This document shows positions 1-36,001 of a stretch of DNA of 36,001 nucleotides, one piece after another. Within the stretch, counting starts at the first letter, position 1, and every line of letters begins with the position of its first letter. The notes beneath the pieces are model-generated. The model saw only the letters and a program-made list of their open reading frames with translations, was not told the origin of the DNA and made no database searches. The stretch covers positions 1 through 36,001 of the forward strand of contig NZ_LIQX01000086.1 in assembly GCF_001418475.1 (NCBI RefSeq). The letters run 5' to 3'. The position numbers were made by a program, and so were the translations under genes. Origin of the DNA: Streptomyces ossamyceticus. GTDB taxonomy: Bacteria > Actinomycetota > Actinomycetes > Streptomycetales > Streptomycetaceae.

Positions 1-387
1 GGTCGCCGCCCAGTCGGCGGCGTCCGTCTGCTCGAAACCACCGCCGCGTGAGCCGCCGACGCAGGCCACGACGCCATCAAGGGTGCCGAAACGTTTCGCC
101 GAGGCGGTGACGAAGTCCTCCAGCCTGCCCGGCTCGGTCACGTCCAGGTCCTCGGTGAGGAGACGGGCCCGCTCCTCGCCCGGCAGGGACGCGTCCAGCG
201 CCGCCAGGCCCGCCTTCCCCCGCGCGCAGGTCGCCACCTGGGCGCCCTCGGCCAGCAACAGCCGTACGATGCCCTCCCCCAGGCCGCGGCTGCCGCCGGT
301 GACCACGACCCGCTTGTCCCGCATGCCGGGCCACCCGGCACGGACGGAGCGCTCCGCGTGGCGCGGTCCCTCGTCGACGTTCCCCAT
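1..387 (-). CDS. SDR-family oxidoreductase, C-terminal part beyond the window
   Basis: N-terminal 129 codons of a classical short-chain dehydrogenase/reductase; the gene runs off the left edge. The translation contains the Rossmann cofactor motif VVVTGGSRGLGEG (TGxxxGxG) about 28-40 residues from the first Met, then an acidic segment (LTEDLDVTEPGRLEDFV) and GTLDGVVACVGG, the usual NNAG-equivalent strand. The catalytic Tyr-x3-Lys lies outside the window. The start at 387 lacks a clear ribosome site, and an internal ATG at 324 (MRDKRVVVTGG) would put the Rossmann strand at the very N-terminus as in most SDRs, so it is a real alternative. Substrate unknown. It is divergent from the operon starting at 537. 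Confidence 0.8.
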   Translation of the reverse strand, partial: MGNVDEGPRHAERSVRAGWPGMRDKRVVVTGGSRGLGEGIVRLLLAEGAQVATCARGKAGLAALDASLPGEERARLLTEDLDVTEPGRLEDFVTASAKRFGTLDGVVACVGGSRGGGFEQTDAADWAAT

Positions 388-464
388 GGTGGCGAAGATA
401 TACAGCCCGCGTCACTACCCGCCCGCAACTGCACAACCCCTCCACCACCTGGTGTTTCGTGTGT

Positions 465-495
465 CCGGTGCTGTTGTCTTCGACAACAGCACCGG
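465..495. promoter_or_regulatory. perfect 14-bp inverted repeat between divergent genes
   Basis: CCGGTGCTGTTGTC (465-478), TTC, GACAACAGCACCGG (482-495): a perfect 14-bp stem with a 3-base centre. It lies between the divergent SDR gene and the small ORF at 537, about 40 bases upstream of that ORF's start. It could be an operator, a 5'-leader hairpin or a Rho-independent-like terminator; sequence alone does not decide. No T tract follows. Confidence 0.55.
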
Positions 496-536
496 CGGTC
501 CGCCAGCGGCCGCCCCGAGCTTCGAGGAGGACCCCG

Positions 537-668
537 ATGACGGCCGTCCGTGTCCGCGCATCCCGCCGACGGACCCCTGCCGCGCCGGCACGCGACCCCG
601 GCTGGAGCGTCCGTGACGTCCCGTCCGGCGGGGCGCCCGCAGGGGCGGACGCGGTGATGCTGCCTTGA
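537..668 (+). CDS. small 43-aa protein coupled to the RsbW-like gene
   Basis: Short ORF, MTAVRVRASR...ADAVMLP, preceded by a strong ribosome site (GAGGAGG at 524-530, six bases before the ATG). Codons are mostly G/C-ending, as expected for Streptomyces coding sequence. Its TGA overlaps the TTG start of the next gene in a TTGA arrangement, so translational coupling is likely. The product is basic and Ala/Pro-rich in its N-terminal half. I recognise no family. It may be a genuine small protein or a leader peptide that delivers ribosomes to the downstream weak TTG start. Its position resembles the small DUF397-type partners of RsbW-like ATPases, but it has no visible DUF397 similarity. Confidence 0.5.
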   Translation: MTAVRVRASRRRTPAAPARDPGWSVRDVPSGGAPAGADAVMLP

Positions 669-1084
669 TCTCGCTCAAGAGGTCCCGGCTCGTCCGTCTC
701 GCGGTGCCCGCGCGCCCGTCGTGCGCCGCCGGGGTGCGGCGTACGGTGGCCGCGCATCTCGCACGCTGGGAGCTGTCCTCGATCGCCGACGACGCCGTGC
801 TCGCCACGGACGAACTGTTCGCGAACGCGGTCCGGCACGCGAGCGCCGGACCCGCCGACACCATCGCCGTCACCCTCGAATGCTCCGATCGCGCGTTACG
901 GGCGACGCTCGCCGACCCCTCGCCCGCACAGCCCCGGCCCAGACCGGTGGACGCCGCCGCCGAGTCGGGGCGCGGGCTCGCCATCGTCGCCGCGCTGGCC
1001 GACGACTGGGGCACCGATCCGCCGGACGCGGACGACGTGGGCAAGCGCGTGTGGTTCTCGCTCGCCGTACGGGAGCCGACGTGA
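665..1084 (+). CDS. RsbW-like ATP-binding (HATPase) regulatory protein
   Basis: 139-aa single-domain GHKL ATPase of the anti-sigma-factor kinase (RsbW/SpoIIAB) type abundant in Streptomyces. N-box: ATDELFANAVRHA (Glu and Asn for Mg-ATP). G1 region: LRATLADPSPA (the usual D-x-G is degenerate here, D-P-S). G2 box: ESGRGLAIVAALADDWG. Such proteins bind ATP and phosphorylate or sequester anti-anti-sigma or sigma partners in the cytoplasm. The only in-frame start I find is TTG at 665, overlapping the previous ORF's stop. Its own TGA overlaps the next gene's GTG. Codon 78 (896-898) is TTA, the rare leucine codon that needs the bldA tRNA, suggesting developmental control. Partner unknown. Confidence 0.8.
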   Translation: MISLKRSRLVRLAVPARPSCAAGVRRTVAAHLARWELSSIADDAVLATDELFANAVRHASAGPADTIAVTLECSDRALRATLADPSPAQPRPRPVDAAAESGRGLAIVAALADDWGTDPPDADDVGKRVWFSLAVREPT

Positions 1085-1632
1085 GAGACGCCCCGGCCAG
1101 GAAAGGCACCCCTCTCATCGCCGTCCCCCCGCCACAGGTCCTGGCCGCCGAATTGGTCCGCAGGGCGGAGGACGAGCGGCGACTGGCTCACGAGGCCCGG
1201 ACCGCCCCGACCGTCCGGGCCCGCACCCGTATCACCGAGTGCCGGGCCGGGAACGCGGACGCCCTCCACGCGATCGTCGCCCGCCACGGCTGGCCCACCG
1301 CCGCCCTCGTCGGCGAGCCGGCCTCGACGGCCGCCCTGATGATCCTGCTGCACTCCCCCGACCTGGGCTTCCAGCTCACCTGCCGTGATCTGATCGCCGA
1401 GGCCGTCGCGGACGGCCGCTCCCCCGCCGTGCACCACGCCTACATCGCCGACCACTGCGCGGTCGAGCTGAGCCAACCGCAGTTCTACGGCACCCGCATC
1501 GATCCCGGCACGCTGTTCCCGTACCCGATCCGCCACCCCGAGACGGTCGACGAACGCCGCCACGACGTGGGGCTCGGCCCACTGGCGGACCATCTGCGGG
1601 CGGTGCGGCTGGGGGCGAGCGGGGCGGTGTAG
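1081..1632 (+). CDS. DUF6624-like protein
   Basis: 183-aa protein starting at a GTG that overlaps the previous TGA (GTGA), so it is almost certainly co-translated with the RsbW-like gene. The sequence ELVRRAEDERRLAHEARTA, then LHAIVARHGWPTAALVGEPAS and a C-terminal LSQPQFYGTRIDPGTLFPYPI, resembles the DUF6624 family (proteins with a repeated 'DxxNxxxLKxIIxxxGWP' theme and a terminal QxYGT segment). No catalytic motif or signal peptide is visible. Function unknown; the operon suggests a role linked to the RsbW-like regulator. Assignment to DUF6624 is from memory of the family pattern. Confidence 0.7.
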   Translation: MRDAPARKGTPLIAVPPPQVLAAELVRRAEDERRLAHEARTAPTVRARTRITECRAGNADALHAIVARHGWPTAALVGEPASTAALMILLHSPDLGFQLTCRDLIAEAVADGRSPAVHHAYIADHCAVELSQPQFYGTRIDPGTLFPYPIRHPETVDERRHDVGLGPLADHLRAVRLGASGAV

Positions 1633-1643
1633 CGGTGTGGCGG

Positions 1644-1688
1644 TCGCCGAGGAACTGCGTAGGGCGGACGGTCAGCGGTCCTCGGCGA
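1644..1688. terminator. inverted repeat between convergent genes
   Basis: TCGCCGAGGA (1644-1653) and TCCTCGGCGA (1679-1688) form a perfect 10-bp stem with a 25-base loop. It lies in the 108-bp gap where the DUF6624 operon and the FAD monooxygenase gene converge, so it probably serves as a shared transcription terminator. Confidence 0.45.
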
Positions 1689-1740
1689 TTGGCGCGTATT
1701 TCGGTCATACCCCTTGTCCGTCCGCGTGCCTACCAGGCGT

Positions 1741-2970
1741 TCACGTCACGCTCGCGCTCGCGGGCAGGGTGAGGGCCGAGTGGGCGGGGCGGGCGGGTCG
1801 CCCGTCCCCGGAGGGTTCCATGGCGAGTGCGCGCAGCATGTCGTTGCGCCGTGCCAAGGACTCGGCGGTGGTTGGGAAGAGCGTGGCGTCGCCCTTGCCT
1901 ACCTGGTTCTGGTTGACGGTCACGAACTCTCGGGTGGTCTGTTCGTAGGCGGCGTAGCTCGTGGCGTGGTCGTGTCGGCCGGACAGGGAAGCGGCGAGCA
2001 TGTACGCGCCGACGAGCGCGAGGCTGGTGCCCTGCCCGGTGAGGAAGGACGGCGCGTACGCGGCGTCGCCCACCAGCGCGACCCTGCCGCCGGACCAACT
2101 GGGCATGCGGATCTGGCCGACCCCGTCGAAGTACAGGTCGTCCACGGCACGCAGGGCGGTGAGGATGTCCGGCACTCGCCATCCGGCGTCGGCGAACACC
2201 TCGGTGACCAGGTCCCGTTGGGCCCGCGGCTCCCGGAACAGGTCGAACGGCGGTTCCGGGCGGGCGAAGGCCAACAGGGCGTGCATCTCGCCGGTGTCGC
2301 CCGCGGCGTAGAGCGCGGCCGCCCTGCCCGGGGTGTTCCACAGCACGGTCTCGTGGGCGAGCCCGAAGGTGTCGCGCAGGGTGAACCCGGCGAAGCAGTA
2401 GCCGAGGTAGTGGTGGAACCGTTCCTCGGGGCCGAACAGGAGCGCTCGGGTACGGGAGTGCAGACCGTCCGCGCCGAACACCAAGTCGAACGTACGCCCG
2501 CTGCCGCGGTGGAAGGTGACGTCGACCCCGTCGCCGGTCTCGTCCAGGGTGTCGATGGAGTCGTCGTACAGGAGCTCCACGTCGTCCCTGACCGCCGTGT
2601 GGAGCACGGCGGTCAGGTCGCCGCGCGGCACCTCGAGATCCCCCGCGACTCCGCCGGTGATCGTGTGCGGGTCGAGCGAGGCCACCTCGCGGCCGTCCCC
2701 GTCGAGGAAGATCAGCCGGCGCAGGTCGACGTGTGCGTCCCGCAGCCGCGGCAGGACTCCCATTCTCCGGACGACTTCGACGGCGGTGCCGCGTACGTCG
2801 ACGGGGTAGCCGCCGCGACGCGGTGTGGCCGCCTTCTCGACCACGGTGACGCGTAAGCCCTGGCGGTTCAGCCAGTACGCGAGGGTGAGCCCGGCGACGC
2901 CGGCCCCGGAGACGAGGACGTGGCGGGGCGGTGTGGGGCTGGGGTTCCGCAACCGATCGGTGGGGGGCAT
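1741..2970 (-). CDS. FAD-dependent monooxygenase (PHBH/TetX-like group A)
   Basis: 409-aa single-component flavin hydroxylase. FAD-binding GAGVAG at residues 22-27 (HVLVSGAGVAGLTLAYWLNRQG); DG motif in FGADGLHSRTR; and the second FAD motif GDAAYAPSFLTGQGTSLAL near residue 300. These enzymes use NAD(P)H and O2 to hydroxylate aromatic or polyketide substrates, or to inactivate drugs (TetX, Rox). ATG at 2970 overlaps the TGA of the upstream MFS gene (ATGA), so the exporter and oxygenase are translationally coupled and probably share the TetR switch. A detoxification pair (oxidise and export) is the natural reading; the substrate is unknown. Confidence 0.88.
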   Translation of the reverse strand: MPPTDRLRNPSPTPPRHVLVSGAGVAGLTLAYWLNRQGLRVTVVEKAATPRRGGYPVDVRGTAVEVVRRMGVLPRLRDAHVDLRRLIFLDGDGREVASLDPHTITGGVAGDLEVPRGDLTAVLHTAVRDDVELLYDDSIDTLDETGDGVDVTFHRGSGRTFDLVFGADGLHSRTRALLFGPEERFHHYLGYCFAGFTLRDTFGLAHETVLWNTPGRAAALYAAGDTGEMHALLAFARPEPPFDLFREPRAQRDLVTEVFADAGWRVPDILTALRAVDDLYFDGVGQIRMPSWSGGRVALVGDAAYAPSFLTGQGTSLALVGAYMLAASLSGRHDHATSYAAYEQTTREFVTVNQNQVGKGDATLFPTTAESLARRNDMLRALAMEPSGDGRPARPAHSALTLPASASVT

Positions 2971-4364
2971 CACTTGACTCCTTCGTTCATGGTGCGGGTG
3001 AGCAGGAGGGCCAGCGCCGTCACGGCGCCCGCGACGACGAAGCCGGTGGCGAAGGCCGATTCGGCGGGGATGTCCGACCCGGCAGGGGTCCCGGCCGTGA
3101 GGAGCGCGCCGCTGAGCTGTACACCGACGGCGAACCCGACCACCCGGGTCACCAGGACCAGACCGGTGGCGATGCCGGTGTCGCCGTGTTCGACGGACGT
3201 GGCGGTGCCGGTCACCAGCGCCGTGACGCACAGGCCGTTGGCCAGCGCGATCAACGCCTTGCCGAGGACGAGGTGCCAGATCTCGGTGTGCACGGCCGCC
3301 AGGGCGATCAGGGCGGCGGCCATCAGGACGATCCCGGTGGTGACCACGGGGCGTGTGCCGAAGCGCCGCGTCCCGATCCCGCCGAGCGGCCCGGCGAGGG
3401 ACGCGGCCAGGGCGCCGGGCAGCAGGAAGAACCCGATCTCGGTGGCGTCGGCCCCGAAGCCGTACGCGTCTGCGGGCACCGCGAACAGCTGCGGGACCAG
3501 GTAGACCGCGGCCGACGTACCGACGCAGATCACGAACGTCAGCACGCACGACTTCCACACCTCGGGCCGTGCCAGCATGCGCAGATCGACCATCGGTGTG
3601 ACCGCACGACGCTCGACGGCCGTCCATCCGGTCGCGAAGGCGGCCAGCACCACGACGAGGGCGCCGACCATGAGGGGTCGGGAGCCGATGTCGGGTGCCG
3701 TCGCAAGGACGAGCATGAGCGTGACCAGAGTCCCGCTGAGGAGTACCAGGCCGGGCCAGTCGATGGCGACGCCGTCCGAACGGCCCGGCGGATCCTGCGG
3801 CATGAGCCCGTTCACCAGGACGGTGGCGCCGATGACCGCGATCGTCGGCAGCGCGAACATCCAGTGGCGCGACAGTCCTTCCGCGACGGGACCGGCCGAC
3901 AGCGTTCCCGCCATCCCGCCCGCGACGAACAGTCCGCTGACCGTCCCGATGGCCAGCTTCGACTCGCCCGCGGGGAGATAGTCGCGCACCAGGATGAACG
4001 ACAGGGGCAGCGCGCCCACCATCGCGCCTTGCAGCACCTGACCGAGCAGCAGCACCGGCAGGTTGGGCGCGACGGCCGACACCAGGCCGCCGACGGACAC
4101 CACCGCCATCAGCCGGATCAGGACCCGTTTACCGCCGTAGCGGTCACCTAACGTGCCGGCGACGGGGGTGACGAGCGCGCCGGTGATCAGCAGCATGATG
4201 CTGAGCAACGCCCCTTCGGCGGGGCTCATCCCCAGTTCGCGTTGCAGGAGCGGGAGCGTCGGCGTCACCACCGACTCCAGGGCACCGGTGGCGACCGCCA
4301 GCGCGCCGAGGGCACCCACAGCGGCCCTCCCGATACGCACAGGGGGAGCAAGTGTCGCGGTCAT
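2970..4364 (-). CDS. MFS drug exporter, DHA2-like
   Basis: 464-aa polytopic membrane protein with the MFS motif A GTLGDRYGGKRVL after the second membrane segment and a length fitting the 14-helix drug:H+ antiporter group. The start chosen is ATG at 4364 because GAAAGGA sits five bases upstream; an upstream GTG at 4421 has no such site and would run through the operator. Divergent from the TetR gene with an inverted repeat in the gap, so expression is probably de-repressed by a TetR ligand that is also the transported compound. Its last codon overlaps the start of the FAD monooxygenase. It could export the product of the cluster at 6259-15439, but it lies about 2 kb from it behind unrelated genes. 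Confidence 0.88.
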   Translation of the reverse strand: MTATLAPPVRIGRAAVGALGALAVATGALESVVTPTLPLLQRELGMSPAEGALLSIMLLITGALVTPVAGTLGDRYGGKRVLIRLMAVVSVGGLVSAVAPNLPVLLLGQVLQGAMVGALPLSFILVRDYLPAGESKLAIGTVSGLFVAGGMAGTLSAGPVAEGLSRHWMFALPTIAVIGATVLVNGLMPQDPPGRSDGVAIDWPGLVLLSGTLVTLMLVLATAPDIGSRPLMVGALVVVLAAFATGWTAVERRAVTPMVDLRMLARPEVWKSCVLTFVICVGTSAAVYLVPQLFAVPADAYGFGADATEIGFFLLPGALAASLAGPLGGIGTRRFGTRPVVTTGIVLMAAALIALAAVHTEIWHLVLGKALIALANGLCVTALVTGTATSVEHGDTGIATGLVLVTRVVGFAVGVQLSGALLTAGTPAGSDIPAESAFATGFVVAGAVTALALLLTRTMNEGVK

Positions 4365-4423
4365 GAACGTCCTTTCCGTCAAAGCCGGGCGGGCGGGAAC
4401 GGTCGTATGTGCGCAGCCCACAA

Positions 4424-4446
4424 CTACACTACACCGTGCAGTGTAG
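4424..4446. promoter_or_regulatory. probable TetR operator
   Basis: CTACACT (4424-4430), nine bases, AGTGTAG (4440-4446): a perfect 7-bp inverted repeat in the roughly 95-bp gap between the divergent MFS and TetR genes. A TAGGAT -10-like hexamer for the TetR gene (4453-4458) lies just to its right. That would place its transcription start at or near the ATG. The spacing and position fit autoregulation by the adjacent TetR protein. Confidence 0.6.
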
Positions 4447-4464
4447 GACGGTTAGGATGTGGCC

Positions 4465-5097
4465 ATGCCGACCACGAAGACCCTGCGTGAGGGGTCCACG
4501 CCCAAGCGGGCGGCCATCCTCACGGCCGCCCGGGAACTGTTCCTCTCCGACGGCTTCGACCGGTCCAGCGTCGACGCCGTCGCCGCCCGGGCCGGGGTCT
4601 CCAAGCGGACGGTGTACGACTACTTCGGAGACAAGCGGACCCTGCTGCAGGCAGTCGTCGACGCCGTCGGCCAGTCGCTGATCACCACGATCCGGAGCAC
4701 CCTCGACGAGACCCTCACCGACCGCACCGGCGACGCCGACCTCGAGGACGCCCTCGTCGCGTTCTCGATGCGCATCGCGACCGACATGCTCGGCTCGGCG
4801 GAGTACGCGACGCTGCAACGCCTGGTCCGGGCGGAGTCCGGCCATCTGCCGCGACCGGGCTACAACTCCATGGCCGACACTCCCGACGAAGCGCTCGCCG
4901 AGCGGTTCGCCGCCTTCCGTACGGCCGGGCTGCTCGACGTCCCCGATCCCCGCCTCGCGGCCGCTCAGTTCATCGCGCTGACCTTCGGTGTCGCGCTGGA
5001 CCGGCTCGGTTCCGCGAACGCCGCGCGGGACGACCGCGTCCGGCCCCTGCTGGTGGAGGGGGTGCGGACGTTCCTGCGGGCCTACCGTCCCAGGTAG
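4465..5097 (+). CDS. TetR-family repressor of the MFS/monooxygenase operon
   Basis: 210-aa regulator. N-terminal TetR HTH: ILTAARELFLSDGFDRSSVDAVAARAG then VSKRTVYDYFGDKRTLL (residues about 18-60), with the canonical T-V-Y-x-Y/H-F recognition helix. The C-terminal half resembles the AefR/TetR_C ligand domain, containing PDEALAERFAAFRTAGLL. ATG 4465 is taken as the start; an in-frame GTG lies six bases earlier. It is divergent from the MFS gene and likely binds the inverted repeat at 4424-4446. Ligand unknown. Confidence 0.88.
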   Translation: MPTTKTLREGSTPKRAAILTAARELFLSDGFDRSSVDAVAARAGVSKRTVYDYFGDKRTLLQAVVDAVGQSLITTIRSTLDETLTDRTGDADLEDALVAFSMRIATDMLGSAEYATLQRLVRAESGHLPRPGYNSMADTPDEALAERFAAFRTAGLLDVPDPRLAAAQFIALTFGVALDRLGSANAARDDRVRPLLVEGVRTFLRAYRPR

Positions 5098-5210
5098 GCG
5101 GAGGCCGACGCGGGAGGGCGGCCGCGGCCTGCGGCGCCACCACACTCCCCCGGTCGCATCCCCGCCGAATTCCCTTCGCGCGTCCGCGCGGCAGGCGTTA
5201 TGGTGCGCCG

Positions 5211-5648
5211 ATGCCCTCCTCGATCAAGAAGTTCCAAGTCACCTTCGACTGCGCCGATCCCGAGCGCCTCGCCCGCTTCTGGTGCGAGGTGCTGGGGTAC
5301 GTCGTACCGCCGCCGCCGGAGGGTTTCGCAACATGGGACGCCTACGATCACTCGCTTCCGCCCGAGCGACAGGGCCAGGGGTTCGCGTGCGGCGATCCCA
5401 CGGGTGTGGGCCCCCGCCTGTACTTCCAGCGCGTCCCCGAGGGCAAGGTCGTCAAGAACCGGGTGCATCTGGACGTGCGGATCGGCACCGGGCTCGTGGG
5501 CGACGAACGCCTGGCCGCCCTCGAGGCCGAGTGCACGCGGCTCGTCGCGCTCGGCGCGGTCCGCGAGCGGCTGCTGCGGGCCGACGGCGTCTACGAGTCG
5601 TGCATTGTCATGCGGGACATCGAGGGCAACGAGTTCTGCCTCGACTAG
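5211..5648 (+). CDS. VOC (glyoxalase-like) family protein
   Basis: 145-aa protein beginning MPSSIKKFQVTFDCADPERLARFWCEVLGY, the standard first beta-alpha-beta module of Glyoxalase_6-type VOC proteins, with KNRVHLDVRIG as the second metal-face strand and IVMRDIEGNEFCLD as the closing strand containing the usual terminal Glu. The family includes isomerases, dioxygenases and drug-binding proteins, so function cannot be assigned. Transcribed alone; the 113-bp gap from the TetR gene holds no obvious structure. Confidence 0.8.
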   Translation: MPSSIKKFQVTFDCADPERLARFWCEVLGYVVPPPPEGFATWDAYDHSLPPERQGQGFACGDPTGVGPRLYFQRVPEGKVVKNRVHLDVRIGTGLVGDERLAALEAECTRLVALGAVRERLLRADGVYESCIVMRDIEGNEFCLD

Positions 5649-6258
5649 GGGGTGTTCTCAGGCCGGTGTTCTGTCAGGGTGGCCGTACGGGGTAGTCGCG
5701 GACGACGATCCAGATGGTGGTGTCCCGGCGGACGTTCTTCGTAGCCACCCTCGTCGAGCACGGCCAGTGACACGAACCGACGAGACGGGATCTTCCTCGT
5801 GTGCCGTCCGGGCGGAGGTCTCCCTCTCGCCGTCGCCGGGCTGAGGCGCGGGGCCGGGACGCCGGAATCCGGGGCCGCCCTTCAGACGTAGCAGTGTGCG
5901 CGTCAGCTGCTGGAAGCGGACGTCGACTGCGTCACGGACGGCTGCTGCTCGGTGGTGGGCGGCCCCGGCCGACTCTCGGTACACGGCGAGCTCCTCATGC
6001 GCATGTTCGGCGGGCTCCGGCAGCTCGCCGACCTCTTCCACCGGATGGTCGACGACCTCCTCGCCCACACGGCCCGCGATCGGCGCACTTATGCGCGGCA
6101 CAAGCCGAATCCGAATGATCCTGTGTGGCGATCACCGACGGCGAACTCCGATCCCTGACGGAGGGCAACATGTGCAAAGGTCTCCCACCCGCTCTTCCAC
6201 TCCCACCCGGCGGAGGCGATGCCAAGGGCGCCAGTGTCGCTGGCGACACGGCCTGTAG
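5649..6258. other. gap with decayed coding fragments
   Basis: About 600 bases without a convincing intact gene. Two pieces have Streptomyces-like third-position GC. One is minus strand 5674-5748, reading VATKNVRRDTTIWIVVRDYP to a stop. The other is plus strand about 5892-6158 (listed separately). Neither has a convincing start and ribosome site. A short palindrome TGTCGC-TG-GCGACA lies at 6235-6248, upstream of the serine hydrolase, and might be an operator. This looks like a junction of degraded genes at the left border of the biosynthetic cluster. Confidence 0.4.
5892..6158 (+). pseudogene. possible gene remnant or small protein
   Basis: Open frame after a TAG at 5889. It reads through LLEADVDCVTDGCCSVVGG and GELLMRMFGGLRQLADLFHR to a stop at 6156-6158. 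Codons from 5892 to about 6090 are almost all G/C-ending, which argues for past or present coding. The only starts are two GTG codons (5949, 5952) with no good ribosome site, which would give a protein of about 68 aa. The last 20 residues are polar and low-complexity, unlike the rest, as after a frameshift. I do not recognise the family. Most likely a truncated gene end. Confidence 0.3.
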
Positions 6259-7455
6259 GTGCCGGCCATCAGTGGATCCGGCCCGGGAGAAGCCGGCGCA
6301 CCGTCCATGTCCGCCCGGAGCCGGGGCGGCCCTGCGGTGACCACTCCTTCCGGCGGACGATTCCCGCGCCCGCAGAGTGAGGCCTCGCCGCAACCTCCGT
6401 CGCATGCGCTTCTCGCCTCGGTCGCCGCTGAATTCCGGGCCGACGCTCACGACCAGCCCGGGGTCCTCGCAGCGCTGAGCGGCCCTGGACTCGACTGGTC
6501 CGGAGCCGCGGGCGTGGCCGATCTCGCGAATGGTCGGCCGCTCCGGCCCACGGCGGCCGTAAGAGTAGCCTCGATCACGAAGACCTTCACCGCTGCGGCG
6601 GTCCTGCGGCTGGTCGAGTCGAAGCGGCTGGGCCTGGACGACCCGATCGTCCCGCTGACGTCCGGGGCAATCCTCGACGCTCTCGGCGAGGGTGGCTATC
6701 GGATCGAGGAGATGACGGTTCGTCATCTCCTCCAACACACCGCCGGGCTCTACGACTTCGGCGCCGATCCCGACTACGACCGCGAGGCCTTCGCCCGCCC
6801 GACACATCGCTGGACCCGCCTGGAACAGATCAGCTGGGCGATGCTCCACGGCAAGCCGGTGGCCCCTCCGGGTACGCAGTACCACTACAGCGACACGGGA
6901 TACAGCATCCTCGGCAACATCCTGGAACGTGTGACCGGCGATTCGCTCGGCACCGCCTACCGCACGTTGCTCGACTTCGAACGGCTCGGTCTGGAGTCGG
7001 TGCACCTGGAATCCCTGGAGCCCACGCCGCCCGCCGCAGCCGAAAGAGCGCACCAGTACGTGTGGAACGCCGATCTGCTCGCGGTCGATCCGTCCTGCGA
7101 TCTGTGGGGCGCCGGCGGGCTGGTCTCCACCATGCGCGACCTGGCGTGCTTCGTCCGCGCCCTGTTCGGCGGAAAGGTCTTCCAGTACCCCGAGACTCTG
7201 GCCGCCATGCTCCGGACCGTGCAGGCCCGAGGCGCGGAGGCCGGCGGCATGGGGATCTTCAGGATGCCTCTCGGGCCGGGTGTCTGGTGGGGTCACGCCG
7301 GATTCTGGGGCGTGGTGATGGCGTACAACCCCGAGTACGACCTGGCGGTGGCCACCACCGTCACCCGGCGCCCGGAAGAACATCCCGAGGAGCAGTACGA
7401 ACTCGGGCGGCGACTGGTGAGCGCGGTCTGTGACCGGGCTCGATCGGCCGAATGA
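6259..7455 (+). CDS. serine hydrolase, class C beta-lactamase/esterase fold
   Basis: Up to 398 aa. Catalytic Ser-x-x-Lys is SITK (Ser105, Lys108 counting from GTG 6259), the second motif is Y210-S-D with the typical continuation TGYSILGN, and the third is H346-A-G in WWGHAGFWG. These three are the signature of the beta-lactamase-related esterase/DD-peptidase/D-aminopeptidase superfamily. No signal peptide is seen, so it is probably cytoplasmic. The start is uncertain: GTG 6259, ATG 6307 and GTG 6339 are possible, and the first 50 residues are Pro/Ser/Gly-rich. It lies 108 bp upstream of kamA in the same direction and could belong to the cluster as a tailoring, deprotecting or self-resistance amidase. 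Its membership is inferred from position only. Confidence 0.82.
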   Translation: MPAISGSGPGEAGAPSMSARSRGGPAVTTPSGGRFPRPQSEASPQPPSHALLASVAAEFRADAHDQPGVLAALSGPGLDWSGAAGVADLANGRPLRPTAAVRVASITKTFTAAAVLRLVESKRLGLDDPIVPLTSGAILDALGEGGYRIEEMTVRHLLQHTAGLYDFGADPDYDREAFARPTHRWTRLEQISWAMLHGKPVAPPGTQYHYSDTGYSILGNILERVTGDSLGTAYRTLLDFERLGLESVHLESLEPTPPAAAERAHQYVWNADLLAVDPSCDLWGAGGLVSTMRDLACFVRALFGGKVFQYPETLAAMLRTVQARGAEAGGMGIFRMPLGPGVWWGHAGFWGVVMAYNPEYDLAVATTVTRRPEEHPEEQYELGRRLVSAVCDRARSAE

Positions 7456-7563
7456 ATTCCCCGAGCCCTTCGTTTCCGGAGGAATGAATTACCCGCTCCC
7501 GTCACCGAGCGGACAACGAACAAACGGAATACCTCACCGACGAACCCCGACAGGCGGTATTCG

Positions 7564-8640
7564 ATGCCACGCCGCTCCCGTGCGATTCGCACGCCGGAAT
7601 CGCTTTACGAACAGAACCTCATCACCGAGGAGAAACTTCCCGAAATCCGTAGCGTCGCCAAGCGTTATGCGGTGAGCATCACCCCGGCCATACGGGAACG
7701 GATGGAAACGCCTGACGATCCGGTCGCACGACAGTTCGTCCCCACCGCGGACGAACTCGTCACCCTGCCCGAGGAACGCGCCGATCCGATCGGCGACGCC
7801 CCGTTCACCCCGGTGAAGGGCATCACCCATCGCTACCCGGACCGGCTGCTGCTCAAGCCGATGCACCTGTGCCCCGTCTACTGCCGGTTCTGCTTCCGCC
7901 GCGAGGTGGTGGGTCCTGGCGAGGGCATGTTGTCCGCCGACGAGATGGCACGGGCGTTGGAATACATCCGCTCGCAACCGGACGTGTGGGAGGTCATTCT
8001 CACCGGAGGCGACCCTCTGATGATCTCGCCCGCCAGGCTGGAGCCGATCATGACGGCGCTCGACGCGATCGAGCACGTCAAGGTCATCCGGTTCCACACC
8101 CGCATACCGGTGGTCGACCCCGACCGGGTGACCGACGCTCTGATCGAGGCGCTGGGCACCGAGACGCCCGTATGGGTGGTGGTCCACACCAACCATGTCC
8201 AGGAGCTGGGGGATGCCGCCCGCGCCGCACTCCGACGGCTCAGCTCGGCAGGTATACCGCTGCTGAGCCAGACCGTGCTGCTCAAGGGTGTCAACGACAC
8301 TCCGACGGCACTGGAAGACCTGTTCCGGACGCTCGTCGCCAATCGAGTCAAACCGTACTACCTGCACCATGGCGACCTGGCCCCGGGCACCCACCACTTC
8401 AGGACGAGCATCCAGCACGGACAGGAGCTGATGGGGCGGCTGCGCGGGCGACTGTCCGGCACGTGCCAGCCCACCTATGTCCTGGACATACCGGGTGGGC
8501 ACGGAAAGGTTCCCGTCGGGCCGTCGTACCTGGAAGACCATGGAAATCACACGTACCGGGTGCGTGATCCGTGGGGCTGCCACCACGACTATCCGCCTGG
8601 ACCGGTACCCGACGCCGAACCCGCGCAGTTCACGCTATAG
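7564..8640 (+). CDS. kamA: lysine 2,3-aminomutase (radical SAM, PLP), KamA family
   Basis: 358 aa. Radical-SAM cluster motif C103-x3-C107-x2-C110 (CPVYCRFCFRR), GGDPL of the SAM-binding region (148-152), and PLP lysine K315 in DIPGGHGK. Two Asp residues that bind the substrate side-chain amine in clostridial lysine 2,3-aminomutase (Asp293, Asp330, seven residues before the PLP Lys) are conserved in spacing here as D271 (HHGDLAPG) and D308 (VLDIPGG). Glutamate mutases have Lys/Asn there. The enzyme should therefore convert a basic amino acid, most likely L-lysine, to its beta-isomer. The N-terminus is shorter than in the clostridial enzyme. ATG 7564 is preceded by a modest GACAGGCGG site. First clear biosynthetic gene of the operon-like array running to 15439. 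Confidence 0.9.
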   Translation: MPRRSRAIRTPESLYEQNLITEEKLPEIRSVAKRYAVSITPAIRERMETPDDPVARQFVPTADELVTLPEERADPIGDAPFTPVKGITHRYPDRLLLKPMHLCPVYCRFCFRREVVGPGEGMLSADEMARALEYIRSQPDVWEVILTGGDPLMISPARLEPIMTALDAIEHVKVIRFHTRIPVVDPDRVTDALIEALGTETPVWVVVHTNHVQELGDAARAALRRLSSAGIPLLSQTVLLKGVNDTPTALEDLFRTLVANRVKPYYLHHGDLAPGTHHFRTSIQHGQELMGRLRGRLSGTCQPTYVLDIPGGHGKVPVGPSYLEDHGNHTYRVRDPWGCHHDYPPGPVPDAEPAQFTL

Positions 8641-8736
8641 CGAGACGCAGTCTTTTCAGGATCTCATCGAGAAGGCACCTCGGTCTGCCAAATGACGACA
8701 CCTGACGGCAGATCCCCGAACGAAGAGGCGGACATC

Positions 8737-9468
8737 ATGACTGAACTGACAGAGATTTGGGACCTCTCCGACACGGAGGTGTTCACCAGATACGGCGATG
8801 TCTTCGTCCCTCGCCGTCACGAGCAGATGACAGCCGTGTGCGACCTCCTCTCCGGTATCCCCATCCCTCATGTGCTCGACCTCTGCTGCGGAGAGGGACG
8901 GCTCTCCGAGGAGTACCTCCGCCGCAACCCCGAGGGCCGGGTCACTCTGCTCGACGGCTCGCGGGAGATGCTGGACCGGGCCGTGGAGCGCCTGGCGCCC
9001 TTCGGCGGCCGGCATGCCGTGCGGGAGGCGGACATTGAGGACCACGCCTGGCGGCAGGGCGCCACGTACGGCGCGGTGGTCACATCTCTGGCGGTCCACC
9101 ACCTCGACGGCGCGGGCAAGCGCACGCTGTACAAGGACATCCACGCGATGCTCGCCCCGGGCGGTGCGTTCGTGATGGCCGACCTGGTCGAACCCACCGG
9201 CGCGGCCGCCCGCGCACTGGCGGGCGACCACTGGGAGCAGGCCGTGCGGGAGGGCTCCCTGGAGCAGTTCGGCGGGGACGAGGCGGCGATCGCGTTCGAG
9301 AAGTCGGAGTGGAACTACTACCGGCTCCCCGGACCGGACCCGCTCGACAAACCGTCCTCGGTCGCCGAGCACCTGGACTGGCTGCGCGAGGCGGGCTTCG
9401 TGGAGGTGGACGTGGTGTGGATGTACGCGGGACACACCGTGTTCACGGCACGACGGAAGGCGAACTGA
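8737..9468 (+). CDS. SAM-dependent methyltransferase (class I)
   Basis: 243 aa from ATG 8737, chosen because GAAGAGG lies about seven bases upstream; an in-frame ATG at 8692 (258 aa) has its only purine-rich site too far away. Class I fold: motif I VLDLCCGEG (46-54), acidic strand-2 end RVTLLDGSREML, then GAVVTSLAVHHLD (motif II region) and LAPGGAFVMADLVEP (motif III). It resembles small-molecule methyltransferases of natural-product clusters. It ends one base before the ATP-grasp start, so the two are co-translated. In the proposed pathway it would N-methylate the hydrazine nitrogen of hydrazinoacetate, or another amine; that role is inferred from the structure of negamycin. Confidence 0.85.
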   Translation: MTELTEIWDLSDTEVFTRYGDVFVPRRHEQMTAVCDLLSGIPIPHVLDLCCGEGRLSEEYLRRNPEGRVTLLDGSREMLDRAVERLAPFGGRHAVREADIEDHAWRQGATYGAVVTSLAVHHLDGAGKRTLYKDIHAMLAPGGAFVMADLVEPTGAAARALAGDHWEQAVREGSLEQFGGDEAAIAFEKSEWNYYRLPGPDPLDKPSSVAEHLDWLREAGFVEVDVVWMYAGHTVFTARRKAN

Positions 9469-9469
9469 C

Positions 9470-10720
9470 ATGGCCGAGCGGCCCAGCCGGACGATCCTGG
9501 CCAACATCGTCAGCGACATCATGGCCGAGCACCCCACGGACGCCTACCGGCGGGCCATGGCAGCGGTGACCCCCCGAAAGCTGTGGCAGGCCGAGCCGGG
9601 CGACTGCGTGGTCATGCTCGCCCCGTGCACCCCCGCGTTCCGGGAGTACGTGGAGAGCGTCACCGGACTGGACACCTCGCAGGTCGACATCGTGGCCCCA
9701 GAGGAGGTGCGTGGCGTCCACGCCCTGGATGTAGTACGCGACCTCGGGGCGGAGCACCTCCTCGCCTCCCGCCCGGAGCTGCAGCCCTTCGTCCCGGACC
9801 GCCCGGTCCTGGAGTTCGGCCGGCGGACGGGTGTCCGGGTGCTGCCGTACACGAAGCTCCCCGGCGGCGGCATGCTCGACGCACTCCGACTGATCAACAC
9901 CAAGCGCGGATTCCGTGAGACCGCCGCCGGCCTCGGACTGCCCGTGGCCGAGGGGGGCTATGCCGAGTCACAGGCCGAACTGGTCTCGTCCATCAAGGAA
10001 TTCCTGACCACCCGGCCCGCCGCGATCATCAAGAACAACCGGTCGTCCAACGGGTTCGGCAACGTGGTGATCCGGTCCGGCGGGCCGAAGACGCCGGAGG
10101 AGCAACTCGCCGAAGCCCTCACAGGACAGGCGGAACGCGACGGCGGCTGGGTGTACGAGGAGTTTCTGCCTTTCACCGCGACTCCCAGTATCGAGATGAA
10201 CATCGACGACGCCGGGCCGACGTACTTCTACAGCTGCGACCAGCGAACTGTGAACAACGCGTGGACGGGGATGGTGACTCCGGCAGAGGAAGGCCCCTTC
10301 CACAAGGAGCTGATGCGGGCCGCGGAGGCCATCGGCGGCTGGCTGCACAGCCATGGTTACCGTGGGATCTTCGACGTGGACTGCGGTGTCCACGAGGGTG
10401 GCTACGTCGTCACCGAGGCCAACGTCCGACGCACAGGCGGCACCTATTTGGAGGAGCTCGCCCGGCGGATGCGGCCGGGGGACTCCCCGGTGCACTGGCG
10501 CGCGGACGTCCGGCTGAGCACGGGGAGTCTGGACTTCGCGAGCGCGGTGGCTCGGCTCGCCTCCGCCGGGCTCGCCGACTCGTCCTCGGCCGCACGCGTG
10601 CTGCTGACCGCCGACACGCGGGCCGTGGACGGCAAGTGGCGCTATCTGGTGGTCGGCCGCGATGCGCAATCCGTGGCGGAGGTGGAGAGGCAAGCGGAAA
10701 TCATCCTGGGAATCGGCTGA
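9470..10720 (+). CDS. ATP-grasp amide ligase, PGM1-related
   Basis: 416-aa ATP-grasp enzyme. An N-terminal pre-ATP-grasp domain (about 1-140, with CVVMLAPCTPAFREYV) is followed by the nucleotide-binding domain: K188 in AIIKNNRSSNGFGNVV (flexible Gly-rich loop), ExF hinge VYEEFLPF (229-236), and metal-binding FDVDCGVHEGGYVVTEANVR with Asp302/304, Glu316 and Asn318, then RTGGTYLEEL. The arrangement with RRTGGT and a C-terminal cap resembles PGM1, the pheganomycin peptide ligase. It would activate a carboxylate as acyl-phosphate and couple it to an amine or hydrazine. The proposed reaction is beta-lysine plus (methyl)hydrazinoacetate to a hydrazide. Starts one base after the methyltransferase stop. 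Confidence 0.85.
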   Translation: MAERPSRTILANIVSDIMAEHPTDAYRRAMAAVTPRKLWQAEPGDCVVMLAPCTPAFREYVESVTGLDTSQVDIVAPEEVRGVHALDVVRDLGAEHLLASRPELQPFVPDRPVLEFGRRTGVRVLPYTKLPGGGMLDALRLINTKRGFRETAAGLGLPVAEGGYAESQAELVSSIKEFLTTRPAAIIKNNRSSNGFGNVVIRSGGPKTPEEQLAEALTGQAERDGGWVYEEFLPFTATPSIEMNIDDAGPTYFYSCDQRTVNNAWTGMVTPAEEGPFHKELMRAAEAIGGWLHSHGYRGIFDVDCGVHEGGYVVTEANVRRTGGTYLEELARRMRPGDSPVHWRADVRLSTGSLDFASAVARLASAGLADSSSAARVLLTADTRAVDGKWRYLVVGRDAQSVAEVERQAEIILGIG

Positions 10721-11035
10721 CGCCGCCACGGTCCGTGTGCGATCTGCGGCAGTAACGGTCTCCGCTCCACGGGACCGCTCGATCAAGATCATTCCGTGCG
10801 GGATGGGCCGGAGTGGCGTCCAGGCGGGCGGAGTCGGTCTCGGCAACTGGCGCTCCGGCACCGCCCCCGCCGTTCATGTGCCCGCCGGCGACACGGCCCG
10901 GCGGATCTCCCGATCTCCGGCAGCCTCCTCGCGACGACGCCCGTGGCGGGTCATGGCAGGGGCAACCACTACGACTGCTGACCACACCTAGAAGCGTCCG
11001 CACCGAGCCCGAGGGAAATCTCCGGAAAGGCCCCG
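10721..11035. other. 315-bp non-coding gap inside the cluster
   Basis: No frame here has convincing coding character. A weak 5-bp hairpin (CGGTC 10756-10760 / GACCG 10773-10777) is the only local structure noticed. The right end carries the ribosome site GGAAAGG (11024-11030) for the MetRS-like gene. A promoter for the hydrazine module may lie here, but I find no convincing -35/-10 pair. Confidence 0.5.
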
Positions 11036-12679
11036 ATGAGTTCCGAATCCTGGCTGATCACCGCAACCCCACCCACGCCCAACGGCGACCTGCATCTGGG
11101 CCACTTGTCCGGGCCGTACCTCGCGGCCGATGTGATGGCCAGGCAGTTGCGCGCCGAAGGCGCCGATGTTCTGACGATGACCGGGATCGACGACAACCAG
11201 AGTTACACCGAGGCCCTCGCGGTCCGCGAGGGCGGCACCGCCGCCACCACCGCGAGATGGTTCGGCGACCGCATCGTCCGCGCCTGGGAGCGCGCGGGCC
11301 TGCGGTACGACGTCATCGGTCGGCCGGACCGCGACCCGCCGCACCGCGAGTTCACCACGCGGATGTTCCGACAGCTGTACGACCAGGGCGACATCGTGGC
11401 CCGGGTCCGGCCGCTGCCGTACTGCAAGCCATGTGAGCGCTGGGCGTTCGAGGCGTACGTCGCCGGTGCTTGTCCGCACTGCAAGGCACGGTCCTGCGGC
11501 AATGCCTGCGAGATGTGTGGCCGACCCAACGACTGCGCGGACCTGGTCGACCCCGTCTGCACGATCTGTGGCGCCGACTGCGAACTCAGGGACTGCGAAC
11601 GGTTGTACCTACCCCTGGAGCGGCACGCGGAAGCGCTGCGCGAGTTCTGGGACGCGACGGGGATGAACGGTCACCTCACGGCCCTGTGCCACACCATGGC
11701 CCTGGAGGGACTCCCCGAGATAGCCGTGTCTCATCCCGCGACCTGGGGCCTGCCGGTGCCGGTCGACGGGTTTGACGACCACCGGGTGTACGTGTGGTTC
11801 GAGATGGCGGCAGGCTACCTGGCGGCCGGAGCGGACGGTGAGCCGAGGGGCGTCTGGGGCGGGCGCCGACGGGTGGTGCAGTGTTTCGGGTACGACAACG
11901 GGTACTTCCACGCGCTGCTCTTCCCGGCCGTCATGCGTGCCTTCGACCCCGACGTGCAGCTCCCCACGGACTTCGTCTCCAATGAGTTCTACCGGCTCGA
12001 CGGTCTCAAGTTCTCCACCAGCCGCAAGCACGCCGTCTGGCTGCTCGACATGTTGTCCAGCGTGCCCGCCGACCACCTCCGGCTCCAGCTGAGCTGGGAC
12101 CGTCCCGCCGTCGAGGAGACGGACTTCACCTGGGAGAGCTTCCGGACGCGCGTGTACGACGGAGCACTCACGCGGTGGCACGGCTGGCTGGCCGCCCTGA
12201 CCCGGCGCTGCGAAGCCGCGGACGCCTGCCAGCTGCCCCCCGGTTCTTCGGCCCCTCCCGGCCCGACCACCACCGCCGAACGGCTGCGGAAGCATACCGA
12301 CGACACGCTGCGAGCTGTCGCGCACGCGTACCGGCCGGAGTCGTTCGCGCCGGACGACGCGCTCGACCGGCTCGACCGGTTGGCGCGTGACGCCGCCGCC
12401 GCAGGGGCGGATCTGGAGCGGCTGGCTGGTCTACCGGGGGGCCCGCACGCGGCATTCGTCGAAGGAGTGCGTGCCGAGCTGGCCGCCGCGGCAGCCTTCG
12501 CTGCCGGCCTGTACCCGGTGGCTCCCACCATGGCCCAGCAGTTGTGGACCGCCCTCGGATGCCCGGGATCGGTCGAGAAGAACGGCCTGGCGTGGAGGCA
12601 CCACGACCGGACCGGAACCAAGGTCGGCGACCTCGCCGACGCCTGCTCGCTCTTCCTGCCCCACGGCCGGACGCGGTGA
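11036..12679 (+). CDS. MetRS-like hydrazine synthetase component
   Basis: 547-aa class I aminoacyl-tRNA-synthetase-like protein. HIGH signature as HLGH (residues 20-23), KMSKS equivalent as KFSTSR (325-330), and a zinc-knuckle insertion with four CxxC pairs (C130/133, C146/149, C158/161, C175/178) as in two-zinc methionyl-tRNA synthetases. WGLPVP and VYVWFE match the MetRS core. The C-terminal region (about 390-547) is an Ala-rich helical tail rather than a clear anticodon-binding domain. In known hydrazine synthetases a MetRS-like domain uses ATP to esterify an amino acid onto the N-OH of N6-hydroxylysine, and a cupin then rearranges this to an N-N bond. The next genes encode that hydroxylase and cupin, so this role is favoured over translation. 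Overlaps nothing; GGAAAGG precedes the ATG. Confidence 0.87.
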   Translation: MSSESWLITATPPTPNGDLHLGHLSGPYLAADVMARQLRAEGADVLTMTGIDDNQSYTEALAVREGGTAATTARWFGDRIVRAWERAGLRYDVIGRPDRDPPHREFTTRMFRQLYDQGDIVARVRPLPYCKPCERWAFEAYVAGACPHCKARSCGNACEMCGRPNDCADLVDPVCTICGADCELRDCERLYLPLERHAEALREFWDATGMNGHLTALCHTMALEGLPEIAVSHPATWGLPVPVDGFDDHRVYVWFEMAAGYLAAGADGEPRGVWGGRRRVVQCFGYDNGYFHALLFPAVMRAFDPDVQLPTDFVSNEFYRLDGLKFSTSRKHAVWLLDMLSSVPADHLRLQLSWDRPAVEETDFTWESFRTRVYDGALTRWHGWLAALTRRCEAADACQLPPGSSAPPGPTTTAERLRKHTDDTLRAVAHAYRPESFAPDDALDRLDRLARDAAAAGADLERLAGLPGGPHAAFVEGVRAELAAAAAFAAGLYPVAPTMAQQLWTALGCPGSVEKNGLAWRHHDRTGTKVGDLADACSLFLPHGRTR

Positions 12680-12705
12680 AACCGAACTCAGCGAAAGAAG
12701 AGGCC

Positions 12706-14028
12706 ATGGAACGGTTCGATTTCATCGGGGTCGGAGCCGGCCCCTCCAACCTGAGTCTCGCGGCACTCGCACAGCCGGTCACGGACCTCAGCGCGGTCTT
12801 CCTGGATGCCAAACCGCGTTTCCAGTGGCATCCGGGGATCATGCTGCCCGGCGCCGAGCTCCAAGTGTCCTTCATGAAGGACCTCGTCACGCTGGTCGAC
12901 CCGACGAGTCGGTACTCGTTCCTCAACTTCCTCGTCGAGCAGGGACGGGTGTACCGCTCGTTGGTCGCCAACGGCACATCCGTGTCCCGGCGGGAGTTCG
13001 AGCAGTACTACCACTGGGTCGCTGAGCAGTTGCCCTCCGTCCGCTGGAGGCGACGCGTGAGGTCGGTGGAGCTGGGAGAAGGCGCTCTCGAGGTGCGGTC
13101 CGACGACGGCGAGAGCCTGAAGACCCGGGCCCTGGTCCTCGGCACGGGCAAGGAGCCGGTCGTGCCGCACTTCGTGGCGTCCCTGCGTGGCCCTCGGCTC
13201 CTGCACAGCAGCGAACTGCTGACCGTCCGTCCGAACGTCGCGGGACAGCGGGTGATGGTGGTGGGCGCCGGACAGAGCGGTGCCGAGGTCGTCAACCACC
13301 TGCTGTCGGAAGACCGGCAACTGCCGTCGGAACTGGTCTGGGTATCGAGCCGGGAGGGCTTCCAGCCGATCGACGACTCGCCGTTCACCAATGAGTGGTT
13401 CACGCCCCCGTATGTGGACCACTTCCACGGCCTGCCCGAGGAACGGCGCCAGACCCTGCTGCCCCGGCAGCGCCTCGCCAGCGACGGCGTCTCCGAGTCC
13501 CTGCTACGGAACATCTACCGGAAGCTGTACCTGCTGGACACGGTCGGCGACGGCCGCCTGCGCCACCATCTGGTGCCCTGCCGCCGTGTGATCGACGTGC
13601 GCCGACTGGCGGGGGCCCTGGTCGTCACCCTGCACGACGAGGATCGAGGCGCCACTCAGCGCTGTGTGGTGGACACAGTGATCTTCTGCACCGGTTACCG
13701 CAGCGTTCTCCCTGACTTCCTGGAGCCGCTGCGCGACCGTCTGACGGACACGGACGGCAGGCTACAGGTGGGTGAGGACTACTCGCTGAACTGGGACGGA
13801 CCGGCCGGACTGCGCATCTACGTGCAGAACTTCGCCGAGAACTCCCATGGCATCGCCGATCCGAACCTCAGCCTCGCGGCCTGGCGCAGTGCGCGGGTGC
13901 TCAACTCCATCGCGGCGCGTGAGATCTACCGCGTCGACCAGGCCCGGGCCACGACCGACTGGGCCTGGGAGCCCACCTCCCCGACTCCCGACCCGACCCC
14001 CATGGCGACTCTTGTGGAGCAGCGATGA
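12706..14028 (+). CDS. L-lysine/L-ornithine N-hydroxylase (SidA/IucD/PvdA family)
   Basis: 440-aa class B flavin monooxygenase. FAD motif GVGAGPSN (8-15), NADPH motif VVGAGQSGAEV (185-195), the family segment QVSFMKDLVTLVDPTSRYSF with its Lys and Pro-Thr, and C-terminal ENSHGIADPNLSLAAWRSA. Hydroxylates the terminal amine of lysine or ornithine with NADPH and O2. Neighbouring hydrazine-forming genes favour L-lysine to N6-hydroxylysine rather than a siderophore role. ATG 12706 has AAGAAGAGG immediately upstream; an in-frame GTG at 12676 overlapping the previous stop is an alternative. Its last four bases overlap the cupin start (ATGA). Confidence 0.9.
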   Translation: MERFDFIGVGAGPSNLSLAALAQPVTDLSAVFLDAKPRFQWHPGIMLPGAELQVSFMKDLVTLVDPTSRYSFLNFLVEQGRVYRSLVANGTSVSRREFEQYYHWVAEQLPSVRWRRRVRSVELGEGALEVRSDDGESLKTRALVLGTGKEPVVPHFVASLRGPRLLHSSELLTVRPNVAGQRVMVVGAGQSGAEVVNHLLSEDRQLPSELVWVSSREGFQPIDDSPFTNEWFTPPYVDHFHGLPEERRQTLLPRQRLASDGVSESLLRNIYRKLYLLDTVGDGRLRHHLVPCRRVIDVRRLAGALVVTLHDEDRGATQRCVVDTVIFCTGYRSVLPDFLEPLRDRLTDTDGRLQVGEDYSLNWDGPAGLRIYVQNFAENSHGIADPNLSLAAWRSARVLNSIAAREIYRVDQARATTDWAWEPTSPTPDPTPMATLVEQR

Positions 14029-14372
14029 GCAGAACGATCAGGGTTGCGTACAGCAAGCCCTTGCGGGCGCCCTCCGGACTGGCGGTGGAGGAGGTGCCCG
14101 CGACTCCCGGCACCAGGGCGGCCGGCTGGCCGTTCCGGACCGCGCGTTTCACCGTGCCGGCCGGAGTCACCGGTGAGCCGGATCAGCACGAGGTGGCCGA
14201 GCTGTGGATGGTGCGGGCCGGTGAAGGAGTCGTTCGGTCGGGCGACGACATCGTCGAACTCCGGGTCGGGGACTCCGTGTTCTTCCCGCCGTGGACTCCG
14301 CATCAGGCGACAGCGGGCCCTCACGGACCGCTCGAGGTGTTCAGTCTCTGGTGGCGGCAGGAGGAGCGATGA
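14025..14372 (+). CDS. single-domain cupin, hydrazine synthetase component
   Basis: 115-aa cupin. Metal-ligand residues visible: H55 and E59 in QHEVAELWMVRAGEG (first cupin motif, with only one of the two usual His) and H93 in PPWTPHQATAGP (second motif). In s56-p1-type machinery a zinc cupin domain, usually fused to the MetRS-like domain, catalyses the rearrangement of the O-aminoacyl hydroxylysine ester to an N-N bonded product. Here the two functions are in separate polypeptides. ATG overlaps the N-hydroxylase stop, and its own TGA overlaps the next ATG, so the three genes are tightly coupled. Confidence 0.87.
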   Translation: MSRTIRVAYSKPLRAPSGLAVEEVPATPGTRAAGWPFRTARFTVPAGVTGEPDQHEVAELWMVRAGEGVVRSGDDIVELRVGDSVFFPPWTPHQATAGPHGPLEVFSLWWRQEER

Positions 14373-15439
14373 GCGCGGACCTGGCCGTCGTCGGGGGCGG
14401 AATCGTCGGTTCCTTCGTCGCGCACCGGGCAGCGGCGCTGCGCCCTCACTGGCGCACCGTCGTCCTGGAGCGTGACGTTCCGGCACGAGGAGCCACCGCG
14501 TGGTCGGCCGGTGCGGACTTTCCCCTGGCCGCCACAGCGGAGCACAGATCCCTCGTGGAGGAGAGCCGCCGCCTGTACGACGAGTTGCAGGACACTCCCC
14601 CCGGGCTGTTCGTACGTCCGGTCCGGATGGTGTATGTGGTCGCGAGTTCCCGACTCCACGACCTGCGTGCGCGTACCGTCGCGGATCTGACCCCCACCGG
14701 AGCACAAGAGGCGGATCGGATTCGCCGCATGCTGCCCGGCCTGCGGTTCAAGACCGACGAATGCGCGGTGACTCATCGGGGTCGAGGGGCGGTGGTGGCC
14801 GCCCGCGGACTGACCGAGGCCCTGTTGACAGGTGGCGTCCGCAAGGGGTGCACTGCCCTGCAGATCGGGCAGCGTGTCGAGTCGGTGGAGCGGGTCGCGA
14901 ACGGCTATCGACTGACCGCGGGCGCGAACCAGTGGCAGGCCCGCCGTGTGGTGATCGCGGTCGGACCGTGGGAGTTGCCCCGGCCACTCGCCCCCGGCCT
15001 CGAAGCCGCGGTGCCCGAGGCTCGCCGCAAGCGAGTGGCGGCGCTGCACGCGCAGCTGCCGGTTCGGGCCGACGACCCTCTGGTGTACTTCGTCGACGAC
15101 GACCTGTTCGTGCTGCCGCTCTGCGAAGGGCAGGCGTTGGTGAGTTTCCGCCGGAACGTCTGGGACGAAGATCCGGACACACTGGACGGACAGGCGGATG
15201 CCGCCGATCTCGAGGAGGGAGTTCGGGCGCTCGCCGCGCGCAGCAGCCGAGCGGCGGCTGCCGTCGTCGGTGGACGGGCCTTCCAGGACCTGTATACGCC
15301 TGGACGGCTGCCACTGGTCCACACAGTGCCGGACATGCCGGGATTGTCTGCCGTCGTTGGCGGTTCCGGCTCCGGGGTCCGCCTGGCGCCCGCCCTGGCG
15401 GCTCGGGCACTGGACAGCGTGCTGGACTCTGCCGCCTGA
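14369..15439 (+). CDS. FAD-dependent amino-acid oxidase (DAO/glycine-oxidase family)
   Basis: 356-aa flavoprotein: N-terminal dinucleotide motif VVGGGIVGS (7-15), EARRKRVAALHAQLPV and LVYFVDDDLFVLPL in the substrate domain, and the C-terminal FAD signature LSAVVGGSGSGVRLAPALA. In the s56-p1 pathway a DAO-type enzyme cleaves the N6-(carboxymethylamino)lysine adduct oxidatively, releasing hydrazinoacetic acid and a lysine semialdehyde. That is the proposed reaction here. The start overlaps the cupin stop (ATGA). Last gene of the operon; a strong hairpin pair follows. Confidence 0.87.
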   Translation: MSADLAVVGGGIVGSFVAHRAAALRPHWRTVVLERDVPARGATAWSAGADFPLAATAEHRSLVEESRRLYDELQDTPPGLFVRPVRMVYVVASSRLHDLRARTVADLTPTGAQEADRIRRMLPGLRFKTDECAVTHRGRGAVVAARGLTEALLTGGVRKGCTALQIGQRVESVERVANGYRLTAGANQWQARRVVIAVGPWELPRPLAPGLEAAVPEARRKRVAALHAQLPVRADDPLVYFVDDDLFVLPLCEGQALVSFRRNVWDEDPDTLDGQADAADLEEGVRALAARSSRAAAAVVGGRAFQDLYTPGRLPLVHTVPDMPGLSAVVGGSGSGVRLAPALAARALDSVLDSAA

Positions 15440-15456
15440 CCGGCCGTGCACAAGCG

Positions 15457-15525
15457 TCGGCGGGGTTGCGCGGACCGCCGGCGCCTGGAGCCCAGCCGGG
15501 CGCCGGTGGCCCGGAGCCCCGCCGA
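15457..15525 (+). terminator. nested GC-rich hairpins closing the biosynthetic operon
   Basis: Outer perfect stem TCGGCGGGG (15457-15465) / CCCCGCCGA (15517-15525). Inner perfect stem CCGGCGCC (15478-15485) / GGCGCCGG (15499-15506), with an additional CTGG/CCAG pairing inside. It begins 17 bases after the DAO stop. Streptomyces terminators often lack a U tract, so this is a good candidate for the operon end. Confidence 0.65.
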
Positions 15526-15556
15526 TAATCACTCGCGGCACGGCCCAAGATCACCT

Positions 15557-15562
15557 TAGGTT
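15557..15562 (+). promoter_or_regulatory. -10-like TAGGTT, possible leaderless start of the GNAT gene
   Basis: TAGGTT ends six bases before the ATG at 15569, and no purine-rich ribosome site is present. This spacing predicts a transcript starting at or next to the ATG (leaderless), as is common in Streptomyces. No convincing -35 was identified. Confidence 0.35.
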
Positions 15563-15568
15563 GGCCCG

Positions 15569-16102
15569 ATGTCCGAACTGCGAACCGACCGACTCCTGTT
15601 GCGCGCGTGGCGGGAGTCCGATCTCGCCCCCTGGGCGGCCATGAACGCCGATCCCGAGGTACGCGCGTACTTTCCGGAGCTGCTCACGACCGAGCAGAGC
15701 GACGCGTCCGTCGCCCGGTTCCAGGCCGATCTCGACCGGCGGGGCTGGGGATGGTGGGCCGTTGAGGTGCGGGCCACCGGGGAGTTCATCGGGTTCTGCG
15801 GGCTGGATCCGGTGGAGGACGACATGCCGTTCACCGGTGTGGAGGCGGGCTGGCGCCTCACGCGCACGGCGTGGGGGCACGGCTATGCCACGGAAGCGGC
15901 CCGTGCCGTTCTGGACTTCGGCTTCCGGCGTCTCGCCCTCGACGAGATCCTCGCGGTGACAGTGGCCACCAACCTCCGCTCGCAGGCGGTGATGCGCCGC
16001 ATCGGCATGACCCATGACCCGGCCGACGACTTCGACGACCCGAGCGTGCCGGACGGCCCGCTGCGCCACGGTGTGGTCTACCGGATCGGGCGGACAGCGT
16101 GA
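15569..16102 (+). CDS. GNAT acetyltransferase, RimJ/RimL-like
   Basis: 177 aa. Starts MSELRTDRLLLRAWRESDLAPW, the RimJ/RimL N-terminal pattern; the acetyl-CoA-binding region is LTRTAWGHGYATEAARAVLDF (motif A, equivalent to Q/RxxGxG/A), followed by ATNLRSQAVMRRIGM (motif B). Acetylates an amine of a protein or small molecule; target unknown. It lies behind the operon terminator with its own leaderless-type promoter, so it is not part of the same transcript. A beta-lysine antibiotic could be inactivated by such an enzyme, as streptothricin acetyltransferases do, so self-resistance is possible; ordinary housekeeping is equally compatible. Confidence 0.85.
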   Translation: MSELRTDRLLLRAWRESDLAPWAAMNADPEVRAYFPELLTTEQSDASVARFQADLDRRGWGWWAVEVRATGEFIGFCGLDPVEDDMPFTGVEAGWRLTRTAWGHGYATEAARAVLDFGFRRLALDEILAVTVATNLRSQAVMRRIGMTHDPADDFDDPSVPDGPLRHGVVYRIGRTA

Positions 16103-16120
16103 CCGTCGGGCAGCCGACGG
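16103..16120. terminator. hairpin between convergent GNAT and mraY genes
   Basis: CCGTCGG (16103-16109), loop GCAG, CCGACGG (16114-16120): a perfect 7-bp stem directly after the GNAT stop in a convergent gap. An 11-base direct repeat CGATCAGCCGG follows at 16139-16149 and 16163-16173. Confidence 0.5.
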
Positions 16121-16165
16121 GACTTCGCCACCCTCCGCCGATCAGCCGGTAGACCGGTCAGTCGA

Positions 16166-17233
16166 TCAGCCGGCCGCCCAGCCCGTGTAGAAGAGGCCGA
16201 GGCCGACGATCACGCAGATGCCCTGGATGGTCCAGAAGCGCACGACGACCAGGACCTCGGACCAGCCCTTGAGTTCGAAGTGGTGTTGCAGCGGCGCCAT
16301 CCGGAAGACCCGTCGGCCGGTCAGCTTGAACGAACCGACCTGGATGATCACGGACAGGGTGATCAGGACGAAGAGTCCGCCGAGCACCACGAGCAGCAGC
16401 TCGGTGCGGGAGCAGATGGCGAGGCCCGCGAGCGCGCCGCCGAGGGCGAGCGACCCGGTGTCGCCCATGAAGATCTTGGCCGGTGAGGTGTTCCACCACA
16501 GGAACCCGAAGCAGGCGCCCATCAGCGCCGCGGCGACGACGGCCAGGTCGAGCGGATCGCGGACCTCTATGCAGGAGGCGGGGTCCGTGAGTTCCATGGC
16601 GTTGGCGCAGGAGTTCTGGAACTGCCACAGGCCGATGAAGGTGTAGCCGCCGAAGACCATGACGGACGCGCCGGTCGCCAGTCCGTCCAGTCCGTCGGTG
16701 AGGTTCACGCCGTTCGACATGGCGAGGATCATGAACAGTGCCCAGACGACGAACAGGACCGGCCCGATGGTCCAGCCGAAGTCCGTGACGAAGGACAGCT
16801 TGAGCGAGGCGGGCGTCTGGCCCCGCTCGTCCGCGAACCGGATGGCCAGCACGGCGAAGACGATGCCGACGATCAGCTGGCCGGCCATCTTCGCCCCGGC
16901 CCGCAGCCCCAGCGAACGCCGCTTGACGATCTTGATGTAGTCGTCGAGGAAGCCGACGACGCCCATGCCCGCCATCAGGAACAGCACCAGGACACCGGGG
17001 TAGGTGGGGCTCTCTCCGGTGAGGATCTTGGTCAGGGCGTAGGCGACCATGGTGGCCAGGATGAAGGCGATGCCGCCCATGGTGGGGGTGCCGCGCTTGC
17101 TGGCGTGCTCGCGGGGGCCGTCGTCGCGGATGTACTGGCCGTATCCCTTGCGGGCCAGCAGCTTGATCAGCAGGGGTGTGCCGATGAGCGTCAGGAACAG
17201 GCCTATGGCCCCGGCATACAGGATCTGGTTCAT
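16166..17233 (-). CDS. mraY: phospho-N-acetylmuramoyl-pentapeptide transferase (MraY)
   Basis: 355-aa polytopic enzyme with about ten membrane segments. It transfers phospho-MurNAc-pentapeptide from UDP to undecaprenyl phosphate, giving lipid I. All hallmark loops are present: RDDGPREHASKRGTPTMGG, the Asp pair in GFLDDYIKI, NGVNLTDGLDGLATG, FMGDTGSLALGG, and PLQHHFELKGW with the conserved His residues. Length is normal and all motifs are intact, so it should be active. No mur, fts or other dcw genes flank it, so it is probably a second, stand-alone copy. A paralogue could provide tolerance to MraY-directed nucleoside antibiotics or a developmental isoform; both are inference. Confidence 0.95.
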   Translation of the reverse strand: MNQILYAGAIGLFLTLIGTPLLIKLLARKGYGQYIRDDGPREHASKRGTPTMGGIAFILATMVAYALTKILTGESPTYPGVLVLFLMAGMGVVGFLDDYIKIVKRRSLGLRAGAKMAGQLIVGIVFAVLAIRFADERGQTPASLKLSFVTDFGWTIGPVLFVVWALFMILAMSNGVNLTDGLDGLATGASVMVFGGYTFIGLWQFQNSCANAMELTDPASCIEVRDPLDLAVVAAALMGACFGFLWWNTSPAKIFMGDTGSLALGGALAGLAICSRTELLLVVLGGLFVLITLSVIIQVGSFKLTGRRVFRMAPLQHHFELKGWSEVLVVVRFWTIQGICVIVGLGLFYTGWAAG

Positions 17234-17382
17234 GGGTCGGCGGTCTCCCCCTCGGCCTCACTCTGGTTCGGCGACCGCCTCGTCGGACTCGCGGGCTGTC
17301 ACGGACGACACCCTATGCCGACGTTCGATCTTCGCCCGACGGCGGGTAGTTGACCACCGGGGCCGGGCCCCGCAGGCCATCA

Positions 17383-17418
17383 CCACGGGCTGTGCCACGG
17401 GCGGTGCCACGGGCTGTG
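17383..17418. repeat. three 12-bp tandem repeats
   Basis: Units CCACGGGCTGTG (17383), CCACGGGCGGTG (17395) and CCACGGGCTGTG (17407) in tandem, in the 335-bp gap between the divergent mraY and membrane-protein genes. The rest of that gap shows no further gene. The frame continuous with the downstream gene would begin at TTG 17350, which I consider non-coding here. Confidence 0.6.
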
Positions 17419-17568
17419 CCGAGGGTCGGCGACCGCGGACCGGGTCGGCCGACCGATCGGTGTGACCCTCCGTCAGTCGGCGCGACCGCCGCGGCGCGCG
17501 TGATCCACCGTCAGCGCACCGCTGAATCGGCTTGGGACGCCGGTCGTGGAGCTGAGAGACTTCACGCC

Positions 17569-18069
17569 ATGGCCTCGCTCACTCCCGCACGCGCCCTGCT
17601 GATGCTGACCACCGGGCTGACCTGTCTGCTGATGGCGGGCGGCGCCCTCATCGGCGCGCTGCTCGGCGGTGGCCTCGTCGCGCTGGGCGCGGCGGTGTGC
17701 GCGGGCCTCGTGGGCATGGTGGGGTCGCTCATCGTGCGGCGGCGGGCGATGGCGCACTTCGTCGTGGCGCAGCGGCAGGCGGGGCAGCGGGGGTACGCGG
17801 AGGGGATCGCGCACGGGGTCCTCATCCATGTGACCGCGTACGAGGCCGCCGTCTTCCCCCGTACCGGCCCGTTCGGGGTCACCGCCGAGGAGCGTGAGGC
17901 CCGGCGCACGATCGCCTACCGGATGGCCGCTCTGGACGAGGTGCCGCAGCGGGTGCGGCTGGCCGCGGCGGACGCCCTCGCCCTGCTGGACAAGACCGAC
18001 CGGGAGGGCGCCGAGGAGGCGCTGACCCGGCTCGCCACGACCGTGCGCCAGGAGTACACCCGCCCCTGA
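17569..18069 (+). CDS. small membrane protein of unknown function
   Basis: 166 aa. Two N-terminal membrane segments (about residues 8-28 and 32-53: LLMLTTGLTCLLMAGGALIG, then GLVALGAAVCAGLVGMVGSL) are followed by a basic RRRAMAH and a soluble, mostly helical cytoplasmic part (EEREARRTIAYRMAALDEVPQ...). No enzyme motif is seen. I do not recognise the family. Start ATG 17569 is chosen because hydrophobic sequence and coding bias begin there. Confidence 0.75.
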   Translation: MASLTPARALLMLTTGLTCLLMAGGALIGALLGGGLVALGAAVCAGLVGMVGSLIVRRRAMAHFVVAQRQAGQRGYAEGIAHGVLIHVTAYEAAVFPRTGPFGVTAEEREARRTIAYRMAALDEVPQRVRLAAADALALLDKTDREGAEEALTRLATTVRQEYTRP

Positions 18070-18081
18070 CCCGCCCTCCGG

Positions 18082-18168
18082 GGGCATCCGCACGCCGGTC
18101 CCCGACATCCACGCACCGTCAGCGCCATCCGCGCACCGGTCCCCGGCCGGTCCGGCACGCGGATGCCC
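18082..18168. terminator. inverted repeat in convergent gap
   Basis: GGGCATCCGC (18082-18091) pairs perfectly with GCGGATGCCC (18159-18168). The loop contains two diverged copies of a CATCCGC-ACCGGTCCCC-like segment. It lies in the 131-bp gap between the membrane-protein gene and the convergent aldo/keto reductase gene. Confidence 0.4.
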
Positions 18169-18200
18169 GCACCCTGTGTCTCGTCCGGGGGCGGGTGGGC

Positions 18201-19169
18201 TCAGTGGCCGCTGATCGCGCGGGGGGTGTAGGGCCGCTCCAGCTCCTCGATCTCCTTCTCGGTGAGGGTGATGTCGAGGGCGGCCACCGCGTCGTCGAGA
18301 TGGTGGGGCTTGGTCGCGCCGACGATGGGGGCGGTGACGGTGGGCCGGCCCAGCAGCCAGGCGAGGGCGACGCGGGCGCGGGGGACGCCGCGCTCGCCGG
18401 CGATCCGGGTGACCGCGTCGACGATCTCACGGTCGCCCTCCTGGTAGAGGGTCCTGCCGAAGTTGTCGGCCTCCGTGCGTTCGGTGACGGTGCCCCAGTC
18501 GCGGGTGAGACGGCCGCGGGCGAGCGGGCTCCACGGCAGCGTGGCCACGCTCTGGTCCTCGCACAGCGGCAGCATCTCCCGCTCCTCCTCGCGGTAGAGG
18601 AGGTTGTAGTGGTTCTGCATGGACACGAACCGCGTCCAGCCGTGCGTGCGGGCCGTGTACTGCATCTTCGAGAACTGCCACGCGTACATCGAACTCGCCC
18701 CGATGTAGCGGGCCTTACCCGCCTTCACCACGTCGTGCAGGGCCTCCATCGTCTCCTCGACCGGGGTGTTCGGGTCGAAGCGGTGGATCTGGTAGAGGTC
18801 CACGTAGTCGGTGCCGAGGCGGCGCAGACTGTTGTCGATCTCCGTCATGATCGCCTTGCGGGACAGGCCCCAGGCGTTGGGGCCCTGGTGCATGGCGCCG
18901 TTGACCTTGGTGGCGATCACGATCTCGTCGCGCCGCGTGAACTCGGCGAGGGCGCGGCCGACGATCTCCTCGCTGGTGCCGTCGGAGTAGACGTTCGCCG
19001 TGTCGAAGAAGTTGAGCCCGGCGTCCAGGGCCCGACGGATCAGCGGGCGGGACGCCTCCTCGTCCAGCGTCCACTCGTGCGTGCCTCGCCCGGGGAGCCC
19101 GAAACTCATGCATCCCACGCAGATCCGGGACACGTCCAGACCCGTCGAACCGAGCTTCACGTACTCCAT
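18201..19169 (-). CDS. aldo/keto reductase
   Basis: 322-aa (beta/alpha)8 NADPH-dependent oxidoreductase. Catalytic tetrad visible: Asp and Tyr in FFDTANVYSDG, Lys in IVIATKVNG, His in LYQIHRFDPNT. The C-terminal cofactor segment is TVTAPIVGATKPHHLDDA. It resembles the YajO/Tas-like group (AKR11-type) acting on aldehydes or ketones in the cytoplasm; substrate unknown. It lies downstream of the MFS gene on the same strand (52-bp gap) and may be in one transcript with it. Confidence 0.9.
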   Translation of the reverse strand: MEYVKLGSTGLDVSRICVGCMSFGLPGRGTHEWTLDEEASRPLIRRALDAGLNFFDTANVYSDGTSEEIVGRALAEFTRRDEIVIATKVNGAMHQGPNAWGLSRKAIMTEIDNSLRRLGTDYVDLYQIHRFDPNTPVEETMEALHDVVKAGKARYIGASSMYAWQFSKMQYTARTHGWTRFVSMQNHYNLLYREEEREMLPLCEDQSVATLPWSPLARGRLTRDWGTVTERTEADNFGRTLYQEGDREIVDAVTRIAGERGVPRARVALAWLLGRPTVTAPIVGATKPHHLDDAVAALDITLTEKEIEELERPYTPRAISGH

Positions 19170-19220
19170 CGTCAGTACTCCTGCCTGTGGGGTGTGCGCC
19201 TGATGGGCAGCGTACGCAGG

Positions 19221-19243
19221 ATCAGGGGTGTTCCTCCCCTGAT
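19221..19243. terminator. hairpin over the MFS stop codon
   Basis: ATCAGGGG (19221-19228), seven bases, CCCCTGAT (19236-19243): a perfect 8-bp stem that includes the TGA and last codons of the minus-strand MFS gene. It may attenuate transcription into the aldo/keto reductase gene or stabilise the 3' end. Confidence 0.4.
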
Positions 19244-20544
19244 ATCCGGTAGCGCCGCAGGGCCGGGGTGACCGTCGCGAGGAGCAGTACGGCGGCGACG
19301 ACGAGCAGGCCGCCGCCCGCCACGGCCGTACGGGCGCCGAAGGCCGAACCGGCGGTGCCGTGCAGGACGTCGGCGAGGCGAGGGCCGCCGGCCACGACCA
19401 CGGTGAAGACGCCCTGCATGCGGCCGCGCATCTCGTCGGTGGCGGCGGACAGCAGGATCGCGCCGCGGAACACCATGGACACCATGTCCGCGACACCGGC
19501 GGCGACGAGGAACGCCGCGGCGACCCAGAGGCTCGTGCTCAGCCCGAACCCGGTGATGGCCGCGCCCCAGGCCAGGACGGCGAGGACGACCATCAGACCG
19601 TGCCGGGACGAACGGGAGAAGGTGCCGGACGTCAGCCCGCCGAGGACGGCCCCGATCGGGATGGCGGCGAACAGCAGACCGAGGGCCAGACCTTCCCCGT
19701 AGGGGGCGTACGTGGTGTCGGCGAGTTGCGGGAACAGGGCGCGGGGCATGCCGAGGACCATCGCGATGATGTCGGCGAGGAACGACAGCAACAGCACCTT
19801 GTGCAGGGCGATGTAGCGGAAACCGGCGACGACCTCCCGCCAGCCGGCACGCCGCGTGGTGGAGGAGTCCGAGGGCGGCAGTGCGGGCAGCTTGTGGACC
19901 GCCCACAGGGTGACGCACAGGGCGAGGGCGTCGATCAGGTACAGCTCGGCCAGGCCGATCACCGGGATGAGGGCGCCGGCGAGCAACGGGCCGGCCACCA
20001 GGCCGAGTTGCATCACGGTCGAGCCGAGGGCGGCCGCTGCGGCCAGTTCACCGGCGGGAACGAGACGGGCGATGGAGGCGTTGCGGGCGGGTGAGTTGAG
20101 GCCGAAGAACGCCTGCTGGACGGCGAGGAGCACCATCAGCACCCACACCGACGCGAGGCCGGTGACGGCCTGGACCCAGAACAGCACCGACGTGACGGCG
20201 ATCCCGGTGTTGGTGACCAGGAGCAGGGTGCGGCGGTCCACGCTGTCGGCGACGGCGCCGCCCCACAGCGCGAAGATCACCATGGGGAGGAGTCCGGCGA
20301 GGCTCGCGTAGCCCACCCAGGCCGAGGAGCCGGTGATGTCGTAGATCTGCTTGGGCACGGCGACGGCGGTCAGCTGGCTGCCGACCGCCGTGACGACGGT
20401 GGAGGACCACAGACGCCGGTAGGCGGGGCGGCGCAGCGGGCGGGTGTCCATCGCGAAGCGGCGCCAGCCGCCGCGGGGCGCCGCCCCGGAGTCGCCCTCC
20501 GGGGCGGTGTCGTCGCCGGTGCTCTTGGTGGTGTCCACGCGCAT
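19222..20544 (-). CDS. MFS exporter, EntS/MFS_3-like
   Basis: 440-aa, about 12 membrane helices. The N-terminal cytoplasmic tail (about 45 residues) is followed by AYRRLWSSTVVTAVGSQLTAVAVPKQIYDITGSS and GGAVADSVDRRTLLL (motif A equivalent), the pattern of EntS-type exporters of siderophores or drugs. GLNSPARNASIARLVP is a typical loop of this group. Substrate unknown. A duplicated TCGATA element lies just upstream. Confidence 0.88.
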   Translation of the reverse strand: MRVDTTKSTGDDTAPEGDSGAAPRGGWRRFAMDTRPLRRPAYRRLWSSTVVTAVGSQLTAVAVPKQIYDITGSSAWVGYASLAGLLPMVIFALWGGAVADSVDRRTLLLVTNTGIAVTSVLFWVQAVTGLASVWVLMVLLAVQQAFFGLNSPARNASIARLVPAGELAAAAALGSTVMQLGLVAGPLLAGALIPVIGLAELYLIDALALCVTLWAVHKLPALPPSDSSTTRRAGWREVVAGFRYIALHKVLLLSFLADIIAMVLGMPRALFPQLADTTYAPYGEGLALGLLFAAIPIGAVLGGLTSGTFSRSSRHGLMVVLAVLAWGAAITGFGLSTSLWVAAAFLVAAGVADMVSMVFRGAILLSAATDEMRGRMQGVFTVVVAGGPRLADVLHGTAGSAFGARTAVAGGGLLVVAAVLLLATVTPALRRYRISGEEHP

Positions 20545-20549
20545 CCCGT

Positions 20550-20573
20550 TGCTCGATACATCTTTCGATACCG
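20550..20573. promoter_or_regulatory. repeated TCGATA element upstream of the MFS gene
   Basis: On the plus strand, GCTCGATACATCTTTCGATAC contains TCGATAC twice with five bases between. It sits just upstream of the minus-strand MFS start, within the likely promoter. A regulator binding two tandem half-sites is possible. The remainder of the 148-bp gap to the LysE gene shows nothing else. Confidence 0.35.
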
Positions 20574-20692
20574 GGCACTACTATCGCGGAGATCACCACA
20601 GCCGTGACAGCCGGTTCCGCCGATGTCTCACATGCTGTCGGCGCGGCCGCCACGCCCGCCGGTCCCGCTGCCGCTGGGCGCCTCTCCCCCGC

Positions 20693-21310
20693 TCATGCCC
20701 CGACGATCAGCATGCCGCCGAGGACGAGCATGGTGACGGCGACCAGGCCGTCCAGGGCGCGCCATGCCGCGGGGCGGGAGAGGTGGCGGCTGAGCAGTCG
20801 GGCTCCGAACCCGAGGGCGGCGAACCAGCACAGGCTCGCCAGGGCCGCGCCGATGCCGAAGGTCCAGCGCAGGGGGCCGCGGTCGGCGGCGATGGAGCCG
20901 ACCAGGAAGACGGTGTCGAGGTAGACGTGCGGGTTCAGCCAGGTCAGCGCCAGACAGGTGAGGACGGCCCGGCGTACCGAGCCGGCCGTTCCGCTGTCGG
21001 CCCGCAACGCCTCCCCGGCGGGCCTGAGCGCGCGCCGTGCGGCGAGGATGCCGTACACGACGAGGAAGCCGCCGCCGACGAGGGCGACCACGGTGAGGAC
21101 GGCGGGCCAGGCGACGACCACGGCGCCGACCCCGGCGACGCCGAGCGCGATCAGCACCGCGTCGGACAGGGCACAGATCGCCACGACCGGGAGCACCGCG
21201 TCCCGGTGCAGTCCTTGGCGCAGGACGAAGGCGTTCTGGGCGCCGATGGCGACGATGAGGGAGAGTCCGGTGCCGAATCCGGCGCTGAGGGCGGAGATTT
21301 CGCTGATCAC
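20693..21310 (-). CDS. LysE/ArgO-family amino-acid exporter
   Basis: 205-aa membrane protein with five to six helices. It starts with GTG: (M)ISEISALSAGFGTGLSLIVAIGAQNAFVLRQGL, the signature N-terminus of LysE/ArgO (GxxxGxxLIxxIGAQNAFVLRQG), and contains LALTWLNPHVYLDT, the conserved NPxxYLD motif. It exports lysine and/or arginine driven by proton motive force. Divergent from a LysG/ArgP-type LysR gene with a 77-bp gap, the classical arrangement in which the regulator activates the exporter when basic amino acids accumulate. Confidence 0.92.
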   Translation of the reverse strand: MISEISALSAGFGTGLSLIVAIGAQNAFVLRQGLHRDAVLPVVAICALSDAVLIALGVAGVGAVVVAWPAVLTVVALVGGGFLVVYGILAARRALRPAGEALRADSGTAGSVRRAVLTCLALTWLNPHVYLDTVFLVGSIAADRGPLRWTFGIGAALASLCWFAALGFGARLLSRHLSRPAAWRALDGLVAVTMLVLGGMLIVGA

Positions 21311-21387
21311 AGGGTCGACGCTAGGAAACCCGGAGCCATTCGTACAGCTAAGGATTCTTACGTACCATTAGCCCTCGTGATGTACTC
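21311..21387. promoter_or_regulatory. shared lysE/lysG promoter-operator region
   Basis: 77-bp divergent gap, notably more AT-rich than its surroundings (TAAGGATTCTTACGTACCATTAG at its centre, which includes the near-palindrome AAGGATTCTT). The LysR-type protein would be expected to bind here, as LysG/ArgP does at lysE/argO promoters. Confidence 0.4.
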
Positions 21388-22299
21388 ATGATGTCCCAGC
21401 TTCCACTCGATCTCGTCCGGACCCTGCTGACCGTGGTGGACGAGGGCACGTTCGACGCCGCGGCCGGCGCGCTGCATGTGACGCCGTCGGCGGTCAGCCA
21501 GCGGGTCAAGGCCCTGGAGCAGCGTGTGGGCCGGGTCCTGCTGATCCGGGAGAAGCCGGTGCGGCCCACCGAGTCGGGCGAGGTGATCGTGCGGTTCGCC
21601 CGCCAGCTGTCCCGGCTGGAGCACGACGCGCACGCCGCGCTCGGCATGACGGGCGCCGGGGAGGCGACCCGGGTGTCGATCGCGGTGAACGCGGACTCGC
21701 TGGCCACCTGGTTCCTGCCCGCCCTGACCCGGGTGCCGGAGGAGCTGCGGCCCTGTTACGAGCTGCTGCGCGAGGACGAGCAGCACACGGCCCGGCTGCT
21801 GCGCGAGGGGCTGGTGATGGCCGCGGTCACCTCGGCGCCGGACGCCGTGGCCGGCTGTTCCGTGCGGGCCCTCGGGCGGATGCGGTACCTGCCCGTCGCG
21901 GCTCCGACCTTCGCCCGGCGGTGGTTCGGCGTCGCATCGGAGGTGCCGCTGGAGCAGGTGATCGTCGACGCGCCGGTGGTGTTCTTCGACCGGCGGGACG
22001 CGTTCCAGGACGCCTTCGTACGGCGGGTGACCGGAGGCCGCCCGGCCTCGGCGCTACGGCACTACGTGCCGACGTCGGAGGGTTTCGTCGACGCGGTGGT
22101 CGGCGGGATGGGCTGGGGCATGGTGCCCGCCATCCAGGCTGAGCCGCTGCTCGCGGCGGGACACCTGGTCGGACTGGCCCCGGAGCGGGCGATGGACGCC
22201 CCTCTGTTCTGGCAGCAGTGGAAGCTGGACTCCCCGGCACTGACCGCGGTCGCCGAGGCGGTCGCCGCCGAGGCCGCCGAGGCACTGGAGGGCACCTGA
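21388..22299 (+). CDS. LysR-family regulator, LysG/ArgP type
   Basis: 303 aa (or 302 from the second ATG). N-terminal winged HTH: LVRTLLTVVDEGTFDAAAGALHVTPSAVSQRVKALEQRVGRVLLIRE, matching the ArgP/LysG subgroup, including RVKALEQ and the PVRPTESG that follows. The C-terminal effector domain has the ArgP-like LATWFLPAL and FFDRRDAFQDAF. It senses lysine/arginine and activates the divergent exporter gene. Confidence 0.9.
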   Translation: MMSQLPLDLVRTLLTVVDEGTFDAAAGALHVTPSAVSQRVKALEQRVGRVLLIREKPVRPTESGEVIVRFARQLSRLEHDAHAALGMTGAGEATRVSIAVNADSLATWFLPALTRVPEELRPCYELLREDEQHTARLLREGLVMAAVTSAPDAVAGCSVRALGRMRYLPVAAPTFARRWFGVASEVPLEQVIVDAPVVFFDRRDAFQDAFVRRVTGGRPASALRHYVPTSEGFVDAVVGGMGWGMVPAIQAEPLLAAGHLVGLAPERAMDAPLFWQQWKLDSPALTAVAEAVAAEAAEALEGT

Positions 22300-22320
22300 C
22301 GGCCACGGCGTCGAGGGGGA

Positions 22321-22992
22321 TCACGCCCTGAACGGGCCCTCCAGTGCCGCCCATTGCAGCAACATGATGGTCTTGGCGTCGGCGATCTCCCCGCTGCGGA
22401 TCATCTCCAGGGCGCGCCGGAAGGGCAGTTCGACGAGTTCGATGTCCTCGCCCTCCTCGTCCAGGCCGCCGCCCTCGTGGGTGCGGGTCGAGGGGCTGTA
22501 CGGGGCGGCGAAGAAGCTGATCCGCTCGGTGACGGAGCCGGGACTCATATAGACGTCGAAGACGTGCTGGATGTCGCCGATCGTGTGCCCCGTCTCCTCG
22601 ACGACCTCACGGCGCACGGCGACCTCGGGATGCTCGTCCTCCTCGTCGAGCAGACCGCCCGGTGTCTCCACGAGCATGCCGTCGGCGTGGCCGTTGACGT
22701 ACACGGGATAGCGGAACTGCCGGGTGAGGAGCACGGTTTCGCGCGCGGTGTCGTAGAGCAGCACGGTGGCGCCGTTGCCCCGGTCGTGCGTCTCGCGTTC
22801 CTGGGTGCTCCAGGTGCCGTCGGCGTGCTGGAAGTCGAAGGTGGTGGTGCGCTCCACATACCAGTGGCAGGACAGCAGTTTCACGTCCCGCACCTTGACC
22901 CGCGGGTTGCCGGTGAGGTCGAGGCCCGTGCGGTCGAGTCCGGTGCGGCCCCGCCGGTCGGGGATGTCGACGCCGACGTTCTTGTTGGTCAT
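22321..22992 (-). CDS. NUDIX hydrolase, ADP-ribose/GDP-mannose pyrophosphatase type
   Basis: 223 aa. Nudix box GGLLDEEDEHPEVAVRREV followed by VEETGH; the NudK/ADPRase-like surroundings are VLLTRQFRYPVYVNGHADGMLVETPGG and, downstream, VYMSPGSVTERISFFAAPY. It cleaves nucleoside-diphosphate-X compounds in the cytoplasm. ATG 22992 is taken; an upstream in-frame ATG at 23007 with GGAG in front is possible. It converges on the LysR gene with only 21 bp between. Confidence 0.88.
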   Translation of the reverse strand: MTNKNVGVDIPDRRGRTGLDRTGLDLTGNPRVKVRDVKLLSCHWYVERTTTFDFQHADGTWSTQERETHDRGNGATVLLYDTARETVLLTRQFRYPVYVNGHADGMLVETPGGLLDEEDEHPEVAVRREVVEETGHTIGDIQHVFDVYMSPGSVTERISFFAAPYSPSTRTHEGGGLDEEGEDIELVELPFRRALEMIRSGEIADAKTIMLLQWAALEGPFRA

Positions 22993-23094
22993 GCCCGCTT
23001 TTACCATTCCGCTCCGGTCGGTGCCAGGCGCCCCCAATCCCCCTGCTCCGCGCGTCGCTTGGCGGAATCCGGGGCTCCGGGCCAGCATGCCGGT

Positions 23095-23769
23095 ATGAAG
23101 AGCGATCTTTTCTCCAACGAGCACATGGTCCAGCCGGCGTACGCGCCGGGGATGAGTGTGCAGAACGCCAAGTCCATCAAGTACGCCGTCAACGGTGAGA
23201 TGCTCGCGCGGCAGGGCGCGATGATCGCCTTCCGGGGGAACCTGCAGTTCGAACGCAAGGGTCAGGGCGTGGGCGGCATGCTCAAGCGCGCCGTCACCGG
23301 GGAGGGCCTGCCGCTGATGGCGGTACGGGGTCAGGGTGAGGCCTGGTTCGCGCACGAGGCGCAGAACTGCTTCATCGTCGACATCGAGCCGGGCGATGTG
23401 TTCACCGTCAACGGGCGCAACGTGCTGTGCTTCGACGCCACGCTGTCGTACGAGATCAAGACGGTGAAGGGCGCCGGCATGACCGGGGGCGGGCTGTTCA
23501 ACAGCGTGTTCACCGGCCAGGGCAAGCTCGGGCTGGTCTGCGACGGCAACCCGCTCGTCATCCCGGTCTCGCCGCAGCTCCCGGTGTTCGTCGACACGGA
23601 CGCGGTCGTCGGCTGGACGGCCCACCTCCACACGTCGCTGCACCGCTCCCAGTCGTTCGGCTCGATGATCCGCGGCGGCTCCGGGGAGGCCGTGCAGCTG
23701 AAGCTGGAGGGCGAGGGATTCGTGGTCGTACGGCCGAGCGAGGTGACGGCGCAGACCCAGCAGCACTGA
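23095..23769 (+). CDS. AIM24-family protein
   Basis: 224 aa. Beta-rich AIM24 (formerly DUF124/TIGR00266) domain throughout: YAVNGEMLARQGAMIAFRGNLQFERKG, EAWFAHEAQNCFIVDIEPGD and LPVFVDTDAVVGWTAHLHTS. Biochemical function in bacteria is not established. No signal peptide or membrane segment. Divergent from the NUDIX gene. Confidence 0.82.
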   Translation: MKSDLFSNEHMVQPAYAPGMSVQNAKSIKYAVNGEMLARQGAMIAFRGNLQFERKGQGVGGMLKRAVTGEGLPLMAVRGQGEAWFAHEAQNCFIVDIEPGDVFTVNGRNVLCFDATLSYEIKTVKGAGMTGGGLFNSVFTGQGKLGLVCDGNPLVIPVSPQLPVFVDTDAVVGWTAHLHTSLHRSQSFGSMIRGGSGEAVQLKLEGEGFVVVRPSEVTAQTQQH

Positions 23770-23815
23770 CCGAAGGCGAGGAGGGGGCCGGGCCGACAGG
23801 GCGGCGCACCCGTGA

Positions 23816-23831
23816 TCGAACAAGCTTTCTA
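23816..23831. promoter_or_regulatory. candidate SOS (LexA) box upstream of the AlkB-like gene
   Basis: TCGAAC-AAGC-TTTCTA at 23816-23831 matches the actinobacterial LexA palindrome TCGAAC-N4-GTTCGA at 10 of 12 positions. A TAGGCT -10-like hexamer at 23841-23846 would start transcription close to the ATG at 23853, so a bound repressor would cover the -35 region. Confidence 0.4.
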
Positions 23832-23852
23832 TTGCCGGGGTAGGCTGCTGGT

Positions 23853-24479
23853 ATGGCCATGCACCTCCAGGGCTCCCTCTTCGACCAGTCCGACGACCTT
23901 CGCCTCGGCCCTCTCGACGGCCTGAGCCGGCGCGAGCTGGGCTCCGGGGCCTGGGTCGACCTGCTGCCCGGCTGGCTCACCGGTGCCGACGCGCTGTTCA
24001 CGCGGCTCGCCGAGGAGGTGCCCTGGCGGGCCGAGCGGCGGCAGATGTACGAGCAGGTCGTCGACGTCCCCCGGCTGCTCGCCTTCTACGGCGTCGACGA
24101 CCCGCTGCCGCACCCCGTCCTGGAGGAGGCCCGGAACACCCTCTCCGCGCACTACGCCGAGGAACTGGGCGAGCCGTTCGCCACGGCGGGGCTGTGCTAC
24201 TACCGCGACGGCCGGGACAGCGTGGCCTGGCACGGCGACCGGATCGGGCGGGGAGCCCGCGAGGACACGATGGTGGCCATCCTGTCCGTGGGCGATCCCC
24301 GCGATCTGGCCCTGCGGCCGCACGGCGGCGGGGAGACGCTGCGCTTCCCCCTGGGCCACGGCGACCTGATCGTGATGGGCGGCTCCTGTCAGCGCACCTG
24401 GGACCACGCGATCCCGAAGTCGACGCGGGCGGTGGGGCCGCGCGTCAGCGTCCAGTTCCGGCCGCGGGGCGTGCACTAG
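23853..24479 (+). CDS. AlkB-like 2-oxoglutarate/Fe(II) dioxygenase
   Basis: 208 aa. Iron ligands H127-x-D129 in WHGDRIGRG and H185 in TWDHAIPKS; 2-oxoglutarate-binding R197 and R203 in RVSVQFRPRG; and the nucleotide-recognition FATAGLCYYRDGRDSVAWH region, all as in AlkB. It should oxidatively remove alkyl groups from nucleic-acid bases. Length matches the family. Probably leaderless; a LexA-like box lies upstream, consistent with DNA-damage induction. Confidence 0.9.
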   Translation: MAMHLQGSLFDQSDDLRLGPLDGLSRRELGSGAWVDLLPGWLTGADALFTRLAEEVPWRAERRQMYEQVVDVPRLLAFYGVDDPLPHPVLEEARNTLSAHYAEELGEPFATAGLCYYRDGRDSVAWHGDRIGRGAREDTMVAILSVGDPRDLALRPHGGGETLRFPLGHGDLIVMGGSCQRTWDHAIPKSTRAVGPRVSVQFRPRGVH

Positions 24480-24763
24480 GAGTGTCTGCGCCAGAAGCGC
24501 GTCGTGCGTGCTGATGCGCCTGCGGGAGCAACTGCCATGCCGGAAGCAGGGCGGGGCCGGTACCGTCGCGCTGTCCCGGCCCCGAGATGTCGGAACGAGC
24601 CCACGTCGCGCACCGTGCCGCCGCTCTCTCCGGTGAAGGAGGGGGCGAAGACGAGGGCGACGTAGTCGCGGCGGGCGAAGAGACGGCCGCGTACGGTCAG
24701 CGGCGAGGAGACCAGTGAAAGCCGCTCAGGCAGCGCCTGAGCCGGTCCTCGGGAGCGGGTGGG
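24480..24763. other. convergent gap with a coding-like relic
   Basis: No intact gene. On the minus strand about 24585-24718 the frame reading SPLTVRGRLFARRDYVALVF and FTGESGGTVRDVGSFRHL has strongly G/C-ending codons, suggesting a gene fragment. It has no start or recognisable family. The terminator of the DUF1326 gene lies at the right end. Confidence 0.35.
24724..24742 (-). terminator. hairpin after the DUF1326 gene
   Basis: GCTCAGGC (24724-24731), AGC, GCCTGAGC (24735-24742): a perfect 8-bp stem with a 3-base loop, 21 bases beyond the minus-strand stop codon. Confidence 0.55.
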
Positions 24764-25420
24764 TCAGTCGGGGCCGCTCCAGTCGAAGGGGAAGTGCTTG
24801 CTCGACTTGCCGGTGCGGTCCCAGGAGAAGCCGAACGCGTCCGCGCGGTCGACGGTGGCCCGCCCCCATGTGGCGACCTGTCCCGGCCCGACCTCGGCGC
24901 CCGGGGCGTTGTGGACCTGGACACGCGCGCCGTCGACGGTGGTCGGGCCGGTGAGCGCCTCGGCGGCCGCCGTGACCCGGCCGGGGATCTCCGCCCGCCA
25001 GGTGGCGAGGTCCTCGTCGATCTCGACGTGGATGGGTGCGGCGTCCATGCCGCGTATCTCGGGGTGGAACATCGCCCCGAACCGCGCCGGCCAGCCACCC
25101 GCCTCACCGCCGAAGACAGCGCCGAGAGCGCCACGCTGCTGTTCGTCGGCGCGTTCGTCCAGGAAGACCGCGGCGTACGGGGCGGTGTGCTCGCCGGCCC
25201 AGACGTTGCCCGTGAAGGAACCGAGCATCAACACGTTCAGGCCGTCGAGCCGGACGTCACCGTAGCTGCCCGCCCGGATGTGCCAGACCAGGACGCCTTC
25301 GCAGTCACCGTAGGTCGGGGGCTGGGCGAAGGTGCACGGGCAGGGGACGGCGCAGTTGCACACGTCGAACCAATCGCCGACCAGATGCCAGCGCGTCGTA
25401 GTCGTCGTCTGTTCTGTCAT
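24764..25420 (-). CDS. DUF1326-domain protein
   Basis: 218-aa soluble protein. It begins with the family hallmark WHLVGDWFDVCNCAVPCPCTF (Cys21, 23, 27 and 29, plus a Cys in GDCEG), likely a metal-binding cluster. The remainder (GALGAVFGGEAGGWPARFGA, VDRADAFGFSWDRTGKSSKHFPF) also matches DUF1326. Function unknown. It lies downstream of a DUF2182 membrane protein on the same strand (144-bp gap); the two families often occur side by side, which suggests a joint role. Confidence 0.85.
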   Translation of the reverse strand: MTEQTTTTTRWHLVGDWFDVCNCAVPCPCTFAQPPTYGDCEGVLVWHIRAGSYGDVRLDGLNVLMLGSFTGNVWAGEHTAPYAAVFLDERADEQQRGALGAVFGGEAGGWPARFGAMFHPEIRGMDAAPIHVEIDEDLATWRAEIPGRVTAAAEALTGPTTVDGARVQVHNAPGAEVGPGQVATWGRATVDRADAFGFSWDRTGKSSKHFPFDWSGPD

Positions 25421-25564
25421 CTCTCTTCCCTCCTGCCGAGCCCCAGGAGCTCACTCGGAGTGGAGAGACCGCGTGTCCCGAGCCCGGTCCCGGGATCGGG
25501 AGCAGGTCTCTCTCCCAGCTTGCGCCTCCCGTCTCCGGTGCGGAACCCCGCCCAGGGGCGGGGA

Positions 25565-26398
25565 TCACATGGTCATCGACGGCATCGCTTCCCGCAGCCC
25601 CGGCAGCAGCCAGTCCTGGAAGGGCGCGAGCACGGCCATGACCACGAACACGACGCCCACGGCGCGGGCGAGCAGTGGGCCCCGGGACCACAGCTTCTCC
25701 GCGAAGATCACCACGGCGAGTCCGGCCATCGCCGCCACGTTCATGACGCCCAACGGCACGAGGACGACCATCAGCCCGGCGCAGCAGCCGACGCAGTAGG
25801 CGCCGTGATGGAGACCCACCCGCAGGTCGCGGGACGGCCCTCGGAAGCCTGCGTAGCGCACCAGGTGGCCCATGGGGTCGCGGCAGTGCCGCAGACAGAC
25901 GGACTTCAGGGGGCCCAACTGGTAGAGGCCCGCGAGCAGGAAGGCGACCGAGCCGATCCAGCGACCGGCCGTGGGGTGATCGTCCACGAGGCTGCCGGTG
26001 AGGGCCAGTGCCGCATAAGCGAGCAGGCCGAAAGCGGTCCACACCAGCAGATATCCGGCCACGAACTCAACGGTACGGGCGGTACGCGCCCAGCCGGAGT
26101 GCTCTCGGCCGATGCCCCGCACCCAGGTGATCGCCACGGGAGCCATGGAGGGCAGCATCATGGCCGCCATCATCGTGACCCACAACACCAGGAACAGGGG
26201 CAGCGCCATCCCCATCGTGCCGGGCTCGACACCCATGTCCCGGGCCTGGCCGATCGTCAGCACCCAGGCGGGGACGGCGATCAGGACCACGAGGAGCCAG
26301 GCGACCGCGAGGTCCCGCGTGGGCAGCAGGCCCCCACCCGCTCTGGTCGGGGCGACCGACCGGCCGGCTACGAGGGCGGAACTCCGGCTGTGACGCAT
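25565..26398 (-). CDS. DUF2182 integral membrane protein
   Basis: 277 aa with about six to seven hydrophobic helices. Met-rich signature LWVTMMAAMMLPSMAPV in the second segment and SVCLRHCRDPMG plus HHGAYCVGCCAGLM further on, all typical of DUF2182 (predicted metal-binding membrane proteins). ATG 26398 is chosen because AGGAG lies eight bases upstream. Met, Cys and His in membrane or loop positions suggest metal handling. Partner of the DUF1326 gene downstream. Confidence 0.85.
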   Translation of the reverse strand: MRHSRSSALVAGRSVAPTRAGGGLLPTRDLAVAWLLVVLIAVPAWVLTIGQARDMGVEPGTMGMALPLFLVLWVTMMAAMMLPSMAPVAITWVRGIGREHSGWARTARTVEFVAGYLLVWTAFGLLAYAALALTGSLVDDHPTAGRWIGSVAFLLAGLYQLGPLKSVCLRHCRDPMGHLVRYAGFRGPSRDLRVGLHHGAYCVGCCAGLMVVLVPLGVMNVAAMAGLAVVIFAEKLWSRGPLLARAVGVVFVVMAVLAPFQDWLLPGLREAMPSMTM

Positions 26399-26691
26399 CG
26401 GCGTGTTCTCCTGCGGCTCCTTCCAGCAGAACATTCCCCCGCCTTCCACGCGACTCGATGCGAGGGAGGTTCCGCAGGAAGGTCCCGGGCGCGCATGCCC
26501 ATGACTGCCGAGCCGCGGCGGCCGACCATGCAGTCGAAACCGCCTGACTCCACGCCTCGCGAGGGGCGCGCCGGTGGAGCGGGAGATCGATCGGTGGCCG
26601 ACGAGCCCCCGGGCGCGGCCGTATCGGGCCGCGCCCGGGGGCCCACGAGCTGGGGTCTACGACCCAGGCCTGGCCGCCTGCGCCGCTTGAG
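26399..26691. other. intergenic, nothing recognised
   Basis: 293 bases between two minus-strand genes. It contains the ribosome site of the DUF2182 gene at its left end and GGGCGCGGCC / GGCCGCGCCC-like complementary stretches around 26612-26640 (CGGGCGCGGCC ... GGGCCGCGCCCGG) that can pair as a hairpin and may terminate the upstream monooxygenase gene. No coding frame is convincing. Confidence 0.45.
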
Positions 26692-27930
26692 TCACCGGTG
26701 GAACCCCTGGCGGGCGGTCTCCTCCCGGGACGCGAGCGCGCGGGACTGGGAGGTCCGCGCCAGCTTCGGACCCAGCCAGCGTTTGAGACGGCGCAGCGCC
26801 TCCAGCCGGCCGGCGGCGCGGTCGAGACGGTAGTAGAGCTGCGGCGGTACGTACGGCAGCAGCGGGGAGTGCCGCTGGCCGAGCAGGGCGAACATCTGCT
26901 CCGGGGGGAGGTGGATGTAGCGCGGCAGGTTCTCGTACCACTGGGCGCTGTAGCGGGCCGCGCTCTGGAGCCGGAGCAGGTCGGCCTTGCGTCGGCGCTC
27001 GTACGCGGCGAGCGCGGCCTCCTTGTCCGACAGCGTCCCGAGCTCCCCCGCCAGGCAGATGGCGTCCTCCAGGGCGAGAGTGGTGCCGGCGCCGATGGAG
27101 TAGTGGGTGGTGTGCGCGGCGTCGCCGAGCAGGACGATGTCGCCGTGGCGCCAGGTGCGGTTGGTCAGGGTGCGGAAGGTGAGCCACTGGGCGGCGCCGT
27201 CGCCCTTCTCCCGGCCGATCAGCGGATGTCCGTCGAGGATGTCGGCGAAGATCTTCTCCAGCCGGGCCAGGCCGTCCGCCTCTCCCCTGGCGTCCATGCC
27301 GAGACCGGCGAGCGTCCGAGGGGAGCACTCGATGACGCAGGTGCTCTGCTCGTCGCTGAACGGGTAGCCGTAGGCCCAGATCCAGCCGTGGTCGGTCTCC
27401 TGGAACGAGAACGTGAACGAGTCGAACACCTTGGAGGTGCCGAGCCAGATGTAGGCGTTGCGGCCGAGGGCGATGTCGCTGCCGAACCGGTCGGCGTACC
27501 GTTCGCGCACCGCGCTGTTGACGCCGTCGCCCGCCACCACGAGGTCGGCGTCGGGCAGGTCGTCGGCGGTGACCTCGTGCTCGTACTCCACGCGCACTCC
27601 CAGGGACCGGGCGCGTTCGGCGAGCAGTTCGAGCAGTCGGTGCCGGCCGATGCCGAAGCCCTCGTCGCCGGGCTGGACCGTCGTGCGGTCGCGGACGTGG
27701 GCCACCCCACTGGTCCAGCTGACGGAGTTCTCGCTGATCGCGAGGGCCGTCTCGGGGTCTCCTTCGCGGAGCTTGTCCAGTAGCTCGGACCAGTAGGTCA
27801 CGCCCCAGCCGTAGGTGGATCCGGCGGGGTTCCGTTCATGGACGGTGATGTCGTGGGACGGATCCTGACGCTTCATCAGGATCGAGAAGTACAGGCCTGC
27901 GGGTCCGCCGCCGACGCATGCGATCTTCAC
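26692..27930 (-). CDS. FAD-dependent monooxygenase, anthraniloyl-CoA-monooxygenase-like
   Basis: 412 aa from GTG 27930, which has GGGAG about five bases upstream and puts the FAD strand (MKIACVGGGPAGLYFSILMKRQ) at the N-terminus. DG motif in DLVVAGDGVNSAVRERY; second FAD motif IVLLGDAAHTTHYSIGAGTTLALEDA. The mid-region (STYGWGVTYWSELLDKL, NAYIWLGTSKVFDSFTFSF) resembles the hydroxylase half of anthraniloyl-CoA monooxygenase and related salicylyl-CoA 5-hydroxylases. It probably hydroxylates an aromatic acyl-CoA or similar substrate using NAD(P)H and O2. No partner gene is adjacent. Confidence 0.85.
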   Translation of the reverse strand: MKIACVGGGPAGLYFSILMKRQDPSHDITVHERNPAGSTYGWGVTYWSELLDKLREGDPETALAISENSVSWTSGVAHVRDRTTVQPGDEGFGIGRHRLLELLAERARSLGVRVEYEHEVTADDLPDADLVVAGDGVNSAVRERYADRFGSDIALGRNAYIWLGTSKVFDSFTFSFQETDHGWIWAYGYPFSDEQSTCVIECSPRTLAGLGMDARGEADGLARLEKIFADILDGHPLIGREKGDGAAQWLTFRTLTNRTWRHGDIVLLGDAAHTTHYSIGAGTTLALEDAICLAGELGTLSDKEAALAAYERRRKADLLRLQSAARYSAQWYENLPRYIHLPPEQMFALLGQRHSPLLPYVPPQLYYRLDRAAGRLEALRRLKRWLGPKLARTSQSRALASREETARQGFHR

Positions 27931-28266
27931 GCACACTCCCATTTCGCCACGCAAAGCGATCAATTGACCACGAAGGGTAACAGCGCGAGGACCGTCCGGG
28001 TTCGCGCCACTTTGCGCGCGTGACCCCGGCCACGGCGATCACACCATCGCCGCAAGATCATCGGCGGCGAACGCCCCCTCGGGCGGAATATCTCCCTCCG
28101 CACGCGTTCGAGAGCCCTTCACGGCAAGATCATCTTCGTTCAAGCTTGTACGACATGTGCTTAATTGTCCGGATCGCAGCCAACCGACTTTCTGTGATTT
28201 CTCCGGTGATCCACTCGGTCGATAGGCATGACGGGTCAACCCGATCCCCCTCCCAGGAGGTTCCGC
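27931..28266. promoter_or_regulatory. divergent promoter region, monooxygenase / melC
   Basis: 336-bp gap, relatively AT-rich around 28130-28210. An 11-base direct repeat GCAAGATCATC occurs at 28052-28062 and 28124-28134. AGGAGG at 28255-28260 is the melC1 ribosome site. I could not assign -35/-10 hexamers confidently. The repeat could be a regulator site for tyrosinase expression. Confidence 0.4.
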
Positions 28267-28635
28267 ATGCCTGAAATCACCCGTCGCCATGTCCTCGGGG
28301 CCGGAGCCGGAGCCGCCGTCGCGGCGGCCGTGACGGCCAGCGTCTGCGCCCCGGCCGCGGTCGCCGACGACCACGACCACCACGGCGGGCCCGATGCGTT
28401 CGACGAGGTCTACCGGGGGCGCCGGATACAGGGCAGGGCGACCGCGGGCGGCGGCCACCACCACGGCGCCGGCTACGCCGTGTACGTCGACGGGGCCGAG
28501 CTGCACGTGATGCGGAACGCCGACGGCAGCTGGATCAGCGTCGTCAGCCACTACTCCCCCGTGCCGACCCCGCGCGCCGCCGCGCGCGCCGCGGTCGACG
28601 AACTCCAGGGCGCCCGTCTCGTCCCCTTCAACTGA
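28267..28635 (+). CDS. melC1: tyrosinase cofactor / copper chaperone MelC1
   Basis: 122 aa. Twin-arginine signal: [19 protein letters not shown] then an Ala-rich h-region ending near AVADD; the mature part has the His clusters [12 protein letters not shown] and [16 protein letters not shown] and the MelC1 core [11 protein letters not shown] and [14 protein letters not shown]. MelC1 binds apo-tyrosinase, delivers two coppers and carries it through the Tat pathway. Strong AGGAGG six bases before the ATG. Followed after 52 bp by melC2. Confidence 0.93.
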
Positions 28636-28687
28636 CCGCACCCGCACCACCACGAGCACCACCAGCACCACGAGGAGCCGCGCACCC

Positions 28688-29515
28688 ATGACCATACGCA
28701 AGAACCAGGCCGCCCTGACCGCCGACGAGAAGCGACGCCTCGTCGCCGCGCTGATCGAGCTGAAGCGCTCCGGCCGCTACGACGCCTTCGTCACGACGCA
28801 CAACGCGTTCATCCTCGGCGACACCGACAACGGCGAGCGGACGGGCCACCGTTCACCGTCCTTCCTGCCCTGGCACCGCAGATTCCTGCTGGAGTTCGAG
28901 CAGGCCCTGCAGTCCGTGGACCCCACGGTCGCCCTGCCCTACTGGGACTGGACGACGGACCGCACACCGCGTGCGTCGCTCTGGGCCCCGGACTTCCTCG
29001 GCGGCACCGGCCGCAGCCGTGACGGACAGGTGACGGACGGGCCGTTCGCCGCGTCCACCGGGAACTGGCCGATCAATGTGCGCATCGACGGGCGCACCTT
29101 TCTGCGCCGCGCCCTCGGAAGCGCGGTGCGGCAGCTGCCGACGCGGGCCGAGGTGGAGTCCGTCCTCGCGATGCCGACGTACGACATGGCGCCCTGGAAC
29201 AGCGCGTCGGACGGGTTCCGCAACCATCTGGAGGGCTGGCGGGGCGTCAACCTCCACAACCGCGTGCACGTGTGGGTGGGCGGCCAGATGGGCACCGGGG
29301 TCTCCCCCAACGACCCGGTCTTCTGGATGCACCACGCCTACATCGACAAGCTGTGGGCCGAGTGGCAGCGCCGCCACCCGGGCTCGACGTACCTGCCGGC
29401 GGCCGGCACCCCGAACGTGGTGGATCTCGACGAGACCATGAAGCCGTGGAACGACACGACCCCGGCCGCGCTGCTCGACCACACCCCGCACTACACGTTC
29501 GACACGGCCGGCTAA
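28688..29515 (+). CDS. melC2: tyrosinase MelC2
   Basis: 275-aa binuclear type 3 copper oxidase. CuA ligands H38 (FVTTHNAF), H54 (RTGHRSPSF) and H63 (LPWHRRFL); CuB ligands H190 (NLHNRVH), H194 and H216 (FWMHHAYID); all six are present. It oxidises tyrosine/DOPA to dopaquinone, leading to melanin. It has no signal peptide of its own and is exported in complex with MelC1. Its TAA overlaps the stop codon of the convergent RNase HI gene. Confidence 0.95.
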   Translation: MTIRKNQAALTADEKRRLVAALIELKRSGRYDAFVTTHNAFILGDTDNGERTGHRSPSFLPWHRRFLLEFEQALQSVDPTVALPYWDWTTDRTPRASLWAPDFLGGTGRSRDGQVTDGPFAASTGNWPINVRIDGRTFLRRALGSAVRQLPTRAEVESVLAMPTYDMAPWNSASDGFRNHLEGWRGVNLHNRVHVWVGGQMGTGVSPNDPVFWMHHAYIDKLWAEWQRRHPGSTYLPAAGTPNVVDLDETMKPWNDTTPAALLDHTPHYTFDTAG

Positions 29516-30228
29516 CCGGCGTCGGTCCGCTCCGCCGTACGGCACTCCGGGTGGCCCCAGCCCTGGTCGTTCTTGGCGATGGACTCGCCCGCGGCGTAGG
29601 AGCGGCCGCACATGCAGCGGCCGGGAAACTTCGCCTTGATCGTGCGGGACGAGGACGCCCCGGCCCTGCCGCCGGCCTTGCCGGGCCTCTTCTTCGCCGG
29701 GGCCCGGCGGGAGGGGACCGTGTCGGGTGCGGCCGGGGGCTCCGGGGAGCCCAGTGCGCTGCCCGCGGGCTCCTGGACGGTGGCCGCCTGGCTCGCCGCG
29801 CGGTCGGCGAAGTCGTTGAGGCGGTCGCCGTCGACCTGGTGGGCGGGGACGTAGCGGAACTCGACCGTGCGGCCGGCGAGCAGCTCGTCGATGCGGACGA
29901 CCAGCTCCTGGTTGGCGACCGGCTTGCCGGCGGCGGTCCGCCAGCCGTTGCGCTTCCAGCCGGGCAGCCAGGTGGTGACCGCCTTCATCGCGTACTGGGA
30001 GTCCATCCGGATCTCGATCGCGACCTCCGGGTCGGTGGCGGCCAACAGCCGCTCCAGCGCCGTCAGTTCGGCGATGTTGTTGGTGGCCCTGCCAAGCGGG
30101 CCGGCCTCCCAGCGGGAGGGGATCTCGTCGTCCTCGGCCACCACCCAGGCCCAGCCCGCTGGTCCGGGGTTTCCCTTGGACGCTCCGTCACAGGCGGCCA
30201 CAACACGTTCCGGCATGGCGTCGATCAT
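29512..30228 (-). CDS. rnhA: ribonuclease HI with Cys/His C-terminal extension
   Basis: 238 aa. RNase H fold in residues 8-150 with acidic catalytic residues: D14 in ACDGASKGNPG, Glu in NNIAELTAL, Asp in RMDSQYAM, and Asp in RLNDFADRAA; VPAHQVDGD carries the catalytic-loop His. It cleaves RNA in RNA:DNA hybrids. After a Pro/Ala/Lys linker (about 152-195) comes a conserved-looking KFPGRCMCGRSYAAGES module with a later GWGHPEC, probably a small zinc-binding fold. A start at 30216 (four codons later) is possible. Convergent with melC2, overlapping by four bases. Confidence 0.9.
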   Translation of the reverse strand: MIDAMPERVVAACDGASKGNPGPAGWAWVVAEDDEIPSRWEAGPLGRATNNIAELTALERLLAATDPEVAIEIRMDSQYAMKAVTTWLPGWKRNGWRTAAGKPVANQELVVRIDELLAGRTVEFRYVPAHQVDGDRLNDFADRAASQAATVQEPAGSALGSPEPPAAPDTVPSRRAPAKKRPGKAGGRAGASSSRTIKAKFPGRCMCGRSYAAGESIAKNDQGWGHPECRTAERTDAG

Positions 30229-30292
30229 GCCATGCGCGGGGGTGCGGTCCCGTCCACGGGCCCCGCTCCCCCGCCCCTGCCGTGCGGGCGGC

Positions 30293-31099
30293 TCAGTCCA
30301 CGGCGCTCAGCTTCGGCATCTCGCCCTGGGTGTGGGTGACGTCGATCACCGAGAAAGAGGCGCCCTGCGGGTCGCTGAGCGCCGCGAAGCGGCCGAAGGG
30401 GGTGTCCATCGGGCCGAAGCGGAGGACGCCGCCCAGCTTGGTGGCCTTGGCGACCGCGTCGTCGCAGTCGGCGACGGTGAAGTAGACGTTGATGTACGAG
30501 GGGACCTCGGGCGGGAAGTCGTCGGTCATCTTCATCCGGCCGATCAGCGGCTCCTCCCCCAGGTCGAAGACCCGGAAGTCCATGCCGGGTTCGTCGGGGG
30601 CCTCCATCTGCCGGGCCCGGTAGCCGAAGACGGCCGGGAAGAAGGCGTCGGACTTCTCCACGTCGCGGGTGAAGATCTCAGCCCAGGCGTAGGCGCCGGG
30701 CACGCCCATCGCCTCGAAGCCCTCGTGGAGACCCGCCTGCCAGACGCCGAAGACCACACCTTCCGGGGAGCGGGCGAGGAGCATGGAGCCGAAGTCGCCG
30801 ACCTGCATCGGGTCCATCAGCAGTTCGCCGCCGTGTTCACGGATCCTGGCGCCGGTGGCGTGCACGTCGGAGGAGGCGAAGTACAGGCACCAGGCGGACT
30901 GCCCCTCCTGTCCGGGCATCGGCGGGACGACCGCGGCCACCGCCTTGCCGCCCGCGTACGCCTGCGTGTAGTTGCCGTACTCGGAGGACGACTCGCCGAA
31001 CGTCCAGCCCAGTACGTCGCCGTAGAAGCGCTTGGCCCCCTCGATGTCGCCGAACATCGCGTCGGCCCAGCAGGGGACTCCCTCGGGACGTGCGGCCAT
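30293..31099 (-). CDS. two-domain VOC family protein
   Basis: 268 aa consisting of two tandem VOC modules: WADAMFGDIEGAKRFYGDVLGWTF ... SPEGVVFGVWQ and AWAEIFTRDVEKSDAFFPAVFGY ... DPQGASFSVID. This is the layout of the Cfp30B/27-kDa antigen-like hydroxylase-annotated proteins. No catalytic function can be assigned. ATG 31099 is chosen because GAGGAG lies about ten bases upstream; GTG 31108 would be too close to that site. Confidence 0.85.
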   Translation of the reverse strand: MAARPEGVPCWADAMFGDIEGAKRFYGDVLGWTFGESSSEYGNYTQAYAGGKAVAAVVPPMPGQEGQSAWCLYFASSDVHATGARIREHGGELLMDPMQVGDFGSMLLARSPEGVVFGVWQAGLHEGFEAMGVPGAYAWAEIFTRDVEKSDAFFPAVFGYRARQMEAPDEPGMDFRVFDLGEEPLIGRMKMTDDFPPEVPSYINVYFTVADCDDAVAKATKLGGVLRFGPMDTPFGRFAALSDPQGASFSVIDVTHTQGEMPKLSAVD

Positions 31100-31305
31100 G
31101 GCTGCCACTCTCCTCGGTTCGACCGGTGGTTTGCGCGGGTCTCACGCTAGCCAGGGGCCGCTCATGCCGCGCGCCGAAGAGGACAGACCGCATGAAATCG
31201 CTCGGCAGGAGAGCGAGAGCAGCGGGGCGGAACCACGGCCGTGGGTCTTCTGATAATTTCGGCGACGCTCGCACTCCTGTTCACTCGACTCATCAGGTGC
31301 GCCCC

Positions 31306-31743
31306 ATGTCCGGCCGACCGTTCCGACGTACGGCGATGCCGTGCGCCCGCGACCGGTGGGCGTACGCCGTGGTCGTCGTCTCGCTGGCGCTGGCCGCCTT
31401 CGTGCTGTCCTGTGTGGGGTCACCTCCCGGTGAGGGGGCGCGCAGGGCCGGTCCCCCGTTCACGGGGCCGGTGTTCTCCGGCGCGGCGACGGCGGGAGTG
31501 TCCGTCGCGGCGGCGCGGACCGACCACGCCGAGCACGACCCGTGCGAAGAGGGCCCCGGACACGACTGCCACTCGTCCGACCCACGGGCCGTTCTCGGCC
31601 ACGCGCCGCTGCCGGGCGCCGACCACAGCACCGTGCCGTGGCAGCCCGCCGCCGGGCCCGCCATGTCGGGGCTCGACCCGGCCCGTGACCCCGGCCGGGC
31701 CCGCCCGCCCGACCTCCACGTCCTGCAGTTGCTCCGGGTCTAG
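31306..31743 (+). CDS. small exported or membrane-anchored Cys/His-rich protein
   Basis: 145 aa. Basic N-terminus (MSGRPFRRTAMPCARDR) then one hydrophobic segment WAYAVVVVSLALAAFVLSCVG (about 18-38), which could be an uncleaved anchor or, with LSCVG, a weak lipobox. The outer part contains DHAEHDPCEEGPGHDCHSSD, a His/Cys/acidic patch that could bind metal. It may belong to the DUF6153-like small secreted proteins, but I am not sure. Followed after 83 bp by the DUF3105 gene on the same strand. Confidence 0.55.
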   Translation: MSGRPFRRTAMPCARDRWAYAVVVVSLALAAFVLSCVGSPPGEGARRAGPPFTGPVFSGAATAGVSVAAARTDHAEHDPCEEGPGHDCHSSDPRAVLGHAPLPGADHSTVPWQPAAGPAMSGLDPARDPGRARPPDLHVLQLLRV

Positions 31744-31826
31744 GCCGCCGGGCCCTACCCCAGACACCGAAGACGACTCGCAGCACCGCCTGCCCGGGGA
31801 GGGCACGGCGGGGAGAGGGACATCCC

Positions 31827-32501
31827 GTGGCTACATCCAAGGCGAAGGCCGGCAAGAACCCCAAGGGCAACAAGGAGACCGGGAAGACCAGGGAGGCGGC
31901 GCGCCGCGCCCGCGTCGAGGAGATACGCAAGGCCGAGCAGGCCCGTGAGCGGCGGATGCGTCTGCTCACGCTCGGCGTCACCACGGTGATCCTCGCCGGG
32001 CTCGTCGGCGGCGGCTGGTTCCTGATCGACGCCGCGCAGGACAAGGAAGAGGCGAAGGCCGCGCCGGTCGACGGCGTGCGGAGCTGGTCGAAGCTCACCC
32101 AGAACCACGTCAACGGGAGCGTGGACTACAAGATGAGCCCGCCGGTGGGCGGTGACCACAACCAGGTGTGGGTGAACTGCGACAAGCAGGTGTACACCAA
32201 GGCCGTACCGAACGAGAACGCGGTGCACGGGCTGGAGCACGGCGCGGTGTGGGTGACGTACAACGACAAGGCGGCGAAGGCGGACGTCGAGTCGCTGTCC
32301 GGCCTCGTGAAGAAGACGTCGTACACCTTCATGAGCCCGTACGAGGACCAGTCGTCGCCGATCGTGCTGAGCGCCTGGGAGCACCAGCTGAAGGTGGACA
32401 AGGCGTCCGACCCGCGGGTGCAGAAGTTCCTCGACAAGTACGTCCAGGGCGAGCAGACGCCGGAGCCGGGTGCCGCCTGCTCGGGCGGCATGACGCCGTA
32501 A
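31827..32501 (+). CDS. DUF3105 membrane-anchored protein
   Basis: 224 aa from GTG 31827 (GGGGAGAGGGA upstream). The lysine-rich cytoplasmic N-terminus (residues 5-45, probably a charged helix) is followed by a single membrane helix LLTLGVTTVILAGLVGGGWF (46-65) and an extracytoplasmic DUF3105 domain: YKMSPPVGGDHNQVWVNC, NAVHGLEHGAVWVTY and SPIVLSAWEHQLKVD. The conserved GLEHG and HN motifs suggest a metal site; function unknown. Confidence 0.85.
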   Translation: MATSKAKAGKNPKGNKETGKTREAARRARVEEIRKAEQARERRMRLLTLGVTTVILAGLVGGGWFLIDAAQDKEEAKAAPVDGVRSWSKLTQNHVNGSVDYKMSPPVGGDHNQVWVNCDKQVYTKAVPNENAVHGLEHGAVWVTYNDKAAKADVESLSGLVKKTSYTFMSPYEDQSSPIVLSAWEHQLKVDKASDPRVQKFLDKYVQGEQTPEPGAACSGGMTP

Positions 32502-32622
32502 GGTGAGCACGCGGGGGCGTCCGGCCGGGCCGGGCGCCCTCGTGGCCGATGAAGGGCTTCCCCCTGGTGCCGGGCTGTGCTTGCCTGGTGAGCCTTTTCG
32601 GTGGCCGGGGCGGGAGTCGCGC

Positions 32623-33543
32623 ATGCGCAAGCCGTGGATGGCGGGAGTGGCGGGGGCGGTGCTGTCCGCACTGCTGCTCGGCGGGTGCGGGGATCCGCAG
32701 GGCCCACCGGACGAGGCGCCCTCGGCGCCCTCCGGCCCGGACGCGTCGCCGACCACACGGCAGCGGGCGGCCACCGCGTCCCCGGGCACACCCGCCGCGA
32801 AGCCCGCGCCCGAGGTGCTGTATCTCGGGGACTCGATCGCCACGGAGAACCAGAAGGTCCTCGGCGAGTTGCTGAAGGACGAACTGCACGCCCGGTACAC
32901 GGCCGTCCCCTACTCCGGTACGACGCTGTGCGACTACCTGGAGGGCACCGCCGACCGGTCGCTCGTGCCGGCCGCCGACAAGGCGGCGGCGCTGGTGCGG
33001 CGGCTGCGCCCGGACTACGTCGTGCTGCAGTTCTGGGGCAACGCGTGGGACTACACACCCTGCATGGACGGCGTCACCTACGGCGAGGACCGCACCGCGT
33101 ACCTCTCCCGGTACGCGGCCGCGGCCGAGCGTCTTACCGAGCAGATCGCGGGGGCGGGCGGTACGCGCCGACCGACCCTCGTGTGGGTGCTCCAGGGGCC
33201 GGACCCGATGACCCCGGACAGGGTCCGCCGGGTAAACGCGCTCTATCAGAAGCAGGCCGGGGCCTCCGGTGACCTCGTCGCCGACGCGGGCAAGGCCGTG
33301 AGCCCGGCGTCCGGGCGCTACACCTGGGCGCAGTACCTGCCGTGCACCGCGTACGAGCGCGCGCACGACGGCTACTGCACCCAGCCCGACCGGGGCCGCA
33401 CGGCCGTCCACCACGACAAGGACCTGCTGCACTTCTGCCTGGCCCCGACGACATCGAAGCCGCGGCCGTGCCCGGTGCGCTCCCCCGGGGTCACACGGAT
33501 GGCCCGCGAGATCACCCGGGCCATCGCCGAGGCCCGGTCCTAG
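32623..33543 (+). CDS. SGNH-hydrolase-like lipoprotein
   Basis: 306 aa. Lipoprotein signal [23 protein letters not shown] with lipobox LLGGC, a Pro/Ala/Ser-rich linker, then an SGNH fold: block [13 protein letters not shown] (catalytic Ser), block III-like [12 protein letters not shown] (Gly/Asn), and a C-terminal DLLHFCLAP with candidate His. Probably an esterase or deacetylase at the outer membrane-facing surface of the cell envelope; substrate unknown. The 121-bp gap upstream shows no further gene. Confidence 0.82.
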
Positions 33544-33583
33544 CCCGGCCGCCGGGTCGGCCCTGATCCGGGCGGGGTCCGCA

Positions 33584-33619
33584 GCTCAGGCCTGCTGGGT
33601 GCTGCTCAGGCCTGCTGGG
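33584..33619. repeat. 20-base tandem duplication
   Basis: GCTCAGGCCTGCTGGG occurs at 33584-33599 and again at 33604-33619, a 20-base period, in the 118-bp convergent gap after the SGNH gene. A short CCCGG-CCG-CCGGG hairpin (33544-33556) directly follows the SGNH stop codon. No function is evident. Confidence 0.5.
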
Positions 33620-33661
33620 AGGCCGGCTCGGGGTCGGAGTGAGGGCACCCGGCGCCGGTCG

Positions 33662-34144
33662 CTACTCGCCCGCGTACGCCTTCTCCAGGGTGGCGATGTC
33701 CAGCTTGCCCATCGACATCATCGCCGCGTTCGCGCGGGACGCCCGCCGCGGGTCGGGGTCGCTGATCATCTCCATGAGCCGGGTCGGGATGACCTGCCAG
33801 GACACACCGAACCTGTCCTTGAGCCACCCGCAGGGACCCGCCTCGCCGCCGCCCTCGGTCAGCTTGCTCCAGTAGTGGTCGACCTCGTCCTGGTCCGCGC
33901 AGAAGATCTGGAAGGAGATGGCCTCGGTGAACTTGTACTGGGGGCCGCCGTTGAGCGCGAGGAACCGCTGGCCGTTGGCCACGAATTCGACGGCGAGGAC
34001 GGCGCCGGCCGGGAGCGGCGCGCTCTCGGGGACGTGGGTGACCCGGCCCAGCCGGGAGTTCTTGAAGATCGAGACGTAGTGGGCGGCCGCTTCCTCGGCC
34101 TGGCCGTCGAACCACAGGCAGGTGGTGAAACCGTCGCTGGACAT
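33662..34144 (-). CDS. PhnB-like VOC family protein
   Basis: 160 aa. [55 protein letters not shown] and [19 protein letters not shown] are hallmarks of the PhnB / '3-demethylubiquinone methyltransferase-like' VOC group. Despite that name these are not methyltransferases, and their function is unknown. ATG 34144 is selected because GAGGAGG lies six bases upstream; an in-frame upstream start at 34174 is less likely. Confidence 0.87.
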
Positions 34145-34269
34145 GTGTGCCTCCTCGGCGGGACGGGTCGTCATCCCTGTCGACCGATCCTGATGCGGAA
34201 ACTCATCGGCGGCGCGGGCACGAATCGCGGGGCGCGCCTCGAAACCGGTGCGGCTCTGCTGTCGGCGAA

Positions 34270-34284
34270 TCTGCCGCGGGCAGA
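34270..34284. promoter_or_regulatory. PopR operator of clpP3-clpP4
   Basis: TCTGCC-GCG-GGCAGA at 34270-34284 is an exact match to the TCTGCC-N3-GGCAGA motif described for PopR in Streptomyces lividans. It lies 83 bases upstream of the clpP3 ATG, and a popR homologue follows clpP4. Confidence 0.8.
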
Positions 34285-34367
34285 GAAAGTCCAGGTGGGA
34301 GGCGGTCTCTGGGAAGACTGGCGGCAGGCGGCCACGGTGGCCGCGTCACTCACCTGGAGGATGCAGT

Positions 34368-35024
34368 ATGGCTCCCCTGATCACCGGCTGGGCCCCGTCG
34401 CTCGCCCCGCGCGCGGAGGAGGGCGACACCCCGCCCTCCCGCTTCGACGACCATCTCGCCGCGCAACTGCTCGGGCAGCGGATCGTGTTCCTCGGCACCC
34501 AGGTCGACGAGGTCTCCGCCAACCGGGTCTGCGCGCAGTTGCTGCTGCTGTCGGCGGAGGACCCGCGCACCGACATCAGCCTGTACATCAACAGTCCCGG
34601 CGGTTCGGTGACGGCGGGGCTCGCCATCTACGACACGATGCGGCTGATCCCGAACGACGTGTCGACCCTCGTCATGGGCTTCGCGGCGAGCATGGGCCAG
34701 TTCCTGCTGACCGTGGGCACGCGCGGCAAGCGGTTCGCGCTGCCCAACGCGCGGATCATGATGCACCAGCCGTCGGCGGGCATCGGGGGCACCGCCGCCG
34801 ACATCGAGATCCAGGCGGAGAACCTGGAGTTCACCAAGCGGGCCATCGAGCGGATCACCGCGGAGCACACGGGCCAGACCCCGGAGACGATCGCCAGGGA
34901 CGGCGACCGGGACCGCTGGTTCACGGCAGAGCAGGCGAGGGACTACGGGATGGTCGACCGGGTCGTCGAATCGCTCGACGACGTCCGCCCGGCCTCGTCC
35001 CGGCGACGGATGGGACTGCAGTGA
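34368..35024 (+). CDS. clpP3: ATP-dependent Clp protease proteolytic subunit, ClpP3 type
   Basis: 218-aa serine peptidase. Triad residues present: S108 in [13 protein letters not shown]133 in [11 protein letters not shown]182 in [12 protein letters not shown]. Forms barrel complexes with ClpP4 and Clp ATPases in the cytoplasm. ATG 34368 is used (GGAGG at 34356-34360, seven bases upstream); an out-of-frame ATG lies at 34361. Its TGA overlaps the clpP4 ATG (TGATG), so the two are coupled. Expected to be activated by PopR when ClpP1/P2 activity is low. Confidence 0.93.
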
Positions 35025-35620
35025 TGGGGACGTACACGATTCCGAACGTGGTGGAGCGGACCCCTCAGGGCGAGCGGTCGTACGACGTGTACAGCCGGCT
35101 GCTGTCCGAGCGGATCATCTTCCTGGGCACGGAGATCGACGACGGGGTGGCGAACGTCGTCATCGCGCAGTTGCTGCATCTGGAGTCGTCGGCACCGGAG
35201 AGCGAGATCGCCGTCTACATCAACTCGCCCGGCGGATCGTTCACTTCGCTGATGGCGATCTACGACACGATGTCGTTCGTGCGGGCGCCGATCTCGACGG
35301 TCTGCGTGGGGCAGGCGGCGTCCACAGCGGCGGTGCTGCTCGCGGGCGGGGACCCGGGGCGGCGGTACGTGCTGGAGCACGCGCGCGTGCTGCTGGGGCA
35401 GCCGGCCAGCGGGGGCAGCCGCGGAACGGTGTCGGACCTCGCCCTCCAGGCCAAGGAGATGGCGCGGATCCGGGCCCAGGTCGAGGAGGTGCTGGCCCGC
35501 CACACCCACCATGACGTGGCGGACCTGCGGGCCGACATGGACCGCGACAAGGTGTTCACGGCGGCGGAGGCGGTGGCGTACGGGCTGGCCGACGAGGTGC
35601 TGCGTCGACGGGGGGTGTGA
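35024..35620 (+). CDS. clpP4: Clp protease subunit, ClpP4 type, catalytic His missing
   Basis: 198 aa, ClpP fold intact ([30 protein letters not shown]). The nucleophile is retained as S100 in [15 protein letters not shown] and an Asp as D175 in DMDRDKVF. The residue 25 positions after the Ser, which is His133 in the neighbouring ClpP3, is G125 here ([11 protein letters not shown]). The subunit is therefore probably inactive or depends on a partner, similar in idea to cyanobacterial ClpR. Translationally coupled to clpP3. Confidence 0.92.
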
Positions 35621-35650
35621 GGGGCGGCCGGACGAGCCCCCGTCGGCGTG

Positions 35651-35681
35651 GCTCCCCGCGCCCCCGAGGAGCGCGGGGAGC
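35651..35681. terminator. bidirectional terminator between clpP4 and popR
   Basis: GCTCCCCGCGC (35651-35661), nine bases, GCGCGGGGAGC (35671-35681): a perfect 11-bp stem in the convergent gap. Confidence 0.7.
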
Positions 35682-35695
35682 GCGGGGGCAGCGCT

Positions 35696-36001
35696 TCAGG
35701 CCACCAGGCAGAGGCCGTTGTGCGGGGAGCCGGTGGTCGTCGCGCGGCGCGTCGTGGACGTGGAGGTTCGGCGGGTCACCGACGTGGGTGTACGGCGCCT
35801 CAGGGACGTGGCCGTACGGCGCGTCAGTTCGTCCCCGGCCAGGGACAACAGGTCACCGAGGTTCAGGCCGAGGGCCTGGGCGGCGGCCGCGAGGACCTCG
35901 GAGGACGCCTCCTTGCGGCCGCGCTCCACCTCCGAGAGGTACGGCATGGAGATCCGTGCCGCGTCGGCCACGTCCTTCAGGGTGCGTTCCTGGGCCAGCC
36001 G
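35696..36001 (-). CDS. popR: PopR-like XRE-family activator, 5' end beyond the window
   Basis: C-terminal 101 residues visible. HTH_3 domain: RLAQERTLKDVADAARISMPYLSEVERGRKEASSEVLAAAAQALGLNLGDLLSLA, the ClgR/PopR type. It is followed by a Thr/Arg-rich tail with repeated RRT-x-TS units and the end GLCLVA. In S. lividans popR lies next to clpP3-clpP4, activates them, and is itself degraded through its C-terminal residues. Gene order, convergent orientation and the operator at 34270 support the name. The short nonpolar end LVA fits a ClpP-dependent degron. Confidence 0.85.
   Translation of the reverse strand, partial: RLAQERTLKDVADAARISMPYLSEVERGRKEASSEVLAAAAQALGLNLGDLLSLAGDELTRRTATSLRRRTPTSVTRRTSTSTTRRATTTGSPHNGLCLVA

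Follow-up and report, generated by a model that had tools for sequence, protein, structure and literature searches.

Could a gene set in Streptomyces ossamyceticus make a negamycin-like hydrazide whose N-N bond comes from a hydrazine synthetase and not from the haem enzyme of the negamycin pathway? The window, by which we mean the whole stretch of DNA analysed, is one entire contig (C854) of 36,001 bases. An earlier note had drawn attention to seven genes on one strand between positions 7564 and 15439, and every gene that it named was recovered at its place and on that strand, with matches to its family that are far stronger than chance would give. These genes, the spacer among them and a serine hydrolase gene ahead of them all lie on the forward (+) strand.

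Assembly core shared with the negamycin producer

The set begins with the gene for a lysine 2,3-aminomutase (KAM; 7564-8640), the product of which matches TIGR03822 with 492 bits; it passes the AblA_like_2 cut-off (492.2 versus 396.25 bits) and fails the NCBI equivalog cut-off for AblA (TIGR03820; 326.6 versus 525.4 bits). KAM could be aligned with a lysine 2,3-aminomutase of known structure (PDB identifier 2A5H) with 260 bits, R134, D293, D330 and K337 of the latter being conserved as R112, D271, D308 and K315, and its radical-SAM CxxxCxxC motif is intact (C103-x3-C107-x2-C110). By reference to 2A5H, we take K315 to be the PLP lysine, and D271 and D308 to be the Asp pair that binds the side-chain amine of lysine. 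The gene for a SAM methyltransferase (MT; 8692-9468; Methyltransf_25) follows after 51 bases. Next to it lies the gene for a PGM1-like ATP-grasp ligase (9470-10720), which has a PreAtp-grasp match and a marginal match to PGM1_C (23.1 bits at a cut-off of 22.5), and for which the nearest solved structures are those of an 'ATP-grasp peptide ligase' (PDB identifier 8YND) and PGM1 (PDB identifier 3WVQ).

Comparison with the enzymes of the negamycin producer, which had been suggested at the outset, favoured the reading of the earlier note. KAM, MT and the ligase are 74%, 75% and 76% identical, respectively, to the products of neighbouring genes, arranged in the same order, in the neg cluster of Kitasatospora purpeofusca NRRL B-1817 (locus L002; the ligase match is protein P0004). 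PMC12154649 names this strain as the negamycin producer, in which a KinJ homolog is colocalised with N-methylation, lysine-hydroxylation and beta-lysine genes. The same paper describes the conversion of glycine to hydrazinoacetic acid by NegJ, with which the haem-enzyme route to the N-N bond given in the earlier note agrees.

Upstream of KAM is a gene for a serine hydrolase of the beta-lactamase/D-aminopeptidase type (6259-7455; Pfam Beta-lactamase, 194 bits). Counterparts with 62-68% identity immediately precede KAM in three loci of the negamycin type, L002 (62%), L051 and, split into two pieces, L001; no match was found in the other 14 loci of the comparison. The gene probably belongs to the cluster, where its product may act in peptide or prodrug processing.

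Putative N-N cassette

A spacer of 315 bases (10721-11035) separates the assembly genes from the gene for a MetRS-like enzyme (11036-12679; tRNA-synt_1g, 243 bits). The latter has the motifs HLGH and KFSTS and four CxxC motifs, as do its counterparts in the other three cassette loci (L003, L004 and L054); we take HLGH and KFSTS to be the equivalents of HIGH and KMSKS. Among the best 120 of 1334 matches, it is 80% identical to a protein from S. paradoxus and 64% identical to one from Sinosporangium. The four CxxC motifs fit the duplicated Zn-ribbons described for paralogous MetRS (PMC2922099). Linked to the MetRS-like and cupin genes is that of a flavin-dependent, putative L-lysine N6-hydroxylase (12676-14028; Lys_Orn_oxgnase, 359 bits), with identities of 62%, 58% and 47% to the N-hydroxylases of L003, L004 and L054, respectively. 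Its start likely lies near 12676-12708 rather than at 12544.

The best PDB match of the cupin (14025-14372) is RHS1 (PDB identifier 5UQP), a characterised N-N cupin, whose zinc ligands D63, H65, E69 and H103 are conserved as D53, H55, E59 and H93. These positions are conserved in all four cassette loci, with Glu in place of the first Asp in L054, where the cupin fell below query detection (E-values of 1e-4 and 1e-3) and was identified from its open frame and verified by motif. The synthetase genes are adjoined, as in Spb39-type pathways, by the gene for a DAO-family FAD oxidoreductase (14369-15439; PF01266, 96 bits), which is Spb39-like by family and 59%, 50% and 37% identical to the DAO at the same cassette position in L003, L004 and L054. 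Its start is probably at 14369 rather than 14291, with an ATGA overlap with the cupin stop. The MetRS-like enzyme and the cupin thus bear features diagnostic of the N-N-forming family, and not of non-hydrazine families, which agrees with the part in a hydrazine synthetase given to them by the earlier note.

The chemistry of this cassette family has been described (PMC8664883; PMC11705231). Judged by family, the window resembles Spb38/39/40 of the s56-p1 pathway and its kin (triacsin, azaserine and N-nitroglycine) in having a lysine N-hydroxylase, a MetRS-like enzyme, a zinc cupin and a DAO. However, the MetRS-like and cupin parts form a single protein in the s56-p1, triacsin and pyrazomycin systems (PMC8664883) and two proteins in the window, and the partners in the azaserine and N-nitroglycine clusters are NRPS genes, whereas those in the window form a negamycin-type assembly core. 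The RHS1 system of Rhodococcus jostii RHA1, which has a stand-alone MetRS-like partner, shares with the window a stand-alone cupin and the same four zinc ligands, but uses glutamate and a saccharopine dehydrogenase (PMC8664883) where the window has a DAO.

A scan of 7300-16300 gave no promoter-like site and two terminator-like sites against 2.1 expected, none of them within the 315-base spacer. When the spacer was searched with the cluster proteins, including the alpha/beta-hydrolase, all matches (E < 1e-5) fell in the terminal parts of the flanking ligase and MetRS-like genes, and a remnant of a hydroxylase or alpha/beta-hydrolase gene in the spacer was rejected. Downstream of the cassette is a gene for MraY (16166-17233), which is not counted in the proposed pathway.

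NegJ-type and hydroxylase proteins

In addition to the shared core, the neg cluster has NegJ, a JmjC-like hydroxylase gene between KAM and MT, a FemAB-like transferase and an alpha/beta-hydrolase, none of which has a match in the window, where the MetRS/N-hydroxylase/cupin/DAO cassette is found in place of NegJ and the hydroxylase. The NegJ/KinJ-family protein of L002 has no sequence match in the PDB, and neither it nor the L002 hydroxylase matches a Pfam or NCBIfam family. Membership of the NegJ-type class is assigned by residue spacing: residues R497, M498, N501, H504, H541, R551 and R570 of KinJ recur at exact spacing in the L002 protein and in all nine NegJ-type loci. C468 and K356 of KinJ are absent at exact spacing from the four proteins checked and therefore lend no support to this assignment; a cysteine is present within a six-residue segment some 30 residues ahead of the anchor in four of the nine NegJ-type proteins. 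The hydroxylase of L002 may be described as JmjC-like by its HxE...H motif and a low-confidence model (pLDDT 57), which in the PDB is matched best by JmjC-type 2-oxoglutarate hydroxylases, with top-ranked TM-scores of only ~0.3. L055, the downstream flank of L002, has no match to the cluster proteins searched.

Queries of the NegJ type found no match in any of the four cassette genomes, including the window's own (98.35% complete), versus matches in all nine NegJ-type genomes. Likewise, the hydroxylase query matched none of the four genomes with a hydroxylase-free locus, the window's included, versus nine of nine genomes with the gene in the locus. The window has no hydroxylase gene between KAM and MT, which are 51 bases apart, and no homolog was found genome-wide. 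The lack of matches to NegJ and to the negamycin-type hydroxylase fits a deoxy product formed by another N-N route.

Distribution of the two N-N sources

The search yielded 42 loci, of which 12 were compared and 11 (all of these but L012, of 5.9 kb) entered the final table. The distant ATP-grasps L013-L042, with identities of at most 28%, lie outside the comparison, and L043-L050 and L056-L058 cover short parts of regions that other loci contain in full; the protein searches scored the ~8000 candidates sharing most words. Among the 18 loci compared, which are phylogenetically non-independent, each of the 13 with MT has exactly one N-N source (NegJ-type in nine, MetRS/cupin-type in four), and the five without MT have neither. 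The cassette-type loci are those of the window, Sinosporangium album, a Paraburkholderia MAG and Parafrankia irregularis, all with the order KAM-(hydroxylase)-MT-ligase ... MetRS-N-hydroxylase-cupin-DAO. Between the ligase and MetRS-like genes, both L003 and L004 have other genes, including one for an alpha/beta-hydrolase, and L054 has an additional open frame. The hydroxylase gene is missing from three of the four cassette loci and present in eight of the nine NegJ loci; it occurs together with the cassette in Parafrankia irregularis.

A tree of the shared core was built from 10 loci, without L011 (a long branch, kept in a separate analysis), L059, L060 and the loci lacking MT. On this tree, monophyly of the four cassette loci was rejected (p-AU 2.2e-5), and thus the N-N source seems to have been switched at least twice on the shared core. 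The single-gene trees are weakly supported, with L054 as a long branch.

Proposed pathway and alternatives

Because the assembly core is kept, neither NegJ nor the hydroxylase has a match in the genome and a hydrazine-synthetase cassette is found instead, we consider it likely that this is a negamycin-type cluster that makes deoxynegamycin or 3-epi-deoxynegamycin. The deoxynegamycin-like assignment and the second route to the N-N bond put forward in the earlier note are thus well supported by the core similarity, the MetRS/cupin features and the lack of NegJ and hydroxylase matches, the product being a prediction. As read from the genes, KAM would convert L-lysine to beta-lysine, and the N-hydroxylase would supply N6-hydroxylysine. 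The MetRS-like enzyme would form one half of the hydrazine synthetase, activating glycine with ATP and esterifying it to N6-hydroxylysine; glycine is suggested because the cassette has a DAO, as in Spb39-type pathways, and not the saccharopine dehydrogenase of Pyr-type ones. The zinc cupin, as the N-N bond-forming half, would rearrange the ester to a hydrazine, from which the DAO would release hydrazinoacetic acid by cleavage. MT would then methylate the inner nitrogen of the hydrazine, and the ligase would join beta-lysine to the terminal nitrogen of methylhydrazinoacetate, giving the hydrazide beta-lysyl-(1-methylhydrazino)acetate. On stereochemical grounds, L-beta-lysine (3S) would yield the 3-epi form.

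If the MetRS-like enzyme used alanine, serine or glutamate, the same pathway would yield a hydrazide of beta-lysine with another hydrazino acid. Relatives of the cassette do differ in their amino acid, which may be Glu, Ser, Ala or Tyr (PMC8664883; PMC11705231), and RHS1, the best match of the cupin, serves a glutamate system. However, MT and the ligase share 75-76% identity with their counterparts in the negamycin producer, which uses NegJ to turn glycine into hydrazinoacetic acid, and the cassette is completed by a DAO and not by a saccharopine dehydrogenase, and we regard another amino acid as unlikely. It is very unlikely that two unrelated pathways merely adjoin here, with KAM and the ligase making a beta-lysine dipeptide and the cassette a separate hydrazinoacetic acid product. 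The 315-base gap between the gene groups speaks for such a division, as does the occurrence of KAM and the ligase with neither MT nor an N-N source in L005-L007, L010 and L053. Yet both groups are found together, in the same order, in four lineages that are distant from one another: the family of the window, Streptosporangiaceae, Burkholderiaceae and Parafrankia. In all of these, MT is present and no NegJ match was found in the genome.

The closeness of the core to that of the negamycin producer would also suit negamycin itself as the product, with the 5-hydroxyl coming from an unlinked and unrelated hydroxylase; but this appears highly improbable, given that no homolog of the JmjC-like hydroxylase was found in the window's genome and that the presence of its gene follows the N-N source in most loci (eight of nine NegJ loci, one of four cassette loci). 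Production of deoxynegamycin or 3-epi-deoxynegamycin through the cassette remains our preferred reading, against which the gap and the glutamate use of the RHS1 system also count.

Implications

3-Epi-deoxynegamycin presumably has the same planar structure as the product predicted here. PMC10296333 cites it as a natural product that is active in stop-codon readthrough but not as an antimicrobial, and its leucyl adduct as another natural product. The window cluster is therefore a candidate for its biosynthesis, and S. paradoxus, Sinosporangium album and Parafrankia irregularis are places to look for further relatives. We are inclined to view the NegJ haem enzyme and the MetRS/cupin synthetase as exchangeable modules on one hydrazide-assembly core, switched at least twice, such that clusters of the window's type would make deoxynegamycins and Parafrankia irregularis would make negamycin without a haem N-N enzyme. 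Possible interchangeability of the two N-N systems was suggested earlier, from the mirror-image case, in a preprint (PMC12154649). If the present reading is true, this family would be a clear example of one antibiotic scaffold that is fed by two N-N bond routes of unrelated chemistry, and would put the interchangeability proposed there to a direct genetic test.

Gene layout and the hydrazine-forming cassette

Profile searches bore out the gene families named in the earlier note: seven collinear genes on the + strand (7564-15439) match them, in two tight groups separated by 315 bases. The first comprises the lysine 2,3-aminomutase (KAM), methyltransferase (MT) and PGM1-like ATP-grasp ligase, with intergenic gaps of 51 and 1 bases; in the second, the cassette of MetRS-like protein, lysine N-hydroxylase, cupin and FAD oxidoreductase (DAO), stops and starts overlap, provided that the N-hydroxylase begins at 12676. 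For the N-hydroxylase and DAO, the longest frames probably place the start too far upstream; 12676-12708 and 14369 are likelier. A serine hydrolase gene (6259-7455) adjoins the cluster on the upstream side and probably belongs to it, since counterparts with 62-68% identity occupy the same place in three negamycin-type loci, L001 (in two pieces), L002 (Kitasatospora purpeofusca NRRL B-1817) and L051.

The cassette looks intact at the level of sequence. The closest solved structure to the cupin is RHS1 (PDB identifier 5UQP), a zinc cupin with demonstrated N-N bond formation that requires all four of its zinc ligands, D63, H65, E69 and H103 (PMC8664883); all four are kept in the window, as D53, H55, E59 and H93. 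The MetRS-like protein retains HIGH-like and KMSKS-like motifs and four CxxC motifs, which fits the description of a MetRS paralog bearing duplicated Zn-ribbons (PMC2922099). Spb38, Spb40 and Spb39 act in that sequence to yield hydrazinoacetic acid (PMC11705231), and glutamate-type systems have a saccharopine dehydrogenase in place of the Spb39-type step (PMC8664883). The presence of a DAO in the window, rather than that dehydrogenase, points by analogy to glycine as the likely substrate and hydrazinoacetic acid as the intermediate.

Immediately downstream of the DAO gene lies a GNAT acetyltransferase (15569-16102, + strand) with a weak likeness, far under the cut-offs, to bleomycin-type N-acetyltransferases; it is a possible self-protection gene. 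Next to it, on the opposite strand, the cell-wall enzyme MraY is encoded a second time (16166-17233), 86% identical to another full-length copy (G000:C494:4474-5535). A cluster accompanied by an additional copy of an antibiotic's target may confer self-resistance in this way, but the target of negamycin is the ribosome.

The assembly core compared with a negamycin producer

On sequence similarity, the assembly core of the window (KAM, MT and ligase) is that of negamycin. Among about 8000 candidates scored, the closest named relatives of the ligase are from Streptomyces paradoxus (83%) and K. purpeofusca (76%). A scan of species genomes with the ligase gave 42 loci, including L002, with which the window shares gene order and identities of 74% (KAM), 75% (MT) and 76% (ligase). 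K. purpeofusca makes negamycin, and in its genome a KinJ homolog lies together with genes for N-methylation, lysine hydroxylation and beta-lysine (PMC12154649); the same source cites Wang, Wei and Ryan 2025 for the conversion of glycine to hydrazinoacetic acid by NegJ. L002 encodes one protein of ~600 aa, lacking any Pfam match, with the KinJ residues R497, M498, N501, H504, H541, R551 and R570 spaced as published, K356 and C468 being absent at the exact spacing. Between KAM and MT in L002 sits a protein with an HxE...H motif, whose low-confidence model (pLDDT 57) best resembles JmjC-type 2-oxoglutarate hydroxylases, and we infer that it is a lysine-type hydroxylase.

L001, L002 and L051 also carry a FemAB-like transferase, of a fold used for tRNA-dependent aminoacyl transfer; it is a candidate enzyme for leucyl-negamycin formation and has no match in the window.

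One N-N source or the other

In a comparison of 18 loci, MT is present in 13, nine of which have a NegJ-type protein and four the cassette; none of the 13 matches both N-N sources and none matches neither. The five MT-less loci, which include a 7.7 kb contig, show no match to either source. The chance of so perfect a split is 1 in 8568 (1 in 2380 excluding the 7.7 kb contig), with the caveat that related loci are not independent. In whole-genome searches, NegJ-type queries matched all nine NegJ-type genomes and none of the four cassette genomes, the window's own among them. The JmjC-like hydroxylase was likewise matched in 9/9 genomes with the gene in their locus and in 0/4 with a hydroxylase-less locus (those of the window, L003, L004 and the NegJ-type genome G828).

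The cassette loci are the window, L003 (Sinosporangium album), L004 (a Paraburkholderia MAG) and L054, in which the ligase and the MetRS-like protein are identical, beyond residue 1, to the Parafrankia irregularis entries. L054 has the hydroxylase too, and so carries KAM, hydroxylase, MT and ligase alongside the cassette route; in its cupin, Glu replaces the first zinc-ligand Asp. The G+C content of L004 varies from 0.47 to 0.65 along the stretch, which may reflect recent horizontal transfer, with mis-binning as an alternative.

Evolutionary history and related loci

A phylogeny built on concatenated KAM, MT and ligase for 10 loci unites the window with L003, L004 and the three negamycin loci of Kitasatospora type (support 100/99). 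A topology that constrains the four cassette loci to a single clade is rejected (p-AU 2.2e-5); on this tree, the N-N source changes at least two times; a single clade of the three hydroxylase-less loci gives a less clear-cut result (p-AU 0.033). Given the weak support of the single-gene trees and the long branch of L054, the claim is confined to more than one switch of the N-N source, irrespective of direction.

The ligase family is rare, occurring in 7/394 genomes of the window's family and 2/394 of its class (its own counted in both), in 1/35 of the family of G447 (G447 itself) and in 3/354 of the family of the L008 genome (that genome counted). A NegJ-type cluster beyond Actinomycetota is seen in Dictyobacter arantiisoli (Chloroflexota; L011, 7064-13171), where KAM, ligase, methyltransferase and hydroxylase are ordered differently. 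In L005, L006, L007 and L053, KAM and ligase are accompanied by an EamA transporter and a long DAO-fusion protein, and in L005-L007 by a C26 peptidase as well; locus searches matched neither the methyltransferase nor any of the two N-N sources there. These loci probably represent another beta-lysyl product family. The G828 locus (L060) has MT and a NegJ-type protein 59% identical to that of L001. Its ligase is divergent (36%), its KAM-like protein reaches only 30% identity, and locus and genome searches found no hydroxylase; the product of this locus is possibly a different hydrazide.

Predicted product

The likely product of the window, as judged from its genes, is beta-lysyl-(1-methylhydrazino)acetic acid (C9H20N4O3; computed [M+H]+ 233.1608). 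By our stereochemical reasoning, the 3R form of this compound is deoxynegamycin and the 3S form 3-epi-deoxynegamycin; the genes are compatible with both configurations at C3. In the parts of the literature searched, no producer genome or biosynthesis was found for the latter. A hybrid of the negamycin-type core and the cassette is unreported in the titles and opening abstracts listed by full-text searches on hydrazine synthetases and negamycin, and unmentioned in the available portions of PMC12154649, PMC11705231, PMC13274452 and PMC12797225; priority is uncertain, the 2025 NegJ paper lying outside this comparison. What appears to be new is the combination of modules already known singly, and convergence on one antibiotic scaffold is strongly predicted.
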